From assembly GCA_020055645.1 (NCBI GenBank), contig CM034546.1, forward strand, positions 106,148,875 through 106,212,874: a stretch of 64,000 bases of DNA, read 5' to 3'. This document shows positions 1-64,000 of the stretch, in pieces (the stretch's first letter is position 1; each line of letters starts with the position of its first letter). Source of the DNA: Tomocerus qinae. Its lineage: Eukaryota > Arthropoda > Collembola > Entomobryomorpha > Tomoceridae. A model generated the notes under the pieces. That model searched no databases and was not told the DNA's origin. It worked only from the letters and a program-made list of their open reading frames with translations. The position numbers and the translations under genes were made by a program.

Positions 1-302
1 ATGAACTTTATATACAGACTCTGGCGAAAAAAATCTTCAAAGGACAATGCCTACCGTCAATATCATGTATATAGAGATAAATAGTTCATTACAATGCCTA
101 TGTTAACATGCTACAGGTGCTTAATTCAGCAACATTGGCCTCGTTAAGACTTCCACACAAGTCCAGCTCTCACACAATATACATGTATATATTCAAAGAG
201 TGCCTTTAATATTGACAAGTGTGTTCATTAGCGAATAGGAAAAGCGACATGACTATCACATATTCCAATGCTATTTTATTTATTTTTGTTTTTTAGATAC
301 GG
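1..302 (-). other. ITS1 fragment of rDNA unit
   Basis: This AT-rich spacer lies immediately beyond the 3' end of the 18S gene on the minus strand, where ITS1 must begin. I see no 5.8S sequence in it, so 5.8S and 28S, if present, lie to the left of the window. The assignment rests on position only, because ITS sequence is not conserved. Confidence 0.75.
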
Positions 303-360
<58 letters not shown>

Positions 361-449
361 AGTGATCAAGTTTGGGCATCTTTCCGGCACTACGACATGA
401 CCCGAAAGCCACATTGAAGACCAGTCCGAAGTCCTCACTAAATCACTCG

Positions 450-493
<44 letters not shown>

Positions 494-931
494 ATCGACG
501 CAAGCTGATGACTCGCGCCTACTGGGAATTCCTCGTTCATGGGGAATAATTGCAATCCCCAATCCCCATCACGAAGGAGGTTCAACGGGTTGCCCAATCC
601 TTTCGAATAGGGAACACACGCTGATTCCTTCAGTGTAGCGCGCGTGCAGCCCAGAACATCTAAGGGCATCACAGACCTGTTATTGCTCATTCTCGTGCGG
701 CTAAACGCCGCCCGTCCCTCTAAGAAGCTGCGACGGACCCACAAAGGGATCCGACGTCTAGTTAGTAGGCCAGAGTCTCGTTCGTTATCGGAATTAACCA
801 GACAAATCGCTCCACCAACTAAGAACGGCCATGCACCACCACCCACCGAATCAAGAAAGAGCTCTCAATCTGTCAATCCTTCCGGTGTCCGGGCCTGGTG
901 AGATTTCCCGTGTTGAGTCAAATTAAGCCGC

Positions 932-980
<49 letters not shown>

Positions 981-2112
981 TTTGCAACCATACTTCCCCC
1001 GGAACCCAAACACTCTGGTTTCCCGGAGGCTGCCCGTCGAGTCATTCAGTTAACGACGACGGATCGCCGGTCGGCATCGTTTATGGTTAGAACTAGGGCG
1101 GTATCTGATCGCCTTCGAACCTCTAACTTTCGTTCTTGATTAATGAAAACATTCTTGGCAAATGCTTTCGCAGTAGTTCGTCTTGCGACGATCCAAGAAT
1201 TTCACCTCTAACGTCGCAGTACGAATGCCCCCGTCTGTCCCTATTAATCATTACCTCGACTCCGAAAGCCAACGAAATAGAACCGAGATCCTATTCCATT
1301 ATTCCATGCACTAATGTTCAGGCTGTAGCGCCTGCTTTGAGCACTCCAATTTTTTCAAAGTAAACGTGCTGGCCACGCATAGCACTCGGTTAAGAGAACT
1401 ATACACGAACCAACAAAATCGTCCTGACAAACAGTAAACACCGCAAGGTGCACCGCCCATCTGGAACCGAGATCCAACTACGAGCTTTTTAACCGCAACA
1501 ACTTTAGTATACGCTATTGGAGCTGGAATTACCGCGGCTGCTGGCACCAGACTTGCCCTCCAATAGATCCTCGTTAAAGGATTTAAAGTGTACTCATTCC
1601 GATTACGGAGCCTCGTATGAGTTCCGTATCGTTATTTTTCGTCACTACCTCCCCGTGCCGGGAGTGGGTAATTTGCGCGCCTGCTGCCTTCCTTGGATGT
1701 GGTAGCCGTTTCTCAGGCTCCCTCTCCGGAATCGAACCCTGATTCCCCGTTACCCGTTACAACCATGGTAGGCGCATAACCTACCATCGACAGTTGATAA
1801 GGCAGACACTTGAAAGATACGTCGTCGGTACAAGACCATACGATCAGCAAAGTTATTCAGAGTCACCAACAAAACAGTCCCGAAAGACTGATTGGCTTTG
1901 ATCTAATAAAAGCGCTCCTTCCGTGAGGTTGGAGCTCAGTGCATGTATTAGCTCTAGAATTACCACAGTTATCCAAGTAGTAAGTGCGATCTAAGGAACC
2001 ATAACTGATTTAATGAGCCATTCGCGGTTTCACTTTATTTTCGCTTGAACTTAGACATGCATGGCTTAATCTTTGAGACAAGCATATGACTACTGGCAGG
2101 ATCAACCAGGTA
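303..2112 (-). rRNA. 18S small-subunit ribosomal RNA, complete
   Basis: Read on the minus strand, the gene starts with the universal TACCTGGTTGATCCTGCCAG at about 2112 and ends with GGAAGGATCATTA at 303, giving about 1810 nt, a normal length for a compact arthropod 18S. Conserved blocks appear in order: the GTGCCAGCAGCCGCGGTAA 530-loop, the AAACTTAAAGGAATTGACGG block and the GTACACACCGCCCGTC decoding-site block. I see no internal insertion or break, so it looks functional. Long ORFs on both strands across it are artefacts of conserved rRNA. It is transcribed by RNA polymerase I with ITS1 downstream (lower coordinates) and the external spacer upstream (higher coordinates). Confidence 0.98.
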
Positions 2113-5100
2113 GCTATGAATTTTATCAACAAATTCATTTCTATGTAATGTAGCAATCTCCGCAGCACGTTTGTATATGCACATTCACATACAGCAGCTT
2201 TATCTCACACAAAGTGTGATACATATTATACTACTGAGTGAACGAACACCGCACTGCAAATCTCACACATACATTTTACACGATCTCCTTTCAGATTTCG
2301 TGCTTTAGTTTTGTTTTGCTAGAACTGACGAGCAGTTTTCGCACATTCTCTTTTGCACAAACCAACTAAGCCTTTTGTATAGACTTTCATGTGGTTCAAT
2401 ATCTTTTAACGCTCGGATGTTTACAAAGGAACTCCTCAATGTCAGAATCTCAATAGCACTAACATACTACGAGATGTGGCTGTGCTGCCATCTGTCTGAA
2501 GTCATACAAAACACCGCAACAGCTCATTTACTCGTGCAAATCCCTTTCGGACATTTCCACAGAGGACACTGCTAGTGCGAGTTTACACAACTTTCACGTA
2601 TAGCTTTACACACAGTTTGTCGATGTAAAGCCTTGAGTTGCACATATAAAACTTTGTATAACTTGAGACACGAATGCTAAGCTACGCAGATCTATATGCA
2701 CATAAGTGTACGTTCATTTATACATACGTTCACTCAAACTACAGCTCCGTTTCACGACTCACAGACTCAAATCGTGTACAGTATCTGTAGTTTTGTTCAA
2801 TTCTGAAAAATTGATAAAGGGTCCCCCTACACTTTGCTTAAAATCACAAAACATCATGGGATTCCCGTCATTTTCCAAAAATTGATAAAGCCTCCCCCCT
2901 CATTTTCGTATAAATACAAATCTTTTGGGTTTCAGGCTTTTATTTGCGAGCGAATCAACCAAATGGCGTAGCGCTTCGCTGTTTTCATGAAAATTATTTT
3001 CATTTTACGAGCTTTTTCCGCATATTCTCTTCAGAGGCAAGCCTCTGTATTCTTTCTTTGCTTTAAGCTTTTTGGCGTGTGAAATTTGTGCCGACATCAA
3101 ACAAATTATACCCGAGAGTATTTCTGTTCATCCTGCACTTTAATCACACTTGAGGACTGACGCTGCCTAATACATACGAAGCAATGCTGAATACACAGTC
3201 TATATTGCTTCTCTGTTTCGTACTAACACGTCTTCTTCCTCATGTAGATACCAAAAGGCTTTATAAAATGCTCAAAATAATAAAATAGTCGTCGTTAAGA
3301 TTATAAAGGAAATTTAAAATTATTGATAACTTTAAGGCCATTTAATATTCACAATATTAATTTTAATATTTTGGAGAAACATAGTGAAAGTGTACACAGA
3401 AATACTACTTTATTCCCATCCTCATCTATGTATAAACTGGATATGAACCGACATACAAACTTATAAAAACTTTCCATGCCATTTGATTTTATTCTGTTGC
3501 AAAGGGAAATGCTTGCTATTGCTACGGTCGCAAAGAAGTTACAGCAACTGGGGTCTATATTATGGCGTGTAAATGAAGCAGCTACAAAACTAACTTTAAG
3601 CGAGTGGTATGTGGAAAAGCAATTCTATACGACGAGGTCGCTTTAGCAGGTTTCTATTCATACCGTAGATAAATCCAGCTGAAAATGTACATCACATTAT
3701 CTATACAACGGATGCTGTATATTTTATGTATAACCAATTAGATTCACACACAAAGTTTAAATCTATGTGCACTTTGTGTATGTAAAAACAGTTGGTAAAA
3801 GATACTTTTGCTAAAGTTGAGTTTACAATTTGTTTTTAAGTTCGTAGGTTTACTAAATCAGTTTTACTTTAGAATTGCAATTTTGAGTTTTAAGCAGGAA
3901 ATAATAATATACCTTTACCTTTATGATATTATTACTTTATGGTTTACGGTGATATTTTTAAAGAATTTATAGTTAAGGTAAAGGAAAACCTCTAAATAAA
4001 TAATTACGATTCTCTACGATTTTTTACGTTCTTATTTTTTGTGTCGTTTTTCATTAAAAAGTTTAAGTGTAAGTTAAACGAAATATCGCAAACTTGATTT
4101 ACTTTGTAGCTTTGACGTGGTAGTTACATTTTAGTGTGCCAAGCCAATGTAATTTTATTTGGCTTTACCATACTGAAATTGGCTTCATCAAAGCGGGTTT
4201 AATTTTTTATGTTAGTTTTGCTGTTTGTACTGTACCAATTCTATTAAATAGTGCATTGATGATGTATGTAGTAAAGATGTTGCAATTTCCTATATTGTGT
4301 AGTTTTATATATGACAATGATAGTAGAATTTTTAATACAAATAATATCCTACAGACTGTAATATACGAATTACATTTAATGAAAAAATGATACAAGTATT
4401 TCTATTACGTATAATACTTCCATGTGAAGCAAGTTTTTGCTATATTCATGTGATTGCAACTATTTTACAATTTATGAAATCTTAAAATGATATTACAAGG
4501 CAATAATAAAAATGTCTTTAAGACATGCTTACAAGATGGATTATTGTGTGATATTTGTTGTAAATATTATTAGCATACTAATTTATACCCATAAATGCCA
4601 TAATGAGATGTGTTTATGTGCATACTTGCATTGACTCACTTCTTATTCATAGAAGTGTATGCAATACTGTAAATTTATGTACCAATATCACTGTTAACCA
4701 TTGGATGTAAGTTATGTGACTATTAGGTGTTGATTAATTCCTGCTTGATTGAAGTCTTCTGTCATTACTTTTACATTGCATCACTCACGCCCACACGCAT
4801 CGTCTACATCTCAACCTAATCTTTATAACAAAATGACTACTGTAATTTGCACGAAATATTCAGTCAAAAACATACCCAAAGTTGAAAGACGAAGGTATAT
4901 CCCAATTAAGTCACCCATAGATATGCATTAGTAAAAGTCAGATTAGCATGCAAATAAAGGTGATTGAAAACAACTTACTGAGATATGCACACCTGTGTCA
5001 TTAACAGTCGCATAACTACAATTACACACCCAAGGTAGGCATGTAGTGATCAAGAAATACTAGTTTATTATATGGTTCACTATTATCTTACATAGGCTGT

Positions 5101-6310
5101 ATCTATAGATTAATATTGCATCGATTGCATGTGTATCCGAAATGTTGGCCGAAATGTAGTTCGATTTCATACATCTTCAATAAATTGTATAGAATTAATA
5201 TGTAAGTAGATTAGGTGCACTTTTCAACAGATAAAAACTTCTTAAAAACTTCATTCGTACTTGGCCCACGTATGCAATTGAATATATTCAATACGAAGAC
5301 TTATCTATTAACATGTTTCATCTGTCTAATAAATGAGAGCAAAAGTCGTCTAGAGTCAATGCTAGTCAAACGCTCCAGGTAAAATAATTTGTATATACAT
5401 GTGCGGCTAAATTATTACGTACAGTATGCATATAATATACCTATTCACAAATTGCAATTAATTGATATTGGTATAGATTGATATTTGTTAGACACAGACA
5501 GTAATATATAGCCTTAAGAGTTAATGGAGTGCATTTAAAAACATTTTAAGGTACCTATAAGCAGATGTTTACGTTTACTTTGACATGGAACGTGCTAATT
5601 AAGATTGTATATCATTAATGACTGTTTACGTGCATACAATTCTAAAAATTAGCATATATGGATCTGAGTTTGTAATACAAACCTACTTTTTGTCTACAAT
5701 TATCTTCAATGTACAAGATACCAAATATTTGCATTGACGATTTTCTTCATAATAATAGCAAATGTGATAGCATTCTTCGATCACCTAACGTCTAATGTAT
5801 ATTTTGTGCCATTACATTACCAAATGATTCGTGCTCATTCTTTCTTATAATCATTATAAGTGCTCATAATGTTATTTGCATATATCGCATATAATGACCA
5901 TGACATTTAAAGATTTGTCTTGAGTCTTGAGTCTGTGAATGTACAGTTGCTCAATGGGTCCATTGGATAGTAAGTATGTAAGTAGGGGGTGGAATGGACA
6001 CATGGCAAAACATGCGATGCAAAGGTGAGATTGACTTTTGGCTTGACATAATTTGAACAGAGCTAAATAGTGTAATCTAATGAATATGTGGTGAATGGAT
6101 GGTAGAACGTGGTCATTATGATGTAAGTAATAGGTAATAATAAATCTCCTATGAATGTTTTCCAATTTTCCTTTCAGTTTCAATTCATTCGGCATTCTGA
6201 AAAGAACTACCATACTACGCAAGCTTTCAAAATAAGTTCATAAGAGGATAGACACCCAAATTGAAGAATATTAGTAGAATTTCTAAAATAAAGCAAAAAG
6301 TTTCCAAAAA
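2113..6310. other. rDNA external spacer grading into intergenic DNA
   Basis: The first part, upstream of the 18S 5' end, should hold the 5' external transcribed spacer and possibly the Pol I promoter, which I cannot place. A phrase like AATTGATAAAG followed by a C-run occurs twice (about 2806 and 2880), a short imperfect duplication. From about 3.2 kb on the DNA is very AT-rich with no ORF that looks like protein. ORFs at 4136-4390 and 5872-6222 lack domains, sensible composition or splice context. No second rDNA gene is present. Confidence 0.5.
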
Positions 6311-8549
6311 ATGGGAAAATATAGTCCCTATCTGTTTACTGTTTATTTCGCGTTAGTATCTTTTTATTTGGTATCTTCCGAACCTCCTGTAATCCAATCC
6401 AATAACGAATGGCAGCAGACCACCAATACAGAACAAGGATGGGGGCAACAAAACACAAATTCTGAAAAGTGGCAATGGGAAGAACCGAAAAACAATGGAT
6501 GGCAACAAAATAAAAAGCTATACGGTAATGTTTAGAAATCGTTTTCTAATTCGTACTCGGATTTCATGGTAAAAGAAGAATAATTAAGACCTTCGGGTTA
6601 GAAACAGTATTTAAGATGTAAATTCGAATGAAAACTAACTCATTGATTTTTGAGAAATTGTAGAATATCCTAAATATTCTGCCCGAGCCTTGGCGAAAAA
6701 CATATTTCAAATAACTACTAAATACTGGTACATGTTGGTACTTTAAGTATAAAGCAAATGAGATCCTGTGTAGTACAGTAATGAGATTCGTGATATTATT
6801 ATTGCTACTACATTTATATCACGGGCCATAATACAATATTTTACATCAACAAGATGTTAATTTTTATTTATTTAAAAAAATTTGAGGCAATTATCCAAAT
6901 GAGGACTTGAAGTAGCAAATAGCTAACAATTTTAGTTGAATTATTAGTAACGCCATGATAAACTTTAGAATTGAATGAGAACTCAACTTTCCGTTTTTTA
7001 GGAGGTCTAGGTTTGACATCGGGATCCATATCTTCAGTACAGAACCAGTAATCCCAATGAGTTGAATTTATATACCAAGGCAGATAATCCAAACGGAAGT
7101 CACAATTACAAACTTTTTCCCATTTACCTTCTGGTGCATGGACATTAGTACAAACTGTTCCATTCGAACAGTCCCATTCATTTACGCAGGGAAATCCAGG
7201 ACGAACCACACACGTTTTTTGACCTTTGTCATATTGGTAAAATTCTCCAGGATTCTCCCTTGTAGCACAGAAACATCTATTGTAATACGCGTGACATCGC
7301 AAGTTCGTTCTTCGGGTACAATTCCCAACAACAATGTTTTTGCGTTGTTGGGTGAAATTCTTCCAACGCCAGTCTTTGCTTGGGGCAAGCAATAAACATG
7401 CATCCTCTCCCCCGGAAATTTGACATTTCTGTCCAAATTCTCGTTTTCCTTTGTGCTGAGAGAGCTTAATGTTGGGTTTCAAGCACCCGAATTCATCGTA
7501 TTTAAAATCGTCGTCGCATATCTCTTCACTACCAGCTGTACCAGAGTCATCCCAAAAATCACAAATTTTTGTATTTTTGTTGTTTTCTGTACCTGTTGTG
7601 ACTTTCTCGTTTTCTGTTCTAGTTGTGGTTGTGATTGTGTTGTTTTCTTCACCGTTTACTGGTTGAAGACAGATCGGTAGTACGAATAACAGCAGCCCAA
7701 GCAAAATAAGAATGAGACAACTTTTCATTGCAAATAAATGCAGTGTATGCAAAATTTCAGAGTTAGAAAACAATACAAATCCCCGTTCTTGTTTGAAAAC
7801 GTGTTTCATGGATTTTTTGTCTGTTCCTTTTACAAAATTGTCATGTAATAAAGCCAAACATAAAGTTTTCTAACCCTAATCTAAAACCTCATAGTAACAG
7901 ATAGGTACATTATCAATTTACTATTCAATGAAGGCTAATAATTAATGAGTGTTAGGCTTATTTTAAATTCAATTTCCAATGTCAAGAACTTTACTGATAT
8001 GCTAGATTCTAATTATTGATTTTTTTTAAAAATTTAGAAGTGCATCCCAAGCACTACCTAAATCCAAGTTTCTTCGGAGGTAATTCTGGGGGTTGGCAAC
8101 AAGAAGAACAACAATGGCAACCAACCCAAAACTCTGGTGGATGGCAACAGGAAGAAGAACAATGGCAACCAGCTCAAACCTCTGGAGGATGGCAGCAGGA
8201 AGAACCGCAATGGCAATCAGTCCAAACTTCGGGAGGATGGCAACAAGAAGAACAATGGCAACCCGCTAAAAGGTCAGGGTGGCAACAGGAAGAAGAATGG
8301 TCGTCCTCAGCAGGAGGTTGGGAAACGCAACCATCTCAAGGCTGGAAGTCCAGTGGATGGGATTCAGCCCCCACGAAGCAATTGACATACTCTGAAGACT
8401 TTGGCACTATTCCATTACCACGAGTCAAAAATTCGGGACCATGGAGTTCAAACTCAGATGGTTGGTCTCAGTCCCAGCCCCAAGAGTGGCAAAGCTCAAG
8501 CAAATCCCTTTTCACCAAAAAGGAACTTGCAGCCCTGACTGCATGGTAG
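6311..8549 (+). CDS. Secreted Trp/Gln/Glu-repeat protein (2 exons)
   Basis: Exons are 6311-6524 and 8038-8549. The codon split across the intron gives Glu and keeps frame, for 241 residues in all. Residues 1-23 form a signal peptide ending before EPPVIQ. The rest is low-complexity. Exon 1 has spaced W-Q-Q and W-G-Q motifs. Exon 2 opens with a tandem repeat of about 14 residues of the type SGGWQQEEQQWQPAQ, repeated five or six times, then a Ser/Trp/Gly-rich tail. The even Trp spacing suggests a structural or adhesive extracellular protein; I recognise no named family. An AATAAA lies about 220 nt after the stop. The 1.5-kb intron carries a complete gene on the opposite strand. Repeat number may vary between alleles. 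Confidence 0.8.
6868..7728 (-). CDS. Cysteine-rich, probably GPI-anchored surface protein, intronless and nested
   Basis: A 286-residue ORF without introns lies wholly inside the intron of the Trp/Gln-repeat gene, on the opposite strand. The frame is open upstream to 7857, but I chose the Met at 7728 because it starts a clear signal peptide (KSCLILILLGLLLFVLP) ending near VNG. The Met at 7857 would put 43 charged residues ahead of it. A Thr-rich spacer follows, then some 16 cysteines with several N-glycosylation sites (NFT, NCT, NGT, NST). Near the C-terminus a PPKKRK basic stretch is followed by a hydrophobic tail (YLLLQVLIWIIASNF), the layout of a GPI-attachment signal. The stop overlaps AATAAA-type sequence. 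The cysteine pattern (WDCSNGTVC, CFCATRENPG) suggests EGF/EB-like modules but I cannot name the family. Confidence 0.75.
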   Translation of the reverse strand: MKSCLILILLGLLLFVLPICLQPVNGEENNTITTTTRTENEKVTTGTENNKNTKICDFWDDSGTAGSEEICDDDFKYDEFGCLKPNIKLSQHKGKREFGQKCQISGGEDACLLLAPSKDWRWKNFTQQRKNIVVGNCTRRTNLRCHAYYNRCFCATRENPGEFYQYDKGQKTCVVRPGFPCVNEWDCSNGTVCTNVHAPEGKWEKVCNCDFRLDYLPWYINSTHWDYWFCTEDMDPDVKPRPPKKRKVEFSFNSKVYHGVTNNSTKIVSYLLLQVLIWIIASNFFK

Positions 8550-8767
8550 ACTGGTAGACAATAGCTTATATGTCTACAACGATATGCTCATGTTAGTTTG
8601 TAGTGCAAAATATTTTTATGGGGACTTTTTATATCTTGATGTAGTAGTAAGACTACATTTACATCATGTATTTGCTAATCATTCATTCGTCTGATAGCTT
8701 GTGGTTTTGGAACAGTTCATTATGTACGGGTTTTGCTTTTAAAAAATATTTTTGTACCAACTGCTAA

Positions 8768-8773
8768 AATAAA
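8768..8773 (+). terminator. Poly(A) signal of the Trp/Gln-repeat gene
   Basis: AATAAA lies about 220 nt downstream of the stop at 8549, a normal 3' UTR distance. Confidence 0.55.
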
Positions 8774-9485
8774 ATCTTCATGTAGGTACCTACTGTTGTA
8801 TTTTTAGCTATTTTTCACACGAATGTGTATAAATGCAATCTCAAAATATTGGTCAAAGTAAGCAACCTCTACTCTGCATAGCTAGTACATGAAAAGTCGG
8901 AATGTTTAAAAATGGTTTGCATGTTTCATTACAAAGCAGAAGTACACTAAAGAGGAGTTTCATGCATTTTCTTCAGACACACCTCAGCTTCTTCTCTGTA
9001 CGGTCTAATTGCATTTTATCACGATATTTTTGGATAGGAAAAAGGCATTGGCTTAAGAATAATGACCTAATGTGTCAAAAGAATTGGCAAATTACTTGGC
9101 TTGAAAAGAGATATCTTACAAATGGTATCTAAAAAGCACTACATTGAAACTAATATCTGTAATAAAAAGATTAACAAATATAGCATCCCTGTTCAAATTA
9201 TATTACGTTTTCACTTTTCATGCTCAGGAAACATGAGATGTATGTCATAATTAATACACTAATTCGAATTGTCCCCCAAAATCGTTGTCCAAATGATTTT
9301 GAATGTAGCAGTTGGTTCAGCTCAGCTATAATATTGTCTAGTTCAAGTGGCTTTGTTCCTAATTTGAAGCGTAAGAACGATAATAGTGAAAAAATTTGCT
9401 TGTATTTTAGAAAACAATCTTTTATATCCATTAGAAGGATGCATCAACATAATAAATAACATGTAATGAGAATAGCTGAATGAAA
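8774..9485. other. Intergenic
   Basis: AT-rich spacer between two convergent genes. ORFs on both strands (8902-9132, 9198-9459) overlap one another and have no recognisable features. It should hold the 3' UTR of the protease homologue. Confidence 0.4.
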
Positions 9486-12043
9486 TCAGCAGTTAAGAGT
9501 CGTAGATTTTGTCCAGACTCCATCTTTAGAGCAAATCGCTTGAATTCCTTGGCATCTTAATAGAACTTGGCTATTGACTTCCGCAGGTTCCGTACAGTCG
9601 TAAGTCCCATTTCTAAATTGGTTAGTACAAACCGCTTCGACATCCTGTAATTTGAAAATATGAGAGCATGTTTATGGAACTTTTGAAAATGTTATCCAGA
9701 GTGACTTAATTGAATTTCTAACTAACCTTTTGCTCTGGAATTGGTGGGCATTTCTTTATTGTTCGTTGAGGTTGGTCTTTGCAAGTGGTTTGACGATCTT
9801 CATCAGATCCATCTCTACACTCTGTGGATCCGTCACAAACTTTTGATTTGTCAATGCATGCCCCGTATTTGCATTGAAATTGGTTAGGAGCACAAGGTCC
9901 TTGATTGAAGCAAACTTTCTCTGTTTCGTCAGAATTATCAGAGCATTGGGGAACTCCATCACAAAGGTCTTTCCAAGGTCGGCATCGATCATTTTTACAC
10001 ATCATCAGTACCTCATCGCAGAAATTGTGACTCACTCCCCAACGACCCTCTTGCCCAATTGTAGAAAAGAAAACCAAATCATCTTTTCCACATTGGGATG
10101 TAACTCCTGTAATTTTAGTTACAGTTGACCCTTCTGTTTTAGCTGAAGCTGAATTTGCAGAGTAAATGCCCATTAAGTATAATTGCTCCTTTGTTTTCCC
10201 GTTCTTTGTTCCTGGACTTGTTTCATTGACTTTGACGATCATCCCAGCTCCTTGCAAGGTACACGGAATAGTGGACCCTTGAAAAATAAATACATACATT
10301 TAAATACACTCGAAATCAACATTCCCTGCTTTCATAAAAAGTTTTTTCAGTTTTATAGCACTATTCGAATGTTTAGATTCATTTTTTCTATTTTCATATT
10401 ATTGGGCATCATTCAATTTTTCACCATTACTACTTTCAAGTATAGCCAACAGCAAAAGCAAACCTGATGTTTTTGATGCTCCGCACAGAATGTTGAATCG
10501 GTGAGCTGGATAAAGCTCACTATATTTGTCAATGCACGGGCTAATTTCTGTCAATTTCAATTCAAAACTCTGCAGATTCATCTTTGATTGTGAACGTGTT
10601 TTGACTCCCTCAGTTCTGTCTGCATTAAATCCAGAAACGACTACAATTTCCCCTGGTTGTGTCGCTCTAGCTTCCAAGAGAGAATTTGGGATTTCAGTCA
10701 GCAGGACATCTTGTACGTATGGTGTTGATAAGTTAAACCGAGATTTTAATCTTATAGCTGCCAAATCTCCGTCTGGTGTGTCTCCATTTCGTCCTGAGGT
10801 GAAAAGATCTCGAATTTGACCCACCTTAAAACCATTATTCCACGGTTAAAAGAACTTACTGTGGTTCAAATTAATTACATGAAATATTTTTTCGAATAAA
10901 CAAGGTTGAAAACTTTTCATAGTCATCTCAAGACTGAAGACGTCAAAAAGAAAGAGATATAAGCCAAAGAAAAGTGTCAATTTAATCGTTTCAGACAGAT
11001 CAAAAACTTAGTTTCTCTTTATAGTATCTGTTGTTCAGATAAGTGTTAATAATACATTGATCGATGTGTTTAATATTTGACGGTTTGGGATCAAGTTTAA
11101 TGGATAAGCTTCAAAAATGTTAGTGCATCTTTCAAAATTACTTTTTTAAGGATTCTTAGTGATGGTGTAGATAGAGTTGTTAGAGAATCAATGAATTAAT
11201 TCTATTATTAGTAAATTAATAGAAAATTAGTTTCGAAACCACAAAGAGTACTACAAAATAGTATGAAATTAAGTGCTTTACGTCAGCGTATTGAGTAAAC
11301 TGATCCTTAGCATTGAAATCGGAAGTCAAAAGCCCTGCTACGACTTTCAGATCGCTGTAGCGGTAATGATAAGGTCTGGAGGAAAACTTTTCACCATTGA
11401 CCCTGGGAGTCACGCATCTTGCACCTAAAGTAGACAGCAATGAGTTAATGAATAGCATCAAGCATCACTACACTCAGGTATGTAATATTTTATTCTTAGT
11501 GACATGCATGGTCATATCCTTCTAAACATTTGTATACAGCACATATTCTTATTGAAATGAACATAAGCAAGATACTATTAAATTTTCCATGAAATACAAT
11601 ATAATGCAATCAACTGTAGTTATTAAAGCTACATTATGATGTTGGAAATCAAAAACGAGAGAATTATCAAAGTTTGGACAAATCATGAATTTATAAATTG
11701 ACATGACAAGCTGTCTCATCTGTCATTGTTGACGTAATTAATGAAAAAAGATGAAAGTGTGAGTATAATTATCTTACTGGTAATAACAGCGAAAGAGCTA
11801 GTGATTGTTGCTCCACAAATGTAGTTCCAACTTCCATCTGCTTCTTTGTGAAATATGGAAGCAACCCAAGGTGCTTTCAGCCGTGCATCCTCTTCAGCTT
11901 TTTGAAAAATTAGAAAAATATAAAAATCAGTTCCACCTTTGCAAACGAATTATGTTTTAACAATGTGTGTGATTACCTGCAATTATGTAGGGAGTAAAAT
12001 AGCACCATAAAACAAAGAATCCAATGAACTTGAGAGAAGTCAT
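9486..12043 (-). CDS. Inactive serine protease homologue with C-terminal LDLa and Sushi-like modules
   Basis: Six exons: 11977-12043, 11778-11897, 11282-11424, 10464-10824, 9727-10277, 9486-9644; 466 residues with every junction in phase. A signal peptide (TSLKFIGFFVLWCYFTPYIIA) is followed directly by an S1-protease-like fold (PWVASIF, YICGATITSSFAVIT). The catalytic triad is lost: the expected A-H-C is SARC (Arg65), the Asp is kept in GDLAAIRL (Asp130), and GDSGG is replaced by CTLQGAGM (Gly240 at the Ser position). Two LDL-receptor class A modules follow (about 324-353 and 359-395, with CSDNSDE and CRDGSDE calcium boxes), then a short four-Cys Sushi/Wonton-like tail ending at Cys466. Modular immune proteases carry LDLa and Sushi modules before the protease domain; here the order is reversed. 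It probably acts as a non-enzymatic secreted cofactor or scaffold. Confidence 0.85.
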
Positions 12044-15000
12044 TGTGGAAACTTAAAGGAAAACAAATAGATGAAATTGTAAGTTGAAAGAAACAATACT
12101 GAAACTGGTCTCTCCGTAGGGATGTACTTTAGTGAACTGATTCGTATGAAATGTTGAGAAGGGCTGGACAAGCCAGCCAAGCCGGAGCTACGGCTGGACG
12201 TCCCAAGCCCAACCAAAGCAGACGTCAAACAACAATTGCTAAAAGAAATCTGTAGATCCGCAATAAAAAGCTTTTTTATTTAAGACGCAAGCAACAATTC
12301 AGACACTAGACAACAACAAGCACATAGATTACAAATTGCGAGTCCAAGTACCTTTCGTAGCATAATAACATCTTATAATCTGCAACAAGAGAACAGAGGG
12401 TCACCTTTACTACAAATAATAAATAATTAGTCAATATAAGGATATCCAACTTAGGATTATAGTAGTAGTTCTCCCTACCAAATCCATTTGGTATTCCACG
12501 AAGCACAACAAGTAATGAACACGAACTAAAGGAACAAATTATTACTATACAGCCATGCATAATCATTTGCACATTTATTTATGCCTCCTAAGCTGTGATA
12601 TCAAATCATTGACTTTAATCGTTTTAAGGAGCTTGCTTAGATAAATGACTCTTTCCTCCTTGCATAGTAGATACCTTCATACTGTACTTATACAGAGAGT
12701 AAGATGAAATCCACTTTGTATTGCTTTCTTTACATAGAATCATACTTACAAAGACTTTAAGTGTCTACTATGTAAAATGATACTTTTCTGTTAAGCATTG
12801 CAAAATGCACTTTTCAAAACCTGACCAAGTACTATATTTAAATGCACACAGTATGCAGTCGAAAAATACAAGACTCATCTTTGTTTTCTTTAGAATTATC
12901 TTCCATATAGTTAATATCTACAATTACATTTAGCACTGGCATAACACTTGGTGCAAAGTGTGAAAAGATCTTTTGTTAGCTAATATCATTAAGAAGATGA
13001 TGCCAAGAAAATCCATTATTGGTATCTGAATATCTGGGCAACTCATACATAGATTGGAAAAGACTCTATATTAGAAGCTGTGTGTGAGCAGGTATATAAA
13101 TGTATTACATACTAGTACTAAGGTAATTGTTAGCATTGTGTGTGTATTTATCTGAAAGGTCGTCAGGAGAAGATCGTGACTCCTCCGCACAACGATCAGC
13201 ATTGGTTTGTCCTTCAGACGGAAACAGGTTTAATTATAAATTAATATTCATGAGGAGAGATGACAATTTGTATTTATACTGTACATCAGAATTCAAGGTA
13301 TAAGTAATGTGAAATAGTTATAGCAGGTAGATACATGAATACTTTGTAGTAAACAGCTGAATGAGAATTTTCAAGTGCATTGGGCCGTAAGCCATTCTCG
13401 TCTTAATGCTTGTAAGACATGTACCTGAATACCTATTTCGGACATGTTTTACAGTACCACTTTTTACGTAAACTTTACGATGGGATTAGCTTCTTTTTTT
13501 CTGTTTATACTTGGTGAATAGCCCCAAAAATATTAACATTCAAAATTGCACAATATGTTACATAGTAGTAAATAAATCATTTTATGTGAATACATATGCA
13601 TAGTATCTACTTAGTTTCTTCTACTGTGTTTTAATTCAAGGAGCAATTCATTATACTGCCATTATCTGATACATTCAAAGACTGCCAATTTAAAATTACA
13701 TGAAAGGATAACATTTAATGATCTATCTACTACATCAACTATACCTATCTAAGGACAGCTTCGATTATCATGAATGTTTGATTACTGTTTGTTTTCTTTA
13801 GTTATGAACTTGTGTACAATCTATAAAAAATGTAATAATAGGCTATATATAAAACATATGTACTGCATCACTCTGCAGGGGACTGTGTATTTCACTTTTG
13901 ACTTTTGTAATCTTAGAAAGTAAGAGCAGATAGTAAAAGAATTATTATCTTTGGAACCCTTTAACTCTGTACTGTAACGTATCTCCACTGCCTCTTCTCT
14001 GTTAACGACTAATGTACATGTTATTTAGCAATATTAAAATGTTAAGAGAAATGTATATCTTTAGTTTCATCATTAAAGTAATAATTTTCAATAATAAAAT
14101 TAAATATTCTGCAATCCCATACAGTTGTATGGACAGAAGAGTCCAGAGACCAAAATACATATGATCATTATTAACATCTGACTATTGTAGTAAAAATGTC
14201 AGAAAGGAATTGTTATATCTGTAGAGAAGGTAGTTGCATAAAGAATGACAATCAAGCAGTAATTATTGAGCAACAATAGAAAACACAATAAACCTGCAAA
14301 GGGAATAAAAAAAGTATAAATAGCAGAGAGACCGACAAAGTATGTACTTGACAAACGTACAAGTGACAGTGCCTGTCTCTAAAGTATGCTTTGACTCGTC
14401 CAATGAGCATAAAAATGCAAATGGAAGATTGAATGTGAGATGGTAGCAATAATTTCAAGTATAAATTCACATTGAGTGAGAGTACAACGCCTACACACTG
14501 CCAATCAACTAATAAAAACGTGCAAATGATAACATGCGAAAATGTACTTGTAAAACTACAACGAAGAAGTCTCTGTGATGTAGTGTAATGGCTCCCTGAC
14601 ATGACACAATAATAATGGTTTGCTAATGTGACTGAGTTTACATTCGCTTCTTGCATTGTATTTATTTTTCTACATCATGGACCTAATTATTAGCTCCGAG
14701 AGGAAAATGCATCATCAAAATTGAGAGACAAAAGTAAAAGGATGTGGGATACAAAAAAAACTCACAATGCAGAACGTCATTATGTCACACTAATGTATTG
14801 ACTTGTGCTATAAACTCACATGCATTATCTACGTGTACACAAATGAACAAATTAGCAATTAATAGTAGCACCTAGTTTACATTATGTTGGTGTATACTTT
14901 TTTTCTATTTGCAATTAGGTATAGGTACACGGGGTTAGTGTATTACTACTACAGAGTGACTTAGGTACTAGTTAGTAGAGTCCCAAGCCAAAAGATGATG

Positions 15001-16214
15001 TCCAAAGATAATCATTTGTACAAATCATCTCCACTAACGAAATACATTAAAAAATTAATTTTTTTGGCAACTGTTGTATGTCTAATGAGCTTGGTGACCT
15101 GCTCATATTTCAGCTTATGCGATGGGGGACTCTGCCTAGGTCAGTCGTGCGACGAATGTGCGTTATATCAATTTATTGGTAATAACTAATTTTTATAATC
15201 GCTTGATTAGCCTATTATTCCCAAATGGAAAAGTGGTAAAAAGCCAATAGCATTCTACAAACCGTTAATTAAGCTCACTCAATAGATTATTCATGCTCAC
15301 TAAATAAATACTATGCACTCTACGCTTTTTATTGTCGTGTGTAGGAGTAGAAAAGTTGAAACGAGTCAGTTTTCTCATTTTTATACTACAAGTAAGGTTC
15401 AAGCTTCTTTTGTGAAGGAAAAACTACAATCAATACGTGTGTTTGATTAGGATCTAGAGCTATAAAATAACTATGACACCTTTAGTACGTGTGTCTACCA
15501 GCTTGCATTGCAATGCAAGCTGTAGATTGAAGCATAACAATCATAAGTACCCCTTGACACATTACATCCTCCAGATTTATTGAACCATACGCTCATGTAT
15601 TATTAACTCGTCAAATTTATGTATGCACCAATGTATTTTGTACTTCTGTTTATACCTCTAAAATATCGATGATGTGCTATATTATGCATATTAATTAGAA
15701 ATGAGTTGTGAATTCCACATTATCACATTTGTTTTGAATATTTACTTAGCATTTGAATGTGGTTCTCAGAATTTTTATCACTGTAGAACAATATTGGATA
15801 GTGAAAGATAAAAAACGACACTAAAAAATATTCGCTGAATTTATTTGAGCCAGCACTATGCCTGGAATATCTATAAATCCTTTCTATGAATTACCATGAC
15901 GTCTTATGCACATTGTAATTGTGGTACATCCATGCGATGCATTCACATTCACTAACAACTATGATGACGCTCTTTTGTTTGCTAAACCTAGTTTACAAAG
16001 GATGTATTACTACTGTGCCATAAAGGTAGATGAGTCAACTCAACCAAATAACGTAATCTCAACGTGTCAATGTAAATATATTTTGAAACGTGCGTATGAG
16101 TAATCAGTTCCGTATCTCTGGATGGGCTTTTGTTAGATAAGAAACCTTTGATAATCTTTATAGCTTGAAAATACTAGAACTTGTTTGGGAAGGCTTAATT
16201 TTGATGATAAACAG
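12044..16214. other. Long intergenic region
   Basis: AT-rich and mostly featureless. It should hold promoters for the divergent protease-homologue (-) and Kelch (+) genes. I found no tRNA-like sequence and no strong TIR element. One possible signal-peptide exon at 14995 is listed separately. Other ORFs (12040-12228, 12306-12572, 14252-14656, 15906-16103) show no coding character. Confidence 0.4.
14995..15177 (+). CDS. Possible first exon of a small secreted protein (tentative)
   Basis: An ORF starting at Met14995 or Met14998 gives a basic N-terminus (KYIKK) followed by a hydrophobic stretch (LIFLATVVCLMSLVTC) and then four closely spaced cysteines (CDGGLCLGQSCDEC). A possible donor, ATTG|GTAATA, occurs just before the stop. 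I could not find a convincing second exon, so this may be chance. It is kept because the signal-peptide-plus-cysteine layout is unusual for random AT-rich DNA. Confidence 0.25.
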
Positions 16215-18858
16215 ATGGAGTACGCTAAAATGTTTAGAGAAATATTAAATTCAATGAGAGGAAACTTGGAGTTTTGTGACGGGACAATAGTTTCCTCAGA
16301 TCACAAGGTAGATCGATATTGCTATTTAAATTAGAGCATCATGAAACATGAATAGTATCTATATGCTCTACTTAATGTATAAAAATAGGAATACAGTGTT
16401 CATCGAATAGTATTATGCGGGGGATCCAACGAGCTATCGAAATTGTACCTAGAAGCAGATAGAGATAACAAAAGTACAATTTCTGTCGATATCAGAAGCT
16501 CGATTCTAGAGCATATCCTCGAGGGAATATACACAGGAGAATTCCCATTCAATCCTGAAGAGATCATTACATGGAGCAATCTGAATGAAGTTTTTCTAGC
16601 TGCTATACTACTGGACCTGACATGGCTGAAACTGCTGTGCTTGGATTTCCTAAATATTCAATTGATGCGGAATGACTGTTATATCCTGGACTTTTATAGA
16701 CTACTGACTAGTAACATAGTCAATGCTGATATGAAAAGAATCTTACACAATATCATCGTCACCAATTTCCCTCGCGTCACTAACAAATGGGAGCTGAAAG
16801 GCAGTGATCTCGTCGACATCCTCAATGATGAACTTTTGAATACACGGAACGAAGAGGAAGTTGTACATGTCATAGAAGAATGGCTTCGTTTCAACTACGA
16901 AATTAAAGATGAATACTTAATGAAATTATGCAATTGTGTTCGGATTGATCAATTGAAATCACCTAGTGAAAGCTTTAAGTACATTTCGGAAATCAATAGT
17001 TCCGCAGAGGTGGGAAATATACCCATAAGCTATTATGATTTACCCAACAGAATTATGACCTATTTATTTTGAATTATGATGATTCTTAGAGCATAACAGG
17101 AATATTAAATCAGCCACGAGTTCCTTATCATCTTATATTTGTTCATGGAGGGTGGCATAATTTATTTCCCCTTTGTGATTTGGAGGTTTTCGATCCCCGG
17201 TAAAAAAAACCTTGGACAGTTGGACATAATCTCATTTTTTGTAGTGATACAATATTCAATGGAGCAAATTAGATATACTGATTATAATTTGGCGTTTTCC
17301 AGGACTAATTCTTGGATGATTGAATCAAGACGAACTCCATTTATAAGATCATATCATTCTTTAGTTGTTTTCGAAAAAATTATTTATGCTATTGGGGGAT
17401 TCGATGGTCGTCGTAAGAAAATTCACTTCCTACTTAACCATCTTGTCACAAAAATGATGCAATACATTCGCCTACAGCATGTAAAATTATTGTTACAGGA
17501 TATTTCGCAACAGTTGCTTGCTTCGATCCTGTCGCTCAATCGTGGCGTTACAAATCATGCATGCTGTATAAACGATGCTATCTTTCTTCGTGCATATCAG
17601 GTCAAACTACTAAAAACCTTGAACAGCATATTTCTTTTAGCATAGTAGTAAACTTTCTGAATGTCAATTTATATATTATTAGGCGAATACATATATTCCA
17701 TGGGGGGATATGATGGGATGGACAGATTAAGATCTGCTGAGCGATACCATCCATATTCGAACCAATGGGAACTTGTGTGTACCAATCAATGCATCTTTGG
17801 TCTTAACATTAAATCTGCACTATTATGAATAGAAAACCTAAAATTGATTCTCTGGTAATCTTAGATCCCTCCGATGTCAACTGAAAGATCAGACGCATCT
17901 TGTTGTGCTGTAGGAAATCAAATAATTATTGCCGGAGGGTTTGATGGTGACATTAAAATAGAAGTTGAAATAATTTTAAATACACAATAAAAAAAGTTAA
18001 AACATTATGCATTCCTATATTTTAGGCTATGGAGTGCTCCGCACAGCTGAAAGCTTTGATACAAGGGTAACTAAAATTAGAACTAATTTTGGAGCAAAAT
18101 TGCAAGAAAAATTGTATTTATTCTGATCCGATTTCATTTAGACATGGCAATGGACCACTTTTAAGAGTTTGAATACAAGACGAAGCGGTTTAAGTTTAGT
18201 CTTCACTTCTAATGTACTTTATGCTATCGGAGGTTTTGATGGATTTCACCGTTTGGCTTCTCTGGAAGAATATTCATTCGAACGAGAAAAATGGGTTAAA
18301 AAAGACAACGACATGATAACTGCCCGTAGCAACTTTGGATGCGTTCCTTCCGCTGACTTCATTTACATCTTTGGAGGCTTTGATGGTAATTATTTTTGCT
18401 AATTTCATGGCCTGTTCATGAATAACATTTTACAATTAATTGCCTTAAGACCATTATGCATTTAATAGCTAGACTTTTTACCGTGCAGAATGAACGACAA
18501 TGGAACTTAGTTCATGAGCGGTAATGAGACTCAGTTCCATATTACCGTTCATTCTCTTCATTCTGCGCCATCATGTATACATGGATGTCCTATTCTTACA
18601 AATCTATTCATAATGGTGTAATTGATAATTAATTGTTTGATGATTTATTTTAATCCTGTACCATTATACTATACCTAAATACTAGGAATTTCGACGATTC
18701 CTAATTGCGAGTACTATATCTTTAAAACTAAAAAATGGACTGCGCTGCCTGACTTGAAAATTCGACGGAGTGCCATCGCTGCTTGTTCTGTTTACGAACT
18801 TGACACCCCAGCAGTTAAGCAGGAAGATGAAAGATTTTCAACAATCGAAACCAAATGA
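16215..18858 (+). CDS. BTB-BACK-Kelch protein (KLHL10-like), 10 exons
   Basis: Exons: 16215-16307, 16389-17009, 17114-17199, 17303-17412, 17499-17600, 17683-17774, 17865-17946, 18026-18066, 18142-18385, 18686-18858; 547 residues, all in frame. The BTB fold starts at once (FREILNSMRGNLEFCDGTI, then HRIVLCGGSNE), followed by a BACK domain. Six Kelch blades show the Gly-Gly signatures VHGGW, YAIGGFDG, YSMGGYDG, IIAGGFDG, YAIGGFDG and YIFGGFDG with partner Trp residues. Such proteins are Cullin-3 E3 ligase adaptors: BTB binds CUL3 and Kelch recruits substrate. The start is the first Met after an in-frame stop at 16161 and leaves a short BTB N-terminus, so an upstream exon is possible. Apparent breaks between the ORFs are ordinary small introns; I see no frameshift, so it looks intact despite short divergent blades. 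Confidence 0.88.
18484..18577. repeat. Imperfect inverted repeat in Kelch intron 9
   Basis: TGCAGAATGAACG...ATGGAACT at 18484 is mirrored by AGTTCCAT...CATTCTGCG ending near 18577, with an inner GCGGTAAT/ATTACCGT pair. It could be a tiny fold-back element or a pre-mRNA hairpin; target duplication is not evident. Confidence 0.45.
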
Positions 18859-20950
18859 AACGACTTTATTATTTTCATACATATCTTGATCATCTTAACA
18901 TGATGCCATTTTTCGTATTCTTTGACACAAACATTGTACTACATAATTGTTCTTTTACTATTAAAAAGTTGACTGAACTCCTCCGACTCTGAATGTAGCA
19001 CTTACTTCAAAGTGGTAAATGTTCTAGAATAAAATTTTTGTATTATTGTTAATAAAGGTTAGCCTAGAAAAAATGCGTCGTAAAGTCAGCATACAAGTGA
19101 GTTTCAGGTCAATTTATACCTGGCTACCAGGATTACTTGGAAGAAAAATACTACAAAATATTGCGGACATTTTAATTTTGATCTTTTAGTGAATTTAAAA
19201 TTGTTACATCCAAAATCTACTCTATTGTAGCCCGATAGTCTGCTATATTCCACAGTATTATGTAAGCATCATGAAATTCGAATGGAAAAGCTTTATGGGG
19301 GAAGCCGGATTATGAAACATGTTTTAACTGTATTGGGATCGTCGGAATATAGACTACATCGTGTGTAAGTATTGTGATCATCTTTATGAAATCATAATAC
19401 CATACCTATTCATAATGTGATTTCGAATTTCCGAACAGTCAATAGCAAGGAGGTGAAGTGGAACGCAGAGTACTATCATTATGTAACTACTATTATTTTG
19501 CAATAGAAATCTATATAACTAGGTCTAGAAGTACTAAGCAATCTAATCATTTACCAGTTCTAGTTCATAATACAAAAACTTTTGCTAAAAATCCAATATA
19601 CTATACTTATACTATCTAGAACTCCCTCAGGCAAGTCCTTAAGTCCAAAAAAAGAACGTAATTTTTTTAAGTTGTTAGATCATTATAATATTTTTGCTAC
19701 AAAGAGATGATAAATATATATATTCAGTTAAGATTTACACTCAATATACACATCAACATTAGAATAAGTGTCCATTAACACATTTTGTAGTTTAGGAAGT
19801 ACGGAAGTAGTAAGTGTACTTCACTATTAAAATTGTAAATGTAGAAATGTATTCGTATATTATAATGTTCCTATCGAATTAGGTATGAGTACGTCTCGGC
19901 TTTGCTTGAGGGAGTAAGGTAACGATATTGGCTTGCCATCGGCCATCATTTCGGTGCTTTTGTTGTCGACACAAATTCGTCTTATATAATTTTCACCTAC
20001 GTTGGTTGAGTTTAGCTATATCAAAGGAACAAATTAAGGACCTTTTTTTCCAAGAAAGGTAAAGAAAAAAGTAAATAAGGAAAAAATAGAAAAATTGTAA
20101 ATAAGGCTATCTTTTTCCTTTTTAAATTTTAAAAATTGCAATTACAAATAAATAAAATGTCTAATTTGTAGTCTGATATTTTCTAAATTAGTTTTTCATT
20201 TGATTAGTTTATATGCGCAGGCGATAAAGCAAAAAAGTAAAAACAGTTGCCTTTTTACCTTTTATGTAAAAAACTAAAAAAGGCATTTCTTTTCTGTTCC
20301 TGGACCACTTGGCACTTGAATACACTTTCATTGAAATCAATTAAATGCATTTCTTTACGGTCCGATATTGATAACAAAATGTCTCCCGTCAATATCAGCA
20401 ACGAAATGAATTTATTACGAACTGTTTGTCTGTTTCTGTTTATACCTACGGTAAGTCAGTGTACCTAGTACCTATAGTTTATATTATTAATGTGCTTGAG
20501 AATATTTACTGTCACCATTCCTATAAACTTTGATACAGTTCTCACTCAGTTTTCTCATCGTACTAATTGTCAATGTCACTGCATACTGCATCTCATGGCA
20601 GCATATTTGAAAAGGAGCTCAATCAATGTAACTTAGCTTCTCATGTAGCAATAATTAACAGACACATTAGATTACAGCACCATTGGAAGGACTAATGGGG
20701 CTAATTGACATCTCGGATAGACATTTTAGCGTTCATTGTTAATTTGCTATCGATTTCAAGATGTGACAGATTGATAAGGATTAGGGATGTTTATACACGA
20801 ATAATTCGATACTAAAATGTTATATTGTCACCCCGAATGCCCCAAATTTGTTAACATTAGTCCAGAGTTCAGCAATACAGAAGCTGTGCTAGTGTTAGCG
20901 CAGCATTTGGTAGAAATTATCTGTAAACAACTACCGGTACGTATTTTATT
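18859..20950. other. Intergenic with low-complexity block
   Basis: AT-rich DNA between the Kelch and receptor genes, both on the plus strand. At 20040-20290 there are repeated AAGGTAAA/TTTTTACCTTTT-type runs on both strands that look like a decayed repeat, without clear ends. No credible coding sequence. Confidence 0.35.
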
Positions 20951-23557
20951 ATGGCAATGAAAATTTTACTTTTCATACAAGTGTTGTTCGTATCTCATGC
21001 TTCACTAGCAATAACCTCAAGAATTTCTGTTGATCCAAGAAAAATAGAGATATTTGTTACAAAACTAATAAACGAAAGATTTGGGGAATGTACGTTACTA
21101 ATGCTTCAAGATTCTTCAGATTACGATACATTATTTGATTATTTCGCCCACAATACAAATATCAATCTTTTTAGTGTGAAATTTTCCGAAGAAAATACTG
21201 TAAATAGATCGATACCAGTTACTTTCCCCATAACTGTAGCAAATTATCATCGCAGAAGTAATCAGTGTTTAATTGCTGTTCTCTTCCTAAGCCAAGAAAG
21301 TCCTAGCTTTTTTCAAAGGATTTTTGACACTATAACTCCTGTTTATATTCCTATAACAAGAAAAGACGAGGATCACTATATTTTTATTACAAATGAGGAA
21401 TTACTGGATAGAGTACTGCTAAATAAGCAACTGTCAATGAAAATCAAGTTTAAATTGGGAATCTCAGAAAGCAATGACGGGAGCGGGAATTTGATCTTAC
21501 GAAGCGTGTGTTTCTTTTGTGATGGAGGCAACCCTACTATTGTCGAATACCCCGAAGAAGGAATAGATGATTATTTTCCAGATTACATTGTCAATCTAAA
21601 TGGAAAAACACTTCATGTTGCAGTTCCTTACATCAGAGCTAAAATGGAAACGGATCCTCCATGGACGGGGATCAGCAATGCTAGAAGAGGAAACTGGAAG
21701 ATTATGTTGGAACAATTTCTTACGGTAATATCTTTCACAGAACTTATTAGGAACGAAATAAATGCCTACAGAAGTAGAAGTCTATTTTAATAAGCCTTTT
21801 ATTTTCCAGGTGAAATTCAATTTTACTTACAATTCATTTATTTCCACTGGCTTGGATGGAAATTTTGGAGGAGGTGTCAAAAAGTTTTTAATGCATGTTT
21901 CTATAAATTAATTAAGATCACACGTGAATGAGTATTTTATTTATTAAAGGTGGGACGGGTGTACAATTAGCAAATGGAACTTGGATAGGTATGCAATCAT
22001 AATACGAAACTAACGAGCTATCATGCATGGATGATTCGTGTCTGATGGTCTGACACATTATGTGTCTATTTAACTATGAATTCTTATTGCTTAATGATAT
22101 CCTGTCTTGTCTAGGTGTAACTGGAGATATTATATCTGGAAAAGCCCAGCTTGGAATCATAGTAGCAAACACTCCAAAGAGAAGTAAGAAAATTGATTAT
22201 GCCTTAATTGACAAGATAATTATCCAGTATTGCATGTCCCATTAAATACCATTTAGCGAATTAAAATAATTACCTGACTAGTTGACAGAAAATGAAATTC
22301 ATTAGCTGGAATTATTTTTGCAGTTCTTTACATCGATTTCACGCATTCATTCTATGATATCGGCTGCCTCACCTTTGTGACAGCGGAAGGTCAAAAAATT
22401 TTCAGCCCTGCAGCTCTGCTTTGGCCTTTTGACATTGGAATGTGGGGATGCATCGGATTAAGCACAGCATTTAGTTTATTATTTTTTGCTAGTTTAATAA
22501 AAATTATGCACATTTTTCGGTTAGGCGATGATGAAACTTGGTCTTTGACACTCCAAATCAAATTTTTAATTGCTTCGTTCCTAGACCAAGGAACTGCTCT
22601 TCCTCGTTTTACCCCATTGCGGTTTTTTGTTGCTCTTTGGCTATTCTTTACAATGATAGCTACCAATGTTTACCGTTCTAAAATGGTAAGTTTAATAGCA
22701 TTTCCAGTTGTGGAAAAGATACCCAAGACTTTCGAAGAGCTTGCTTACTCTGATTATCAAGTTGGATTCATGAAGCATGGAGACTCTGCTTATAACACTT
22801 TGGCCGCCAGCTCAGATCCTGTTTATGTTAAGCTAATAAAAGAAATGGAGATTGACAAAGGTGTCGGGTTGGAATGTCTGGAGAAAGTTGTGAGACACAA
22901 ATATGGGTGCATTGCATATGATTTTGCTATCCGACATTTGCTAGAGAGAAATTTAAGTGATTCTGAAGCAAGAAAATTGGTTTTCGCCCCTGCGAGAACT
23001 TACAACATTTGGTTGGGATTGGGATTGGAAGGAAGATCCATCTACAAAATTAATTTTGGCAAATGGTTGAGCTACACCAGGTATAAAAGGAGAATAAATT
23101 GACTATGAATTACACATTGAGAATTTTCGTGAGACGTTAGTATGACATTTTAAATTTTAGGTCGTTCTTCTTAGCTGACATTTGGGACAAGATAGACATG
23201 TATTACAACGTGAGACTTCTCAAAAAACAATGGTGGACCGAAACCAATCAAACTGAAAAGGCTAAAAATACAGATCCAGTTGAGTCTAGCGATTTGACAT
23301 TGAAACATTTTGCTGGAGGATTTTACGTTCTACTTGGAGGACTTTTGATTTGTGCATGCTTCTTTATCGGGGAGATTGTCAAATATAAAATGAAAACTGG
23401 AACAACCATAAGCAATGTAAAATCCTTCGTAGCAATAGTAAAAGCTATCATCACCGTCCAAAACAGAGCAGTAAAGATCACTAATCACCCAAATGATGCG
23501 GCAGAAAGATTCTTAGGCCAACCCACAATGTGGGCGGATACAATTAACCAGAGCTAG
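20951..23557 (+). CDS. Ionotropic receptor (variant ionotropic glutamate receptor family)
   Basis: Exons: 20951-21724, 21810-21873, 21950-21988, 22115-22183, 22324-23080, 23161-23557; 699 residues, in frame. A signal peptide is followed by about 200 residues of divergent amino-terminal domain. The S1 half of the ligand-binding lobe follows (WTGISNARRGNWKIM, GVQLANGTWIG, ISGKAQLGIIVANTPKR). Arg315, just before LYIDFT, matches the ligand-carboxylate-binding Arg of iGluRs. TM1 is about 353-378, the pore and next helix run to about 440 (PLRFFVALWLFFTMIATNVYRSKM), then the S2 lobe and a last TM at about 620-642 (FYVLLGGLLICACFFIGEI). Members are ligand-gated cation channels in chemosensory dendrites. 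It is far more divergent than the co-receptors IR25a/IR8a, so a tuning receptor is likely; the ligand is unknown. Confidence 0.88.
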
Positions 23558-23956
23558 AGCTATTAAAAATTCAAGAAACACTTATACAGGGACTAAAGTC
23601 TTACGAAGACAACAGAACTAACTTTTCTTTACGACTAACTGCAAATCGTATTCTCGGTCTCGGAGGAAAAAAACAAATACCCTACACTATGAAGCAAAAA
23701 AATATTCACATGATTGTATTTTTAATTGTTGTATTTATTTCTAAATTCAAAATGAGTATGATAATTTTAGAAAAGTAAATTCAAGTCTAACATTTCAATG
23801 ATTCAAAATTATGTGTGGTAAATTATCACTTTGCTACCTATTGTCACTTTATGGCTCAGGGTATAAATGTCACGAAAAGAACTAATTTAGGGTGTATCAC
23901 ATAACATAACCCTCGGTTACTCTCGTTCCGATAGCTTCCAGTTCCAACCAACATTA
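23558..23956. other. Short spacer between convergent genes
   Basis: Non-coding 3' flanks of the receptor (+) and first tetraspanin (-); no repeat or ORF of note. Confidence 0.4.
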
Positions 23957-26113
23957 CTAGGATTGGCAACACAATATATAGGCAGCTATCACTGCACCAA
24001 ATCCCAAAATGCCAACAACGAAACCAGCATACATAAGTTTGTCAATTGCCAATATTTCAAATGCTTTATCCAAACATCCCTGTTGAAAAGAAATGAGACA
24101 ATCGCCATAATATGATTAGGAATAGTTTTCCTGTTCCACTAATACGTACATTACTATATAGAATCGCCCGTATTCAACGAACAGACACCGAAAATGTGTT
24201 GAATATTGGAAACTGGGATCATCTAATTAATTTAAACTATTTACACATAGCTACTACAACTGTCGTAACTGAATGCAAGCTAACGTCTATGATATTATCA
24301 CATAATATGCATTTGAATGCTCATAAATTGGTATATTTAAAATGCTAATTAAAGAACTTAAAAATCACTGAAAAATGTTATATGGTCTCCCTTACATTAG
24401 TGTAAATGACTTTCTCGGCGTCTCCCTCTGAAGTAGAGTCAGTCACTGAAGCAGAGCAAGTTAGCTTTTCGTTTTTATTTTTACAACAAGGCCCGGGAAC
24501 TTTAGGACCAGTTTTTGGAGGAGACACTTCCTTGTTAAACCAGTCTTTGTAGTCTTTCATTCCACAGCATTTAAGCTTTGATAAAATAAATAGCAAAATG
24601 AAGAATACAATCACTAGCAAACATATTACATGGTCGTAAACAATTTATAATTTACAAAGTACAAAGTCGATATTACTATTTTAAAAACGGAAATTTCTAC
24701 TGTATTCAGTCAAGCGCAGACTGACGATTCAGCAAGAAGCAAGATATAGATAGAAAATAATTAATTACTTTTCCTTGAACATCATCAAAATCCTTTTGTT
24801 TTGCCACTTCTCCCGAATTGTATAGAGCGAGTAATTTTAAACCTTCTTTTGAACCTAATTCTTCAAGCTTAGGTTTGAGGATACAAATAGCGATAGCCAA
24901 CCCCAAAGCAATCAAGCAAATGATAACTAGTAACGTGCAAAACTAAAAACAATAAAATAAGAATTCAGTAATTCAGGAGTTATAATAATATTGTATAAGT
25001 GTAACGTAAAATGTGTCCAAAAATTTCCTTTTCACATAAAACTCCTTCCTTTCTAGAATGGAATTCGTTAATTCGTTTCTTCGATTTTTGGAGAAAAGGT
25101 ATCAAACCTAACTATAATAATAAATTAGCTAGAATGTGACATCGAAATCTGTTGGTATATCTTTGGTACTCTCTAGGTATATCTCTAGGCAATCTATAAT
25201 TAGTACATACTTCCGTGTTCCGTGGAATCATCTTTTAATCGCAGATTCCAACTAAGTTTAAAATTCTAGAAAAAATTGTTTTTTCGAAGGGTTTATGAGA
25301 TTCTGTTTCATGCGCAGATTATAAGTTAGAAGGCTAAAAATCCAATGGATCTACGCAGAATCATTGCTTGTGGTCCTGATAAAAATAATTCAGTTAACAT
25401 CAGGTAATTAAAGGTCAAAGTCCGTTTAAAAAAATTTTTGTAAAAAATAATGATTATGTTAATAATTTTTTGCAATATCAAAGTGGGTATTCTTGATGCT
25501 ATATAGGCATTTAAAAATCGGGGAAATTCTATGCAGTTTAGTGAAATCATTGTTTCATCCATACCATACCTCGAAATTAGGAAGCCTCTAAATAAAATGG
25601 AAACCTGTTATCCCCCCTGATTTTTGAAACACTATTTTTCAACAAACTCATCAGTAGCCTACCTAGAGAGAACGGATTGTGATATCCTTTAAGCTCCCTT
25701 CCATATACACAGAAACTGTATTATATAATCTTTCCGCTTTTACAACTAGAACTTACCACATACAGGAGGATACGATACACTTTGATGGCTCCCACAATTC
25801 CCAAGATAGCGATGATAACTGAGAAGCATCCGACACCAATAAAGACTTTAGGAAAAGCTTGTAAATACGAGGCAAAATCCTTCAGTGGACCTTGCATTAT
25901 TACACCTTGGATAGGTTCTATTCCTTCTAGAGATTTTATGCCGAGATCTATTAATGCTATTCCTGCAGCCTGGAATACAATGATTTTGAGATTTTTTAAT
26001 TTTATTTTTTAGTATTTACAATTTGATGGACATCGAAGCAAAATCTTTACCACAAAAAACGCGCAGAAAACATATATTATGATTTTCAAGATGTCCTTCG
26101 GTCCAAGTTTCAT
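23957..26113 (-). CDS. Tetraspanin A
   Basis: Exons: 26051-26113, 25757-25969, 24769-24942, 24396-24575, 23957-24079; 250 residues; every intron is phase 0. TM1 begins at residue 8 (LKIIIYVFCAFFVAAGIALI), TM2 is FIGVGCFSVIIAILGIVGAI, TM3 is FCTLLVIICLIALGLAIAIC, and TM4 is YAGFVVGILGFGAVIAAYI. The large extracellular loop has the diagnostic CCG (Cys153-Cys154-Gly155, in KLKCCGMKDYKDW), a PGPCC motif and a later Cys in GCLDKA. Juxtamembrane cysteines (YILCCQS at the C-terminus) are likely palmitoylation sites. Tetraspanins organise membrane microdomains with integrins and other receptors. Its exon layout matches tetraspanin B at 34.2-36.0 kb on the same strand, so the two look like tandem duplicates. 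Confidence 0.9.
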
Positions 26114-27899
26114 GATTGGGTTATTCGAAATGGAAAAAAGGATGGAAGTTCAATATGCAGTTAGATAAACAATACCCGTCCCTGGACAAAATAGACCCTT
26201 TCTAAAGAAAATAAAGGTAAATGGTCTATAAGAGTACGGTGACATCCAGCCGGAAATAAAAATTGATTATTTCCCTTTCCTACTCATGCAGCAACATAGA
26301 CTAAAACATGTCTTTGTACAATAAGACTGCTATTGCTATTGAGATATAGCTGCAACTGCCAATTTATTGTGCTCTTGACCAAACGTCGGTTGTACAGATA
26401 GGTATTGGTGCTATCCTTTATGTACTATTTTAGTTTCCATAGGGTTAGATTTGTCGCCCGTCCGGTGTGTTTTAAATTGGGTTTTAACCTGTGACAGCTA
26501 TGTCACGCCTTACTGCCCTGTACGAAAGTCATTTGGATATGATCGCTAGGCTGTTTCCAGTTTCGGGGAAGGAATGTGAAAAACATATAAAATTGGGCAA
26601 TGGTTATTTTCAGTCTGCACTCTGTACATGTTCAAACAAATTACCTTTTTATTAACCTTAATTGTAATTATCAATTATTGAAACGTAACTCATTACAAAT
26701 TAAGGATAAAAACATGAAGCTACGGATGATGGATATTTGTTATTGAAATCAATGAAATATTTACATTTTACGTATTTAAATGAGAATACAGATATAGCAC
26801 TGCACTTTGAAATAGTTGTGGAGGTCATTGTTGCGTCTCATTGGATGTTGTAGCCAGTAAGTCCAGGAAATAAATAGCAAAGACCGGGGACGAAAGCGGT
26901 GAGAAGGCCGAGTTAAATTGCAATAAGGTACCCACATATTTAGAGTTGATCCACATATTACGTAATCAAAAATTTATCGTTTTTAGAAACACCTTTTCCC
27001 CCTGTCATCAAATGTCAACATTTAATTAGTTAATTTGAATTGAAAATGTTTATTTTTATTTTTTGGTTTATTTATTACCCAATTCTATTTAGTACTTATT
27101 TAAATGAGAATATTGCACTGTACTATCTGTAATATAATAAGATTTAGTACAGTGCCATATATCGGACGGAAGGAATATATATTGTCATTGTCACTTCAAC
27201 CTACCCATTCTTCTATGCAATATCTAATATCTGCCCTTACACATATTGTGGCAATTGTGAATATACTATATAAGAATAGTATTTACTATGTACTTAATGT
27301 GTAATAAGCTAAGTGAGAGTTACTGTGCCACTATCGCATATCAGATGAATGATAATGTGAATTACGATAATAATTATAATTAGGGCAATTAACCTCATAG
27401 TTTCTTACAGTTATGTTTTATAGAAGAATGGGTAGGTTGAAGTGACAATATATATTCCTTCCGTCCGATATACCGATATATGGCACTGTACTAAATCTTA
27501 TTATATTACAGATAGTACAGTGCAATATTCTCATTTAAATAAGTACTAAATAGAATCGGGTAATAAATAAACCAAAAAATAAAAATAAACATTTTCAATT
27601 CAAATTAACTAATTAAATGTTGACATTTGATGACAGGGGGAAAAGGTGTTTCTAAAAACGATAAATTTTTGATTACGTAATATGTGGATCAACTCTAAAT
27701 ATGTGGGTACCTTATTGCAATTTAACTCGGCCTTCTCACCGCTTTCGTCCCCGGTCTTTGCTATTTATTTCCTGGACTTACTGGCTACAACATCCAATGA
27801 GACGCAACAATGACCTCCACAACTATTTCAAAGTGCAGTGCTATATCTGTATTCTCATTTAAATACGTAAAATGTAAATATTTCATTGATTTCTTCTAA

Positions 27900-28291
27900 T
27901 AGGCAGTTAGTTTTATCCCTTAGTGTAACTTTGGGCTTTGCGTAGGGTAAGTCTTTACGCGGCTTCCTTTTCGAAGCTTACTTACACTACGGTTACGTAG
28001 AATAGTTAGTGATTTTCCGTAAGTATTTGGTTGCTAGGTGCCACAATTTCTAAAATTAACTTTGTAGAATAAACATGAATAATGCCAGTCGCCTGGGTAA
28101 CTACATCCTGGGAGGGCACTAGGGCACTTGCGTATGCCCGTAAGTCTGAAACGTAGTGTAGTCATTTTTACGTTTCGCAACTCAATTTTTCTGGCGTAGC
28201 CTAGGATTCTTACGGAAAGGGGAGGAGTTTGACGTAAGACTTACACTACGGGAGGCTCATTCTTACACTACGAGAAAAAACTAACTGCCTA
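27900..28291. mobile_element. MITE A in the right arm of P
   Basis: A 392-bp insertion absent from the left arm. TIRs begin TAGGCAGTTAGTTTT at both ends and stay similar for about 30 bp through GTAGTGTAA. The flanks could give a TA or TAA target duplication but the left flank has changed, so this is not resolved. Interior: several CTTACACTACG/CGTAGTG motifs in both orientations. No coding capacity. Confidence 0.8.
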
Positions 28292-28448
28292 ATAACAAAT
28301 ATCCATCATCCGTAGCTTCATGTTTTTATCCTTAATTTGTAATGAGTTACGTTTCAATAATTGATAATTACAATTAAGGTTAATAAAAAGGTAATTTGTT
28401 TGAACATGTACAGAGTGCAGACTGAAAATAACCATTGCCCAATTTTAT

Positions 28449-28784
28449 TAGTTAAAGTTTTTATACTCTTACTAACTTTTCGCTTCACGTTGTGAGCCGT
28501 TGTAAGAGTTAAAGGACTGTGGCCCAAAACTTTGGCTCCGGGAGACAAAATCTGCCTCCAACTCTTTCTCGACTTTCACGTTATGTGGCGTTATGAGTTA
28601 GATAATCGCAAACAATAAAGGACAGCCGCCTCTAGCAAAACCACTTGAGTTGAACCACTTGAGGCGGCTAACGAACATACGAACATTCGGCGGACTGTTC
28701 GTACGGTCTCATTTTCGATAAAGACTCATCTTTATCCTTGTTTTTGCGGTTGGTTTTAATATCGCTTGGTCAGTCTCCTAACTA
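28449..28784. mobile_element. MITE B in the right arm of P, 9-bp target duplication
   Basis: A 336-bp insertion. The duplicated target CAATTTTAT stands at both ends (28440-28448 and 28785-28793) and occurs once in the uninterrupted left arm. Ends are TAGTTAAAG...CCTAACTA, a short TIR of six to seven bases. A 9-bp duplication is typical of Mutator-like elements; superfamily assignment is inference. Confidence 0.75.
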
Positions 28785-29184
28785 CAATTTTATATGTTTT
28801 TCACATTCCTGCCCCGAAACTGGAAACAGCCTAGCGATCATATCCAAATGACTTTCGTACAGGGGTGGCATCACGTATCTTTTCAAATAAGCCGCTTAGA
28901 TATAATCCAAAGTTAACCCGAGTTTAACCGTAAATATAACCTCATTCTGTAGCAAAAAGTAATATGGCTCAACTTTGGTTCAAACTAAACCATGGTTTAA
29001 CTTTTTTAACCACAATAGTTTGATCCCCATAGCTACTCCTACATGTGGATGATGGGTCAAATTACTAATGTGGTTTGCAGATTTAAAAATATAGTTTATA
29101 TGAGTCTTCAAGTTTACTTCCAAAATAAAAGTGTCCATGACTACCATACTTTCCCACCTAGGTATGCTGTAATGTGCGGAGACC

Positions 29185-29310
29185 CCCCCTGGCCGACGAA
29201 GTCGGCCAGAGACCCCCCTTGGCCTAAGAAGTATTGAGACCCCCCCCTGGCCGACGAAGTCGGCCAGGGGACCTTAAACTCACAAAAAAGAGAAGACCTA
29301 CCCCTCCTGG
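29185..29310. repeat. C-rich perfect-hairpin repeats inside element C
   Basis: Two copies of CTGGCCGACGAAGTCGGCCAG, which is a perfect 9-bp stem around a GAA loop, each preceded by a run of six or seven Cs. A diverged copy (CCCCTTGGCCTAAGAAG) lies between them and a half copy at 29308. Confidence 0.75.
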
Positions 29311-29504
29311 CCGACTTCAAATTTAATATGAATAACAAAATTTAAATAATACGATGAAAATGCAGTATTAATTTTTAATGTTGTTAACCATTTTATTATT
29401 ACTGTTTTAATATCAGCGGGACGTGCTGGATTCAAGGACGTATAGAGGGATGGGCTTTCGAAATCCATGAAAAAGAGAATTTTTTCTCAAGAAAATGGCA
29501 AAAA

Positions 29505-29915
29505 ATGTCGCGCTCCGCGCGATTATTTGCCATTTTTATGCCATTTTAGACTCATTTCCGTCAAAAAATACCAAAATTTTTTCACGCTCCGCGCGAGTAT
29601 TTGCCATCTTAGGCCATTTTAGACTCTTTTCCGGCAAAAAATGCCAAAGTTTTTCGCGCTCCGCGCGATTATTTGCCATTTTTATGCTATTTTAGACTCA
29701 TTTCCGTCAAAAAATACCAAAATTTTTTCACGCTCCGCGCGAGTATTTACCATTTTAGGCCATTTTAGACTTATTTCCGGCAACCACAGCCAAAGTTTTT
29801 CGAGCTCCGCGCGATTATTTGCCATTTTTAGGCCATTCTAAAAAAATGCCAAAATTTTTACGCACTCCGCGCGATTATTTGCCATTTTTAGGCCATTTTA
29901 GACTCATTTGAAAAT
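29505..29915. repeat. About 73-bp minisatellite inside element C
   Basis: Six units, starting at CGCTCCGCGC or a variant at 29511, 29585, 29657, 29731, 29803 and 29863 (spacings 74, 72, 74, 72, 60). Odd and even units differ (GCGATTATTTGCC versus GCGAGTATTTGCC), giving a higher-order period of about 146 bp. The similar-looking ORFs across it are by-products of the repeat. It is much more GC-rich than its surroundings at the CTCCGCGCG core. Confidence 0.85.
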
Positions 29916-30616
29916 CTTAGCCCTCTCCGAAATTCAATTCTGTATACGTGCTTGGCTGGATTTTGTGCATATATGATGAAATGTGTCCAAAAATCTCTGT
30001 GAGGCTCGTTTATACCTAATTTTTAGCAATGGTGCATATACTTCAAACAAAATATTGACATTTAAGGCAGCGTTTGTTTATCACTGATAAAAAATTATAT
30101 GGTCGTTTTCCTATACCGCTGCGTCCCCTTTTCAAAAAAATTTCGCGCCCCTTACGGGGCGCGCCCCGCCTATACCCCCCAGAAAAAGTACAAGATTAAC
30201 CCATTAGACCCCCCTTGGCAATGTACCCAGTGGGAAAGTATGATGACTACCTACGCTGAGATTTGGACTTGGACTATAAAGTATGAGAAAATACAATGCA
30301 AAATAACATTATTATCAGACTTAATCCACCTATGAGGCTGGATTAACTTTTTGGGCTCAATTCGTGGTTTGAACTTGACGTTTAAAGTTACAGAATATGC
30401 GTATTCGCTAATTTAAGTCAAAGTGACGATGACTTAACTTTTTCTCATCTTTTGTTGTCTCAGCCATTTTATTTCCGGTTATAGAATAGGTTTAAGTCTG
30501 GATTAGAAGATAACCCGATTATTTCTGGCTTAACGAAGTTACGTAATGCCACCCCAGGGCAGTAAGGCGTGACATAGCTGTCACAGGTTAAAACCCAATT
30601 TAACACACACCGGACG

Positions 30617-30915
30617 GCATATATATGGAAACTATAATACTATAAGGATATTTCTATATGACGCATTGTCTATACCTTCAATGTTAAAAAATTTTCATTC
30701 TTGTGATTGGAGGGAGTCATTGAGCGAGGTCTCCTCCGCAATCTTTTAAAATGAAGTGCAATTTATTTACATACAGTGACTAAAACCGGTGACTAAAACC
30801 CCATCTTCATATGGAAGCATTTAATTTTTTTGCGGTTTGGGACTAGCCATGTCATATGATTTTTATTGTAGTTTTCTCAATGTTTAATATAGTATTATAG
30901 TTTCTATATATATGC
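30617..30915. mobile_element. MITE D in the right arm of P, 6-bp target duplication
   Basis: A 299-bp insertion with 28-bp TIRs (GCATATATATGGAAACTATA and one-mismatch mirror). CGGACG is duplicated at 30611-30616 and 30916-30921; the left arm of P has it once. No coding capacity; superfamily not recognised. Confidence 0.8.
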
Positions 30916-31010
30916 CGGACGGGCGACAAATCTAACCCTATGGAAACTAAAATAGTACATAAAGGATAGCACCAATACCTATCTGTACAACCGACGTTTG
31001 GTCAAGAGCA

Positions 31011-31290
31011 AGGCTTCATGTAGTATAAGTAAGACAGTGTGTGCGTAGTAAGGTTGGCTCACTTGGGTGTTTGGGAAAATAAAATTCAATTTTTTGTCTA
31101 TACTCAAAGCTATGACCCACCAAGACATACGTATCCAATGGAAACCATCCTTGGTCATTGAAAGACAGATTTGGCTGTGGATCCAAATTGTCCAATTTGG
31201 ATCCACAAATGAAAAAACTGAATTTTCATTTTCCAAACACCCAAGTGAGCCAACCTAATACGCAATCACTATGACTACAGCCAATCTTGG
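31011..31290. mobile_element. Insertion E in the right arm of P, 10-bp target duplication
   Basis: A 280-bp insertion bounded by GTCAAGAGCA at 31001-31010 and 31291-31300, found once in the left arm. Its own ends (AGGCTTCATG...CAATCTTGG) have no clear TIR. Most of its length is a further inserted MITE (F). Confidence 0.7.
31050..31255. mobile_element. MITE F nested inside insertion E
   Basis: Near-perfect TIRs of 23 bp (GGTTGGCTCACTTGGGTGTT at the left and its mirror at the right) flanked by TAA on both sides. A 3-bp TAA target is typical of PIF/Harbinger MITEs. The inside has another palindrome, GGATCCAAATTG/CAATTTGGATCC. Confidence 0.8.
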
Positions 31291-31508
31291 GTCAAGAGCA
31301 CTATACCAAACTTCTTCCTTATTGGTTTAGAATTAGCGTTACCCTTGGCTATTGGTTGTTACCCTTGGCTATTGGTAGTGAGTAATAACACGTGGGTATA
31401 ATATAAACTGCACCATGGGGATAATACGTTTATAGCATTCTTAGAGTAAGCGAAGCGACAACCCACCAAAAATTACATCTTCTTTGATGCAGCAATAGCT
31501 CATTCAGT

Positions 31509-32077
31509 GGGCCTACCCCTTTTTGTCAACACCATTTTGTCAACAAACTATTTTTAGAAATCACTTTTTGTCAACACATAGTAAGCTTTTTGTCAACACA
31601 TGCACATGTAAGTTGTATGGTGTATAATATGTATAATAATATGTGTATGCAAAACATGATTTATAATAATTATTTGTCCACGAACGGATAATTGTGAAGC
31701 ATGCAAACCTTTCTTAACAAAAAATATCCTCAGACTATTCTAAAACTTAAAAAAATATTCGAAAGTTAACCAAAATGACTCTCTAAGTGAATTTATATCA
31801 TTGCTAACAAATTATAAAATCTTCGAATATTCGGGATACTTTTCTTACTGATTGTTTGGCTTATTTAATTGTTTGATTTAATCTAGTACAAGTACTAATA
31901 GCCATTACTTATTTTTACCATTAAGTCAGAATTAATTTTTAAGGTATAGCATCAATAACAGTTGTGTTGAAAAAAAAATAATTGCTGTTGACAAAAAATA
32001 TAATGGTGTTGACAAAAGGTGTTTTCGATTTTTTTGCTCTGTTGACATTTTAGTGTTGACAAATTGGGGGTAGGTCC
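31509..32077. mobile_element. TIR element with TTTGTCAACA repeats (about 569 bp)
   Basis: Ends are GGGCCTACCCC...TTTGTCAACA and its near mirror TGTTGACAAATTGGGGGTAGGTCC. Each end carries extra TTTTGTCAACAC or GTGTTGACAAAA copies as subterminal repeats, probably transposase-binding sites. The flanks ATTCAGT and ATACAGT suggest a 7-8 bp target duplication with one change, compatible with hAT. No ORF of note. Confidence 0.65.
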
Positions 32078-32129
32078 ATACAGTATATTGTTTCATTAGG
32101 TTCGTTGTTGTAGGGGCTAGCCATAGACT

Positions 32130-32306
32130 AAAACATGTCCCTGTACAATAAGACTGCTAATGCTATTGTGATATAGCTGCAACTTCCTTATTGGTTCCTA
32201 CCCTTGGCTATTGTTTGTTACCCTTGGTTATTGGTTGCTACCCTAACACGTGGGTATATAAACTGTACCATGGGGATAATACGTCAATAGCAGTCTTATT
32301 GTACAG
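32130..32306. mobile_element. MITE G copy 2, intact
   Basis: A 177-bp element with TIRs TGTACAATAAGACTGCTAATG and mirror CAATAGCAGTCTTATTGTACA. It is the uninterrupted counterpart of the split copy around the palindrome. About 20 bp of sequence beyond the left TIR (TAGACTAAAACATGT) is also shared with the region left of 26314, so the true end may lie further out. Confidence 0.75.
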
Positions 32307-32894
32307 GTTTATTTAGTGGTCGGTGGGGGCTAGCAAAATAAGTCGAATTTGTCACTCTAGTAACGCATTTTATATCAACTCCAACTCGAGATATTTTGGG
32401 GACAAACACTTACTTTTACTTCTACTAGCCTTGGGCGAATGCAAGGTGAACATGGTAACCCTTCGCAACATAGAAATAATGTACTGGTTACAGTACATGC
32501 CTGTTGCTTTCCTGAGATAGGAAATTAACATTACTGATAGTCAACCTTAAAGCAACAGTATCAAAAATCCATCCGCCCTCCTGTGTTCCTCGACAGTCCA
32601 GGATTCCAAAAATGTAAGTCCCATAAAAATCGGCCTTAACCTTCGGGAGGAATAAAGCTTCATGTAAAGCATCTTTTAACACGCATTTAGATATGGTTTA
32701 GTACAAATGGTTTAGTACAAAGAGGTTATTAGAACCTCTTTGGTTTAGTATTATTGCATCAGGGAAAAAGCATTTTGTGTACTCTACGCACTTTGATGTG
32801 AAGGGAATTTTTAAATAGTGACGTTCCGTAACTTACAACCCAACCTGCGGACAATGTCAACAAAAATGAAAAGTGGGATTTTGGGTCAATTTTT

Positions 32895-33069
32895 TGACGG
32901 CAGCTTACGTCACAAGTTAGGGGGTCGGGGGTTTTACCATGTATTTTGATAGGCATTTTCAGTGTCCTCAAAACAATGTCAAAATATATGACAACAAATT
33001 TGCATGGACCGTGAGTTCCGGCCCACCGTCCCACTAGATACATGTTGACAGTGACGTCAGCTGCCGTCA
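32895..33069. mobile_element. Small MITE with TGACGGCAGCT termini
   Basis: TGACGGCAGCTTACGTCAC at 32895 is mirrored by GTGACGTCAGCTGCCGTCA ending at 33069 (one mismatch). About 175 bp, no coding capacity. Target duplication not clear. Confidence 0.7.
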
Positions 33070-33148
33070 TTTTTGAAATACATGTAAAATTATACTCTTT
33101 TGTCCGAACCTTTATCCCTATATACTTCTATTATCCTTGCTTACAACC

Positions 33149-33267
33149 AGGGCCGCAGCCAGAAAAAAATTTGGGGGGGGGCCGACAAATAATAATTGAA
33201 AATTGGTTTTAAAGCAAAAATTCCTTTCTTTTCTCCGATTTCGGGGGCCCCCCCTTGCTGCGGCCCA
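33149..33267. mobile_element. 119-bp MITE with GGGCCGCAGC termini
   Basis: Termini AGGGCCGCAGCC and GCTGCGGCCCA frame a G-run and a C-run that can pair. The flanks repeat GCTTACAACC (33139-33148 and 33268-33277), a clean duplication of 8-10 bp. Size, TIR style and duplication fit a hAT-type deletion derivative. Confidence 0.8.
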
Positions 33268-33277
33268 GCTTACAACC

Positions 33278-34185
33278 TAATCTAACTTCGAACAGAGAGG
33301 AGGTACTTCTAGGTAAATGAGGCTAATTTTCCAAATTCGACAGTTTTCATAAATGTATAGCACAGTTGTTTTGTGCCTTATATATAACAGCCGAGGTTAT
33401 AGTCACTTTTCATTCGAGGATTATAACGAGTCACGATGTTTCCAAAAATTTTCTAACATCGTATCGTAGATGTATTATGGAAAATGTTGAATAAAATACA
33501 GATGAAACTGTTAAGCATATAAGACCAATAGTTCAATTCACACTACAGTGATCATTCGACATCAATGATATGACTGCACAATAAAATAAAATTGATACTG
33601 TTTAAACGGATATATTATTTATTTAATGTTTTATTGGAGAATCCATTTTTATCTATATACGGTAATATGGTATTTATTACAACTATAAATAAGAACATTA
33701 TGTAAGTGAAAACATTTTATATAAAATCTATAGAAGGCACAGCACAGAAGGCTTATATGTACATAATATAGACACTTAGACACACGATTTACGCATTAAA
33801 TTGGAATAGATTGAACTCATAACATTTAAGTCACAGTCAATTGTTAGCTTTCAACAGCCAATCATTAAAATTGTACAAGGAAGAAGTAAAAACTACTTGC
33901 GTAAACAAAACTATTTCAACAACAGATCAAATAAAGGTAAATTCGTCGACACAAAATGTGATAAGCTATAAAGTAAATGGAAAAATGACAAACAAATTCT
34001 GTGTATTTTCTACAGAGACGAGAAGTACATGTCATTCATCTGTGAAATATTGTATGCTATACTCTTCACAATTTTATTTTGATGGTTGTTCGTTGGTTTA
34101 GTGGGTTGCTTTGTGTCAATACCACAAAGCTATGTTTTATCAGTACCGCTTTGTGTTAGTCATTTCCAGAGAAGATAAGGGAAGC
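33278..34185. other. Intergenic
   Basis: AT-rich 3' flank of tetraspanin B. The ORF at 33841-34101 shows no domain or splice context. Nothing else recognised. Confidence 0.4.
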
Positions 34186-35972
34186 TTAAATGTAGTTGTT
34201 GCGATAAGATTTGTTGCGAAATCTGGCACCCAAACAACAGGCAAATATTATTCCAATAAGCTCAACTGCAGCAAGTATCAAACCGGCATAGACAATACTT
34301 TCCGTTCCCAATTTCTCCAATACTTTTTTGGTACATCCCTATGTAAAACAAACAATCAGTTATGTCATAATATTATTTTCGCTTTCATATTACATATACA
34401 CATACAAGTACATACATATGTATAACGTTAATAATGTAATACGCATTATCGACTTATCTATTTTAACACATGACATGAATTAAAATTCAAAACATAAGTG
34501 CATAAAATCGCGATATGTACGACTGTTATTGTTCACTGAAATATACGCAGTTATCAAACCACTACAAAGTTCAATGCACCATATCCATGCGTACATTTGT
34601 AATAATACTAAAATAATTTCTAGCACATCATCAAAAAATTCAAACGTACCTGAGTGTAGACATTGCCTATAGGGGCTAATAAACCGCAATTTTTAGTTTT
34701 GTTAATGCAACAGGAGTCCGGAATAATAGAAATCGGCTGTACAGAAAGCCAGTCCGTGTAGCCTTCAGCTCCGCAACATTTAAGCTGTTCAAAGAATTAA
34801 AAGTGAACACATTTAGAAAGATTTAATATTATATTATTAGGACAGGACAATATAAGCAAATGAATATATGAACTAGAATTACTTAGGTTATGAATAACTG
34901 AATATAAAATATTAAACACAAATCATAATTTTCGTTTCGTTTCATTGTTTCGTTATACTGAAAATATCCTGGAAATGCATGATTAACGAATAATTAATGA
35001 TTCCTTAACACAATAATATGCAAAAATGCAAACCAGGTCTTCAACTATAATATTATTATTACATTTTGCTGGAGAGTGTCCCACGCTTCAATTGCGGCTT
35101 CGTCTCCCCTTTTGTACTTATCAATAGACTCAGCGAAACCTTGGTTGATAACTTTTTCAAAGTCTTCCTTGTAGTAGATCACAGCCACAGCAATTCCAAC
35201 TTCAACCACAAGCATGATAAATAACAAGATAGAATACTGCAAAATATAATGACAAACAGAGTAGTCAATTAAACAGACTTTAAAATAAATTATATGTTAT
35301 TATATACTATCTACATTTTTATCTTAATACATTTCTTAACACAAAGCATACTGCCTAAACTACAGACAAATACAAAAGATATGTTGGATAAATAATCCTA
35401 TGTATCTTACACCGACGATGACTCATTATTTTAACCAACATAATATAAAACTACATTCACGTGATGCAAACTTTACAAGACATGCATGCTTACTGCTACT
35501 GCATACCCTCTCATATCGTCATCGTCATATCCACCTCAACACGAAGCATTACACTATTAATATTACATCACGTCACAATATGTCTTATATCACTATAGGC
35601 TTGCGTTTATAAATAGACGTACCGTCATCATCATGCAATTACTCTCTCTGAGCGCACCACAACATCCCATGAAGGCGATGATAAACATTACAGATCCAAA
35701 AATCATCATTGCAATAGGAGGACCTTCATATTTCCCCAAATCGACAAATTCCACATATTTCGTTTGTTCCGTATAAGCTAACGCTCCAACAACTATCAAT
35801 GCAGTTCCCCCAATCTAAAAATACAATTTTAATTTTCGCATTTAATGCTGAAAAATATGAAAATGGAAAAATTTAATCACTTTATATATTTATCTTTATA
35901 TAAATTATTTACCACAAATATGAAATTGAAGAAGAAAAGAACATATTTTACTAAGGCCGTTCCGCAAGCCAT
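34186..35972 (-). CDS. Tetraspanin B
   Basis: Exons: 35913-35972, 35623-35814, 35063-35236, 34650-34784, 34186-34338; 237 residues; all introns phase 0. TM1: KYVLFFFNFIFVIGGTALIV. TM2: IAMMIFGSVMFIIAFMGCCG, followed by ALRES, a classic intracellular-loop motif. TM3: YSILLFIMLVVEVGIAVAVI. TM4: YAGLILAAVELIGIIFACC. The large extracellular loop starts LKCCGAEGYTDW (Cys145-Cys146-Gly147) and has PDSCC plus later cysteines. MACGT at the N-terminus and ACCLG at the C-terminus are palmitoylation-type cysteines. It resembles the CD9/CD63-like small insect tetraspanins more clearly than tetraspanin A, with which it shares strand, intron phases and the intron just before LKCCG. Confidence 0.92.
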
Positions 35973-37207
35973 GGCTGCTGACAATTTGATCTTATTTTAT
36001 CTGCAACACAAATAAATACAAAATAGAGCTTTCAATAAATTCAATTGACATCCTTTACTTATGACTTAGCACTTGATTTAACACGCCTTTCGACTTAACC
36101 TAACCAAGAATTCGAGAATCCTAAATTAGGATCCGGGATAAGGAATAATACAGATATGGTGACGTGACGGCACGGTTTGTTTTTCTAAAATGGAAAAATG
36201 ATTTTGAAAGAGAACAATTTCCGGGTTGGATTTGGATGGATTGCTGCAAAAAGGTTAAGAGTTAAGACAAGAGGATTTTGAAGGTTATTATAAATATTCT
36301 TACGTGCAGAGTGCAGACGGCAGTTGGACACAAATCGTAGTGTTCTCTTTCCTAGAGAATCTCCTCTGATGACGTGATGTGATGGCCGTTGGCGTAATTA
36401 TTTATTTACTCTTCTGTCTGACTGTCTGTTTGTCCATGAACTGAGTCCGTAATCTGTATTAAATTATTCGTTCCCAACCTTTTGTACCAAACCAACACAA
36501 CCAACTTGCAATCTCTATCCTCAATGTACCTTCTCATCTACTGCAACCACGCACACTTGTTGCCTGTACCAATACTGAACACTGACTGACGGACGAGTAC
36601 TAACTAACCAACTGACTCAGCCTCTGTTCCTGCTATAAGCGCTTTATAGCAACATAACATAATTTATAACTGCTGAGCTGAACATGGTGATTCAATGCAT
36701 GATCCATATAGTGTACTTCAATACCTATAATAGTCTAATTCCGTGCTTCTTCCTAATACCGCACACGCACGTACACGGCTAGCTATAGGTAATGTTTTTG
36801 ACTTTTGAATTCATCTTCGTTGAAAACTCTCCCACTAACACCACACATCCACTATCCATTCCACATAATGATCCACAAAATCAACATCACATCATCATAA
36901 CATAATCACACCATACACATACTCAAACACCATTCATGTCCTATTTTTATAAATATTATAAGAATAAAATGAAACATAATACTGTGGCTGAGTCATTCCA
37001 TTAAATTTGTGTTATTACAATAAAATATATTCATCGGTACTTCCGTGTTTGCTGGGTTTACCTTTGCTTTTGGAGTAAAGGAATAAAGTAGATCTATTTA
37101 TTTCAATAATCAATCACTAATCTCACTCCAAACTAAAATATTAGGTATTAAAATGTAATATTGTGATGAATGCTTAGTATGGCATATTAAAAAGTTTTAT
37201 ATGAGTT
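35973..37207. other. Intergenic, promoter side of tetraspanin B
   Basis: No coding sequence. Contains CA/CATA-rich low-complexity DNA near 36840-36930. The tetraspanin B promoter should lie near 36 kb but I cannot identify a TATA box. Confidence 0.35.
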
Positions 37208-37633
37208 TGTAAGCAATATATGGCTATTTTACTGCAGACTAAATTATTTCACTTACAAACTTTACTAATCATTTATCATAGGGGGCCATTGCATTGTCTT
37301 GCCCTTCAGTTCATAAAGGCAAGATTGCCCAACCAAACAATGACTTTTGGTGAGATTTGGTTTTGGATAAGATGCCTATTTCTTGAGGTACTTTTCTTTT
37401 CGATTTTTACCCCTATCCTTGGACTCTTGAATCACTCCATAATTTCCGTTTTTAATTGTCACCAACTCACCAGATGTTCTCTTGCATAGTTGCATCTTAT
37501 ATAAATGTTGGAAGTGGAACAAAAAGGAATTGTGGGATGACCGTGACCGATTAGCTTTATCCGCACCTCTAATTACTAGTAAAAGTCAAAATTTATTAGT
37601 CTGTAGTAAAATAGCCATAATATATTGCTTACA
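37208..37633. mobile_element. 426-bp TIR element with TGTAAGCAATATAT termini
   Basis: The left end TGTAAGCAATATATGGCTAT...CAGACTAA is mirrored at the right by TTAGTCTG...GCCATAATATATTGCTTACA, about 35 bp with a small indel. The interior ORF (37220-37489) resembles no protein. No obvious target duplication. Confidence 0.75.
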
Positions 37634-37857
37634 CAGGTATATTCCTATATTATAGGAAAACTTTTTAGTGTCATACTATAATCATTGTTCACACAACAGT
37701 GAAATGTGAAAAAATTCAGCCTTTACTTGGTATAATCAAATTCAAAATTGTCCGTCATCTCTCTTATGCATACAAATATATGAATGAAAAATACTGATTG
37801 AAACCTCGCACTTCGTTTTATTACAATGTTTTATTTTACTAATGCTCTCGGGACAAG

Positions 37858-38479
37858 TTACAGTAGAATGCCAATGTACGACAAAGAACAAATAATCGTT
37901 AACAAAAATGCAGAAGTGGAAACAAATGAAACAGCGGCTGCGGATTCTGTTGTTGGACCTGTTCCCCTCGGAGTTGTAGTTGATTGAGTTCCGCCCGGAG
38001 GTGTAGTTGATTGAGTTCCGCCCGGAGGTGTAGTTGTTGATTCAGTTCCACCCGGAGGTGTAGTTGTTGATGTGATTCCGCCCGGAGTTGTTGACTCAGT
38101 TCCGCCCGGAGTTGTTGATACAGTTCCGCCCGGAGTTGTTGATACAGTTCCACCCGGAGTTGTTGATCCTGCTTCATCAGGAGTTGTTGATCCTGCTTCA
38201 TCAGGAGTTGTTGATCCTGCTTCATCAGGAGTTGTTGATCCTGCTTCATCAGGAGTTGTTGATCCTGCTTCATCCGGAGTGGTTGATAAACCTGGATCTG
38301 TACTACTCGTGGTCGTTGTTTGAATTGGTTCTCCTTCACAAGGTATTGAATTTTCCATAATTCCAAACACTCTTGATGTTGGCAGATTAAGGCAATCAGC
38401 TTTAAAATCAAAGCCATAATTATGTATCAAATTAAATTCGGTACGTCTAATTCTGCTTGGAACAACACTTTCATTACAC
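37858..38479 (-). CDS. Mucin-like repeat protein with GPI-type tail (3' exon; 5' end unresolved)
   Basis: An open frame of about 207 residues from a possible acceptor at 38479 (ACTAAG|GTG). A short Cys-bearing region (RCNESVV, KADCLNL, SIPCEGE) leads into tandem nonapeptides: five STTPDEAG units, then STTPGGT[VE] and STTTPPGGT variants, dense in Thr/Ser/Pro as in O-glycosylated mucins. The tail SFVSTSAFLLTIICSLSYIGILL after a Ser/Ala stretch looks like a GPI signal. AATAAA lies just past the stop. The N-terminus is unclear: upstream in frame there is ATG TTC ATT ACT TGA, and no signal peptide, so either an upstream exon exists or translation starts at Met in FGIMENS. TATAAAAT on the minus strand near 38550 is a candidate promoter. 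Antisense ORFs over the repeats are spurious. Confidence 0.65.
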
Positions 38480-39342
38480 CTTAGTGTTCAAGTAATGAAC
38501 ATTCACCAATTAGGAGCAAAAACGTTACAGACAGACTGAAAGCGGATTTTATATTGTGGACCCTTTATGGGCGAATAAAATCAAAATTTTCTGACATAAT
38601 CAGATCATGATTGAGAACTCAATTTGCTGTAAGAAGTGGCCCAAAATCGAGTCAAATGTTGTCTCTGATTTCTTCCACACGGGCACAAGCAAGTATACTT
38701 TTTGGACGAGAGTTATCGGCCAGATTAAAAGTGTGGGGCGTGGAGCACCCCATCATGCACATCTAACCTAATTTATCATAGTCTCACCAAAACTAAAGGT
38801 GTGGAGGGTGGATCGTCCCACTCTAGGGTGGGTGTGGCCTTTTAGTCTTGCCGCGTGAGGTACACCATTCGATACTTTAGCTTTGGTAAGGTTCTTGATG
38901 AATACCCAATTTGTTTATCCAGGATAGGACTCGACGTTTATTGTCATCACTAAAGCTAGGTTTTGAGTCGCACATCGCACTTAAATTCACTTCACGCGCA
39001 TAAAGGAACATTCGTAAATAAAACATTGCTGTTGATGGGAATTGGAACAAACAGGGGAGGGGATTTGGAATTTTAGGTAGAATAAGTAACTGAATCGCTT
39101 GAAGTGAAAAGGTACGTGATATTCTAGTGATACTCAACACCTAGATTAAAACCCTAGCTTCCTCCTGAAAAGAGGAACATTCAGTTGCTAATTTTGCCTA
39201 AAATCAAAATCCTCTTACATAGGGCAACGCATTTGTTTTGTTTGTGCATGATCCTAAGGAAATGAAAAGGAAGCGACACTTTCTCCGGGGTCTAATAAGG
39301 GTATCGGAGTTTTTTAAAAATAACCTACATAGCTATTGTTTA
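38480..39342. other. Intergenic
   Basis: An imperfect repeat of AAAGTGTGGGGCGTGGAGC and AAAGGTGTGGAGGGTGGATC occurs near 38728 and 38797. The ORF at 38877-39140 (-) has no recognisable features. No gene supported. Confidence 0.35.
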
Positions 39343-39572
39343 TTTTTTTGAAGTATGGACTGTTTTGTCGAAATTACATGTACTGAATTCTGAAATGTCA
39401 ATTGGCAAGGCAGTTTTATCACTGTAGAAACACACAACTCTAAAAAGTGACGATATAGGATTGCATTGGTATGACACATGACGACAGAGTTAATAATGTT
39501 TTGTTTACTATGACAATTACTACCACCTGTCAATTAACCTTTCACAAAAAAACAGTCCATACTTCAAAAAAA
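39343..39572. mobile_element. 230-bp MITE at the edge of fold-back Q
   Basis: Perfect TIRs of about 24 bp, TTTTTTTGAAGTATGGACTG and its mirror CAGTCCATACTTCAAAAAAA. It abuts and slightly overlaps the outer edge of the left arm of the larger fold-back; the right-arm counterpart lacks it, so it inserted later. Confidence 0.8.
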
Positions 39573-41811
39573 TATAACAGGTAAAAACCTGGAAAAATAT
39601 ACGGTGAGAATGCCAGAAAAACTCGAAAACAAGGCATTATTTAGATACCAAGATATAAATCAAACTCGTAACATTTTCCTTCAAAAACTCTCCCCGTGCG
39701 TTTACAGCTAATTCACTTGCAACTGACTCTTCTAAAAACAACAAATTTATAGGACAAATACTGTTGATAACTAATTGCCTTAGTACCAGCATGCCGGAGT
39801 TGCACCTCGATACGCTCTCTGATTGGCTGAAATTTTTTGAAATCCAGCCTTCTGATTGGCTATTGCTATAACGAATGTTTTATAGATTCCCCAAATGGGG
39901 ACATCTTAGTAAAATTTTGCAACTATTACAAAATACGATACAACTCATAACATATCCTACACAGAATGCACCCAAAGGCTTTTCCAGGTGGAAAGTACAA
40001 CGGAATCATATTATTATGAATCATTTGCTCACACCAGTAAATAAACATTCGTTTTCCATTTCGACTTTAAACAACGAGTGCACATTCGGTATTATTATAC
40101 TTTTCGAGCTACAACGGAGTACCAACGGAGTGATATCATTATTATTATGAATCATTTGCTCACACTAGTAAGTAAACATTCGTTTTGCAATACGACTTTA
40201 AACAATGAGTGCACATTCGGAATTCTTTTACTTTGCGAGCTAATTAAGTTTTCTTTTTTCGGGAAATTAAGCAAAGTTTTCTCAAAGCTCCGTCATCACC
40301 AGCATAAAAAAGGGCAAACCTTACCAGAAAATGCCGAGAATGTTTAAAAATCGTTTATTCTTAGCTAATTTATATTGAAAAATACCTGTCGTTCGTTGGT
40401 TCTATCAGTATTTTACTTCTATTTAATTACAGAATGGTACAATATTAGGTCTCAATGCGTTATTGTATGTTATATTGTAACATTAATGGCAAGTTGCATC
40501 CGTCATGGTTAAAGTTAAGTCTGCTAACTCGGTATAAATATTGTCTTAATTTCAGTGTAATTGATCTAGCTATCTGCTTAATCTGCTATAATAAATGTAG
40601 AACAGTACTACCGTAATTATGTGTGCATTTTGGGTCTTTTGTGAATCATAGACGGTTAGTATATTTGTAGATAAGTCATTAAATAATTTCCATCTCATAG
40701 TTCTAATTAATTTGTATATATCACAGAAGTAAAATTCCTACTTGTGTTGTTTAGTTGGTAAATGATTCATAATAATAATAATAATATGACTCCATTGGTA
40801 CTCCGTTTTAGCTAGAAAAATATAATGATACCCAATGTGCACTCGTTGTTTTTAAAGTCGTAATGGAAAACGAATGTTTATTTACTAGTGTGAGCAAATG
40901 ATTCATAATAATATGATTCCGTTGTACTTTCCACCTGGAAAAGCCTTTGTGTGCATTCTGTGTAGGATATTTTATGAGTTGTATCGTATTTTGTAATAGT
41001 TGCAAAATTTTACTAAGATGTCCCCATTTGGGGAATCTATAAAATATTCGTTATAGCAATAACCAATCAGAAAGCTGGATTTCAAAAAATTTCAGCCAAT
41101 CAGAGAGCGTATCGAGGTGCAACTCCGGCATGCTGGTACTAAGGTAATTAGTTATCAACAGTACAATAGAAATTCCACTCCTAAAGCGGGGATGGAAAAT
41201 ATTTTGTACAATGGGAACACCAGTTAAAGCTGCTTAGTGTTCTTTGGGAACAGATTTGCAATCGTCAATTCGACGTTGTATTCACTCAGTAATTGAAACG
41301 ACTCCAAGTTATTTTCTGAAAATCAAAACCGAATTAAATTGTCTGTATCCATTGTAATTAAGCAACAATTAAGAGTATAAATCTTTCCGCATTAACAACA
41401 TTTAACGATAAAATATATTTAGATATGTCAGTGATTGTTGGGTGAAAAAATCGCCATAATGTTCAAAGTAACTGTGAAGTTAGAATTTTCTGCTATTTAA
41501 ACGGAAAAGTTTGTTTGCCTTTAAATGCAGGATCATCTCGTTTCAATGTTTAACTTTCCAGGAATTTAATATCTGCAGTTATCAGCACAGTTATACAGTC
41601 TAGTTGATATTGATACTAGTGTGTATCTAGTGTTTTAGGCAAGTTATAGGGTTGTTGCAAGGTAATTAGCGGTAAACGCACGGGGAGGGTTTTTGAAGGA
41701 AAATGTTACGAGTTTGATTTATATCTTGGTATCTAAATAATGCCTTGTTTTCGAGTTTTTCTGGCATTCTCACCGTATATTTTTCCAGGTTTTTACCTGT
41801 TATATTTTTTA
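39567..41811. mobile_element. Second giant fold-back element Q
   Basis: Two mirrored blocks: 39567-39723 with 41655-41811, and about 39760-40158 with about 40770-41163. Landmarks such as GCATGCCGGAGTTGCACC/GGTGCAACTCCGGCATGC and CCCCAAATGGGGACATC occur once per arm. The right arm holds about 490 bp between the blocks where the left has 36 bp. Inside the left arm and loop, a block of about 85 bp (ATGAATCATTTGCTCACAC... GAGTGCACATTCGG) is directly duplicated at about 40015 and 40147. No transposase; non-autonomous. Confidence 0.85.
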
Positions 41812-43092
41812 TTTTATCGTTTTTCTTGATATATCTGGTTATAACTATCATATAACTACGAATTACATAAATGTTTTACCACATTATTAATATTTTAAAA
41901 TGATTTATGTAGGTTACAATACCAGCAATACAGCGCAGCGCAGTGTACAGTACTTGAGTAAAGTTGTTATTTACGAAATATTTATCCATTTTGAAATATG
42001 CTATTTGATCTTTACAATTTTGATTTTTTTTCGCAAAATTATTAGTAATATATTAAATATGTAATAGTATAATTTTATTTTTTATTGGGGGCTGCCGCCC
42101 CCAAACCCCTGCTTGAGCGAAATAGATAGTTGGTATCCTTGTAGTTAGTAAAACACGAGCCAGCAAAGCGTAAATGTTTGAATTAGTATAGTAGTAATGA
42201 GCATTATAGATATGCATGCCCATTACAATTTGACATTTTCGATGCCTGGAATCGCACTCAGTGCTAATTTTTATCTATCCCTGAAATTTTCCTCATTGAT
42301 TATTTGTTACAATCCCTGTAAGTACCCTCAAGCCTAATATATTTTCCATCCCTGGAATTGTTCACAGTACTCGGTGTTTGCATTTAGATGTGAATGTAAC
42401 TGGGATAATTGGGAATGGGAATACGACGTAACAGGAAAAAATGCATTTTAAAAGCCCAAATTATTGTCATTATTGAGATGATGCAGGCCAATGAGCCAAT
42501 TCAGTGCACTCCGTACTCCGTATCTACGGAGATTGAATTAGGAAATGGAATGTATCACTGTGTATTCTTAGTTCCATGATCATGAGTCCATCCACTCCTA
42601 TCCAACCCGTGGCAGATCCCCATGGAAAAATGAAAAAATGAAAAGTGGGTGGGAAAGCTCGCCAATTGACGTCATTGGCGAGTGTGTATTTAAATTGAGA
42701 TCCCCAAGTGGGGGAAATTAGGGATCGGCTGTAGTCATGTAAATTTTCCACACATTTTCACTTGTTCCGAACCCCCAATAAATCGAATAATCTGCCATTC
42801 CTTTTCTATAATATTATATTCTATATTCCTTGCTCCTATCCAGTACCCAAATGACTATGACTATGATGCATTGTACCAAGTAGCCAAGGAGATAAATTGG
42901 TGACCAAACAATTTCAAAATTCATTCTTCCGGTTCCTACGGCTAAAGTTGAAACCGGACAGCGGATTTTGAATTGGAGCACACCCCGCAGAGAATGGCTT
43001 TACGTTTTCGGTATCTTGCATTATTTCACAGAAGCTGCTAGTTTACGAGCAATCGGTGTCAATAGATTTTGACCCTTCAGTTAAATGCAGTA
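41812..43092. other. Intergenic
   Basis: No convincing gene. A GGGGGCTGCCGCCCCC hairpin lies at about 42088. The ORF at 42524-42751 (-) has no family resemblance. Confidence 0.35.
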
Positions 43093-43228
43093 TAAGTGGC
43101 GAAACCACACATTGCCCTTCGGGCAATGCGCTGCCTGCTTTGCAGTTTCTCCCCGTATAATAAGTGGCGAAACCACACATTGCCCTTCGGGCAATGCGCT
43201 GCCTGCTTTGCAGTTTCTCCCCGTATAA
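43093..43228. repeat. Two-copy 68-bp direct repeat with hairpin
   Basis: A unit beginning TAAGTGGCGAAACCACAC occurs at 43093 and 43161, almost identical. Each holds CATTGCCCTTCGGGCAATG, an 8-bp stem with a TTC loop. It sits just past the stop of the lipid-binding-protein gene, in its probable 3' UTR. Confidence 0.85.
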
Positions 43229-43245
43229 AAATAAACAATAAATAG

Positions 43246-46200
43246 CTAATAGCCAAGGATAATAGAAGTAGGGTAGTAGGACTTACTTGGACCTCCACCA
43301 ATTATTCCAATGAGTTCTGCTAGTGTACAGTCCTACATGTTAAGTAAATTATATATTAATCGTATGAAAAAACCGATAGTATTATGTAGACGATTTTAAA
43401 AACGTCAATATTTAAAAGAATTTTTTTTGTAAAACTTACGGCAACAATTCCATTTGCTAAATCAACTATGGCTTGGCCTAAAGGTTCTTTAATTTGTCCC
43501 CAAACGAGGTCAAAAAGTACTTTTATTTCACTGTTGAATTGCTCCTGTATAAACAAAAATGAATATTTAAGATTTAGATTCAGAAAACAAGAAACAAAGT
43601 ATATTTAATTTCTAGAAGAGGGAAATTTTATATATGATTTAAAATTATTTCAAAATTACATTCTCATAATATTAATCGTACCCAGTTAATAGGGACATCA
43701 TTTACTGCAGCATTTTCAATATCCACCTCTGCCGCATCAAATTGTAAATTAATTTGCAAAGTGCTCAATGATATCATAGTTCCAATTTCAGCAGCAGTTT
43801 TATTGTTAATATTGGGTCTACTTAAAGGTGAGACCAATACATCAATGCCGAGTTTGCCATTTTTTAGATTTCCGTTAAGATGCCCTTCCCCTGTTAGTTT
43901 AGTTACAGCTAATAATTCAGGAAACATTTCAGACTGCCCTATTTCCACATCTGCAGTGTATAATCCGGCGATATCAACATCCGCAATATCGGCTGTAAAT
44001 CGAACTCTTAGGCGAGCAGGTTGTCCAGGTCCTGGTGCAGGTATTATACTAACGCCACTATCTACTAATGTGTTGAGTCCAGTCACTACACCCGAACTGA
44101 ATTAAATCAAATATGAAAAAAATATTGTGCCTAATACATCAAAAATTAAAAAGTAGCTTTTTTCTATATCCTTGCGAATATCGTAATGTTATAACTATAA
44201 GGATATTCCCAAGGGTATTGGTATTTTTCGTACCACACAGCCCTTCCCAAACCTTTATTGTACTTATATGCTTTGTCCATATAAATAACATTCAGATTTG
44301 CAGCACAGTTACATTATAGATCACATAATATTAACTGTGTGTTATGTTTCAAGTGTATTCAGTTATAGTCTATAATGTCGTTACAAGAGTTCTAGCCGGT
44401 GGGTAGTGGCTAGGTGGCTAGTGGGCAAAAGTCAAAATGGGGCTAAGTAATACAGTAAAGGATATAAAAATAGGCGCAAATTTTTTAACTTTAGGTACTT
44501 TTGCCCCTTTTGCCCAGGTGGGTGGGCAAAATGGAAAAAAGCCGGCTAAAATAGAACTCTGGCGGTTACGCTTTCGATTTTCCTGGATTTTTCTTTTCAA
44601 AGGTAAGAAGCAAGAGTAGCGCTAAGGGCTTCAAGTTTTTTACAAAATGTCCACTATAAAAAGGCTAAAACGTTTTATTGCATATTTTTACGTTTCAGAA
44701 GATTTGGAGTGGTTTGGGAGGTGACTTAATAATAATTTTTATAGATAACTGGCAAATTTGTTAATTTTATTAAGGTTAGCTTCGTTATGTACCAAAGAGT
44801 GTCTCCCCATCCAAAAAGGACCACCCTCAAGCCCCAAACTCCAAATCGTCCAAAAAATGTACAACAAATTTTTAGTCTGTTTAGTTGAGTTTTATAAAAG
44901 AAAACAAGCTATGGACCTAGTCGATTTACCTTCACTAACTTTGGTTTTCCAACTCTTGTAATTGTCATTTCATCATATTATTAGACTACGCGGAACATTA
45001 AATTGTGTTGCTATACTTTGTGTATGGAATTTCTTTTAGCTAAATTATATTGCTTTTATATCTTAAATTTTTCCGAATGAGAATTGTATGTTAATAGTAT
45101 TTTAGGAGTCTGGCTCGATACGAAATTCTGAGATACATTTCCACTGAAATTATGATGGCATCTTGAGCTGTGTGTGAGCTAAGCTATCCTTATCTCCATT
45201 CCATTAGCATTTTCCATGATTGCCATCCCACTAACTTACATACCTATACAAAATAGGGTCAACTATTATTTCGAGGAGGGTCAACTATTATTTCGAGGAG
45301 GGTCAACTATTAATTGAATGAACTTGTTATCGTGAAAATATAATAGTTGACCCGGAGGGTGTCAACTATTTTGAACGGGGCGATTTAATTCGGCTTTTAC
45401 GGTAAATTGGTACTAATGGAGTGTGTTTCATCAAAATGAATCCCAGTGAGGTACAAAAGCTCATTTCATATGACAGAATTGAGGGGTGCACCCTTCAAAC
45501 ACCCCAGGTTTTTGCAGATGATCCAATTAAATATAATGTCAAAAAAGTTTTCGAAAATAAAGTGACATTTTTTCTTTCACACGTTTTTCTTAATTTCTGT
45601 GATTTTTTTGAATCCTTAGATGTCAACCAAAATAGATTAAACTTTTTTTTATTGACGGTTTTTCGAATGGTGTATGCAACCTTGTTTTGAATGTACCAGT
45701 TTTTCAGATATAGCTGGTTACTTACAACTATACATATTATTATTATATGAGCACCTCTAACAACCTCGCAACTTTAACAAAATTTAAATTCGTAGCAACG
45801 AGATTTGTCGTTTTACGGAAGAGGTGCTCATATTGCGTCCCATATAGGGGATCTACGATACATCTACGATACGTATAGTCCTTCAGATATAGGTAAACGG
45901 TGCATGTGTAATGATGACACAATTTGTATACTCTAGAAATCTCTCGATAGCTTAAAAAATATCAAAATTTAAGATAATTTAAACACACATACCATAAAGA
46001 AAGTACACCTTTTACATTTTCAAGACCAATGCTCCCCAGATCGATCATAGTATTATTAATTTCTATGCGTTCTGGTAACGGTGGTAGTATTGGTGCTTTA
46101 GGTTTGGACCCTCTAGTATGAATATCTGTGGTTGCTCAAAAAGTTATAATGGTTACAATAAAAACAATAAGTTAAAAATCTTTAAATAAGCTATATAAGA

Positions 46201-46277
46201 AAAAAATATGTACCAGGAACATTATTCCCAGTTACAAATACTAGGAGTAGAGTGAATATTATCACAATTTTAAGCAT
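43246..46277 (-). CDS. Secreted lipid-binding protein, allergen-7/JHBP-like (TULIP fold)
   Basis: Exons: 46214-46277, 45993-46134, 43682-44096, 43440-43544, 43246-43332; 270 residues, in frame. Signal peptide LKIVIIFTLLLVFVTG. After a Pro-rich linker comes one long amphipathic alpha/beta region (IDLGSIGLENVKGV, ARLRVRFTADIADVDIAGLY, GEGHLNGNLKNGKLGIDVLV, ISLSTLQINLQFDAAEVDI) closing with a helix (LVWGQIKEPLGQAIVDLANGIVADC). Alternating hydrophobic beta strands with few cysteines fit group-7 mite allergen, takeout and juvenile-hormone-binding-like proteins, which carry lipids in extracellular fluid. The end is uncertain: the frame runs to a stop at 43246, but CCAA|GTAAGT at about 43286 is a strong donor, so a further exon is possible. 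The 1.9-kb intron 2 is full of repeats. Confidence 0.65.
45252..45380. repeat. GGGTCAACTATTA repeats in an intron
   Basis: Three direct copies of GGGTCAACTATTA spaced about 23 bp with TTTCGAGGA between, followed by the inverted AATAGTTGACCC and one more GTCAACTATTTT. This looks like the remains of a TIR element with subterminal repeats. Confidence 0.6.
45747..45831. repeat. 85-bp hairpin element in an intron
   Basis: ATGAGCACCTCT at 45747 and AGAGGTGCTCAT ending 45831 are perfect mirrors around AT-rich sequence, probably a minimal MITE. Confidence 0.6.
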
Positions 46278-46297
46278 TTTGAATACGATGTCGAATT

Positions 46298-46331
46298 GAC
46301 TGCCAATTGTGTGGCCCAAGGTGTATTTAAT
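46298..46331 (-). promoter_or_regulatory. Candidate core promoter of the lipid-binding-protein gene
   Basis: On the minus strand, ATTAAATA (about 46325-46331) lies 30 nt before GGCAGTC, an arthropod initiator-like site at about 46301, with the start codon about 24 nt further on. Confidence 0.4.
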
Positions 46332-47534
46332 ACTAAACAAAATATGTTACTTTCTTCTCCTTTTGGTGCATCCTTCAATATAAAAATTACCAATCAACTT
46401 TTATAATATGTATTAAATACATGATTTGATTATTGATTATGATTAGTCAAGGCACAAGTACAGAAATAGATAACATACGCATACCATACCCCTACCCTGC
46501 TTGAAAGATGGTGGTTTGTATATATATGGAAGTCCAACCGATAGTAGTGTAATCTGATATTTGTATCATTTAAATCGATGTTTCACTTCACGATAAAGAC
46601 TTACAATTAAAAGTATTTATATGGAAATATTTAATTGAAATTTTTATAATCAAATGAAATGACATGATTTTGCGATTTGGGTCTTTTTGCCCACCTGTTC
46701 AATAAAGATTAGATCAAACTGAAACGGAGAGAAATCATTTATCGTATCGAATAATTTGATAATGAATATCAGTGTATTGTACAATGTATTGATGATTTGG
46801 TAATGTATGTATATCAGTTATGTATGTATATACAATATACAATGTATACACGGCATAGGAAAAGATATGTATTCAATTAATAATAATGTTTTACGGCTTT
46901 TTGCAATTTTTACTGTTTGATTAGCCTATTGGTCCATTCATTGTATATGCAATCAATCAATCTATGTGCAAAACATTTGGTTTTCTGACTCTTCTTTGCC
47001 AACATCGTGTATTATGATATACCATGGTCATTGTCAGCCAGAGTAAAGTTTATCCACAGATTTTAAATCGATTTATCTGTCCATGTGCAAATGATTGTGA
47101 TAGCATAGCATATTATGTTTCTCCTCATGCTACCCGCTGAGGCAGCTGCACAGCCTGTACTTATTTACTAGTAGTGCATGTACTTATGACCTCTGACCTG
47201 AACGAACCATTCGTTACTACTTTGCTTTATAACTATGATGTTCTGGAACCGCGCACATATGTACTCATAACATAACTATTATGACAGCCGTCTTAGGCCC
47301 GTACTAAAGATGAGGTTTGTAATACGTACGACCCTTACTAAGAAACGTAGCTACATAACACATTTGACTCTGGTTTTAATGTTTAAACGTTTATTCTGTA
47401 TCCCTATAAGTAAGGTATATTTATGATATGATCAAACAAATAATTAGATATAGGTATAGAATGTTTGAAATAATTTAACTCGGCACATCATGGTGGCTGA
47501 AGACGGTTTCAAGAATCTTTCATTACTTTCTTTG
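46332..47534. other. Intergenic
   Basis: AT-rich with TATGTATATACA-type low complexity at 46800-46860. No gene recognised. Confidence 0.35.
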
Positions 47535-49265
47535 TTACTCATCTCCATCCCGGATACCACTACGTTTACGGCCTTGATTTGCTGGTCTATTATTATTGGG
47601 GAATTCTGGAGTATTTAATTGAGCTTGTTCTTCAGCCTCTTTAGTTAAGTTTGTCCAATCAAATGTATAATCGTAACTGTAGTTCATAGTGCGGAATAAA
47701 ATTCTAAAAAGTTGGCGAAGGTACATGTAATCGGGAGGCTGTTCAAATCGAAGTCCACGACAATAGTTAATATACCTGTTAAAGCACAAAATAAATAATA
47801 ACTGTAATACTATTTATGAATATGAAGTCAATTAGAGGAGATATGACAGCGTGAGTTAATGTGGATGGCAATCGCAATCAGTTGTTCCATTTTAGCCGCG
47901 CGGATTCTCAGTTTTCATAGCCCCATTTTCTAATTCTAATTTTCCAATTTGGCCACTGGCTATAACAAAGAAATTCAACCGGTCGACTAGCCATTTTAAT
48001 TGGTTGGTCACCAAACACAGCATTGGTTGTGGTAGTTATAATTTGCATAACAACATTTTGATTGAGAATAGAAAATTAGTAATAAATCCTTATAAGAACA
48101 ACGTACGCTTAATTGGAACAAAATGTTGATAAGCGCAAACGATATATTATATCTCACAATTTCCTTCTCTATAAAATACGGTATCACGTACATGGCGAAT
48201 TCTGCTGGATGGCCACCACATAAACTATCAACGGAAGTTGACATTTTTTTCTCCTTGATTCTCTCATACTTCTGATTTTTAGTAGCTGCTTTGAGACCTT
48301 GCCATGGAAGACTTCCTCGATTAAAATACATTAAAACATATCCTATAGATTCCATGTCGTCCCTGCGGCTTTTGAAGCAGGAATAAAAATTAAACAATGG
48401 TGATATTAAACTTGTATGCTTAGTACTCAACCGCAGCAAGGACATTAATATAATAATTATGGTACAATACACATTAGACAATAACTAATTTATAATTGCC
48501 TTACCTTTGTTCAATGCCTAAGTGTGCATTAATGGAAGAATATCGAGCAGTGCCCGTTAAATTTTTGTCATCCCGATAAGGAATGTGATCACGGTTTCTA
48601 GAGTCTCTATATTTTTTTCCAAGCCTGAAATATCAATTTTTCATTTATATATATTCCTATAGTTTGGTTGCTTTATTTTAATTTTAGGAAAAATTATGAA
48701 ATTACCCGTAGTCTATAAGGAAAACCTTATTGCAATGCCGTCCACTTCCCATCAATAAATTGTCTGGTTTGATATCTCGATGGATGAAATTTTTTGAGTG
48801 GACAAATTCAACTCTGGCGATGAGCTGGTCGGCAATTAGCAGCACAGTCTTCAAAGATAGCTTTCTATTGCAGATTTTGAACAGGTCTTCCAAAGAAGGT
48901 CCTAGCAGATCCATAACTAGCACATTGAAGCCTTGATCCACACCAAACCATCTGAAAGAAGATTTATAATTTTAAATGGTAAGTATTCCCATTGCATTAA
49001 AAATTTTACTTTTTTGCTAAAATGAATTTTACCTTATATTTGGTATACCGAGGCCACCTTGCAGAATTCTGTAGACTTTACTTTCATAGAGAAGTTGCGG
49101 GTGACGAGTTCTTTCTACCTCTAACTTTATCGCAACTTCATCTCCATTGCTAATATTTACCCCCAAGTAAATTTCTCCAAACGATCCTGCTCCAATTTTC
49201 TTAACCAGTCTGTATTTCCCCCCAATTACCACAGGTGACTTGTTCTCAGCAATCCTTTGTTCCAT
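47535..49265 (-). CDS. Casein kinase 1 alpha-like Ser/Thr kinase
   Basis: Exons: 49033-49265, 48706-48951, 48505-48624, 48192-48362, 47535-47775; 336 residues, in frame, close to the length of animal CK1-alpha. Gly loop GAGSFG (25-30), catalytic Lys47 in [14 protein letters not shown] (His135-Arg136-Asp137), and the CK1 hallmark [20 protein letters not shown] replacing the APE motif. The last exon gives [20 protein letters not shown] and DYTFDWTNL, as in CK1-alpha. Oddities: the metal-binding motif is DYG (Tyr159) instead of DFG, with LGKKYRD where CK1-alpha has LAKKYRD, and GIEQ runs straight into RDD without the usual Ser-Arg. The catalytic set is complete, so activity is likely. CK1-alpha acts in Wnt/Hedgehog signalling; this divergent form may be a paralogue. 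Confidence 0.93.
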
Positions 49266-49769
49266 GGCGTTTTGGCTATTTGTGAGGTTTCTACGATGTA
49301 ATGCGTATTTCTTTCAGCGGCTTTTGCAGACTTAGTCCAAGATGTAAAACTGAACAAATATTATAATGGCTCCCATTGTTATACTTATTTGTACCACCAC
49401 ACCGAAATGACTTTTAGTTGATCCTGTCCTATATCCACGACAAGATAGGATAAGGCAGGGTAAAACGAACAGCGAATTTGGAACATAGAAGTGAATTTTC
49501 TAATGGTGGTTCTACTAAAATCGAATATGGAAAATATTTCATGTTCATAATAATGTGTCGTTTTGGTAATGTAATAATAATACGAGACCGAAAGTTACAC
49601 GCCAACTCACGTCACCCATAGCTCATATAAGACGATGCCAATCTCCAAGACTCCAATTTCTTTGTATTTTGAGCAGTCCTACAGTCGCAGTCCTCAGTTT
49701 CAGCTTTCAACAACGTTCCATTACAAAATCATGTAATATTTTTGGTAGAACTGACTTTAATCATGTTGA
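49266..49769. other. Upstream region of the CK1 gene
   Basis: Should hold the CK1 5' UTR and promoter; no clear TATA box, as expected for a housekeeping gene. No other feature. Confidence 0.35.
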
Positions 49770-49777
49770 GGGCACAG

Positions 49778-50570
49778 CAGGGTTGTGGGTCGGGTTTTTT
49801 ATGGGTTGGGGTTTTTTGGGTTTTTTGGCAAAAAACCCACCCCGCTTTACTTAAAAAACCCCGGGTTTATTGGGTTTTTTGGGTTTTTTACAAAACATAC
49901 AAAAATGTGCACTACAGCTCCATCTAGATACGTAATACATACTAATTTCTATTCAAAAATGTAAACAAATGTATAATCAGGTGGAATCAAATAATAGCTT
50001 CTACACTTCTACGCTTCTAATTAATGTATCGTAATGTGAGGACTATAATAATATTAGTTTTATGTATACTTTAGTCATTGCATTGTGAAGATTATGTTTA
50101 TAATATCGTTGTACGTTGTACACATATGCTCAATTTCATTTTATCACTTTCATATTCATTACTGTAATGCTTTGCAATTAAAGCTTCAAATTAACGAAGG
50201 AATAATTTCATAAAGTCAATATAATCAGTAAAATATTATAATGCTTAATATTTCACTAGTTGTTATCAAACAGTAATAATAATATAGGTGTTCACAAAAA
50301 TACTGCATTTGCTACGTTACAACATAATAAAATTAAACTTTTATGCTTTAATTTTTCTTTTCATTGACATATAGGTAAGTAATAGTAGTTGACACGGTTG
50401 TTGTTGTTGTCAGCTGTAGTGTTCATATATTGTATAGTATAGACTTGTATTTATTACCTATAGTTATATAAAAAACCCTTAAACCCAAAAAACCCAAAAA
50501 ACCCTAAAAAACCCAAAAAACCCGGGGTCGAGGGTTTTTTCCTAAAAAACCCGGGTTTTTCGATACCTTG
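49778..50570. mobile_element. hAT-type non-autonomous element (793 bp)
   Basis: The exact 8-bp duplication GGGCACAG flanks it (49770-49777 and 50571-50578). Termini are CAGGGTTGTGGGTCGGG and, mirrored, CAAGGTATCGAAAAACCC. Both ends contain arrays of GGGTTTTTT/AAAAAACCC that form long imperfect TIRs. The 8-bp duplication and CARGG ends are hAT hallmarks. The middle is AT-rich with no transposase. The G/T arrays resemble telomere repeats but are irregular. Confidence 0.85.
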
Positions 50571-50578
50571 GGGCACAG

Positions 50579-51320
50579 TCCTTAGTTTAGTTAGGTTAAT
50601 GAACTATACTATTTTACTATACTATTTTTGAACGGGAGAAATATACTAAAGAGAGCAGGATCATTTTAGTTTAGTGTCATATGCTCATATGAATGCATAA
50701 TATTTGTTCCAATATGCTTTATGCTACAGTATGTACAGTCAGTCATGTATGTTTGGAGTAGATAGATACTAATATGCATATTTTGTTTGTTTTCTTTTTT
50801 CAACTTTGTTTGGAGCAATTTATTTTCGAAATACTACAATCTAGGCTTACATAATACAAAGCTACTTTTGCTTAGTGTATTTTTTATAACATTTCAAAAA
50901 TATGTCGTTTTAAAATATATAGTTTCACTTACAACCCTCAAAATACCCAAAAGTAGACATATTTGCACATGTAATATAATAAATTTTAAATTATGTAAAC
51001 TGTACACAGTACACTTGGTACTATTTTTATACTTTATAAATAAATTATAACAATTTAATTATCACAGTAAGTTAATGTTGACATTAATATTTGTGTATAC
51101 GTAGAAAGACATATCACGTGAATTATTTTATCAAAATAATAATTAGAGTAAATATACAGGTACAATATACAATGACCTTTCAGTCCCTTCATTTTCTAAT
51201 AGGCCACACTGCACAATAGAAAACCACGTTGACCTTGGTAAGACTTATGCTGGTCGAGATGATATTTTTAAGCAGTAGGGATTTGCGACATCTTAGACAT
51301 TTAAATATTGCATTTACAAC
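50579..51320. other. Intergenic
   Basis: AT-rich spacer. The ORF at 50787-51050 is hydrophobic from AT richness and has no gene context. Confidence 0.35.
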
Positions 51321-51536
51321 TTAGCCAATGCCATGACCGCTACTAAGCTTAGGTTTTGGAATGCATCTGTCCAATAATCTTGACTTGTATTCATCACTTT
51401 TGCATACAATGATTGAAGGAATGTTAAACACCACTGAAGGTGCCGGGGCCGCTGAGCTGTTGCTAATTGTTGTACTTATAATTAGCAAAGCAGCTTGGAC
51501 AGCGATTAGGGTACGGAAGAATCTTCTCGACTTCAT
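51321..51536 (-). CDS. Small secreted protein with C-terminal cysteine motif
   Basis: 71 residues from Met at 51536. This start gives a good signal peptide (KSRRFFRTLIAVQAALLIISTTIS); the longer frame to 51614 would add 26 basic residues before it. The mature part begins about APAPSV and has two cysteines in CKSDEYKSRLLDRC, then a Pro/Lys/Gly tail. A TATA box at the right distance supports transcription. The motif D-E-Y-x3-R-L-x2-[RK]-C-[IV] recurs at the C-terminus of the large Arg/Glu-rich protein 3.4 kb away on the same strand. Function unknown; possibly a peptide or small extracellular-matrix component. Confidence 0.6.
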   Translation of the reverse strand: MKSRRFFRTLIAVQAALLIISTTISNSSAAPAPSVVFNIPSIIVCKSDEYKSRLLDRCIPKPKLSSGHGIG

Positions 51537-51662
51537 TGTTGTGTTGAATGTTATTCTCAGTAGGTACATCCTTTTCGACTTTCTCTTAATTGACACTTCT
51601 GGTAACTGTAACAATAGTTGACATTAATTTCTCTTTCTCTTAATCATAAAAAAGGAACACCC

Positions 51663-51672
51663 CTTTATAAGT
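51663..51672 (-). promoter_or_regulatory. TATA box of the small secreted protein gene
   Basis: CTTATAAAGG on the minus strand, about 130 nt before the chosen start codon. Confidence 0.5.
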
Positions 51673-54600
51673 AAACGCCAGTAGAAGGGGTAAGCCTATG
51701 TAAATAATAGGAGTATCTTTATGACTATTGACATTAACTGCCTTCGTCCTCTACTATATTATTTTGTACCTGTGTGTATTTTCGATTAACCTCACGAGCA
51801 ATTAATTTCAGTAGTTAAACTACGTAGGTTAAGGGTCCGAGTCCAAAACTTCTTTTTCTAGGCTCAAGAATTTCTCAAATTCCGTGTATAAAACTCTGTA
51901 TATGTTTGGTAACTAGTTCAAGTGATCCTGAACAAAATCTTGTTTATAAAATGCGTTTTCTTGAATTGAGTTTCATGAAAATCAGGCTGATTGCACTCTA
52001 TTAGAGTATTCCTTTGACGAAAATGTTTCTCGTTACTATCAATTGTATCGTCCATTATACGTACCTGCACAATTGAAATACATAATAATAATTAGTTTCT
52101 GAGTAAGTGGTTAGATAATTTTACCCTGTAATTGGCAATTATACCGAAATACTACAGACATGTATCATTATAGTATCGATTGTACATAAGATACCAGGTA
52201 AACGAGTGTAATATTGTCTTTTACTTACGATAATTCGTACTGATTGAAGATTGATTGAATTAAGCAGTCGTAGATACAGATGATGACACAAATTGACACA
52301 CACCTTTGTTTTTAGAAGAGTGTAATTTTATCTTCTCACCTTGAATGAGTCAAATCAAATCTATAGACAATTTGTTTTGAATAAACTTTTGAGATCGTGA
52401 TATAGCTGAATCTTCACAAGGTGAAATTATGAATCTTGGGATTTTTTGTCAATTTCTTTTCAATAAAAAATTGAAATGTTTAGGCTGAAAGCAATTATGG
52501 TGCGTAAAATGCAAGTCAACTCAAATATAACTGAGATATTAAGCTAGCATCTTGGTCGGGCAGGTATGATAAGCACAATGAATTCTCTGAGAATGAATGA
52601 GATTTGCACACCTGATTTATATACCCTTTCCTACTAGAACTGTGACGTTTCATTCCCATTCCTTATAGTATTGAATCTCAAATCTCAAGCCAGGTGTATG
52701 TGTGATCTTATGTGCAAAACGAAAAAACATCAGATGAATCATCATACGTTTCATTAGGAAACGTTTCTTAGCGTAGCTCTCTAGTTATATCGGTCTTGGC
52801 TTACTTTCCACTCGGCATTCCTGTTTGCAATATTGCAATTATATTACACATGTAGCCGGTAATTGTTAAGCGCCAAACGTTACCCCAACATACAAGAAAT
52901 GCAAAAAAAAAAATTTATGTATGCGAATGTACACGAACGTATAGAAAACAGTAGTAAGCCCAAGTATAGCAAAAAGAAATCACAATATTATTAGTCTGTT
53001 GATACTTAGGTACTCGATAAGACTTATCTAGTTACTCAAGTTAGTCACTCAAGACAATACTCGGTACGTGTACTTGGGTCGTTACTCAGTAGAAACAAAC
53101 ACAACAAGCAAAAGTGGCTATCTGTTAGCTTAGTCATGCATACATTGAAAAGAATTATTGTTATGCATACGCATTCCTAATGGTATGTAATCTGTTTGGT
53201 ATAGTAAGTGATGCAAAAAAATCTACTCAGACTGAAGCATTGCAAAAGAATACGTATAAGGCTAGCTCAGCGGTCTGCTTTACACATATAAGGGTAGTAC
53301 TACTACTAATACCTACTTATTTTTGCACTGTAGGTTTCTGTACGTGTATGTTTGGAATCTAAAATATGCTTACATGCAATAAATAAAATAATTACATAAG
53401 AATTCTTGGGATTTGCTTTACATCAACGTGTAAATGTACGTGTATATGTAAAACGCAATTACAACAACGAAGATGACAGGTGCAGCAATCAAATGACACG
53501 AGTAACATTGAACTTCCCATATGCACTCCTGCTAATTCCAAGTGATTATAAATGAAGTGCCTTATCTGAAGCTGTTTGATATACGATGATGGATTTTTTA
53601 CATTTCACGTGTACGATAATGTGTAATTTGATTGCTCTAGCTATATATAACACCTTTATGATTTCCATCATTTTAATACGCAAGCAATACTAAGGTACAG
53701 AGAATTAATTACAGATGATGATTCACCGTAGTACAATGTAGTAGAATTTTATAAAAACATGTTTAACATTCTTGTCTACACATACGTGTCTGTATTCAAT
53801 GCATGGAAGAAATCATACTATATCAATGGGGATGGGGAATTACCTGTATGATTCATAACGTTCTTTTCTAAGGTCATACAAAGTAGGTAATTCTTATGTA
53901 ATTTTATGTAAGAGTAGAAAGAGACACATGAGAGTTATTGAACTGTTGTTCACTGCTCAGAAGTAAGACAATGAACGTCTGAGAGTGAGATGCTTGTAGA
54001 GGGTGAATAGTAATGATGAGTCGACGTAAAACAAACATTAGATACGTTTTCGTTCTACTTTTAATTAAGTGAGATATCAAGTTTTAAGCGAGAAGTCATG
54101 CCACTTTCGACCTTCCTGGTGATTACGCACTAATTAGCGTCAACAATCGTAATTTATTTAGCGCAGTAGATAAAAGATTAAAAGAGAAGTATCATTAATA
54201 TACGGTACATGTGAGTACAAGTGTTATACATGGTTTTACAAGGACCGACTTCGCTTTGAGTGCTATATTAACAAGCCTAATGTTATGGCTCTATTTCAAG
54301 CACTGTTTGATTTAAAGTATTTATAAATGCATTTTAATTTAGTCTAGGACATAAAATGTATGCATAATGGTCAATGACTTTTGGTGAACACTTTAGGGTT
54401 ATTTAAACTTCAAGTCATAGTAATAATATTACGTTAACTACTCCTTTTCCAGTTTCACAATTCGCAAAAGTCATGCATTTTAGAAGATTGTCAACCATAT
54501 TATGAAAATCAATCGTAATTTTGAAGATTAGTAAGGTTTATGTTCTTATGTTCAATTGTTTAATGACTTTTCATCAATTATCATCATGAGATTGGGGACA

Positions 54601-54936
54601 TTGGAGAGCATCTACATCATTGAACAACAATTAAAATATTTTTGAATGGCTCAATAAACTAAGAATCTTCACGTATTTCCGTTTTTGCTCATGTTAATAG
54701 ACTCAGCATAGATTGGTTTGTGTACATATGTTAAATCGCTCTAGAAAAGACAGGAAGAAATAAATATTTGTGGGATATACGGATTGTAATATTATTTGGA
54801 TTTTGGATTTAGATTGTCTTTGAATTTATATTGTAAATGATAATCATGCAGTTCTCAAGATGTATAAAACAACACATAATAGAAAATCTGTGTTAATTGT
54901 GAATTAAATTAGAAAATATTTGTCTGCTAAGAACTT
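51673..54936. other. Long intergenic region
   Basis: AT-rich DNA with no supported gene. Short ORFs (53180-53362) lack features. I see no clear TIR elements here, unlike the intergenic DNA at 26-42 kb. Confidence 0.4.
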
Positions 54937-57053
54937 TTACCCTTTACTTCTGCTAACACATTTCCCAAGACGATTATTGAAATATTCATCCTGTCCATCT
55001 TGGCCACACTCGGAAGAGTCTTTGTCATTCGTCCCATCACTCGAAATGGAAACTTCTTTCTTGTTGAAACTGGAGGACTCTTCCATCTTGGAAGAGGACG
55101 AGGAAGACGAGCTGACCTTTTTCGATGTTTGTACGAAAGAGTCCTGACTAGGTGGGCCCAATGGATTCGACCCTTGACCTTGCTGGAAAGTTTCCTCTGA
55201 GTCGAATGAACTTGAAGACTCTTGCTGCCCAGAAGAGGATTGTTGAGAGTTGATGGATGTACTCGTCACAGATCCGGCCCCGCCTGGTCTAAAACCCGGA
55301 GAGCTTGACGGACTTTGTCCAGGTCGAAAGTTAGTTGAACCACTCGGGCGGAGGTTGGAGATTCCTTCGTTGCCTTCGCTTGGTCTAAAGCCTCCTGTAC
55401 TTCCTGGTCTACTTGGTACAAAACCTTGAGAGCCTGGTCGACTTCCCGAAGGACGGAATTCTGATCCTCCATCAGTTGGTCTGAAATTAGAACCTAAACC
55501 TGATTTTTAAGTAATTGATACAAGTGGTTAAATGTCAATGAATATAATTAAGCATAGGTGCATAAGATCGTTACACTTACATCATAAGAAAACATATTTA
55601 ACGTGGCTTAATTTACTGTATTGTAAATGAATTAGATTTGCCAATAATTTCACTCGATATTACTACAGAATCAAGTTTTGTGACAACTTCAAGCATATGC
55701 ACCTACCCTTAATGCAGAAATTATCATTAGTAATTACCGGGTCCGAATTCTGGGTTTCTGTCAACAAATGGTGGCCGACGGGGCGGAGTAGGTCTTAATG
55801 GGGGTGGAAATTCCGGTTCCTCCGGTCCGAAACTTGGTGCATCTATATTGGGTGGAGGAAGGAATGGTCGTTCGTTTGAAACATCGTCATCCGGGTTGTA
55901 AATAGGTCTTAACTCCTGTTCCCTCTCACGTTCTCTTTCACGCTCCCTAGCCTTTTCGCGCTCCCGCTCTTTTTCCCTTTCGCGCTCCCTTACGCGCTCA
56001 CGCTCTTTTTCGCGCTCCCTCTCTTGTTCTCTTCGCCTTTGGTCTTCTAACCTCTTTTTTTGCGCCTCCAATTCTTTTCGTTTTTCCTGTTCACGGCGGA
56101 GCTCGTCACCTTTCCGCCTTTCTTCTTCCTTTAGCCGTTTTTGCACTTCGCGTTGAATTTCAGCCTCGCGCTCCTGTTCTCGCTGTCGTTTCTGCTGCTC
56201 GCGTTTAATTTCCGCCTGGCGTTCTTGGTCCCGTTTTCGTTGGAGTTCCTGCTGCCGTTTCCGTTCTCGTTCGCGCTCCTGTTCCCGCTTTCGCTCACGT
56301 TCGCGCTCTTCCACTCTTTTCCTTTGTTCTTCCTGTTGACGCCTCCTTTCTGCGACTTCCCGTTGCTTTTGTCTTTCGCGCTCTCTTTCGAGCTCGCGCT
56401 CCCTTTCTCTTTCCCTCTCTTTCTCACGCTGTTTCTCTCGTTGGCGATCGCGATTTTCTTGCGAATTTTCAGCTAACGGCCCCGGAGAAACTGGACGAAG
56501 ATTTGGGTTAGGAAGTCCTAGAGAATTTGGTGGTTTGGGATAGCGATATCCTTCCTCATTATTATTAGTGTTAGGATTCGGAGGACGGCGGCGATTGGTG
56601 TTCGGAAGAACAGGTTTGCTTGATCCTAGTGGCCTTGGCAAGTCGCGATCACGATTTATGCCTGGCAAAGGAAATCTACTTGGATTAGAAATTGCATTAC
56701 TCTGCCCATCTTGGTATCGCGAAGCCTGTGGTCTTCTTGGGGGAACTTTGAATCCGAAAACTGGCTCTGTTATTAACAAAAAATTTCATTTCATTTTAAA
56801 TTTCGGGATTTAATAAGTAAGTAATTTCGAGAAAAAGAACACAAAATTGGAAAATACACTTATTTACGGATACAAACTTTTGAAAATACTTACTGTCATC
56901 AAATTCCCTTTGAACACTCGGCTCTCCACCTGGAAGATGAACCCATAGTGTTTTTTCCTGTGTTCTCGGATTCTGTCTGAATCTAAATCCATATCCATGG
57001 ACATGGTAAAATATGCAGCACAGAACCACAATGGTTCTTAATATCATCCCCAT
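54937..57053 (-). CDS. Secreted Arg/Glu-rich helical protein with Ser-rich, Cys-motif tail
   Basis: Coding exons: 56894-57053, 55738-56766, 54937-55499; 583 residues, in frame. A separate 5' UTR exon (about 57146-57310) is supported by TATA, Inr, donor (GAG|GTAAAT) and acceptor (TAG|GAAATG). Signal peptide: MILRTIVVLCCIFYHVHG. After a Pro/Arg/Asn linker, roughly residues 160-330 are almost pure Arg, Glu, Lys and Gln in i to i+4 patterns (REREKEREREREKE), as in stable single alpha-helices. Next come a Pro-rich stretch, FRPSG/FRPG repeats and a Ser/Gln-rich region with an eight-Ser run, ending in ECGQDGQDEYFNNRLGKC. The secretion signal is unexpected for such a domain; a cuticle, egg-coat or silk-like structural role is possible. 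The downstream ORF in another frame (55266-55472) is a shadow. Confidence 0.78.
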
Positions 57054-57306
57054 TTCCTACACCAGAAAATCATTCTTCATAATCGCTCAATGCACAAAAT
57101 AAAATTTAAAAAACGGGTACCACGATTTAGTATTATAGGATTTACCTCTTCAGGAGTGTTGGGGTCAAATTTTGATGTTGAACCAATACACACTACACTA
57201 ATGACGTTCAATCCAAAAGAATCCAACCGATGCTTGAGAATGGACGAAGAAAACCAACTGTGACTATGTCATAGGTATATACTAGAACATACAACCAACT
57301 GAGGAA

Positions 57307-57343
57307 AACTGATGAAATTTTCAGCACAGATCTTTGTTTTTAT
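57307..57343 (-). promoter_or_regulatory. Core promoter of the Arg/Glu-rich gene
   Basis: TATAAAA on the minus strand (57337-57343) is followed 33 nt later by TCAGTT (57307-57312), the arthropod initiator consensus, and then by the 5' UTR exon. Confidence 0.65.
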
Positions 57344-58047
57344 ACTTCGCTGGCGGAGAAATGTTGATCTGAATTGTTGACGTCAATAAGAAACTTGCCC
57401 ACATATTATACAAGAAGGTATTTGATCCTTCTTAATTTGATTCGTGTTACATAAAAGCGAAAAGAAAGGGTAAAGTACAGGTGCTACCCAAAACGACAAG
57501 ATCATAATTTAATAAACGTGTCTATGCCATACAGCTAAAAGGGTCTTTCTGTCTCTGTAATAATTTGCTATCCAATCCATACAAAAGACGCGAAACTCCT
57601 TATTTCAGATGTTTGTACCTACTAGACACATTTGAATTGGGTTTTGGTTGTTAAAAATTGCTTAAATCAGAGCAACTCCCAAAATTAGCCCCTGACCTTT
57701 CTGTAGGAGAGCAGGCGAAAATTTGACAGAAGTTGACTCTCGGGAGGCAATTAAACAGATTGAATTACTTTAGTGTATTTCTGTAAACCCTTTTGTATTT
57801 GAAAACGGGTACCTAACCTACTACATTTAAACTTTATAGGTCCGTGGGGTATGCAACGAAAATTGTAACGTAAGTAATAGGAATTTCGTCAAAAGATATA
57901 CGCAAATATAATATAGTGAATGTAAATTCTAGTACTTAAACATCTCTTACAAGGTGCGAACATTACATAAAATATTTGCTATTCAGATCCTATTTACAAT
58001 CTCATTGTTTTCTCAAGCTCTTGAATTTCTATTCGATAATTGTATAG
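57344..58047. other. Intergenic
   Basis: No gene or repeat recognised between the Arg/Glu-rich gene promoter and the 3' end of the next gene. Confidence 0.4.
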
Positions 58048-61000
58048 TTATATGACACATCCTTGTCTGGTGCAGTAATTACAGCTTTGCTTTGTCGTTC
58101 CATCAATCACAGACAGCCTAACCGTTTTATAACCATCATGAGTGAGTTGAATCGTCCCCAAGCAATTCTGGTTGCTGCAACACAAATCGAACAACAAGAT
58201 CACACAGTGTCCACCTTTTCTTCTCTGAAGTTGTTCACACAAATTGATGCTTTATGGTGAACACATTAGCGACTTGTTAAGGAAGCATTTTCAAGCAGGC
58301 CACCCGGGATCAACTCACTGTTTTCACAATCAATATTGCATCTTCTAAAATATGGCCAATTTAATTGCTCCCCTGTACTAAGTACTAACTGAGTTTTCCA
58401 ACATTTAAAATCATATCGACCGATAGCAGGATCAATACTAAATGTTTTTTGCAAAGTTTTAGACTTAACAACTGATTTGATTGATGATCAGTACTTTTTG
58501 CACGTATTTAATTTTAACTCTACTTTAGTATAAGAAAATGTTAAGCTTAATAGATTAAGCGAATTTGTCTGTCTCCAAAAATTACAATTACCCATCTCAT
58601 TAAACTAAATAGTTGATGATTGTGATTTTGATTGAAATTAGTTGAGACTCTGTAATTATTCTATCTTCTATCGTTTGGGATTCAAAGCAGCAGTCAGCTC
58701 GATATGCTCATCTACACATTATATCATCACAAAGAAGCTTTGACACTTGGGTCAATCAAGTATTTCAGCTGTTTATCTCATTATTCAATCAATGTACAAT
58801 AATCTATTATTATCCACGTTACTAGTTAGTCTTACATGATTTTATTCTCTTATTGCCGATAAAACTATAATTACAGGGTTAGGACGAGAAATTGGTTCTG
58901 TTCAAAGCAGATGGATTATTAATAATATGGTAAGGTCAGAATGAAACAGACATCAGATCATTATAGTGAGCCGGATCCGAAAAATGTTTGTATATGAACT
59001 GCATAAAGTGATTTGATGTTCTATTTAAAGTAAAAATTGAAGCATATAGAAGGCCAGACTTGGCCAGACAGACACAAAATAAAATACGCAGATGCTGTTC
59101 TCATTTTTCAATTGTTTGTCTGTAGTGGTATAATATTATATGCAGATGCTTCTCATTTTTCAATTGTTTCTTTTGGTATAAAAATAGCAACATAAGTAGT
59201 GGGATCATGTACTATGTGTATAATTATGATAACAAAGTTGGCAAAGACAAGTGCTTCTGGGAATTAACATCGACTTATAAGCGTTGATTGATTTCAATTT
59301 AAAAAATGATACATATTGATTATCTACAATTACCGATAAGGAGACGATAAACAAACAAGGTAATGTATTTCTCTTGTATAATAATTTGTTATTGCTTATC
59401 TTTACAGTTTTTAAAGAGCTTGGTGGTGAAATCTTTATGATATATTGGCAGTATAACCATAAAGAGTTAAATGTGGCACAAAAAAATAAGATGGGAATAA
59501 CATGGACGACAAGCTCCATTCACTCGACTGTCATTGGATTGCTTGCAATCTGAAATAATCTCTACTTGAGCATTACCTAAATGAATGATATCGAACATAT
59601 TTGCAATTTGGTGTTGGATCGTATTGGTTTAAGAGCACAAAAGTGCAACGCCTCTTTGTCTTGAAGTCTTGACCCAAATTGCTCATACTAACAAGTATAT
59701 AGATGCATATGCAGATAGAATTACCTCAAGTATTTCTTTTCCACGAAAAATGTGAATGCTCCCACTACCTTTGCAATAAACGTATACCTATTAATACTGA
59801 GTTGTTTCTACATAGCTCCACCGTTAACGTTATTTATCTAATTTATGGCCAACGATTACCAGTTTCCCAGTACCTATTTAGATACATTACAGTAATTTTT
59901 CTTGCTTTAAATAAACTACGTTTTCTTTTCATCAGTTGAGATGCTCAGCCCTTATTGACTAAAATACAAATGCAAATTAGCATACCTAAATTATAAGACT
60001 CGACGATTAAGTATGTTTTTAAACTTTTATCACATTGCCTATCTATAACCTTTAGTATTGTATTTGTAGCTGGATTACTACTGTTATTGTCTGCTAATGT
60101 AGAAAATGCATAATCATGCCCGTTTGAAGAATTAACATGATAAATTGCATATATAGGTCTTGGAATTTTTCTTCCAAACAGCCAACTGACAACTTCTGTG
60201 TGCATATTATTACCTTCAACTCTACCACTTGCGTTAAACATGTAGATATGGCTATAACTATGTATGAGTAAAAGAAAATGAAAATATGTAGAACAAAATT
60301 TCGCTTTTGGGGCTTAAGGTTGCACAGAAAATGGAAAATGTAACTCGCCCATTTGCAAACATAACTCATTCAACATAATTTATAAAATAGGTACTGCTCA
60401 GATAACATGATGAATTACTTTGAACATTTTTTCATATATTATGTACATGCAACTAACTTTTATTGTAAATTAATTGGTACACAAAGTAAAATATGGTGAT
60501 GTAGTAACTAACTACTATGCAACTCAGATGGCTCAAGCACAGCGTCTTATTTTGTGCCCATACTAAATACTTTATCCAAGGTATCTTCAAGTTTAATTAC
60601 TTTTTTTGCATTAAGGCGACTTTTCTGTCTACGATTAAAAAAATCTACTGTGTTCCTTAATCATTTAACTATTAACAGAATGACGGGTATTTAGTACCTT
60701 TGGGAGGGTTCTGTTTACATTGCATTTGAAAACACTATAATTACAGTAATTAGCACAACGTATCCTATTTGTTGTATTTCATGAACTCACAATTCTATCG
60801 TTTTGCCAATTTTTGCTTTTTTAATAAGATAAAGATGCTAAGCAGGTAATGCATTGTTAATATTAAAGCGCATGCCAATTAAGATACGGATACCTATATA
60901 AATAACATATGTTAGACAATGCAAGTATTAGGTATTTTTTGTATTAAATGCAAGTACTATTTTGAGAAATGGAAAAGTTGGTACTGTCTATGCAAATCGT

Positions 61001-61115
61001 AGTACCTAGTAAGAAATTTAATTGCGTCAACTCGTAAGTTATTACAGGGATTATTCGGAATCAATTTACACTGAACAGCAGAGCAGACCAATACCCACAT
61101 AATCCACGTCAACAT
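58048..61115 (-). CDS. Secreted cysteine-rich protein, family not recognised
   Basis: Proposed exons: 61006-61115, 59986-60257, 58319-58471, 58048-58214; 233 residues with all phases matching (2, 1, 1). Exon 1 is a signal peptide (LTWIMWVLVCSAVQC) and start of the mature chain (PNNPCNNLRVD). Exon 2 has WLFGRKIPRPIYAIYHVNSSNGHDYAFST with N-glycosylation sites. Exons 3 and 4 bring FKCW, FRRCNIDCEN, then GHCVILLFDLCCSNQNC and CNYCTRQGC at the C-terminus, about 14 cysteines in all. The last junction (A|GTGAGT to AAAAG|GT) was chosen because it restores one cysteine-rich frame; the alternative is a stop at 58266. The acceptor at 60257 could instead be 60251. I cannot name a homologue, so this may be a lineage-specific extracellular protein. 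Confidence 0.55.
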
Positions 61116-61616
61116 GTCAATGGCATATGCATTCCAATGCCTATAATTACACAATAAAGACGTAAGTAATAAACTTGAGCTATTGTGCAAGTATGCAGGA
61201 TAATTTAACACTTTGTGTCTCTATTTGAAGTGGTTGTATTTGGCAACTTGTTGGTTTTCGAGCGAATTTTTGTTATTGAATGAATTTATTTATTGAAGCT
61301 TCACAATGCAATTAAATTGTTTGTGTCTGATTGTAGAACATTGAATGAAGTACGTAAAGTATGCGATACTACAAATTATAATCTGATTATGACAAAGCTG
61401 AATTGACAATATTGAAGGGGCTTAATGGGATTTTGGTATGAAAATTGGCTGACATAAGTTTGTATACATAGTAGTTAAATATTGATTTATCATTTATTTA
61501 TCAAAGCTTATTTACAGATCCATTTTAATAAAAATGTTTACATATACATGCTACTGATTGTACTGTATGGAATGAGTATTTGTAATAATCTGATAATGGC
61601 ATTGTAGAAAATGTAA
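61116..61616. other. Intergenic
   Basis: Spacer between tandem minus-strand genes; nothing recognised. Confidence 0.4.
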
Positions 61617-64000
61617 TCAAGCAGAAAAATTAATATCCATCATTCCTCTCTGCATGCCATGACCATGATATTTGATTTCATCTGGTGTATAAAACATTTT
61701 GTTGATAGGCATTTCATCAGGCGCCTCTAGTCCAGAAGGAACAGCATGAACATACATGCCAGATTCTTGTCCTCGAGACCAAATCATATGCATATCACCA
61801 GAAATTGAATGATCAGCCTGATCCATAGCCCACATTTTTCTCCTGAATATTAATGTCGTTTTCCCGTTCATTTCCCAACCTGTTGCAGAACTACAGAAGA
61901 AAAAGTATCAAAGTTCAACTTGTCAAATGTAGGTGCTCTAAATAGATTTAATCATGATAACATTATTGATTCATTTACGTAATATCATCCCAACCACCCC
62001 AAATCTCATCCAACCGAGGAGTAGACTGGTCTCGTGTATAATAATCTCGTATTCTTGAAAACATTCCTCGAGCTGCTCCGATAGTAATATCAGTGCAATC
62101 CATTGCATGGAAAGTGCCTTTCACTGGAGCATACTAGTTCAAAATTGTAACAATCAAAACCAATTATACTGAAGCAGGACTGATAAAACGACAAGCACAC
62201 TTCAAAAAGTAATTACCGTTACGATGTATTTAGCACTTAACGGTGTATTAATAAGAAATTGATGATTAATAATTTGGAAATGAACTTACAGCCGAATCTC
62301 TAACTTTCATATGTCCTGGTTGTGTCATTGCAGCATTGCTTACCATTCTGGAGCTACGGTTATGATTGGCTGAAAGATAAGATTTGGACATCCAGTTCTG
62401 GTTAGGAGACATCATATTATAATTCATATTCATACCCCTGCAATTTATTAAGATAAATAAAATTGTCATGATTTAGTATGTACGCATGCAACCATTAGGT
62501 AGCTACGTGTCTGATAAAGTTTAGTATACAAAACAGAAATCACGAAAATTTACATCATTGGGTCGTCAATGGCAGGAAACTGTTTGCATGATTCATCAGA
62601 CGATTTGGGTCTAAGGCCTAAGGCTCCGAAAGAGGTTCCCATTATCTCCATTACAAATTCTATCTCCTTCATCTGCTCAATTGCAGCAGGGATCATCTAA
62701 ATTAAGTGTAATTACTTTAAATATGTACCCTTAACACTCTGAGCGATGAAACAGAACAAACGCAGAGAAAGTGTGATATTATAGCCAATAAAATTAGTAA
62801 ATGGCTATTTATGACCGTAAATAAATATTTATTAAAATGTATCATTAAGATATATACCTTGTAGTAAAGGCTGACTTTATCGTTCAACATCTTCATTTTA
62901 TACATAGAATGATCTAAGTTCTGATATGTAGGGAGCATAGCCATATTCACCATTGCACATTTCTCTCCATGAAAGCCTGGGGCACAGAAACACTGCCGAG
63001 AAGGATAATTAGTACCTCTAATGTGTATGCATACACCACGACCACTGCAGTCCATATCTATTCACAAAAATTGCATTCTCAGAATTAAAGTTTTCTTTCA
63101 TATCGACATTTTTTAAAATTAAATTATCACAATCACGCAAGATCTCTTTGGACTACATAATCAAAGCAACAAGGCTTACCAGAATCGCACTCTTCATCAT
63201 ATTGGCACAATGGACCTGAAAATCCTGTGTAATAATATTTTAGCTATTAGAATATTTAAGATTTACTGAAATCATATTATGATTGAATCAATGAAATGGT
63301 GACAAATGAAGTTTGTGCCTTTGTAACAGTAGCAAAAGTTTCCATTTGGCATTCCTCGTCCATTGCAATTATTACTGAACATTCGTTTGTCAACAATATC
63401 TACATCTGCACAACTATGATATTCGTATGTCTCTCCAAATTCTATTGCTTGGCGAACCAAACGGATGACACAATCTGAGCAGGGCATTTCTGGTATCTGA
63501 ACTACGTGGGACTGTGCTCTGTTACCCATTATAGTCAAAATTAATCATTATTTTTGAAAATTATGATATAATTGCTTCACAAATAGTTTTATTATTCAAA
63601 TTACGTAGGATTGCCCATGACAAAATGTTTTCCTGGTTCTAATCGAGTTAGATTGGCTATCATTATGTAGTTTCTGTCCATCAGCTCCAGTCGATATCCT
63701 CCCTATTAAGAATCGTATGAATGTGTACCCATACAAATATGTTACGAAAGAATCGAATGAAACTGAAAACAAATTTTGATTTTAATAATTTAAAAAATGT
63801 TCTACCCTATGTGGATAAGCCATGCTCCATGTAAAGTTCATGTACATGCCAGTAGGAATAGATGTCCTTATCCAACCTAATGAATTCAAATCATAATAAA
63901 GTTATCATCACCGTTACTCAAAGTGATTGTTTATAAATTACATTCTATTAGAGTTTTAATTAAAATTCTTGAACATAGTAATCTGAAGGTAAAGTAAACT
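61617..64000 (-). CDS. EGF-like and DOMON-domain secreted protein (5' end beyond window)
   Basis: Nine 3' exons in the window: 63806-63876, 63605-63702, 63319-63518, 63180-63224, 62858-63057, 62554-62696, 62290-62437, 61979-62133, 61617-61890; 443 residues to the stop, all phases consistent. An N-terminal domain (TGMYMNFTWSMAYPHR, CSDCVIRLVRQAIEFGETYEYHSCADVDIV) is followed by EGF-like modules (CNGRGMPNGNFCYCYKGFSG; CSGRGVCIHIRG with CFCAPGFHGEKC). A Met-rich linker leads to a DOMON domain from about FHAMDCTDITIG, with IWGGWDDITSATGWEMNGKT, FRRKMWAMDQADHSI and MHMIWSRGQ, reaching the C-terminus. DOMON domains bind haem or sugars outside the cell. The intron after CYCYK appears to use a GC donor. 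63877-64000 is intron; the start and any signal peptide lie to the right. Confidence 0.8.

Follow-up and report, generated by a model that had tools for sequence, protein, structure and literature searches.

Most foldback transposons have been linked to Mutator (PMC4079207), and Tm1 and other Mutator/foldback elements share the foldback architecture of the element that we term P in this study (PMC3169594). Galileo of Drosophila, which belongs to the P superfamily, resembles our element P in its pair of long inverted arms, which little sequence separates, and in its many non-coding copies (PMC3573991, PMC4168063). In the published accounts, the arms of a single Galileo copy are 98-100% identical and some copies are chimeric (PMC3573991). 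This combination of within-copy arm identity with chimeras, together with the presence of other transposons in the arms, recurs in P (PMC3573991, PMC4168063). Galileo differs from P, however, in its 7-bp duplication as against TA, and transposase-coding copies of Galileo are described, while none was found for P. Tetris/DAIBAM of Drosophila virilis is likewise a non-coding foldback family for which no autonomous partner was found, but it duplicates 8-10 bp and carries tandem repeats inside its arms (PMC4079207). A further comparison is Bari, a Tc1/mariner element with long inverted repeats (PMC4877112). As to clustering, the DcSto MITEs of carrot show a preference for clustered insertions involving several MITE families, a clustering that resembles the present one, although they are plant elements and are not placed inside foldback arms in the sections of that report that we cite (PMC3695323). 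Nested insertions of MITEs have likewise been reported. Among the published foldback families that we found, duplications were 7 to 10 bp (Galileo, Tetris) and none is described with TA, which is weak evidence of absence.

The locus described here is a nest of non-coding DNA transposons at positions 26286-31495 of the window, the whole 64,000-nucleotide stretch of Tomocerus qinae DNA that was analysed. The window sits on the 140-Mb contig of a 334-Mb assembly, and copies elsewhere were sought in that same assembly. P splits element G, A, B, C, D and E all sit in the right arm of P, and H splits C. Direct comparison of the letters showed all eight target duplications to be identical letter for letter, and about 850 bp of arm identity together with eight paired duplications is far beyond chance. 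The nest was built by successive insertion with target duplication, and we are highly confident that the insertions were independent events of non-coding DNA transposons. The elements probably moved by cut-and-paste, with transposases supplied in trans. The nest is real and unusually legible, but it is ordinary in process and kind; its modest novelty is a foldback family targeting TA.

The foldback element P and its site within G

The outermost element, G (26295..31486; among all features, only the two arms of P are assigned a strand), has 253 bp of its own sequence and is interrupted by P at 26367-31303. It was delimited by its joined flanks, its right end and a 9-bp target duplication, ATGCAGCAA, whose letters were compared between the left (26286..26294) and right (31487-31495) sides. 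Its right limit had earlier been placed elsewhere and was moved to 31486 according to where other copies stop: 24 of the 39 other matches covering the end stop exactly at this base, and 14 run 1-14 bases further. When the flanks of P were joined over a single TA and used as a query (40 of 194 candidates scored), all 43 matches listed ran across the junction, and 12 had a rounded identity of 100%; P therefore has a genuine empty site, and its target duplication is TA. The preliminary description had pointed to a nearby, supposedly intact copy of G, at 32121, as this empty site. By reading of the sequence, however, roughly 18 bp are missing from that copy where P would sit; its identity to the left part of G is about 89-92%, which makes it a more distant relative, and the clean empty site is found in the other listed copies.

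P itself (26367..31303), flanked by TA at 26365-26366 and 31304-31305, has a net length of 1909 bp, as delimited by its arms, its genome copies, its ends and the TA of the empty site. It consists of an uninterrupted left arm (26367..27216, plus strand), a 203-bp spacer (27217..27419) and a right arm (27420..31303, minus strand) that A, B, C, D and E interrupt. The inverted arms, of about 850 bp each, make up most of the element, as they do in the copies at L010, L012 and L014. These comparisons confirmed the palindrome, the splitting of G by P, the uninterrupted left arm and the five inserts confined to the right arm, all as first proposed; the arm alignment suggested as a check showed homology from end to end once the inserts were set aside.

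The left arm has at least 55 matches in the genome, which makes P a dispersed multicopy family. The best 40 of 594 first-look candidates were scored, and the 30 loci from this arm search, with one more (L043) met by a protein search, gave a sample of 31 other loci. Copies with both ends preserved have the termini TATTGT...ACAATA or close variants, and their flanks show no shared repeat beyond TA. Tc1/mariner elements target TA; likewise, one TA stands in the empty site and a TA on either side of P, a target that P has in common with long-repeat Tc1/mariner elements such as Bari. Given this target, the leading candidate for the enzyme that moves P is a Tc1/mariner-type transposase, although, unlike in Tc1/mariner elements, no transposase was found in or near P. 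No coding parent was found in the genome search either; a spacer frame of 75 aa, present in some copies, has 7 genome matches, none with an open frame longer than 84 aa. Mutator-type foldbacks have duplications of about 8-11 bp (about 9 bp would be expected of elements such as Tm1), and P, with TA instead, was rejected as Mutator-like; membership of the Galileo/P superfamily was likewise rejected, since the flanks share only TA and not a 7-bp duplication. Between the P arms of L038 lies a 2.4-kb segment that matches DUF7869 and was considered as the transposase of P. It was rejected in view of a second copy (98%) outside any P arm, which has the same end base, an inverted end of its own and a repeat of AATT; these ends outside P indicate that the segment is an unrelated insertion, a transposon in its own right that entered P. 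A reading in which L028 and L038 had a shorter original arm was also dropped.

After removal of the inserts and of one copy of each duplication, the two arms here differ end to end by 4 substitutions and 3 indels, and at 3 of 841 positions (0.36%) when the tip beyond E is excluded. The nearest arm from another locus is 1.5-1.9% different, so that, among the copies sampled, each arm here has its closest match in its own partner. Judged against other P copies, the left arm has 3 derived substitutions and a derived 4-bp deletion, and the right arm has 1 derived substitution; the indels of 8 bp and 6 bp likewise seem to have arisen on the left, with polarity taken from one other copy, L009. Both arms carry common private substitutions and are sisters (100/99) in a tree of 49 arms whose bootstrap had not settled. 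Starred sister pairs occur in seven loci of this tree (the present one, L010, L014, L015, L017, L021 and L030), a weaker pair in L037, and near-identical sets in L033-L035 and L012/L013. In L009, L011, L028, L029 and L038, by comparison, the arm of another locus is closer than the copy's own partner, and in L026 the two are about equal; the arms of L011 fall in different clades, and the tree does not resolve L016, L026 and L029. The closeness of the arms in the present copy would reflect either a shared template or subsequent copying between the arms.

Tentatively, P may represent a lineage of foldbacks whose ancestor was a transposon that targets TA, and not a Mutator or P element, with arms kept alike within most copies, and may serve as a sink that logs the recent activity of many families of small transposons, each interrupted copy being a dated log. 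A TA-targeting foldback family, if true, would support the architecture arising from different transposon lineages, a view put forward in the part of the literature cited above (PMC4079207).

Insertions in the right arm of P

The empty sites for A to E, which the preliminary description had located in the left arm, are indeed there and also in the other P copies aligned at these positions. The proposed genome search for further copies found close copies of A, B, C, D, E and H elsewhere. A (388 bp, 27902..28289) lies between copies of TAATA (27897-27901 and 28290-28294) and is matched by four other copies at 100% after rounding. The duplication is this 5-bp motif when the ancestral state is taken from other P copies. 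At precisely this position the left arm lacks 4 bp, a deletion private to it. We considered and set aside the idea that it is an excision footprint of A; the spot is indel-prone, and a deletion in L018 adjoins it. B (336 bp, 28449..28784) is flanked by the 9-bp duplication CAATTTTAT (28440-28448 and 28785-28793), and 14 other full-length copies at 94-100% were found among 40 scored candidates, one at 100% and one at 99%. D (297 bp, 30618..30914) is flanked by the 8-bp duplication CCGGACGG (30610-30617 and 30915-30922), which had earlier been given as 6 bp, and 21 of the 39 other scored copies match it at 100% after rounding.

C (28863..30554) has a net length of 586 bp, is flanked by CAG (28860-28862 and 30555-30557), as stated from the outset, and is matched at 12 other places. 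It is split by H (1098 bp, 29145..30242), which contains internal minisatellite repeats and is flanked by the 8-bp duplication ATGACTAC (29137-29144 and 30243-30250). In all 12 other places found with both outer parts of C, these parts are contiguous, overlapping by 9 bp where H lies in the present copy, and H is absent. The outer parts elsewhere are 96-99% identical, and at L045 (98.8%) the empty H site within C was confirmed base by base. A copy of H elsewhere (L040, 99.8%) is flanked by an 8-bp repeat, so the ninth overlap base is chance sharing. Since both D and H have the 8-bp duplication of hAT elements, hAT is presumably a candidate family for the two. For C, PIF/Harbinger is a candidate family. 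The usual target of this group is TWA, which CAG does not match. The length of the duplication agrees with the 3 bp given for PIF/Harbinger (PMC2213677).

E (281 bp, 31009..31289) includes the segment F and is flanked by the duplication GGTCAAGAG (31000-31008 and 31290-31298), which is truly 9 bp and not 10 bp as first quoted. F had been read as a local insertion nested in E, a claim that failed: 36 of the 39 other scored copies already carry F, in one match running from query base 20 or lower to query base 290 or higher, and the remaining three start at query bases 31, 42 and 51. E with F therefore moved as one unit, and copies at 99% exist elsewhere. These counts refer to 40 scored of 265 candidates, a set from which E copies without F could be missing because F is most of the query and such copies would score low. 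F may have entered an ancestor of E as an old insertion.

Taken together, the duplications of 5, 9, 3, 8 and 9 bp at A to E and of 8 bp at H point to several different enzymes. The nearest relatives of the inserts are 98-100% identical, and such close relatives, along with arms that have diverged so little, indicate that all inserts are young. An empty site for each of the later elements, and the target duplication for G, establish that G is older than P, P older than A to E, and C older than H; the order among A to E is unreadable because they lie side by side. In the sequence of events that we propose, G would have arrived first, and the non-autonomous foldback P would then have entered a TA within G and duplicated it. 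A, B, C, D and E would have entered the right arm of P separately, and H would subsequently have landed within C.

The whole arrangement was not seen elsewhere: among the matches listed, only this locus spans the full A to E queries including their P flanks. The untouched arm and the other P copies provide internal controls at nearly every level, which makes the locus well suited to teaching and to testing nested-insertion callers. The idea that such a nest can be read as a stratigraphy held up, but the nesting of F in E and the choice of the copy at 32121 as the empty site of P did not, and the insertion of H into C had been missed. Sequence alone can thus mislead, here by taking E and F for a nest and overlooking H in C.

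Distribution of insertions between the arms

That all five inserts lie in one arm had been called striking. If every insert chooses its arm at random, the two-sided probability of this outcome is p = 2 x (1/2)^5 = 0.0625, and elsewhere insertions into P are found on both sides: clear left-arm inserts occur in L018, L021 and L043 and clear right-arm inserts in L017 and L043, with probable inserts in L028 (left) and L038 (right). The probable insert of L028 runs on into the same sequence as the insert of L018. Confinement to one arm is most likely due to chance.

The number of inserts, as distinct from their side, might suggest that foldback arms are preferred targets, either because extrusion or abnormal replication draws insertions or because a palindrome whose symmetry is broken is stabler and collects more. 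Five inserts in about 1.7 kb of arm here compare with five clear ones (seven if probable cases are counted) in the 37.6 kb of arm sequence aligned from the 31 other loci, and L043, found outside the arm search, has two. The corresponding Poisson probability of five or more, 4e-6 to 2e-5, was not relied on, and the sample is biased: this copy was chosen for its complexity, and scoring of the best 40 of 594 candidates first leaves broken P copies under-sampled. Moreover, the inserts made duplications of four or more different lengths and cannot be put down to one targeting enzyme. We consider preferential targeting unlikely.

It is very improbable that a process produced the one-armed pattern, such as arm-to-arm copying that deleted inserts or asymmetric replication. 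All five inserts are on the right, and the derived changes are likewise uneven, with 3 substitutions and 3 indels on the left versus 1 substitution on the right. The left-derived changes, however, count against a recent overwriting of the left arm by the right, the probability given above for the inserts is unexceptional, and L043 is hit in both arms, other copies in either. Although assembly errors are known to arise at long inverted repeats, an artefactual palindrome or nest is barely credible given the same two-arm structure at L010, L012 and L014, a matched duplication for every insert, and arms that bear different changes. A minor observation, no more than suggestive of an animal source, concerns the window at large: among seven of its frames compared with Pfam, matches to LDL-receptor class A and BTB/BACK domains were above the cut-off, and those to trypsin and a ligand-gated channel were below it.

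A transposon encoding a DUF7869 protein

Distinct from the foldback element P, a second kind of transposon encoding a DUF7869 protein was found at L038:4293-6577, on contig G000:C4 of the same genome. Its protein matches Pfam PF25273 and, at 42.1 bits, scores above the family's cut-off of 26. A literature search on the name DUF7869 returned no publication, and the protein has no relative in the PDB at E <= 1. One frame of this transposon gives 157 matches in the genome, many of them open, and a second copy (G000:C2:58737289-58739872) carries inverted ends of ~33 bp with 91% identity and is flanked on both sides by AATT. These observations suggest that DUF7869 is a transposase domain.

Spacer frame and further copies of P

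A conserved open frame of 75 aa lies in the spacer of P, at L014:3880-4104 and in the spacers of several P copies, and is identical at three places. Our search of the genome found no longer gene for this frame; it may be a vestige of the coding parent of P.

The two arms of the chimeric P copy L011 (G000:C1:102968500-102976000) fall into different clades, with 28/637 differences. In this it resembles Galileo, the Drosophila foldback family (PMC3573991, PMC4168063), for which such chimerism is described in copies linked to rearrangements. Two other copies, L012 (G000:C5:23889000-23896500) and L013 (G000:C5:23863500-23871000), are identical, share the same flanks and lie 25.5 kb apart, apparently as a tandem segmental duplication.

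Left arm of P and neighbour of the nest

The uninterrupted left arm of P bears a private 4-bp deletion (window 26744-26750) exactly at the position that the 388-bp element A occupies in the right arm. This deletion may be an excision footprint; it may also have arisen by chance, since the copy L018 has a deletion adjoining the same spot. Adjoining the nest, window 31500-32073 contains inverted TTTGTCAACA-type repeats and is probably another MITE-like element, its extent being putative.
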